A model generated the notes under the pieces. It saw only the letters and a list, made by a program, of their open reading frames with translations, did no database searches and was not told the DNA's origin. A stretch of 21,105 nucleotides of DNA from a virus, in IMG/VR virus record IMGVR_UViG_3300023110_000199, positions 1 through 21,105 of that record; one strand, written 5' to 3'. Shown piece by piece: positions 1 through 21,105 of the stretch. The position numbers and the translations under genes were made by a program. Within the stretch, counting starts at the first letter, position 1; each line of letters begins with the position of its first letter.

Positions 1-539
1 GCATATGGCAGAAGTTGTTCGGCAAAATCTGCAGTGCCTTCTAAGTCAGCAACTATTGTACCGGCGTCACCAGTAACTGTTTCACTAGTTATAGTTGCTA
101 CTGGAATAAAAGTAAATTTACCAACACTATCATCATAACCAAAAAAACCAGTCTTTGCAGATCCATCAAAATAATTAAATGAAATACCCCTGTCTTTGTT
201 ATCATCAAGCGTTGGACTACCACTGCCAAGAATAATAATAGGATCTTCAACAGTTAAGGTTGTAGAATTTACTGTAGTTGTAGTTCCATTGACAGTAAGA
301 TTGCCGAGTATACTAAGGTCATCAGAAAGAGTAACGTCTCCGGCATTACTAATTCTGATAGCCTGTCGGCCATCTGGTGACTGAGAACCTATATATCCAT
401 TGTCAGGAATTAATAACGAACTATTTCCCAAATCAATAGTAAAGTCCGAACTAGAATCAAAAACTCCACTTGATCCATATTGTCCATAAAAAACTAATCC
501 CGAGGGATTTGGCGGGTTATCTAATGGTCTATATGACAT
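1..539 (-). CDS. Virion structural / tail-fibre-like protein (3' end outside window)
   Basis: About 179 codons are visible from an ATG at 539-537; the reading frame runs off the left edge, so the C-terminus is missing. The start is supported by an ACGGAGAA Shine-Dalgarno placed as at the capsid genes. Around residues 75-100 the protein reads TVNGTTTTVNSTTLTVED, a Thr/Asn-rich beta-strand signature common in phage tail fibres and other virion proteins. The N-terminus (MSYRPLDNPPNPSGLVFYG) is Pro/Gly-rich. It follows the Mtd-N-like gene by 18 nt on the same strand, so it probably belongs to the late structural block and to an adsorption or fibre structure. The exact role (fibre, baseplate or neck appendage) cannot be fixed from this fragment. 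Confidence 0.75.
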   Translation of the reverse strand, partial: MSYRPLDNPPNPSGLVFYGQYGSSGVFDSSSDFTIDLGNSSLLIPDNGYIGSQSPDGRQAIRISNAGDVTLSDDLSILGNLTVNGTTTTVNSTTLTVEDPIIILGSGSPTLDDNKDRGISFNYFDGSAKTGFFGYDDSVGKFTFIPVATITSETVTGDAGTIVADLEGTADFAEQLLPY

Positions 540-557
540 AATATTATTTCTCCGTTA

Positions 558-1016
558 TTATAGTAGGTACCAATTTTGATTATTTGATAATATTGTAACG
601 CTTTCATTTTTGTATCTTAATAAAAATGAAGGAGAGTTATCGATTTTTTCTTCGGGACTATATGGTAAAATAACCACATTATGATCCCCCAAATTTTTAA
701 TAATAAGCTCTTTGCCTCCATAATTTATGGCGGTATGTAGATATATATTAATTTCACCATTTTCTGTATCGCAAAAAATTACATTATCATCTGCTTCTGC
801 AAAATAAGTTTCATCAATATTTTTGTAATTTCTATATACACTACCGTATACACCACCAATAGGAATTAGGTCATCCCAAGAACTTTGCCCATCTCCAATT
901 TTTAAATAATTATTAGAAAAGTCATATCCTGGCTCTCCACTTGCCAACACAGGATTGATAGAATGCCATTCAGAATTCTGTCCTTTTCTTATTTGTATAA
1001 GAGTTTTTCTAGGCAT
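558..1016 (-). CDS. Mtd N-terminal-domain-like adsorption/fibre protein
   Basis: 152 residues. The N-terminal ~55 residues carry the pattern LIQIRKGQNSEW...NPVLASGEPGYD...LKIGDGQSSWDDL. This matches the phage 'major tropism determinant N-terminal' type repeat found on tail fibres and receptor-binding appendages (typical form: lqlRrGt...W...npvLaeGEiG...kiGDG...W..L). The rest (about 60-152) is predicted beta-rich and not recognised. An AGGTAA site lies upstream of the ATG. The gene sits between an unknown structural gene and the fibre-like gene that leaves the window, which fits an adsorption module. Family membership is from motif recognition; assignment to a particular virion part is inference. 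Confidence 0.75.
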   Translation of the reverse strand: MPRKTLIQIRKGQNSEWHSINPVLASGEPGYDFSNNYLKIGDGQSSWDDLIPIGGVYGSVYRNYKNIDETYFAEADDNVIFCDTENGEINIYLHTAINYGGKELIIKNLGDHNVVILPYSPEEKIDNSPSFLLRYKNESVTILSNNQNWYLL

Positions 1017-1034
1017 AAAATTACCTACATTGGA

Positions 1035-1412
1035 TTATGGAGTTCCACCATCTACTAAATTTAAGTTATTGATGTAATACTGTATGAGTTGTGTTAAGCC
1101 TATCACATTTTCTGCTAAAACACTAGGGAAAATAATATCCAAACCACTGCTGACTTCTACTGTATGTTGGTTAGTAGTAATCAGGTCTATATAATTACAG
1201 GATGGCTTAGGATCTCCTTTAGAAACACTTATCTCCAAATTAGGTGCGTCTCTGTGGGCAATTTCTATTGTGTTGCAGGTTGATGTGTTTTCTGAAGAAG
1301 TAATTATTTCTACATTGGTTTTATTTACTGTGACATCTGTGCATGTTGAATGACCAATTGATGTTTCTATTTGTATATTTTGAGAATTATTTGATATCTC
1401 TATTCCACTCAT
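1035..1412 (-). CDS. Hypothetical virion-associated protein
   Basis: 125 residues, not recognised. It is Ser/Thr/Asn-rich with alternating short hydrophobic stretches, suggesting beta structure: MSGIEISNNSQNIQIETS repeats an I-E-I/I-Q-I pattern, and similar segments follow (NVEIITSSEN, NTIEIAHRD, NLEISVSKG). The C-terminus (LAENVIGLTQLIQYYINNLNLVDGG) looks helical. Its ATG overlaps the stop of the upstream gene as ATGA, so the two are probably translationally coupled. The position between the neck/tail-type gene and the Mtd-N-like gene supports a structural role, but no function can be given. Confidence 0.7.
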   Translation of the reverse strand: MSGIEISNNSQNIQIETSIGHSTCTDVTVNKTNVEIITSSENTSTCNTIEIAHRDAPNLEISVSKGDPKPSCNYIDLITTNQHTVEVSSGLDIIFPSVLAENVIGLTQLIQYYINNLNLVDGGTP

Positions 1413-1813
1413 GTATCACAGTCCAATATTTCTGTGGACTTACTATATCTTTTGATTATTTTTACATTGCCATAAAGTATTTTTAATGTATATTTTCCGC
1501 CTTCTGAATAAAAATCATCATCTGATTGAAGTTCTAAATCATATTTAGCACTACTAAAGTCGAATCCATTAGTAGTTATGGCGGGAAACTCTAAGGTTAA
1601 TTTTCCAGCAGTTCCATCTATAGAAAATTTATATTTAGCCAAATCTGTATTTTCGCTGGTGAATTCTGTAGTAATATTGGTATTTGTCTTCCAAATAAGT
1701 CTGGCGCACCAGTTAGTAATATCTATTATATTATTACTGTCGTCTTTATAAACTATGGATATCCTAAAAGAAGAACCTTGTTCGATTTCAAAATCGTATT
1801 GTGCTGCACTCAT
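1409..1813 (-). CDS. Small tail/neck-type structural protein
   Basis: 134 residues. The N-terminus (YDFEIEQGSSFRISIVYKDDSNNIIDITNWCARLIWKT) has the pattern y.f.ieqG.tf...i.wkd..g..iDltg..arm.ir. This is seen in many small phage structural proteins encoded after the capsid gene, including the N-terminal domains of some baseplate or fibre proteins. The remainder alternates short beta segments (KLTLEF, YDLELQS, YTLKILYGNVKIIKRY). The start is supported by an AGGAAC site about 8 nt upstream. It is the first gene downstream of the capsid terminator and is coupled by ATGA to the next gene. The exact virion position is unknown. Confidence 0.7.
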   Translation of the reverse strand: MSAAQYDFEIEQGSSFRISIVYKDDSNNIIDITNWCARLIWKTNTNITTEFTSENTDLAKYKFSIDGTAGKLTLEFPAITTNGFDFSSAKYDLELQSDDDFYSEGGKYTLKILYGNVKIIKRYSKSTEILDCDT

Positions 1814-1831
1814 GTGTAGTTCCTGTGATCT

Positions 1832-1867
1832 TTGTATAGACTAGTTATTACTATATACACTATACAA
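1832..1867. repeat. 8-bp inverted repeat between capsid terminator and next gene
   Basis: TTGTATAG at 1832-1839 and CTATACAA at 1860-1867 are perfect inverted arms separated by 20 nt, just downstream (minus strand) of the capsid-gene terminator and upstream of the 1813 start. It could be an operator, an mRNA stem or a chance AT-rich palindrome. Confidence 0.35.
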
Positions 1868-1868
1868 T

Positions 1869-1898
1869 AAAAAAGGGCCAGCCATTGCTAGCCCTTTT
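1869..1898 (-). terminator. Rho-independent terminator after the major capsid gene
   Basis: On the minus strand GGGCTAGC, loop AATG, GGCTGGCCC-type arm (8-bp stem with one G-U pair) is followed by T6. It is preceded by A4, so it may work in both directions. It lies 28 nt beyond the capsid stop and is the only classical hairpin-plus-U-tract terminator seen in the left arm, which suggests the highly expressed capsid mRNA ends here. Confidence 0.85.
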
Positions 1899-1925
1899 CT
1901 TGACAGTTTAGTACTGATCGACCTA

Positions 1926-2936
1926 TTATAGAGAACCGAGAATAACTCTACGATTATCTAGTACGGCAAATCCGACTTCTGCCCATCCATAGAAGCCAGC
2001 TCTCTTTTGACGATGAAGTGTTTCATCTTCAAAGATTTGTACTTCCTGACGAACAGGCATGATAAAGCTATCGTTCTTACGCAAATCTAGGCCGACAACG
2101 ATTTCTTCGTCGCTGGCACCCATGGTTGCTGTTAGGGTATCATCATAGAATAGTTGATACTCTTGTCCAGCTCCTAGTTCGTCTAGGTCATGGAGATTTA
2201 CGCCAAAGATACGATTAACAGCACCATCGGCAGCTGTATAAATTTCTCTTCGAGTAATCTCATCAACCTGATCAACATTCCAATTCCTGATGTCTTCCAT
2301 AGCTTCTGGTGAGACATACAAGTCAGTTAGTAGGCCTCTGTCGTTAGAGGCAGAATTGCCGCCGCCATTACGTCTCATAACGGTTTTCATGAGACTAACT
2401 AGTCTCTTGGTGAACTGACCGACATCTGCATCACTATCGTGAACAACAATGTTTCGGTCAACACCAGCGGCAAGGAGAGTATGCCAGCCATCATCATTCA
2501 TTTTTTTGACGAATTGTGACTCTAGTACTTCCATTGCACGACCAACAACATCCCATCTAGCATCTCTTGCATACTTTAGTAGGTAGTCGATGCTTGCGCC
2601 AACGTCATAAGTTGGAATCATGACATAATCGCCTTCGACATGTCGTTCTGGAATACGACCATGATTAGGGATTGTATATGCTACAAAATCTCTCTCGCTT
2701 CCTGGAGATAAGAAATCTAGAGGAAACTCAGGAGTAGCACCTGGAGCTAGTCTGATAGCTTCAAAGATACCATCAAGAATGTTACCACTTAAAACCCCTT
2801 GACGAAGGGGAAGCTCAAGAGCCTTAGCAAACTCTGCATTTGCAGCTAGCGATTCTTCTCTGTTAGCCGAACCTGATTTCTTAAGAAGCTCGGTTAACTC
2901 GGGAGATGGCTGAAATTTTTCGATTTGTTCTGACAT
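1926..2936 (-). CDS. Major capsid protein (HK97-fold type)
   Basis: 336 residues from MSEQIEKF. An in-frame ATG 18 nt upstream is rejected because the Shine-Dalgarno AACGGAGAA would lie inside its codons 2-4, correctly spaced for the second ATG. Length, acidic/helical N-terminus (1-50), central segments such as DARWDVVGRAMEVLESQF and the LYVSPEAMEDIRNW strand-helix, and the C-terminal RQEVQIFEDET...GWAEVGFAVLDNRRVILGSL strand pattern fit HK97-type capsid proteins. It lies downstream of portal, protease/scaffold and decoration genes, the usual head order, and is followed by a strong terminator. Its base composition is more balanced than its AT-rich neighbours, as often seen for a highly expressed gene. 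Confidence 0.85.
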   Translation of the reverse strand: MSEQIEKFQPSPELTELLKKSGSANREESLAANAEFAKALELPLRQGVLSGNILDGIFEAIRLAPGATPEFPLDFLSPGSERDFVAYTIPNHGRIPERHVEGDYVMIPTYDVGASIDYLLKYARDARWDVVGRAMEVLESQFVKKMNDDGWHTLLAAGVDRNIVVHDSDADVGQFTKRLVSLMKTVMRRNGGGNSASNDRGLLTDLYVSPEAMEDIRNWNVDQVDEITRREIYTAADGAVNRIFGVNLHDLDELGAGQEYQLFYDDTLTATMGASDEEIVVGLDLRKNDSFIMPVRQEVQIFEDETLHRQKRAGFYGWAEVGFAVLDNRRVILGSL

Positions 2937-2966
2937 GTTAAATTCTCCGTTCATTTAGGGTGTAAC

Positions 2967-3419
2967 TTATACGATATTAATTGAAACTTTAGCGAAACCT
3001 TCTGAGTCAGGGCCGCTTAGGAATGTACCGACTCTAGCGGCACCAACCTCGGCAACTTCTGTCAAAAGACCACTTGCGCCAACATAGGCTGCGTCACCAG
3101 CAGTAGGTGCGCCGTCTAATTGGTCTGTGGTTACTTGTCCAACTCTCAGTAGAGCAACCTTACCACCAACAGTAACTTCGTCTTTATGGAAGTTGATATG
3201 TTGTCTAGTGAGGTCAATGTCTACTACGTCGTTAAGTAAAACACCCACTGGGGTCTCTCCACTGGGGGTCGTAGCGTATGCAACAACAGCAGCGCTGTCA
3301 TCCATAGCAACTCCACTACCTCCAGTAAGAAGGCATGCAACACCACCACGTTCTTCTTCGGTGTTCATGAAAAATGAAATGTCTACAAGACTTTCGATAC
3401 GATCAGGTTTTAAAGCCAT
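2967..3419 (-). CDS. Probable capsid decoration/stabilisation protein
   Basis: 150 residues. Small, Gly/Val/Ala-rich and predicted all-beta, with repeated short strands ending in glycine (PVGVLLNDV, VTVGGKVALLRVGQV, AGDAAYVGASGLL, RVGTFLSGPDSEGFAKVSINIV). This G..a.vG.l.....g.v..G pattern is typical of phage head decoration proteins such as the DUF2190-like group. The start is fixed by AACGGAGAATTAAC immediately before the ATG, the same ribosome-site module as the capsid gene. Position between scaffold and capsid genes matches decoration genes in many phages. Structural role is likely; membership in a specific family was not tested. Confidence 0.65.
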   Translation of the reverse strand: MALKPDRIESLVDISFFMNTEEERGGVACLLTGGSGVAMDDSAAVVAYATTPSGETPVGVLLNDVVDIDLTRQHINFHKDEVTVGGKVALLRVGQVTTDQLDGAPTAGDAAYVGASGLLTEVAEVGAARVGTFLSGPDSEGFAKVSINIV

Positions 3420-3445
3420 GTTAATTCTCCGTTTATTAAATAGGT

Positions 3446-4243
3446 TTATTTCTTGCCTAGTCTACTATACACAAAATCTACCAGAGCAGCTCTTGTAGCC
3501 TGAGCTTCTGATTCTTCTTCACCACCAATGCCAAGATTTACTTCGTCTTCTACTGTTACTTCATCTAAAATATCAGCAGCTTCTGAAGAGTCATCTTCGT
3601 TATCTGTAGCTTCTTCTGTAGTTTCTTCAGCGCCAGATTCTGTAGCCTCTACTGTTTGATCAGCAGCGACTTCTTCAGTTGACTCTGGATTTTGTGTTGA
3701 AACTTTAGTTAGTGTTGCTACAATACTATCAAATTGTTCATCGGTAAAATCTTCGAATTGCTTAGTAGTAGCTTCTGCGTCTTCTTCAGACAAACCAGCA
3801 CTTACCAAACTAGCCATTCTCTTTTTGTACATTTCTGCCATCATTCTTTCTTCTTCTTGTTTTCTGTATTGTGCTACGATTTCTTTTTCTTTATTTAATT
3901 CATCTTGCATTTCTGCAATTTTTTTATCGTACATAGCACATAATTCCGCTTTGGTCTCTTCTGTCTTAATGGCGAGTTCTTCACCAGCAACTGTGAGTTC
4001 TTTTTTCATTTCTTCAATAGCCGATGCATGAGAAGCTTCTAGCTCTTCTTTAACTGAAACCAAATTAGCCTCACACTCTTCTGATGCTTTGGCTTGAGCT
4101 TCTTGATGCTCTTTTAGAGCAGACTCGTTTGCAGATGCTGCTTCTTGAACCTGAGCTTCAAGTGCTTCAATCTTTTGTTTTAGTTCGTTGTTGAGAGTCT
4201 CAAGATCTGAAACTTGCTCTGTTGCTGTTGTATTTTCGGCCAT
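3446..4243 (-). CDS. Nested scaffold protein from internal in-frame start
   Basis: 265 residues starting MAENTTATEQ, the same frame and stop as the protease gene. The internal ATG (codon 274) is preceded by AATGGAGAATGATATT, a Shine-Dalgarno as good as those of the capsid genes, and it falls exactly where the protease domain ends and the coiled coil begins. The product would be a free scaffold: coiled-coil helices to about residue 125, then an acidic Glu/Asp/Thr/Ala-rich segment and a basic C-terminus. Lambda C/Nu3 is the known precedent for this arrangement. The internal initiation is read from sequence, not demonstrated. Confidence 0.65.
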   Translation of the reverse strand: MAENTTATEQVSDLETLNNELKQKIEALEAQVQEAASANESALKEHQEAQAKASEECEANLVSVKEELEASHASAIEEMKKELTVAGEELAIKTEETKAELCAMYDKKIAEMQDELNKEKEIVAQYRKQEEERMMAEMYKKRMASLVSAGLSEEDAEATTKQFEDFTDEQFDSIVATLTKVSTQNPESTEEVAADQTVEATESGAEETTEEATDNEDDSSEAADILDEVTVEDEVNLGIGGEEESEAQATRAALVDFVYSRLGKK

Positions 4244-5062
4244 AATATCATTCTCCATTGAGTGTGAACATGCTTGATTATCAAATACACCTATTTTTTT
4301 ATTTTGGTCAATTTTTTTTTCGTCTAAAAAATTATTTTTACTGAATATTATACTATCGCTATTAGCGGGCTTGTCAACAAAACCTTTGCCACTAAAAGTG
4401 ATACTTCTTAATACTCTACCAATTTTATAGTTTTCAAATTCTCCTGTCCCGCCATATGCTCTTAAGTGCTTGGTAAGATAAGAGGTATTTTCATTTCTGT
4501 TAAGTACTTTATATTGTCCTGTAGATTGATTAATTAATCCATAATCAAAATTATTGAAAAAACATTCCATGCTGACATATTTTTTTCCGCTTTCGATTTG
4601 ATGGATAAGTTCTTCACTTCTGCTTTTTAAAGAAGCGTCGCTGAATGCTCTGTAAATCACAGAAGCAGTAACGATATGAAATTTATCTGGCAAATTAGCT
4701 ACAGAAGTTTCTTCTGGAATAATTTCTCCATTTTCATCGATGGGCCAATTAGATACAATATGTCCAATAATTGTATTTTCGTCGTGTTCTAGGTTGGTAG
4801 GCTTATCTTCTGGAGTATTTTTAGCTGCCCATACTTCAGCTTTATCAAAAATATCATCATTTTTATTCCAGTTGCTACTCACCAATATAGACTGAGTATA
4901 GTAGAGATCTTTGTCTGAATATGAGGCTAGCGACTTAAAGTCTTTTTTATTAATGGATAAAGAAGATTCCATTGGCTCTACGCAACTAGCATAGGTGATC
5001 GAGCCTTTGCATAGCATATCAATAGATATGCCGTCCTTCTTTTCTTGTTCGTATATTATCAT
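3446..5062 (-). CDS. Prohead maturation protease fused to capsid scaffold
   Basis: 538 residues. The N-terminal ~240 look like a U35/S78-type prohead serine protease: NLEHDENTIIGHI (candidate catalytic His93), GKKYVSMECFF (candidate Ser164) and ITFSGKGFVDKPANSDS near 221-236, the strand that usually closes this fold. A linker (~241-273) follows. From about 282 the protein is long, Glu/Ala/Lys-rich coiled coil (ELKQKIEALEAQVQEA and onward to ~400), then a very acidic tail ending in FVYSRLGKK. The start codon shares one base with the portal stop (TAATG) and has GGAG 8 nt upstream. An internal in-frame start with its own ribosome site lies at the linker/scaffold border. The product should cut itself and the scaffold during head maturation. 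Confidence 0.8.
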   Translation of the reverse strand: MIIYEQEKKDGISIDMLCKGSITYASCVEPMESSLSINKKDFKSLASYSDKDLYYTQSILVSSNWNKNDDIFDKAEVWAAKNTPEDKPTNLEHDENTIIGHIVSNWPIDENGEIIPEETSVANLPDKFHIVTASVIYRAFSDASLKSRSEELIHQIESGKKYVSMECFFNNFDYGLINQSTGQYKVLNRNENTSYLTKHLRAYGGTGEFENYKIGRVLRSITFSGKGFVDKPANSDSIIFSKNNFLDEKKIDQNKKIGVFDNQACSHSMENDIMAENTTATEQVSDLETLNNELKQKIEALEAQVQEAASANESALKEHQEAQAKASEECEANLVSVKEELEASHASAIEEMKKELTVAGEELAIKTEETKAELCAMYDKKIAEMQDELNKEKEIVAQYRKQEEERMMAEMYKKRMASLVSAGLSEEDAEATTKQFEDFTDEQFDSIVATLTKVSTQNPESTEEVAADQTVEATESGAEETTEEATDNEDDSSEAADILDEVTVEDEVNLGIGGEEESEAQATRAALVDFVYSRLGKK

Positions 5063-7251
5063 TATTTATTCTCCATACTGGTATCAAAGTCTCTATACAC
5101 CAAAGTATAAAATATGGCCTTTGCTTGCTTCTGGTCTTCTATTGACATCTCCGAATTTAATTCGGACTGTAAACTGTATTTCCACTTATTAAATAGTGAA
5201 ATTGTATTATTGATATCTGGATTATTGATTTTTGTTAAATGGTCTTTAATTAAATTTTCTGATATTGTTGAAAATGGACTAACACTGAATAGTAGTTTAG
5301 TTTTAATAGAGTCTAATTCATTATATTCTGAACTAGATAGGCTTCTGATATTTTTTTTATCATAAAATTCAAGAAGTATAGGATGAAGATGTTTGGATAT
5401 CTGGTCTTGTGCCTTAGTAGCCCACAACATGATTGTTGCTCCGGTTTGAGGGGCAAACTGTTTTTCTTTTCTTTTTTGAGTATCTTTAGAATTTCTAGGT
5501 CTACCTTCACCAGAAACACCGGTTTTGTTCTTGGCATTATTGATTTTACTAGACTCCAATTCTTTCTTTATATCTGTAAGACTTTTTTCTCCTCGTTTTT
5601 TAGGATCTAATTCTAGTCCTACTTCGCTAGGAGTGGCAAGACCTAATTGTAGAGCTATTTTCTTTAAGGATGAATCAAAAGCATTATCAGAAAATGGTCC
5701 GGATTTAGCTGGCATTTTCTTTTTCTTTCTGTCCTTATCTTCTCTTTTGACTCTAAATCTTTCCATATCATTATCAAAACCAAAGCGGGTCTTAAGTACT
5801 TCTTCCGATATAATATTGCGATCTGCTAATTGTATAAGTAAGGCCTTTTCGCTTTCTTCATTACTCAAGTCCATTTTGTCAAATTCTATATGTGCTGGCG
5901 TAGAAAATCCCATAGCCTTTTGAACTATTCTAATTTCATTTTCCCAAAATTTTGCCAAAACATCTCTGCCATACTGCAATCTTTGTGTTAAGGTTTTTAG
6001 GCTAATAAAATTATTTGTCGTACCTGCTGCTCCGTATGTACCAGTTAATGTAGGAGGAATACCAAGTCCAGCATACACACTATTTAAATGAGGAGTATAT
6101 TTGCCTTCTCCTAGAAATTGATGAACACTTGTTCTGCTTTCAAGTAATTCAATATCTGGACCCCACACCAAATCCATCGTACCTCCACCAACATTATTGC
6201 CTAAGATCTGTGCCAATTTAGCTGTAGCGCTTTTTGTGGGAGCGATTCTATGTTCTAAATTACCAAGCTTAAAAATACGAATGTTGGAAATAGCACCGTC
6301 TAGTGCTGCCATATCAGCAAGTTTTAATTTTTCAATAACTGTAATATCATCCATGATAGCATAAATCATAGGATATGCCCAACTTTGCCAGTCATCTTTT
6401 TTGTAATGAAAAACCATAATAGACTCAGGATCCAAAGGATATTTCTTTTTGCTTTTAGCTGCTTCTATAATTTGAGTCGGTAGATTATCTATGATTTTCC
6501 TTGCCGCATCACTATCTGGGGCATTAATCATTTTTCTTAAAGAGGCAGGAAGACTTAGTTCATACATTTTATTTCTAACGAAAGAAGCAGCTTCACCTCC
6601 TGCAACATCTACATATACAGGATCGATAAAAGTATATATCCAAGGAATTTCCTGTGGTCTAACGACACTATCTAGATCTAATATTCTTATTTCAGCAGCA
6701 GCATTAGCGGCATACATTTGCTCCATAGCCTTGGCGGACAATTTTCCGGTTTGTCTATTTAAAACAACATTGCCAGATTTATACAGATTATTTAGGAATC
6801 TTTCGCTTCTGTCTTTTCCATTAATTCTTCTAAACCATTCCTGATAAAATCTTTCTGTTTTTTTAACTTTATGTACTAGTCTAATGCCCTGACTAGCAAA
6901 ATCTCCCATCAAATCAATAACATTCTTTACTAAACCGACCCTCTGATATATGTCGTCTGCTTTTCGTAATATGTTTTTGATTTTTCTAGGAACCCTTTCG
7001 GAGTCTCTAAAATAATCATAGTCACTTCTAGTAAGGCCTGGCCTACCATCGGTAGATGTATCAAGGCCAGAATAATCTAATCTATATCTAGAATTGGCCC
7101 TAGAGGATTGTATGCCGCCATATTCTTCTAATGCTCCAGCAGAAGCCTTCATTGCTCTTTCTTGGCTAGCCGTATCCTCTCCCCATAAAATATATGCTTC
7201 TTCTTTATCGTCTATCTTTGCATCTGGTATATTGTTGTTTTTTGATGTCAT
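5062..7251 (-). CDS. Portal protein
   Basis: 729 residues, within the range for long portals. Called from position directly after TerL and before the protease, and from portal-like content: an N-terminal segment with DYDYFRDSERVPRKIKNILRKADDIYQRVGLVKNVIDLMGDFASQGIRLV (about 80-130), the Y..vg.v.n.vd.m.df...G pattern seen in many phage portals. A central alpha/beta body contains FHYKKDDWQSWAYPMIYAI and KYTPHLNSVYAGLGIPPTL, and there is a Lys-rich C-terminal extension (about 520-620). It forms the DNA entry ring and docks terminase. Unlike the other structural genes it has no clear Shine-Dalgarno; the 40-nt gap upstream holds an 11-bp tandem repeat instead. Confidence 0.85.
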   Translation of the reverse strand: MTSKNNNIPDAKIDDKEEAYILWGEDTASQERAMKASAGALEEYGGIQSSRANSRYRLDYSGLDTSTDGRPGLTRSDYDYFRDSERVPRKIKNILRKADDIYQRVGLVKNVIDLMGDFASQGIRLVHKVKKTERFYQEWFRRINGKDRSERFLNNLYKSGNVVLNRQTGKLSAKAMEQMYAANAAAEIRILDLDSVVRPQEIPWIYTFIDPVYVDVAGGEAASFVRNKMYELSLPASLRKMINAPDSDAARKIIDNLPTQIIEAAKSKKKYPLDPESIMVFHYKKDDWQSWAYPMIYAIMDDITVIEKLKLADMAALDGAISNIRIFKLGNLEHRIAPTKSATAKLAQILGNNVGGGTMDLVWGPDIELLESRTSVHQFLGEGKYTPHLNSVYAGLGIPPTLTGTYGAAGTTNNFISLKTLTQRLQYGRDVLAKFWENEIRIVQKAMGFSTPAHIEFDKMDLSNEESEKALLIQLADRNIISEEVLKTRFGFDNDMERFRVKREDKDRKKKKMPAKSGPFSDNAFDSSLKKIALQLGLATPSEVGLELDPKKRGEKSLTDIKKELESSKINNAKNKTGVSGEGRPRNSKDTQKRKEKQFAPQTGATIMLWATKAQDQISKHLHPILLEFYDKKNIRSLSSSEYNELDSIKTKLLFSVSPFSTISENLIKDHLTKINNPDINNTISLFNKWKYSLQSELNSEMSIEDQKQAKAIFYTLVYRDFDTSMENK

Positions 7252-7257
7252 AATATA

Positions 7258-7279
7258 TGTAATTGTATTGTAATTGTAT
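7258..7279. repeat. Tandem 11-bp repeat in the portal leader
   Basis: TGTAATTGTAT occurs twice in direct succession (7258-7268, 7269-7279) in the only sizeable gap of the packaging operon, between TerL and portal, directly upstream of a portal start that lacks a recognisable Shine-Dalgarno. It may be part of a late promoter or a regulator site. Confidence 0.6.
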
Positions 7280-7291
7280 TAATATGGTGTT

Positions 7292-9319
7292 TTATCTATA
7301 TACACCAAGATATATATCATCTCTATTTACTGCCGATGTGAACCAATCAGGACCCTTGTATAAATCCCCTCTATTTTTATCACTAATGAGTTTAAGATTT
7401 CCTCCAACATTATCAAAATCCACACTTTGGCTGGGCCTATTGGCTTGTCTAGCCATCATATTTGCTATTAAAAGAGAGCTATATCTATCCTTTCTTAATC
7501 TGCCCTTTTTACCATTCTGTAATTTAATTTCAGGAGTATCCCATCTATCTCTAGCATTCGGTCCCGTGCTAGTCTGGCTCATTACTATTGTAGTCAATTC
7601 GTTTTTTAATTCTTCTATTTCTAAAATGCAATCACTTACACTATCATAAAGATTATCAAGAGACGATTCAAGTACATTCTTTCCTTCTTTTTCTAATGCT
7701 AATCCCAGAGTTAGATTATCAAATCTTGGAAAAAGCAAACTTCTATCTTCAAAATCTTTTCTTAATCCATGATTAGCTTGGCTAGTCCAATCTGCCTTCG
7801 CAAATTGCACCATATCTAAGATATGTAAACCTGGTTGATCATCTGTGTCTTTTCTTTTATCTGGATCTATAATTGGCAGTATTAATTTTTCTCCATCTTC
7901 TAGATTATTAGGGTCATGTAATGCCTCCTCAATAGCAATACCGCCACCCTGAGCATCCATCCCTATTAATACCGGAGGAAAAACTTTCATCAAATTTCTA
8001 ATTTTTCTAGCACAAAAATTGTAGAAATCATATTCTTTAGCTAATCCGCTTTTTTGTCTATCTTTAAAATTTCCCCTATTAGTAGTCCAAACATATACAA
8101 TTCTAGTATGGTCGTGATGTAGTTCTAAAACCACTATGCTAAAATTGTCTTTCTCTGAAGCTGGGTCGATGCCATAAACATAATGCCTATTAGAATTACC
8201 TTGAGTAACAGCATCAAACAGTATTTTTTGATCATTAATAATGATGGGGCTCTCTTCGTTTGCTACACAAGATTCTATAAGACTTCTTTTAAAAAACCCA
8301 TTGCTGTCATTAACAAAACAAGCAGCATATTCCATATTATAAATACCAGTATGAATAGTAGCCTTTGCTCTTGCTACCTGTTTGTCATCCATGAACCCCT
8401 TAGGTATCAGCTCATAAGGAATACGAATAACGCTATAATCTTTCCAATTAAAATTTTCTGGCACTTCTCCTTTGAAGATCTCTTCTAATTTTTGTTGATC
8501 TCCTTTGCTTTCAATAATCTTCTTATATCTGTTCCAATACTGAGCAAAATGTTTGAAGCCATAATCTGCAGTACCACTAATGATAGCCTGATTGCTTTTT
8601 GTAACTGTTAATTGCTCCAATGCTTCTGTCCAAACACCAGCTTCTATCATGGCTTGTTTTTTTGCCTGTAATTTTACATTTTCAATAGGAGTAGCACTAA
8701 CCGCAGCAAAACCAGCCACAACAGTCTCATAAATATCTGGAGATATAGAAGCAAATTCATCAGCAATAATAATATGGGCTCTCAGGCCTCTAATTTTACT
8801 ACCATCGCCCATAGGAACAGCAATGGTCCAACTGTCTCCAAGTCTGATAGTGCATCTGTCTACGTCTCTTCTAGGACCATCTTCATTTCCACTGAAAATA
8901 CTTCTTAATATTGGACTATTTCTCCATATAGTTTCCATATATTCAAATAGGATTTTACTCTGTCTAAAAGCAGCCCCAACAACAACTATTTTAGTGCCTG
9001 GAACAAATGTACATTTTAGTATACAGTACAAACTCATTAAAAAAGATTTACCAAAACCACGACTGGCAATAAACATAGGAAATGGTCTATTCCAAAACTC
9101 TTGAAGAATGGCTGCCTGTATGGGATGTAGCTGTATATTTAATAGTATTTTAACTGTAGATGCTATATAATCAGGATTTTTTATAATCCTCATTAAGTGA
9201 ACATCTGGTTTTTCAATGTCTGCTTTAGTGCGATTGATCATAGGATTATGACCAATAGAAAGATTACTTAAATCTCCAAGACCTAACCAAGCGTCATCAT
9301 ACACTGTGTTTTTAGCCAT
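7292..9319 (-). CDS. terL: Terminase large subunit (packaging ATPase and nuclease)
   Basis: 675 residues with both canonical domains. ATPase: Walker A SRGFGKS at 86-92, Walker B IIIADE at 183-188 (Glu188 catalytic), coupling motif SGT at 249-251. RNase H-like nuclease: YGIDPA (Asp385), LIGMDAQGGG (Asp455) and a late acidic site in the 557-611 region (LYDSVSDCILEIEE, RKDRYSSLLIANM). It pumps DNA into the prohead through the portal and cuts the concatemer. The ATG lies inside the last codons of the upstream gene (8-nt overlap, ATGGCTAA), so translation is probably coupled. Portal follows after 40 nt, the standard packaging order. Confidence 0.95.
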   Translation of the reverse strand: MAKNTVYDDAWLGLGDLSNLSIGHNPMINRTKADIEKPDVHLMRIIKNPDYIASTVKILLNIQLHPIQAAILQEFWNRPFPMFIASRGFGKSFLMSLYCILKCTFVPGTKIVVVGAAFRQSKILFEYMETIWRNSPILRSIFSGNEDGPRRDVDRCTIRLGDSWTIAVPMGDGSKIRGLRAHIIIADEFASISPDIYETVVAGFAAVSATPIENVKLQAKKQAMIEAGVWTEALEQLTVTKSNQAIISGTADYGFKHFAQYWNRYKKIIESKGDQQKLEEIFKGEVPENFNWKDYSVIRIPYELIPKGFMDDKQVARAKATIHTGIYNMEYAACFVNDSNGFFKRSLIESCVANEESPIIINDQKILFDAVTQGNSNRHYVYGIDPASEKDNFSIVVLELHHDHTRIVYVWTTNRGNFKDRQKSGLAKEYDFYNFCARKIRNLMKVFPPVLIGMDAQGGGIAIEEALHDPNNLEDGEKLILPIIDPDKRKDTDDQPGLHILDMVQFAKADWTSQANHGLRKDFEDRSLLFPRFDNLTLGLALEKEGKNVLESSLDNLYDSVSDCILEIEELKNELTTIVMSQTSTGPNARDRWDTPEIKLQNGKKGRLRKDRYSSLLIANMMARQANRPSQSVDFDNVGGNLKLISDKNRGDLYKGPDWFTSAVNRDDIYLGVYR

Positions 9320-9899
9320 TGGCTTCTTTTTCTTTTTTGGCTTTTAATCTACGAGACTTCGAAATCGATCTCTGAACCATCATCTTAGCTGCTGTTCTAA
9401 CAAAAGGCAATTTCCTTTTTCCTGCCTCTTCTTCTAACCAGCTTAATATTGTTCCAATATTTTCTTCGCACCAGTCGGGACCCTTTTGATTCATTTCTAT
9501 AGCATGTCGACGACAGCTACAATTTGGAGTACTCTTAATGCCCATAGTGCTAATCATACCAGATAAAATACTGCCAGGGCCATCAGGATCAGATTCTAAA
9601 GTCTCAGGAAACAATCCTTGCAGAAAAGTCTGAGGATCATCTCCCATTAATTCTTTTAATCTTTCTTGATATTTGCTCAAAGACCTAGTATCTCCTAATT
9701 CGTCGTAAGTAGGACCAAAAAACAATGTTAAATGTTGAGGAACTCTCTCAATCTGAGCTCCCAAAATCTTCATATGAGGCTGGTCATAATAAGTAATTCT
9801 TAATTCATCTACAGAAAAAGCTTCTGGTTTGACCACCTTATTGGTGCTCTGATCAGTATAGGGCATAGCTTGTAAAGTAACTGTTTTATCAAGTTTCAT
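9312..9899 (-). CDS. Hypothetical protein with CxC...C motif, upstream of TerL
   Basis: 195 residues, no certain family. The C-terminal half carries NCSCRRHAIEMNQKGPDWC (Cys127, Cys129, Cys144) followed by two amphipathic helices (TILSWLEEEAGKRKLPFV, AKMMVQRSIS) and a strongly basic tail (KSRRLKAKKEKEANG). The Cys spacing plus His132 could bind a metal ion. The N-terminal half is mixed, without motifs. It overlaps the ERCC4-nuclease gene by 11 nt and TerL by 8 nt, so it is translated together with TerL. Small terminases often occupy this place, but the helix-turn-helix protein encoded further upstream is at least as good a candidate; a packaging or DNA-binding accessory role is only inferred. 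Confidence 0.75.
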   Translation of the reverse strand: MKLDKTVTLQAMPYTDQSTNKVVKPEAFSVDELRITYYDQPHMKILGAQIERVPQHLTLFFGPTYDELGDTRSLSKYQERLKELMGDDPQTFLQGLFPETLESDPDGPGSILSGMISTMGIKSTPNCSCRRHAIEMNQKGPDWCEENIGTILSWLEEEAGKRKLPFVRTAAKMMVQRSISKSRRLKAKKEKEANG

Positions 9900-10371
9900 T
9901 GCTGGTTCTCCTGTTTTTTTCTAGGTAAAAAATTCTTTTAAAGATTTGTTCGGCCAAATGCTCAGCATTAGCTGCATTGTCACAAAATATTACATCTATA
10001 TTGTAGTTTAAATTAAGCTCAAGTAAATTTTTAATAATATAATTAGGACTAATTCTAATTTTATCCCACATGCGCTTAGGTATATTAGAGCCTACGGGAT
10101 ATCTTAATACGTCAGAAAGATTGAATTCCAATAACACATAAGAAAACTCAACTTCAGACAGCCTACCTGTCCAATCCTTAAAACGCTTCTCTGTAATATT
10201 ATTGGCGAATTCATTAACCGATTTCTTTCTCTCTATAGTAACAATATTTTCCAGTCCTTCGATACTATAATCTCCAGTATCTAGCTTTTGTTTAGCTGTA
10301 GCATAATTTTTAAAATCCCACGGCTGTTGCTCTCTAGAGTCAACTATAATAGTAAAATCATCGCTTTGCAT
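9889..10371 (-). CDS. ERCC4/XPF-type nuclease domain protein
   Basis: 160 residues. The N-terminus shows the ERCC4 nuclease pattern: IIVDSREQQPWDF (Asp11, Glu14), then KLDTGDYSIEGLENIVTIERKKSVNEF with GD at 33-34 and ERK at 47-49. In the canonical GDX(n)ERKX3D motif the last Asp is Asn53 here. The rest forms an alpha/beta remainder with FSYVLLEF and a C-terminal helix. Such proteins cut branched or flap DNA structures. A role in resolving replication or packaging intermediates is plausible next to terminase and the HNH nuclease. It overlaps the HNH gene by 14 nt and the following gene by 11 nt. Confidence 0.85.
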   Translation of the reverse strand: MQSDDFTIIVDSREQQPWDFKNYATAKQKLDTGDYSIEGLENIVTIERKKSVNEFANNITEKRFKDWTGRLSEVEFSYVLLEFNLSDVLRYPVGSNIPKRMWDKIRISPNYIIKNLLELNLNYNIDVIFCDNAANAEHLAEQIFKRIFYLEKNRRTSNET

Positions 10372-10630
10372 TGTTTGCCACTATCTTAAAAAAAACAGAT
10401 TCATAAATCTGCTCATCTCCTTTTATCATGTCATGATGTGCTCTACATAAAGTAATACCGTTATTTATATCAAATCTTAATCCTGGACAATCAGCCCACC
10501 TTTTTATATGATGTACATTTAGTCTCTTTTTATTATTACACCCATACCATTGACATTGATGCTTATCTCTAGACAAGACTTGTTTTCTAAATTTTTTATA
10601 TAATGGATCTTGATAATCTCTATACGCCAT
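10358..10630 (-). CDS. HNH endonuclease
   Basis: 90 residues forming one HNH beta-beta-alpha-metal domain: CQWYGC (Cys26, Cys31) and LCRAHH (Cys62, His65) as the zinc-type scaffold, LNVHHIKRW (His40/His41) as catalytic His, and DINNGITLC with the central Asn. Small stand-alone HNH proteins next to terminase are common in tailed phages and in some are needed for packaging cleavage; that role is known for the class and inferred here. The start overlaps the end of gmd by 11 nt and the stop overlaps the ERCC4 gene, making it a coupled member of the packaging operon rather than an intron homing gene inserted at random. Confidence 0.92.
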   Translation of the reverse strand: MAYRDYQDPLYKKFRKQVLSRDKHQCQWYGCNNKKRLNVHHIKRWADCPGLRFDINNGITLCRAHHDMIKGDEQIYESVFFKIVANNAKR

Positions 10631-11615
10631 TTGAATAATATTTAATATCTGAAGTAACCATTTCTTTCACCAAAGAAGAGAAGGATATTTGCGGTGACCA
10701 CCCCAATTGTCTTTGTGCTTTAGAGGCATTTCCTCTTAAATAGTCTACTTCTGCTGGTCTGAAAAATTGCTGATCTATCTCTATATATTCTTGATAGTCT
10801 AATCCCACAGAACCAAATGCCTCATGTAAAAACTCCTGAACACTATGCTCCTCTCCGGTAGCAATAACATAGTCGTCTGCCTGTTCTTGATTGAGCATCA
10901 TTCTCATAGCCTCTACATAATCCTTGGCATGTCCCCAGTCTCTATAGCTATAAATATTTCCTAGTTTAAGCTTTTCTGTAGTAAGTCCATTAATTAATTG
11001 ACCTATGTATTTAGTAATTTTTCTAGTAACAAAATTTTCACCCCTTCTGGGGCTTTCATGATTAAATAGTATACCGCTACAGGCATAAAGTCCATAACTT
11101 TCTCTGTATAGTCTAACGGTATGATGACTAGCTACTTTTGCTATTGCATATGGGCTTTGAGGATTAAACTGAGTAGATTCATCTTGGTATTTACCGTCAT
11201 GTTCGCTAAAACTATAATTAGAACCAAACATCTCGCTAGTACTAGCTTGATAAAATCTCGTTTCAGAATTATAATTCCTGATAGCCTCTAGAATATATGT
11301 AACTCCAAGAGTATTAATTTCTAGTGTTGTACAAGGCTGTTTGAAGCTGGTCGCCACATGGCTTTGAGCTGCTAAATTATAGAATTCATCTGGCTTGTGG
11401 TCTAATATTACTTGTCCTATGCATACAGGGTCTGTTATGTCAAATTCTTGAAGGGTTAATAATTTATGTCCATTAATTGACCCGAGTCTTTCTAAGCTGT
11501 TGGTGCTATTTCTTCTATGCAGACCTATCACCTCATAACCTCTAGATATTAAAGATTGTGCTAAGTAACTACCATCTTGACCATTAATTCCTGTAATACA
11601 AGCTTTTTTATTCAT
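10620..11615 (-). CDS. gmd: GDP-mannose 4,6-dehydratase
   Basis: 331 residues, close to full length for the family. Short-chain dehydrogenase with the Rossmann motif ACITGINGQDGSYLA at the N-terminus, YNLAAQSHV, the STSEMFG segment with catalytic Thr/Ser and Glu, SPYAIAK (catalytic Tyr and Lys), GILFNHESPRRGENFVTRKI (substrate and cofactor contacts), RDWGHAKDYVEAM, TGEEHSVQEF and FRPAEVDYLRGNASKA. It converts GDP-D-mannose to GDP-4-keto-6-deoxy-D-mannose, the substrate of Fcl encoded on the other strand. It is embedded between the small-terminase candidate (8-nt overlap) and the HNH gene (11-nt overlap), an unusual place for a sugar gene. All key motifs are intact. Confidence 0.97.
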   Translation of the reverse strand: MNKKACITGINGQDGSYLAQSLISRGYEVIGLHRRNSTNSLERLGSINGHKLLTLQEFDITDPVCIGQVILDHKPDEFYNLAAQSHVATSFKQPCTTLEINTLGVTYILEAIRNYNSETRFYQASTSEMFGSNYSFSEHDGKYQDESTQFNPQSPYAIAKVASHHTVRLYRESYGLYACSGILFNHESPRRGENFVTRKITKYIGQLINGLTTEKLKLGNIYSYRDWGHAKDYVEAMRMMLNQEQADDYVIATGEEHSVQEFLHEAFGSVGLDYQEYIEIDQQFFRPAEVDYLRGNASKAQRQLGWSPQISFSSLVKEMVTSDIKYYSNGV

Positions 11616-12432
11616 CTTTGACGCTTTCTGGAGTTAAAAAGGGTTGATCTACTATGTTATCCTCATACTCGTGATATTCACTCAGTTTATCTTTAAAGCT
11701 GTCTGTAGCCGTTTTTAAAATTTCCATCTCTTTGCCTTCTCTCTCTCTGATATCTTCGTCTTCTAGCATTCTGATTAATCCTATCCAGCTACTTTTACCA
11801 TCTTCAATACGTTTAATTCTTTGTTCTCTAGTGGCTTTCAGATCTTTACTGATTTTTTGTTGTTCGTTAAGTAATTTTGTATATTCATTAGTGTAATTTG
11901 CAATACTATTTCTTGCGAAGCTAAGTTGAGTCTCTAAATTTGCAAGCTTAGGAATATCTCTATCATCTTCATCTTTTGCATATTCTTCATCCACTTTTTT
12001 TTGTAGTTTTTCTGTTTCTGCTATATGCCTTTTGCGCTCTTTCATGCTTCTATTAATCAAAATATCAATTGTTATAAACTGTTTAATCTGAAGCTCTTCT
12101 GCTGCCAAAACATCTTCTCTAAATTGTTTCATAAGACTAACCCAAGTGCTTTCAAAATATTCAAGTTCACCACTAGCTTCATCAAACTGATTTTTTATCT
12201 CTAACCAAAAAGACTTGGCATGTAGTTTATCTTTGAGTATTTGATAATCCTTAGCTTCTTCCGAGTTAGCAAAAATATTATGTTCTTCTATATATCTTTT
12301 TATAGGAGCGGTACTACGATTTAGATGATCAGCAATATCTTCAATGCTCAGGATACCGTAGTTTTCTCTAATAAATTCTGCTTCTTGTAAGCTAAGCTGT
12401 CCTCTTTTTTTAAGGGCTTTTTTCTTAGACAT
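11608..12432 (-). CDS. Helix-turn-helix coiled-coil protein, candidate small terminase
   Basis: 274 residues. Residues ~13-50 (LSLQEAEFIRENYGILSIEDIADHLNRSTAPIKRYIEEHNI) form a helix-turn-helix of the kind found in small terminases and phage DNA-recognition proteins. Most of the rest is helical and highly charged, with a long coiled coil around 115-235. DNA-binding head plus oligomerising helical body is the typical build of TerS, which recognises viral DNA and regulates TerL. The gene starts inside the end of the sigma-like gene (8-nt overlap, ATGTCTAA) and overlaps gmd by 8 nt. TerS proteins diverge too quickly for a firm call by eye; the alternative is a transcriptional regulator. Confidence 0.6.
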   Translation of the reverse strand: MSKKKALKKRGQLSLQEAEFIRENYGILSIEDIADHLNRSTAPIKRYIEEHNIFANSEEAKDYQILKDKLHAKSFWLEIKNQFDEASGELEYFESTWVSLMKQFREDVLAAEELQIKQFITIDILINRSMKERKRHIAETEKLQKKVDEEYAKDEDDRDIPKLANLETQLSFARNSIANYTNEYTKLLNEQQKISKDLKATREQRIKRIEDGKSSWIGLIRMLEDEDIREREGKEMEILKTATDSFKDKLSEYHEYEDNIVDQPFLTPESVKDE

Positions 12433-13135
12433 TGTTATTAAAATCCTTTAATAGACATGATATATGGTCCTTGAGCTTATCAAACTTTTCTTTTTTTATT
12501 TTAACGCCATGCTTTAGTTTCAGATAATATTCCCTATGTTCTGCATCAATATTTTTATCTAAAAAGGCAATAATCTCTTGGTTCTCTACGTTGTTTTCTG
12601 TTATAGAGCTTTGAAAAATCTCTTGTTCATTCTCTATGTATGAGGGTTGCATAATATTCTTTTTTCTTTCGTTCCTTGAGTACCAATTATTGTAAAGCGA
12701 ACAATCTAATTTATTAGAATATTCTAAGCATCCATGGGATGTTTTTTTTAGATTCTTATCATGAAATTTACATCCTATGCAAGGAGTATCCGGACGCTGA
12801 TAATTATTTCTTTTAAAATTGAAAAGCCTATTTCTTACATGAGTCCACAAAAAATTCTCTAAAGGTCTTTTTCCGTCATATCTATCTAAGGCCTCTAAGG
12901 CAAATACGGATGCCTGTTGTTTCATGTCTTCTAAACTATGATATCCAAATTTAAATTTATGAATTAATTTACGGGTAATTTTATCCAATACTTCTAGAAA
13001 CTCTTTATCAGAAACTTTTAATTTTACTTCTGGTTTCTTTTCTGTTTTCTTTTTTGTGACTTTGGTTTTAGTAACTTTATTTTTTTTGGTATTATTCTTT
13101 TGCGCTGTTTTTTTGGTTTTCTGTTTCTTGCTCAT
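12425..13135 (-). CDS. Phage sigma-factor-like protein with Cys cluster
   Basis: 236 residues. The first 40 are Lys/Thr-rich and likely disordered. Residues ~48-110 (LDKITRKLIHKFKFGYHSLEDMKQQASVFALEALDRYDGKRPLENFLWTHVRNRLFNFKRN) follow sigma70 region 2: the y..leDl.Q.....al.a...yD......fl...irn.l....R pattern that contacts core polymerase and the -10. A likely metal-binding cluster follows (Cys119, Cys122, Cys136, Cys145). The C-terminal third has no obvious region-4 helix-turn-helix. T4 gp55 is the known precedent for a short phage sigma acting on late promoters. It heads the structural operon, so it could direct late transcription of capsid genes, which lack clear sigma70 promoters. Role is inferred. 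Confidence 0.65.
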   Translation of the reverse strand: MSKKQKTKKTAQKNNTKKNKVTKTKVTKKKTEKKPEVKLKVSDKEFLEVLDKITRKLIHKFKFGYHSLEDMKQQASVFALEALDRYDGKRPLENFLWTHVRNRLFNFKRNNYQRPDTPCIGCKFHDKNLKKTSHGCLEYSNKLDCSLYNNWYSRNERKKNIMQPSYIENEQEIFQSSITENNVENQEIIAFLDKNIDAEHREYYLKLKHGVKIKKEKFDKLKDHISCLLKDFNNNV

Positions 13136-13247
13136 GTAATAGTTGTGCTATGGTTTTTTCTCCATCCTCTTGGTTTAGTTCCTGCTGTACGTCCAAGTGT
13201 TCAGATGCTGTTACTTTTAATATTGAAGAAATTAGTTTTTTAATCAT
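13092..13247 (-). CDS. Small leader ORF upstream of the sigma-like gene
   Basis: 51 codons, MIKKLISSILKVTASEHLDVQ and onward to ...ENQKNSAKE, ending 44 nt inside the sigma-like gene in another frame. It has an amphipathic N-terminal helix and an acidic/Gln-rich remainder; no family is recognised. There is no good Shine-Dalgarno, but the ATG falls about 28 nt after the predicted minus-strand start site. The sigma-like gene also lacks a Shine-Dalgarno, so this ORF may deliver ribosomes to it by coupling. It could equally be untranslated leader. Confidence 0.45.
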   Translation of the reverse strand: MIKKLISSILKVTASEHLDVQQELNQEDGEKTIAQLLHEQETENQKNSAKE

Positions 13248-13256
13248 AATATAATC

Positions 13257-13284
13257 TTGCGTTTAGGGTATTAGGATGTATTAT
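13257..13284 (+). promoter_or_regulatory. Plus-strand half of a bidirectional promoter
   Basis: TTGCGT (13257-13262), 16-nt spacer, TATTAT (13279-13284). The -10 is half of the perfect palindrome TATTATAATA (13279-13288) shared with the minus-strand promoter. Predicted start near 13291, giving a ~29-nt leader with AGAGGA before the 13320 ATG. An alternative reading uses TATAAT at 13282-13287 with a 19-nt spacer. Confidence 0.6.
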
Positions 13285-13310
13285 AATAAATAATCGGCCA
13301 ATTAAGTCAA
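13283..13310 (-). promoter_or_regulatory. Minus-strand half of a bidirectional promoter
   Basis: Read leftwards: TTGACT (13310-13305), 16-nt spacer, TATTAT (13288-13283), mirroring the plus-strand promoter. The spacer contains the core GCCGAT (complement of 13293-13298), related to the TGCCGATA motif of the right-arm promoters. It would drive the sigma-like/TerS-candidate/gmd/terminase unit. Confidence 0.65.
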
Positions 13311-13319
13311 GAGGAAAAA

Positions 13320-13520
13320 ATGAAATATAAAAAGTGGACAGATCAGGAGCTATTATATATAAAACACCATTGTTCCGATATTCCAGATAAAATTGTAGCT
13401 CAAAAACTTTCAGAAATAACAGCAGAAACTATTACTAGTAGTATGGTTCGAAGACAAAGGCGTAATATGAATATCAGCAAAAATAAAGGTAGACCCCGAA
13501 AAAAGGGAGAAAATCAGTGA
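13320..13520 (+). CDS. Small basic DNA-binding-type protein
   Basis: 66 residues. KWTDQELLYIKHHCSDIPDKIVAQKLSE resembles the first helices of a Myb/SANT or helix-turn-helix domain (W..eEl.yi......d..ia..l). The following ITSSMVRRQRRNMNI could be a recognition helix, and the tail KNKGRPRKKG resembles an AT-hook. It is first in the rightward operon, 29 nt after the bidirectional promoter, with AGAGGA upstream. Its GTGA overlap with fcl implies coupling. A role as local regulator of the divergent promoter is an attractive but untested inference; no specific family is claimed. Confidence 0.7.
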   Translation: MKYKKWTDQELLYIKHHCSDIPDKIVAQKLSEITAETITSSMVRRQRRNMNISKNKGRPRKKGENQ

Positions 13521-14440
13521 AGAAAACAATAATGGTCACAGGAGGTGCTGGTTTTTTAGGAAGTTTTGTAGTAGAAAAAATATCACAAAATCATAGAGTC
13601 TTTGTGCCTAGAAGCAAAAATTTTGACCTTACGCAAAAACTAGAGGTAGAAAGGCTTTTTAGTACAATCAAACCTGATGTGGTTATTCATTTAGCAGCAA
13701 AAGTGGGTGGAATTGGGGCTAACAGGGAAAATCCTGGCAAATTTTTCTATGATAATGTTATGATGGGAATTAATCTGGTAGAGGCTAGTAGGATATATGG
13801 TGTGGATAAATTTATTCATATAGGGACTGTGTGTAGTTATCCTAAATATTGTGAAGTTCCATTTAAAGAAGATGATTTGTGGAATGGATACCCAGAGGAA
13901 ACTAATGCTCCGTATGGGATTGCCAAAAAGGCTATTATGACCATGCTGGAGGCTTATAGGGATCAATATGGTTTAAAAAGTATGGTACTGTTGCCAGTGA
14001 ATTTATATGGACCAAGAGATAATTTTAACGAAGATAGTAGTCATGTAATACCAGCATTAATAAAAAGATTTTACCAGGCGAAGAATAATGGAGATCGTAT
14101 TGTTAAATGTTGGGGTGATGGTAGTGCTAGTAGAGAATTTCTATATGTAAAAGATGCTGCTGACGCAATATCTAGGGCTGTAGATAGCAATATAGAAAAT
14201 CCTATACCTATTAATTTGGGTGGGTCTGGAGAAATAACAATAAAAAGACTGGTGCAGATAATAAGTGAACATGTAGGTTATGACGGAAAAATAGAATGGG
14301 ATGATAGTATGCCTAATGGACAACCCAGAAGGTGTCTAGACGGATCTAGAGCCAAAGATTTATTGGGATGGGAATCTAGAACAAATTTTATAGACGGTAT
14401 TAGAGAAACTATTAGGTGGTATATACAAAACGGATCTTAA
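13517..14440 (+). CDS. fcl: GDP-L-fucose synthase
   Basis: 307 residues, full length for Fcl/WcaG. N-terminal NADP-binding VTGGAGFLGSFVV, then HLAAKVGGIGANRENPGKF (family hallmark), GTVCSYPKYCEVPFKEDDLW, catalytic APYGIAKK (Tyr and Lys of the YxxxK motif), VNLYGPRDNF, SREFLYVKDAADAI and a C-terminal PNGQPRRCLDGSRAKDLLGW. It epimerises and reduces GDP-4-keto-6-deoxymannose to GDP-L-fucose. The start is GTG within GTGA overlapping the previous stop, with GGGAG 8 nt upstream; a downstream ATG at codon 6 would cut the Rossmann strand. glmS follows after 4 nt. The substrate would come from Gmd on the opposite strand. Confidence 0.96.
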   Translation: MKKTIMVTGGAGFLGSFVVEKISQNHRVFVPRSKNFDLTQKLEVERLFSTIKPDVVIHLAAKVGGIGANRENPGKFFYDNVMMGINLVEASRIYGVDKFIHIGTVCSYPKYCEVPFKEDDLWNGYPEETNAPYGIAKKAIMTMLEAYRDQYGLKSMVLLPVNLYGPRDNFNEDSSHVIPALIKRFYQAKNNGDRIVKCWGDGSASREFLYVKDAADAISRAVDSNIENPIPINLGGSGEITIKRLVQIISEHVGYDGKIEWDDSMPNGQPRRCLDGSRAKDLLGWESRTNFIDGIRETIRWYIQNGS

Positions 14441-14444
14441 TTAT

Positions 14445-16304
14445 ATGTGTGGAATTATAGCCTATTTAGGTAAAGATAATGCCGTATTTAATGTCATTAT
14501 GGGCATGGAGAAATTGGAATACAGGGGGTATGATAGTGCGGGCCTGTGTTATATTGATAATGATATATTACATCTAGTTAAACAACCTGGTTGTGTGGCA
14601 GATCTAATGAATAAGATAGATCTGAATGCTAATTCGGAAATTTGTATTGGACATACTAGATGGGCTACTCATGGGGCGGCGTCTAAAAGGAATGCTCATC
14701 CTCATGTTACTAGGGATTTAAGACTGGCCATAGTTCATAATGGTATAATAGAAAATAGTGAATCTCTCAAAGCAGAACTAATAGACAAGGGATATGAATT
14801 TTTATCAGATACGGATACAGAAGTCTTATTGTATTTAATATATGACTATTTCATGGATAATGCAATAGGACTATATGACGCAGTAAAGGTGGCTATGAAA
14901 AGAATTGTGGGGGCTTATGCTTTTATTGTTATAGATAAAAGAAATAATAATGAGTTAATATGTGCGAAAAATGGAAGTCCTATGGTTGTAGGGATTCAAG
15001 AAAATGGGCTCGATTATTATGTGGCTTCTGATGCGTATGCTTTTCCTAAGGAGATAAAAAAAATTATATATGTAAAAGACGGGAATGTAATCAGAATAAA
15101 TAATAAAATAGAATCATTTGATGTTAATACTGATAAGATAATAAGTCTGGATATAGAAAAAATTGCTAGAGATTGGTATGATGCAGATAAACGGGGGTTT
15201 TCATATTTTATGGAAAAAGAAATATACGAACAGCCGTTGGCAATATCTAATGCTATGGCAGGAAGAATTAATGGATATAGGATTGTTTATGGGGGATTGG
15301 AAGAAATATCTCAAAAAATAAAAGAATCTGAGCACATTACAATCATAGCTTGTGGAACTAGCTATCATTCTGGATTATTGGGCAAGTATTACATAGAACA
15401 TTTTACAAATAAAAAAGTAAGTGTGGAATATGCTAGTGAATTTAGATATAGAGAAAATAAAAACATAAGAAAGAATGACATAGTTATAGGAATTTCTCAG
15501 TCCGGAGAAACTGCAGATGTTATAGAGGCACTTAAAGAAGTGAAAAAGTCTGGATGTGTTGTTTTAGGGGTGTGTAATAGTGTAGATTCTTCTATTAGCA
15601 GGCTAACAGACGCAGGAATTTATATCAAAGCAGGGATAGAGATTGGGGTTGCTAGTACCAAAGCTTTTACAAACCAGACTATATGTTTAATGATGATGGC
15701 ATTGTGGATACAGCAACAAGAGGGTGGAGATATATATACAGAACAGAGAAAGGCTATATTGTCGGACGTCGGCAAAATAAGCGATAGTATTATCAAAATA
15801 TTGCACATAGACAAGCAGATTCATAATATTGCAAAAAAATATAAAAATTATGATAGATTTCTTTTTGTAGGAAGACAATACAATTATCCTGTTGCTCTTG
15901 AGGGGGCTCTGAAAATGAAAGAATTGTGTTACAATCATGCAGAAGGATATGCAGCAGCAGAGCTAAAGCATGGGCCGATAGCGCTAGTAGACGATAAAAC
16001 GGCAACAATAGTAATTAATAATGATATTAAACAACAAATTAAGATGGATTCTACTATAAGGGAAATCAAAAGTAGAGGAGGCAAGATTATTAATATAGAT
16101 TATGCAAGAAAGACGTCTGATCTGATGTTGATTAGTCCTTCTGAATTAATTGATGAAAACATTGTGGTACCAAATATTATTTCTTCTTTAAGTCCCATAT
16201 TATCTGTTGTTCCTTTGCAGCTTTTTGCTTTTTATAGTGCTATAGAAAGAGAAAAAAATGTAGATAGGCCAAGGAATTTGGCGAAAAGTGTCACGGTAGA
16301 ATGA
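14445..16304 (+). CDS. glmS: Glutamine-fructose-6-phosphate aminotransferase
   Basis: 619 residues, complete. N-terminal class II glutaminase: MCGIIAYLG with catalytic Cys2, HTRWATHG, HNGIIEN and SDTDTEVL. Two sugar isomerase (SIS) domains: CGTSYHSGL, SQSGETADVIEAL and EIGVASTKAFTNQ in the first; EGALKMKELCYNHAEGYAAAELKHGP (active-site Glu/His region) in the second. The conserved C-terminus PRNLAKSVTVE includes the lysine that forms the Schiff base with fructose-6-phosphate. It makes glucosamine-6-phosphate, the entry to UDP-GlcNAc. Only 4 nt separate it from fcl, so there is no room for a glmS ribozyme. Codon use is as AT-rich as neighbouring phage genes, so any capture from a host is not recent. 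Confidence 0.97.
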   Translation: MCGIIAYLGKDNAVFNVIMGMEKLEYRGYDSAGLCYIDNDILHLVKQPGCVADLMNKIDLNANSEICIGHTRWATHGAASKRNAHPHVTRDLRLAIVHNGIIENSESLKAELIDKGYEFLSDTDTEVLLYLIYDYFMDNAIGLYDAVKVAMKRIVGAYAFIVIDKRNNNELICAKNGSPMVVGIQENGLDYYVASDAYAFPKEIKKIIYVKDGNVIRINNKIESFDVNTDKIISLDIEKIARDWYDADKRGFSYFMEKEIYEQPLAISNAMAGRINGYRIVYGGLEEISQKIKESEHITIIACGTSYHSGLLGKYYIEHFTNKKVSVEYASEFRYRENKNIRKNDIVIGISQSGETADVIEALKEVKKSGCVVLGVCNSVDSSISRLTDAGIYIKAGIEIGVASTKAFTNQTICLMMMALWIQQQEGGDIYTEQRKAILSDVGKISDSIIKILHIDKQIHNIAKKYKNYDRFLFVGRQYNYPVALEGALKMKELCYNHAEGYAAAELKHGPIALVDDKTATIVINNDIKQQIKMDSTIREIKSRGGKIINIDYARKTSDLMLISPSELIDENIVVPNIISSLSPILSVVPLQLFAFYSAIEREKNVDRPRNLAKSVTVE

Positions 16305-16310
16305 TAAGGG

Positions 16311-16339
16311 TTGACACAACAAGAATGTCACTGTATAAT
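16311..16339 (+). promoter_or_regulatory. Perfect-consensus sigma70 promoter for the exported protein
   Basis: TTGACA (16311-16316), 17-nt spacer, TATAAT (16334-16339): exact consensus. TGTCAC/TGACAC half-sites recur at 16289-16294, 16312-16317 and 16326-16331, overlapping the -35 and spacer, and may be operator half-sites. Predicted start near 16346. Confidence 0.9.
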
Positions 16340-16345
16340 GTGAGA

Positions 16346-16402
16346 AGGCAGGATTCAGTGCGTCATCTAGTTTTTTAACTAGATTCAAAACGTCATTCTG
16401 CC
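16346..16402 (+). other. Structured leader with 15-bp direct repeats around a hairpin
   Basis: GATTCAnnnCGTCAT occurs at 16352-16366 and 16382-16396, exactly 30 bp apart. Between and partly within the copies is a perfect 8-bp hairpin ATCTAGTT-TTTT-AACTAGAT (16365-16384). GGCAG (16347-16351) and CTGCC (16398-16402) could close an outer stem. There is no U-tract after the hairpin, so it does not look like a terminator. It fits a regulatory 5' leader or a small RNA beginning at the consensus promoter. Confidence 0.6.
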
Positions 16403-16428
16403 ATATTTATTAAATTGAGGAATAAAAA

Positions 16429-16899
16429 ATGAAAAAAATATTGGTAGTATTGATTGTGCTTGTGACATGTAATGGTGTTTATGCTCAGCAACCTAGAACT
16501 CTTGGGGGGTTTGGTGCTGGTGGATTGGATGGTAATGGATTTGGAGACCCAGTGGCTAATGACTATGCAGGAATAGATTGGGGATACGATTTTCAAACAG
16601 GTATGATTATTAATGGATATGATACTGGTAAAGCTGCCGCTTTTGCCAATCGAATGTCTGGGTCTGGTTCTTATGGCATTCCTATGAGCCCCTCGTCTGC
16701 AGGTGGCTACTGGCAGCATAGAGAGGCAGAAATGGATGCTTATTTTAGAATGAGACTAAAAAATAAGATGTATAGAGACAGAGAAAAAAGATACGACAGC
16801 TATAGACTTAGCGGAGCATGGGAAGTTATGACATTCGAGCAATATGAAGCGGGAATGTCAGCGGCGTCATCAATATATAATTATATAACTGGCCAATAA
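16429..16899 (+). CDS. Exported phage protein with signal peptide
   Basis: 156 residues, not recognised. MKK followed by ILVVLIVLVTCNGVYA forms a Sec signal peptide with a likely cut after Ala19 (V-Y-A|QQ); the Cys14 context (LVTC) is a poor lipobox. The mature ~137 residues begin with a Gly-rich stretch (TLGGFGAGGLDGNGFGD), then acidic and aromatic segments, then a highly charged helix (HREAEMDAYFRMRLKNKMYRDREKRYDSY) and a C-terminal amphipathic end. GAGGAA lies 7 nt before the ATG. It has its own exact-consensus promoter and leader and stands alone. An envelope function during infection (receptor masking, superinfection exclusion, envelope modification) is possible; nothing in the sequence proves which. 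Confidence 0.85.
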   Translation: MKKILVVLIVLVTCNGVYAQQPRTLGGFGAGGLDGNGFGDPVANDYAGIDWGYDFQTGMIINGYDTGKAAAFANRMSGSGSYGIPMSPSSAGGYWQHREAEMDAYFRMRLKNKMYRDREKRYDSYRLSGAWEVMTFEQYEAGMSAASSIYNYITGQ

Positions 16900-16910
16900 A
16901 CTGGCCAATA
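16887..16910. repeat. 12-bp tandem duplication at a stop codon
   Basis: AACTGGCCAATA is repeated directly (16887-16898, 16899-16910). The first copy encodes the C-terminal TGQ and runs into the stop codon of the exported-protein gene. Likely a slippage duplication. Confidence 0.7.
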
Positions 16911-16942
16911 TCTCACAGGGTCGCCTACTATTTTTGCACCCC

Positions 16943-17093
16943 CCCGCGTTTTTCGCGGGCAACCCCCACCATTGGGGGGGAATGAAAAAACCCCCCTTCT
17001 GTGGGGTAATGCTAGACACCACCCATCTGTGGGGGTAATGCTAAACCCCCTTCTGTGGGGGGGGTAGTGCCGACACCCTGCCGATAGGGGGGG
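16943..17093 (+). repeat. Array of six C-tract/G-tract mini-hairpins
   Basis: Stems in order: CCCGCG-T5-CGCGGG (16943-16959), CCCCC-ACCATT-GGGGG (16963-16978), CCCC-TTCTGT-GGGG-type (16993-17006), CCCA-TCTG-TGGG (17022-17033), CCCCC-TTCTGT-GGGGG (17046-17061), CCCT-GCCGAT-AGGG (17076-17089). The middle three are imperfect direct repeats: TCTGTGGGG plus a TAATGCTA-like tail at 16998, 17026 and 17052 (spacing 28 and 26 bp). It begins 44 nt after the exported-protein gene and lies at the border between AT-rich and GC-rich DNA. No U-tracts follow. Candidate 3'-end, RNA-stability or replication-related element. Confidence 0.8.
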
Positions 17094-17103
17094 AAACGAC
17101 TAG

Positions 17104-17117
17104 TGTACAGTGTACAG
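17104..17117. repeat. Tandem TGTACAG repeat
   Basis: TGTACAG twice in succession, containing the palindrome TGTAC-AGT-GTACA. It lies between the hairpin array and the A-tract region upstream of the first early-type promoter; possible operator. Confidence 0.45.
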
Positions 17118-17141
17118 TATTTTTCACGATACAAACTGTCC

Positions 17142-17222
17142 AAAAAAAATCTGAAAAAAAATCAGAACGTAAACCATTGGGGGATATAGACTTACGAAAA
17201 AAATCGAAAAAAATTCAATTTT
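17142..17222. other. Phased A-tracts (probable bent DNA / UP element)
   Basis: A8 at 17142-17149, A8 at 17154-17161, A7 at 17197-17203, A7 at 17207-17213, AATTTT at 17217-17222. The last three repeat every 10 bp and end 4 bp before the -35 of the next promoter, as expected for intrinsic curvature and an UP element. This fills most of the gene-free stretch 16900-17299 together with the hairpin array. Confidence 0.6.
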
Positions 17223-17226
17223 GCTA

Positions 17227-17254
17227 TTGACTTTTGCCGATACTTAGGTATAAT
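17227..17254 (+). promoter_or_regulatory. Right-arm promoter P1, with TGCCGATA in the spacer
   Basis: TTGACT (17227-17232), 16-nt spacer, TATAAT (17249-17254). TGCCGATA lies at 17235-17242, two bases after the -35. The transcript starts with a leader containing five CAA-type repeats. Confidence 0.85.
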
Positions 17255-17299
17255 TCAGGCATGAAAGACAACAACAACAACAACCGAGAGGGTAGAAAA

Positions 17300-17452
17300 A
17301 TGAACTTGGAAATTTTCACTGTTTACGTTTCGGATTGCTGCGGTGCATATCTTGATGATGCCCACGTTGAACATGGCATTTGCCACGATTGCGGTGAGCA
17401 TTGTGAAATTGTGACAGAGGACTATCCTGCCACCCCCGTTTGTGGGGGGTAG
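17300..17452 (+). CDS. SDCCGA-type zinc-ribbon mini-protein (copy 1)
   Basis: 50 residues: MNLEIFTVYVSDCCGAYLDD then HGICHDCGEHCEIV. Two CC/CxxC pairs (SDCCGA and CHDCGEHC) form a zinc-ribbon type knuckle. A related protein is encoded at 20301-20510 (YVSDCCGA...VCRACGCTC). This start is chosen because GAGAGGG lies upstream at good spacing. An upstream ATG at 17261 would add a poly-Asn stretch that is simply the CAA leader also seen, untranslated, before the next gene. The last codons and stop form a CCCCC-GTTTGT-GGGGG hairpin (17433-17448). Small phage zinc ribbons often act on host proteins or nucleic acids; the target here is unknown. Confidence 0.75.
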   Translation: MNLEIFTVYVSDCCGAYLDDAHVEHGICHDCGEHCEIVTEDYPATPVCGG

Positions 17453-17473
17453 GAAAAATTCTGAAAAATTCTC

Positions 17474-17502
17474 TTGACGCCAACCAAAATTGCCGATATA
17501 CT
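17474..17502 (+). promoter_or_regulatory. Right-arm promoter P2, TGCCGATA overlapping the -10
   Basis: TTGACG (17474-17479), 17-nt spacer, TATACT (17497-17502). TGCCGATA (17491-17498) overlaps the -10. Upstream, GAAAAATTCT is repeated with 10-11 bp phasing. The leader again contains CAA repeats before AGGAAA and the ATG. Confidence 0.85.
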
Positions 17503-17541
17503 CTACAGACAACAACAACAACCACCACTAGGAAACGAAAA

Positions 17542-18057
17542 ATGTTCAACGCTCAACAGATTGCCGACGCTATCGCCACGATCGACGCAAAGGCTGGGCC
17601 TACGCTCTACACCCCCCAAAAGAACCACGAAGCCTATATGCTCTACCACTACCCCAAAAGTGGGGTGGCTTGCGAGAATCTGGTATTTCAGACAATGCTG
17701 CAGCATGGTCTGCAGGCTGACTGGGTCGGTGATGATGACAGTCACGACATATCCCTCTACGTGGGGGGTCGCCTAGTCCGTGTCGAGGTCAAGTCTAGTG
17801 TCATGCACGGTACGCCCGCACGGTTCAAATTTCACGGAATCAAGCCCGAAAAATTCGATCTGCTAGTTCTGGTTTTCATCCACCCTACAGAGGGGACAGT
17901 CGTCAAGACTTGTCGCAAGTCGGACGTTGAAAACTGGATCCAGTCCAGCGGTGCTAAGGTTCAGCGGGACGGTTACAATATCAATTTTCACCGTAGCATG
18001 ACCCACAAAGACATCCCCACCACCGAGTGGCACCCAGAAGGGGGGTGCGAGATGTAA
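17542..18057 (+). CDS. PD-(D/E)XK nuclease-like protein
   Basis: 171 residues from MFNAQQIADAI; the start is set by TAGGAAACG upstream and by promoter P2, whose transcript excludes the 34-codon N-terminal extension of the open frame. Residues ~70-105 contain SHDISLYVGGRLVRVEVKSS (Asp then E-V-K on adjacent strands), the core of the PD-(D/E)XK fold, with a preceding helix (ENLVFQTMLQHGLQAD). Then come FKFHGIKPEKFDLLVLVFI and a C-terminal part with TCRKSDVENW. This is the typical arrangement of restriction-type or Holliday-type nuclease domains. Likely early DNA metabolism or host-DNA attack; specificity is unknown. It contains C4/G4 hairpins within the coding sequence (17651-17666, 18030-18048). 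Confidence 0.75.
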   Translation: MFNAQQIADAIATIDAKAGPTLYTPQKNHEAYMLYHYPKSGVACENLVFQTMLQHGLQADWVGDDDSHDISLYVGGRLVRVEVKSSVMHGTPARFKFHGIKPEKFDLLVLVFIHPTEGTVVKTCRKSDVENWIQSSGAKVQRDGYNINFHRSMTHKDIPTTEWHPEGGCEM

Positions 18058-18058
18058 T

Positions 18059-18071
18059 CCCCTAGTCGGGG
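18059..18071 (+). repeat. C4/G4 hairpin abutting promoter P3
   Basis: CCCC-TAGTC-GGGG just after the nuclease stop and 2 nt before the -35 of P3. Possible terminator-like or RNA-end element at a gene-group boundary; no U-tract. Confidence 0.6.
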
Positions 18072-18073
18072 GG

Positions 18074-18101
18074 TTGACGGGACAAAAAAATTTGGTAGAC
18101 T
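18074..18101 (+). promoter_or_regulatory. Right-arm promoter P3
   Basis: TTGACG (18074-18079), 16-nt spacer, TAGACT (18096-18101). AATTTGGTAGACTTTGGA around the -10 is identical to P5; TGCCGATA is absent. Confidence 0.8.
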
Positions 18102-18125
18102 TTGGATAACTAAGGAGAAAACAAA

Positions 18126-18305
18126 ATGATGATTTACCCTACTCAGAACGACTATCGCCAGTATTTCGCCACGATGAGCAAGGAATTGCTCTCAGTGTGG
18201 ATCGAAGTTGCAGAACGCAAACTGCCACACTATACTAGGATCGAAGAGGTCGAAACCGTAAAGGCCGCTCTAATTGCGGCTCGTTGTGCATTGGCTGCTC
18301 GATAG
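18126..18305 (+). CDS. LSVWIEVAE-family small protein (copy 1)
   Basis: 59 residues beginning MMIYPTQNDYRQYF. The core MSKELLSVWIEVAERKLPHY with a following E-E-rich helix is closely matched by the protein encoded at 19320-19517 (MTDEMLSVWIEVAEHKLPHY), so these are paralogues, and their promoters are near-identical as well. Predicted helical. AAGGAG lies 8-11 nt before the tandem ATGs; the first is taken. The stop TAG overlaps the Shine-Dalgarno of the next gene. Function unknown; short early phage proteins of this kind often bind host factors. Confidence 0.8.
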   Translation: MMIYPTQNDYRQYFATMSKELLSVWIEVAERKLPHYTRIEEVETVKAALIAARCALAAR

Positions 18306-18317
18306 GAGAACGAAAGA

Positions 18318-18608
18318 ATGAATACTGAAAAACTCATGCAACGATACCCGATTCTCACTGACGCCTGGAATCAGTGTACCCTAACCTGGAAAGGTGTTGA
18401 GCAGAACGGAACGGTTCACAAGTTCAATCGAAAAGAATTGAGAAAAATTGTAAAGGCTAACCGTCGGTCGGTCGATAAAAGGTTAGTGGGTGGGAATGAC
18501 CACATGATTGAAAAGGTAGGAAAGCCCGGCTCCCCTGAAAGAGTGGTTGCATTGGCTGCTCAATATGCTAGACTGAGTGAAAGTGAATCGTCACCCTTTG
18601 GAGAATGA
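18318..18608 (+). CDS. Hypothetical early-type protein
   Basis: 96 residues, not recognised. It is basic and helical in the middle (KFNRKELRKIVKANRRSVDKR), with a Ser/Glu-rich C-terminus (SESESSPFGE) and a central WKGVEQNGTVHKF segment that could be a small beta hairpin. AGGAG lies 9 nt before the ATG and overlaps the stop of the preceding gene, so it is co-transcribed from P3. The cluster RSVDKRLVGGNDHMIEK has no family I can name. Nucleic-acid binding is possible from charge only. Confidence 0.75.
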   Translation: MNTEKLMQRYPILTDAWNQCTLTWKGVEQNGTVHKFNRKELRKIVKANRRSVDKRLVGGNDHMIEKVGKPGSPERVVALAAQYARLSESESSPFGE

Positions 18609-18612
18609 TAGA

Positions 18613-18849
18613 ATGACAACCTACGAAAAAATGACAACGCGAGAACTTGACGCTTGGATCCGGGAAGGTGGGAAAGACTTGAGCGATAATGCTCAAACGT
18701 ACACCCCAGCAAAGTATAGGCTAGTCGCCCATATGGTACGCTCTGCCGTTCGTGAGAAGTTGCGACGGCTTCACCACGCCGACTACATGCGTCGGGAATA
18801 CGCTTGGGAAACTGAACGGGCGATCAGGGGTGGCACTGGGTGGAGTTGA
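18613..18849 (+). CDS. Hypothetical early-type protein
   Basis: 78 residues from MTTYEKMTTRELDAWIREGG. An upstream in-frame start is rejected because GGAGAATGATAGA gives the correct Shine-Dalgarno spacing for this ATG and the longer form would overlap the previous gene. MTTRELDAWIREG is weakly reminiscent of the MxxE(L/M)LSVWIEVAE core of its neighbours, suggesting a distant third member. The remainder is a basic helix pair (RLVAHMVRSAVREKLRRLHHADYMRREY). Last gene of the P3 unit, followed 1 nt later by the first three-hairpin module. No function assigned. Confidence 0.75.
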   Translation: MTTYEKMTTRELDAWIREGGKDLSDNAQTYTPAKYRLVAHMVRSAVREKLRRLHHADYMRREYAWETERAIRGGTGWS

Positions 18850-18850
18850 T

Positions 18851-18928
18851 CCCCCATTGGGGGTATGGGCGCGAGCCCACCCCTCCAGTGAGGGGGTAGC
18901 CCCCTTGTCTTACCTAACCCTTCGGGTT
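18851..18928 (+). ncRNA. Three-hairpin intergenic module, copy 1 (plus a fourth hairpin)
   Basis: Hairpin A: CCCCC-ATT-GGGGG (18851-18863). Hairpin B: GGGC-GCGA-GCCC with a GNRA-type loop (18867-18878). Hairpin C: CCCCTC-CAGT-GAGGGG (18880-18895). A fourth hairpin, AACCC-TTC-GGGTT, follows at 18916-18928. Order, spacing and stems A-B-C are matched by a second module at 20155-20203. It starts 1 nt after a stop codon, so it would sit at the 3' end of the P3 transcript. It occupies much of the gene-free stretch 18850-19064; the rest is T-tract DNA and promoter P4. Confidence 0.6.
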
Positions 18929-18995
18929 GCGTATACATGCGTACAGCCAGCAAATACCGTGCCAAAAAAAATTTTTATTTTCTCGATTTTTTTGC

Positions 18996-19024
18996 TTGAC
19001 AACTAAAGTTCTGCCTGGTAAAAT
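18996..19024 (+). promoter_or_regulatory. Right-arm promoter P4, TGCCGATA at the start site
   Basis: TTGACA (18996-19001), 17-nt spacer, TAAAAT (19019-19024). TGCCGATA (19024-19031) begins on the last base of the -10 and covers the expected start. Upstream A8/T5 and T7 tracts resemble an UP element. The leader ATAAGAAGTAAG is shared with P6. Confidence 0.85.
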
Positions 19025-19064
19025 GCCGATATAAGAAGTAAGAGAGAAAGAAAGAGAGAAAAAG

Positions 19065-19241
19065 ATGTTCAAAGCAATTGCAAAAGGTTTCGACGGTTCG
19101 ACTCACTACACCTCAGAATTTCGCAACTATGCTGATGTCCTCAACTACGTTTTTGCGACTTTCATCGGTTGGGACGTTATTAAAGATATCGAAATTATCG
19201 ACGCTCAGACTGGTGAGTTGGTTGACGTTGTAGAAAATTAA
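19065..19241 (+). CDS. Hypothetical small acidic protein
   Basis: 58 residues: MFKAIAKGFDGSTHYTSEFR, then NYADVLNYVFATFIGWDVIKDIEIIDAQTGELVDVVEN. Strand-helix-strand layout ending in an acidic beta hairpin (IEIIDAQTGELVDVV); no family recognised. It is the only gene between P4 and P5. Translation uses a purine-only tract (GAAAGAGAGAAAAAG) directly before the ATG rather than a classical GGAGG; the same tract precedes 19320 and 19532. A CCCCC/GGGGG hairpin follows the stop by 5 nt. Confidence 0.75.
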   Translation: MFKAIAKGFDGSTHYTSEFRNYADVLNYVFATFIGWDVIKDIEIIDAQTGELVDVVEN

Positions 19242-19246
19242 ACCGA

Positions 19247-19260
19247 CCCCCACTAGGGGG
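19247..19260 (+). repeat. C5/G5 hairpin abutting promoter P5
   Basis: CCCCC-ACTA-GGGGG placed between a stop codon and the -35 of P5, which starts 2 nt later. Same architecture as at 18059-18079. Confidence 0.65.
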
Positions 19261-19261
19261 G

Positions 19262-19290
19262 TTGACAAGGCCGGAAAAATTTGGTAGACT
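19262..19290 (+). promoter_or_regulatory. Right-arm promoter P5 (duplicate of P3)
   Basis: TTGACA (19262-19267), 17-nt spacer, TAGACT (19285-19290), with AATTTGGTAGACTTTGGA identical to P3. It drives the paralogue of the P3 gene and the genes to 20147. Confidence 0.85.
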
Positions 19291-19319
19291 TTGGAAGTAA
19301 GAAAGAAAGAGAGAAAAAA

Positions 19320-19517
19320 ATGACAACGCTAAAAGCACAATACGATAGCCTTCAAGAGCAATTCCACAAGATGACCGATGAAATGCTCTCGGTGTGGATT
19401 GAAGTAGCAGAACACAAACTGCCACACTATCGTCGAACCGAAGAAATACTATCGGTTCTCAATGGCATCCACGCCGCCAAGAGCGTTCAACGCTATCGAG
19501 AAAACAATTGGGAATAG
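19320..19517 (+). CDS. LSVWIEVAE-family small protein (copy 2)
   Basis: 65 residues: MTTLKAQYDSLQEQFHKMTD, then EMLSVWIEVAEHKLPHYRRTEEILSVLNGIHAAK and a basic tail. It shares LSVWIEVAE.KLPHY and the following E-E helix with the 18126 gene; the N- and C-terminal extensions differ. The first 20 residues could form a short coiled coil. The start follows the purine tract GAAAGAGAGAAAAAA; an upstream in-frame start would precede or overlap the promoter start region and is rejected. First gene of the P5 unit. Function unknown. Confidence 0.8.
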   Translation: MTTLKAQYDSLQEQFHKMTDEMLSVWIEVAEHKLPHYRRTEEILSVLNGIHAAKSVQRYRENNWE

Positions 19518-19531
19518 AAAGAGAGAAAAAG

Positions 19532-19714
19532 ATGAGTAAGCATGATGATGATCGGATCACCTCTGACGACCTTCTGATGAATCAAGAATCATTTGAACAG
19601 ATGATTGAGGATTGTCATGATGAGGAAAGCGAAGAACGAATTGTTAGTTTTGCCCAACAGCGTCGTGCTGACAGGCTTAGGAATTGGAAGAAAGAGAGTG
19701 AAAGAGATGAGTAA
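19532..19714 (+). CDS. Hypothetical acidic protein
   Basis: 60 residues: MSKHDDDRITSDDLLMNQES, an acidic helix (FEQMIEDCHDEESEERIVSF), then a basic C-terminus (AQQRRADRLRNWKKESERDE). Predicted helical with strong charge separation; no family recognised. Its ATG is preceded by the repeated tract GAAAGAGAGAAAAAG, and its last 8 nt (ATGAGTAA) are the start of the next gene, implying coupling. Such acidic early phage proteins sometimes mimic DNA, but the basic tail argues against a simple mimic. Confidence 0.75.
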   Translation: MSKHDDDRITSDDLLMNQESFEQMIEDCHDEESEERIVSFAQQRRADRLRNWKKESERDE

Positions 19715-19883
19715 GTATCAAATGTTCAGTACCTATCGTCGCCATGATGGCGGTTACTTTGAATGCTACAAGAACGATGAGTATCTTGGCAACGTGTACG
19801 CTAGTACAGAGAAGGCTGCAAGGTATAAAGCCTTCAAGTTGTTTGGTGTTTGGTGCAATGTTTATTGGCAAGATGGAGAATGA
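19707..19883 (+). CDS. Hypothetical small aromatic-rich protein
   Basis: 58 residues: MSKYQMFSTYRRHDGGYFEC, then YKNDEYLGNVYASTEKAARYKAFKLFGVWCNVYWQDGE. It has a beta-beta-helix-beta pattern in which a helix (STEKAARYKAFKLFG) follows two strands, a compact fold seen in many small phage proteins; no specific family identified. It starts within the end of the upstream gene (8-nt overlap) and ends just before the next Shine-Dalgarno. Part of the P5 unit. Confidence 0.72.
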   Translation: MSKYQMFSTYRRHDGGYFECYKNDEYLGNVYASTEKAARYKAFKLFGVWCNVYWQDGE

Positions 19884-19885
19884 AA

Positions 19886-20068
19886 ATGAAAACTAAACTT
19901 TACAATTCGGAAACTGTACCGCCCTCACACAAGGAATGCCCAAGCGGTTACTGTAGAACAGAGAACGGGTTTTGGACTTACTCACGACGAGCGGCCCGTA
20001 ACCCTCGTTTGTTTGGTAAAAATGCTGGTTGGATGTTTGTAGATATGAGGAAAAAAAATGAAAAGTAA
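19886..20068 (+). CDS. Hypothetical small basic protein
   Basis: 60 residues: MKTKLYNSETVPPSHKECPS, then GYCRTENGFWTYSRRAARNPRLFGKNAGWMFVDMRKKNEK. Contains CPSGYC (Cys18, Cys23) and several aromatics; basic overall. Two ATGs are available 6 nt apart; the second is chosen because GGAG is 7 nt from it and only 1 nt from the first. Its last codons overlap the next short gene by 11 nt. No family recognised. Confidence 0.72.
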   Translation: MKTKLYNSETVPPSHKECPSGYCRTENGFWTYSRRAARNPRLFGKNAGWMFVDMRKKNEK

Positions 20069-20147
20069 ACTTGATAACGATGGTTTGGCTGTTATGTTAT
20101 TTCTTATTGTGTGTGTTATGGTAATATTTATGGAAAGATTGGGGTAA
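20058..20147 (+). CDS. 29-residue single-pass membrane peptide
   Basis: MKSKLDNDGLAVMLFLIVCV followed by MVIFMERLG. A short charged N-terminus, ~17 hydrophobic residues (LAVMLFLIVCVMVIFM) and a charged end: a classic small membrane protein. GAGG lies 7 nt upstream, and the gene overlaps the preceding stop by 11 nt. Last gene of the P5 unit, followed by the second three-hairpin module. Possible roles for such peptides include membrane perturbation, superinfection exclusion or regulation of a membrane complex; none is proven here. Confidence 0.65.
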   Translation: MKSKLDNDGLAVMLFLIVCVMVIFMERLG

Positions 20148-20154
20148 GGAATAG

Positions 20155-20203
20155 CCCCTCTTTGGTGGGGGTGGGCGCTCGCTCAACCCCTCGCTGGTGG
20201 GGT
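20155..20203 (+). ncRNA. Three-hairpin intergenic module, copy 2
   Basis: Hairpin A: CCCC-TCTTTGGT-GGGG (20155-20170). Hairpin B: GGGC-GCTC-GCTC (20173-20184; one G-U pair keeps the stem). Hairpin C: ACCCC-TCGCTGGT-GGGGT (20186-20203). Same order as 18851-18895, with different loops but conserved pairing. T-tracts follow (ATTTTTTC, ATTTTTC) leading to the -35 of P6, so it may also terminate the P5 transcript. Confidence 0.6.
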
Positions 20204-20228
20204 ATCAAAATTTTTTCGGATTTTTCTC

Positions 20229-20256
20229 TTGACATTCAAGTTTGCTGTGGTAGAAT
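20229..20256 (+). promoter_or_regulatory. Right-arm promoter P6, near-match TTCCGATA at the start site
   Basis: TTGACA (20229-20234), 16-nt spacer, TAGAAT (20251-20256). TTCCGATA (20256-20263) starts on the last base of the -10 exactly as TGCCGATA does in P4, followed by the same ATAAGAAGTAAG leader. Confidence 0.85.
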
Positions 20257-20300
20257 TCCGATATAAGAAGTAAGGAGCACAGGAAAACAGGAGGATGAAG

Positions 20301-20510
20301 ATGAAAACGGAAGTCAAGTACGTCTCGGATTGTTGTGGAGCAGATGACCCAAGGCCAACTCTGCGTCGTATCGTGGGTGTTTGCCGTGCTTGCGGCTGCA
20401 CATGCAGGAAGTTGGGTGAGATTTCGCCGGGTTCGGGCATCTATGAGGATGATGGCCCGGTAGACATCTATGAGGACGAGTTCAAGAACCACCGGGAGTA
20501 TGGCTGGTGA
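20301..20510 (+). CDS. SDCCGA-type zinc-ribbon protein (copy 2)
   Basis: 69 residues: MKTEVKYVSDCCGADDPRPT, then VGVCRACGCTCRKLGE and an acidic tail (IYEDDGPVDIYEDEFKNH). The Cys pairs (SDCCGA, CRACGCTC) match the 17300 protein, giving a zinc ribbon. An ATG two codons upstream touches the AGGAGG site and is too close; the ATG at 20301 has 6-nt spacing. Driven by its own promoter P6, and P7 begins 7 nt after its stop. It differs from copy 1 by the long acidic C-terminus. Possible interaction with host polymerase or nucleic acid is inference from family type only. Confidence 0.78.
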   Translation: MKTEVKYVSDCCGADDPRPTLRRIVGVCRACGCTCRKLGEISPGSGIYEDDGPVDIYEDEFKNHREYGW

Positions 20511-20517
20511 TTTTTTC

Positions 20518-20546
20518 TTGACAAGTGCCGATAAGTATTGTAGACT
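20518..20546 (+). promoter_or_regulatory. Right-arm promoter P7, with TGCCGATA in the spacer
   Basis: TTGACA (20518-20523), 17-nt spacer, TAGACT (20541-20546). TGCCGATA (20526-20533) lies two bases after the -35, the same placement as in P1. Confidence 0.85.
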
Positions 20547-20570
20547 AGAGGAAACCAAAGGAGAACAAAA

Positions 20571-20849
20571 ATGAAAGCACACAACCCACGAATCGTTTGC
20601 CGCGACGGCTTCTCAATCAGTGTTCAGGCCCGTGAGAGTGCATACTGCACACCACGAAGCGACCACGGCCCATACAGTACGGTAGAGTGCGGATTTCCTA
20701 ACCGTGAGCCGTGGACACTAAAAGAGTTCGCTGAACTTTGTGGAACGGATGATTACACGCAAACTGTTTACTCGTATGTTCCAGTTGATCTAGTTATGCA
20801 TGAGTTGGATCTGCATGGTGGAATTGTGGAAGGAAGGTTGCCAGAATAG
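20571..20849 (+). CDS. Conserved phage hypothetical protein
   Basis: 92 residues. FSISVQARESAYCTPRSDHGPYSTVECGFPN and, later, QTVYSYVPVDLVMHELDLHGGIVEGRLPE match a pattern I recognise from small conserved proteins of many tailed phages (f..svqase..Yc.Pr...gpYt.vEvGfP..., .tvy.yVPv..v...i..HGG). The function of that group is unknown to me. GGAGA is 7-9 nt before the ATG, and promoter P7 lies just upstream. It is followed after 11 nt by the next small gene. Prediction: mixed alpha/beta, cytoplasmic. Confidence 0.8.
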   Translation: MKAHNPRIVCRDGFSISVQARESAYCTPRSDHGPYSTVECGFPNREPWTLKEFAELCGTDDYTQTVYSYVPVDLVMHELDLHGGIVEGRLPE

Positions 20850-20860
20850 GAGAAATTGAA

Positions 20861-21010
20861 ATGGCTTGTATACAGACTATTTATGAAATTCGGATTCGTG
20901 ATCCGCTCAGTGGTGACGAGCGAGTGATTAGTAATGGAACTTGTTTCCCTGTCACGACAGAGTGGCAATGGCTGATCGACGCAGGGTTTGCGGTTTGGTA
21001 CTATGTTTAG
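20861..21010 (+). CDS. Hypothetical small protein
   Basis: 49 residues: MACIQTIYEIRIRDPLSGDE, then RVISNGTCFPVTTEWQWLIDAGFAVWYYV. Two predicted strands, a turn and a helix-strand end; aromatic-rich C-terminus. AGGAG lies 9 nt upstream of the ATG, next to the stop of the preceding gene. Co-transcribed from P7 and followed 11 nt later by the next start. No family recognised. Confidence 0.72.
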   Translation: MACIQTIYEIRIRDPLSGDERVISNGTCFPVTTEWQWLIDAGFAVWYYV

Positions 21011-21021
21011 GGAGAATGAAA

Positions 21022-21105
21022 ATGAGTGGTTACAACGGTTACAGCAATTACGCAACGTGGAACGTCGCCCTCTGGATCAAAAACGATCAAGAACTCTATA
21101 ATATC
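21022..21105 (+). CDS. Conserved phage protein, N-terminus only
   Basis: 28 codons before the window ends. SGYNGYSNYATWNVALWIKN, then DQELYNI, matches the opening (GYnGy.nYeTWNvaLWi.NDe.lYn) of a small protein family found in many unrelated tailed phages; its function is unknown to me. The ATG at 21022 is preferred over one 6 nt upstream because GGAG is 7 nt from it. Part of the P7 unit. Confidence 0.75.
   Translation, partial: MSGYNGYSNYATWNVALWIKNDQELYNI

Follow-up and report, generated by a model that had tools for sequence, protein, structure and literature searches.

In T4-type phages, a stem-loop and an early promoter can share one intergenic block flanked by small early genes, the promoter early stem-loop (PeSL) cassette, which has been linked to gene shuffling (Arbiol 2010, Comeau 2014, both cited in PMC4503421). 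In bacteria, REP/BIME elements are extragenic imperfect palindromes that occur as regularly spaced pairs, hybrid pairs included (PMC2817692). Cluster A mycobacteriophages have stoperators, 13-bp asymmetric sites that are bound by a monomer, occupy small gaps between genes and work in one orientation only (PMC9283540). At the RNA level, bacterial hairpin-cluster terminators consist of at least two hairpins less than 15 nt apart, located no more than 80 nt from a stop codon and functioning without a poly-U tract (PMC8355165).

The DNA analysed here, a 21-kb viral fragment (21,105 nt in full; hereafter the window), carries two three-part modules in its early region. On our best reading, the PeSL cassette is the nearest concept, resembling the present element without being identical to it. 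Here too, a stem-loop and an early sigma70-type promoter lie in the same intergenic region, but the element comprises two palindromes around a GC-rich core of ~16 bp, has fixed spacing, comes in three families and, in the family termed H2, is phased to the promoter. Moreover, it occurs in phages that match no cultured phage by DNA, save for 77 nt of Synechococcus phage S-PM2. Paired, regularly spaced palindromes with hybrids are also reminiscent of REP/BIME, from which the element differs in being strictly oriented with transcription and tied to promoters; a REP/BIME system with RAYT was rejected, the PF01797 Y1 transposase being found in 0/20 records (fragments included). Stoperators likewise exist in many copies in short intergenic gaps and follow the orientation of transcription, but the sites described here are palindromes paired around a GC core.

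Two bacterial systems offer further comparisons. Integron attC sites have a variable centre flanked by two simple sites made of inverted repeats, lie behind small genes and are unidirectional. Paired inverted-repeat sites behind small genes, with an H2 spacer that is always 7 nt, recall this architecture; however, the H2 half-sites (TAANNNCTT) appear to depart from the attC half-site consensus, and many of the elements have their own promoter behind them. An integron-like site was also rejected on the PF00589 tyrosine recombinase, which was found in 0/22 phage records; a recombinase of the host could still act on such sites. Class I activator sites of the CRP type are palindromes upstream of the −35 box, at positions one helical turn apart. 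In the H2 form, palindromes upstream of the −35 at one-turn steps occur here as well, but they are paired around a GC core, and the promoters are already near consensus.

The window and the anatomy of its two modules

The left part of the window, with a GC content of ~34% in most stretches, carries a terminase gene among late and metabolic genes, while the right part, from ~17 kb, has a GC content of 43–49% and is occupied by small early-type genes with repeated promoters. This shift does not reflect an assembly chimera, since a related locus, L005, has homologues of both halves. Relatives of the window were drawn from IMG/VR, and genes were called by a simple script rather than a standard gene finder; contigs are non-independent draws, and near-duplicates were removed. 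Neither a near search with the window nor a distant search with two related loci, represented by their early regions, returned a cultured phage. The only cultured-phage match of the window's early region is the 77 nt of S-PM2 mentioned above, where a reading frame at 21027–21103 resembles the S-PM2 gene at 23768–23974 (77.9% DNA identity over 77 nt). S-PM2 has only a few small gene families in common with the phage group, and scanning its positions 4000–30000 for palindrome doubles yielded zero. The window's terminase best resembles those of Microcystis phage MaeS and Bacillus phages (24–25% identity). WhiB and psbA, looked for as host clues in 17 records, were both absent.

At the border between late and early genes, a noncoding block (16887–17000) is 70–85% conserved in many relatives, its conserved words (TAAACTGGCCAATT ... 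TTTTTRGACCACC ... AAAACAGAAAAACCCCCC) being separated by hairpins that vary; it is possibly an origin, a packaging site or a unit boundary. About six GC hairpins stand in tandem at 16938–17098, ahead of the first early promoter, and the word TAATGCTA recurs between some of them.

The two modules share one layout, palindrome–16-nt GC-rich core–palindrome, with all palindromes belonging to the C-tract class (H1) and all features lying on the + strand. Module 1 starts 1 nt past the stop codon of the gene at 18613–18849. Its left palindrome, CCCCCATTGGGGG (18851–18863), is kept in L005 and reads CCCTCATTAGGG in another relative, L157. The core, TATGGGCGCGAGCCCA (18864–18879), holds the middle hairpin GGGC-GCGA-GCCC, a core of 16 nt being a feature of H1–H1 and H1–H2 elements elsewhere too; the right palindrome, CCCCTCCAGTGAGGGG (18880–18895), is replaced by CCCCTCGCTGGTGGGG in L005. 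Between module 1 and its promoter, 100 bp away, sequence and fold reveal an extra hairpin, AACCCTTCGGGTT (18916–18928), which is present in L057 and L160 and missing from L005. The promoter itself reads TTGACA-N17-TAAAAT followed by GCCGATATAAG (18996–19024). Module 2 starts 7 nt past the stop of the ORF at 20058–20147 and consists of the left palindrome CCCCTCTTTGGTGGGG (20155–20170; also in L004, L005 and L007), the core GTGGGCGCTCGCTCAA (20171–20186) and the right palindrome CCCCTCGCTGGTGGGG (20187–20202). From the centre of the latter, it is 34 bp to the −35 (34.0 for the homologue in L005) of the promoter TTGACA-N16-TAGAAT, which is followed by TCCGATATAAG (20229–20256).

This anatomy agrees with the initial annotation, which had placed two three-hairpin modules at 18851–18895 and 20155–20203, behind the last gene of a unit and ahead of a promoter. 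The right end of the second falls at 20202, the preceding stops lie at 18849 and 20147, and both promoters are strong and sigma70-like, with their −35 boxes at 18996 and 20229. Linkers said to span 1–3 nt measure 3, 1, 2 and 2 nt, and the G-U pair described as kept in one stem is located in the middle stem of module 2. Two instances of the three-hairpin pattern are present in the window's early half, compared to none in any of 2000 first-order Markov shuffles of that half.

Single H1 palindromes are present as well. Two of them (18059–18073 and 19247–19261) follow a stop codon and abut the −35 of the next promoter, at 18074 and 19262, respectively; the corresponding palindrome–promoter–gene cassettes (18059–18247 and 19247–19444) are diverged copies of each other. 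A third (17433–17449) is centred 33 bp before the promoter at 17474.

The promoters show conservation of their own. A CCGATA word is conserved in those at 18996–19040, 20229–20273, 17227–17255 and 20518–20546, either behind the −10 (CGATATAAG) or within the spacer, and it is seen in distant relatives too; its conservation exceeds the needs of a sigma70 promoter. In L130, L031 and L039, another palindrome (TTTGGCA..ATTTGC / GCAAAT..TGCCAAA) is found right before promoters, half of which, GCAAATACCGTGCCAAA, is present at 18950–18966 of the window, before the promoter at 18996.

Families, spacing and helical phase of the element

The finding is larger than two RNA modules: these represent, in its C-tract form, a general element—recurrent, oriented, strictly spaced and composite—of which uncultured aquatic phages hold a large, previously unlinked set. 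Its palindromes fall into three families, i.e. H1 (CCCC..GGGG, the window's class), H2 (TAANNNCTT-N7-AAGNNNTTA) and H3 (TGCCAAAATGGCA). The H2 spacer measured 7 nt in all of the first 64 cases. In 188 unique elements, the two H2 sites have starts separated by exactly 53 bp, compared to 0–4 elements at 12 other offsets. The spacing of H3 pairs is 29 bp in 47/59 cases, and the gap is ~16 nt in H1–H1 elements whose middle is GC-rich. Centre distances of 32–34 (H1–H1) and ~41.5 (H1–H2) correspond to near-whole helical turns; the 29 bp of H3 is no whole number of turns. GC-only runs of at least 11 nt, many of them between palindromes, are enriched sevenfold in 129 loci (303 observed vs 43 expected).

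Hybrids connect the families: 15 H1–H2 elements with a core of ~16 nt were found, compared to none in five shuffled data sets. H2 and H3 never occurred in one record among the records searched for both, a mutual exclusion that would be expected of cognate factors. In long records, H2 sites are restricted to one region. A search of cellular genomes for the H2 palindrome gave 23 matches, all singles, which we read as unrelated or chance occurrences; four of the 23 are only a few bases away from tRNA genes called by ARAGORN (L134, L145, L147 and L149, Treponema and planctomycete assemblies).

Homologues of the window's modules illustrate how the parts are combined. L005 retains both modules, and the right palindrome of its module 1 is identical to that of the window's module 2. 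In L157 (the same contig as L007), L161 (close to L110) and L160, homologues of module 1 have only hairpin 1 in comparable form, the middle and third hairpins being replaced. Hairpin 1 reads CCCTCATTAGGG or CCCTCATCAGGG in L157/L161, with one pair compensated from C-G to U-A, and is followed there by an H2 palindrome, then a GC core and finally a further palindrome of the C-tract type. Similarly, the left palindrome of module 2 is retained in L004 and L007, while a CCGGCCGGCCGAGTC core and an H2 site replace the rest; in L007, CCCGGCCGGCCGAGTC stands in for the core, together with an H2 right site. These swaps of cores and palindromes indicate that hairpins are traded as units inside a fixed layout.

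The elements follow the direction of transcription. Of the ~211 elements located in intergenic DNA, 189 are flanked by genes co-directional with the element, at a median distance from the stop codon of 8 nt (H1), 15.5 nt (H2) and 36 nt (H3). An orientation model derived from H2 elements matched the promoter direction in 55/56 cases, the same promoters having seeded the model, and H3 centres carry AAA in sense in 16/17 elements, the remaining one being AAA/TAA. A second sample of 359 new H2 elements was retrieved by the H2 pair itself, without promoter anchoring. Here, a promoter was located no more than 130 nt downstream in sense in 205/359 elements, vs 32 on the opposite side and 11% for random positions; with confident orientation only, the counts were 152/242 downstream and 9 on the other side.

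Distances from H2 elements to the −35 peak at 20, 30–31, 41–42 and 52 bp, i.e. about one DNA turn apart, a pattern that indicates contact between RNA polymerase and a factor bound to DNA. At a period of 10.5 bp, the vector strength is R = 0.54 (p ~4e-13, n = 98 after strict de-duplication). When the distances were jittered by up to 6 bp, none of 2000 trials attained the observed value. A period scan gave 10.5–10.7 bp in the new sample, but in some of the pooled subsets ~12 bp scored at least as high. Distances from H2 elements to start codons lack the 10.5-bp period (p = 0.66), and those from stop codons to the elements carry a signal of their own at 10.5 bp, albeit a weaker one (R = 0.23). 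Where the right site is H1, the distances (17 cases) are scattered, and the whole H3 set shows no visible phase (p = 0.39); phasing is thus demonstrated for H2, not for the window's class.

Possible roles: promoter control, RNA ends or recombination

The modules look more like protein-binding sites for promoter control than RNA transcript ends. We give an about even chance to the reading that they are composite promoter-upstream control or boundary elements, acting at the DNA level before early promoters. In its H1 form, such a directional element would mark the start of early transcription units. A dimeric factor, encoded by the phage or the host, would bind each palindrome, and both bound palindromes would sit on one face of the helix. 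The bound complex would contact RNA polymerase at the downstream promoter, either activating or repressing it, and would also separate this promoter from the preceding unit. For the window's modules, we infer this function from the layout, core length and position in common with the wider set and from the hybrids, such that the H1 form would work like the H2 form. More tentatively, and at somewhat less than an even chance, two palindromes of interchangeable families would lie on one DNA face, held apart by a 16-bp core made almost exclusively of G and C. Such elements would recur many times along the early region, and every class would be recognized by a separate factor, encoded by the phage and acting on RNA polymerase at the following promoter.

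Several points count against promoter control: phase is not visible for right H1 sites or for H3 as a whole, module 1 is as far as 100 bp from its promoter, the H3 spacing departs from whole turns, and some pooled subsets favour a period of ~12 bp. The location right behind stop codons fits a transcript end too. In that case, tandem hairpins in the 3′ UTR would terminate transcription without a U-tract or shield the RNA from exonucleases, an RNA-level unit end that we consider unlikely, albeit with evidence in its favour. Both modules fold better than shuffles (z = −4.3 for module 1, z = −3.0 for module 2), and, starting 1 nt (module 1) and 7 nt (module 2) past a stop codon and having linkers of 1–3 nt, they fall within the description of bacterial hairpin clusters, which are reported to terminate without poly-U (PMC8355165). 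However, the most stable fold mixes both side hairpins: the minimum-energy structure of each module is a single rod in which one side hairpin contributes the C-tract and the other the G-tract of the pairing (−33.0 kcal/mol, compared to −26.7 for three hairpins, in module 1; −27.7 compared to −19.8 in module 2). Single-mismatch hairpins upstream of promoters mildly prefer G-U over A-C (35 vs 20, p = 0.06; ~17:16 in shuffles). Along with the compensated pair in hairpin 1, this mild excess speaks for a possible RNA role, especially for H1.

H2, by contrast, has arms that pair no better than independent arms. Within genomes, their complementarity is slightly below that of shuffled pairings in all four arm combinations; site totals display no Watson–Crick excess over independence and hardly any G-U excess, and site 1 even has more A-C mismatches than G-U pairs. 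An apparent covariation of the inner arms (z = +8), considered as an RNA hairpin signal, was gone after within-genome arm shuffling and thus reflected relatedness; the outer arms seemed negatively correlated as long as the data were unoriented, in part an artefact of mixed orientation. Selection on RNA structure, as suggested by the initial annotation, is therefore not borne out, given H2 arms without covariation, the rarity of U-tracts and module 1 homologues in which two of the three hairpins are replaced and one pair is compensated. Nor is there support for the roles that it proposed (transcript ends, RNase blocks, stable small RNAs), as U-tracts are rare and H2 is phased to the promoter. 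T-runs no more than 12 nt past the element occur in 0/13 H1, 9/188 H2 and 7/46 H3 elements, which as a class do not conform to the canonical intrinsic terminator, a GC-rich hairpin with a direct U-tract, and a terminator scan of the window did not list the modules, apart from a spurious stem at 20141–20158. Rfam searches gave no match above the gathering score in the window and only tRNAs in 14 related loci. Finally, termination needs neither strict spacing nor a phase to the promoter, and the fixed helical phase has no evident role in it.

A recombination joint is another candidate explanation. If palindrome–promoter blocks served as shared homology for swapping small early-gene cassettes between phages, as in PeSLs, a direct role in expression would be unnecessary. 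Ends of homology blocks between the window and its relatives lie near intergenic DNA more often than expected (57% vs 32%, p = 0.0025), with the L007 block stopping within module 1 at 18871, and both the diverged cassettes at 18059–18247 and 19247–19444 and the site exchanged between module 1 of L005 and module 2 of the window are in line with such joints. Yet, orientation, exact spacing, the GC-only core and phasing are left unexplained, and neither the tyrosine recombinase (PF00589, 0/22 records) nor the Y1 transposase (PF01797, 0/20) was detected; we consider a recombination joint improbable. Silencing akin to that by stoperators, in which a repressor on oriented sites would halt elongation across the early genes, be it in a lysogen or at a late stage of infection, is very unlikely: the elements do follow transcription as stoperators do (PMC9283540), but they are palindromic and paired, their promoter-proximal phasing better fits promoter contact, and the absence of an integrase from the searched records leaves a temperate life style without sign.

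If promoter control by composite elements holds true, the early region of an abundant group of uncultured aquatic phages would be governed by numerous near-identical control elements, and the rules that these obey in spacing, core, orientation and phase would be legible from sequence. This would provide a handle for discovering the factors involved and for sorting phages into regulatory classes, and it would offer insight into how small early genes are swapped as ready-made expression cassettes.
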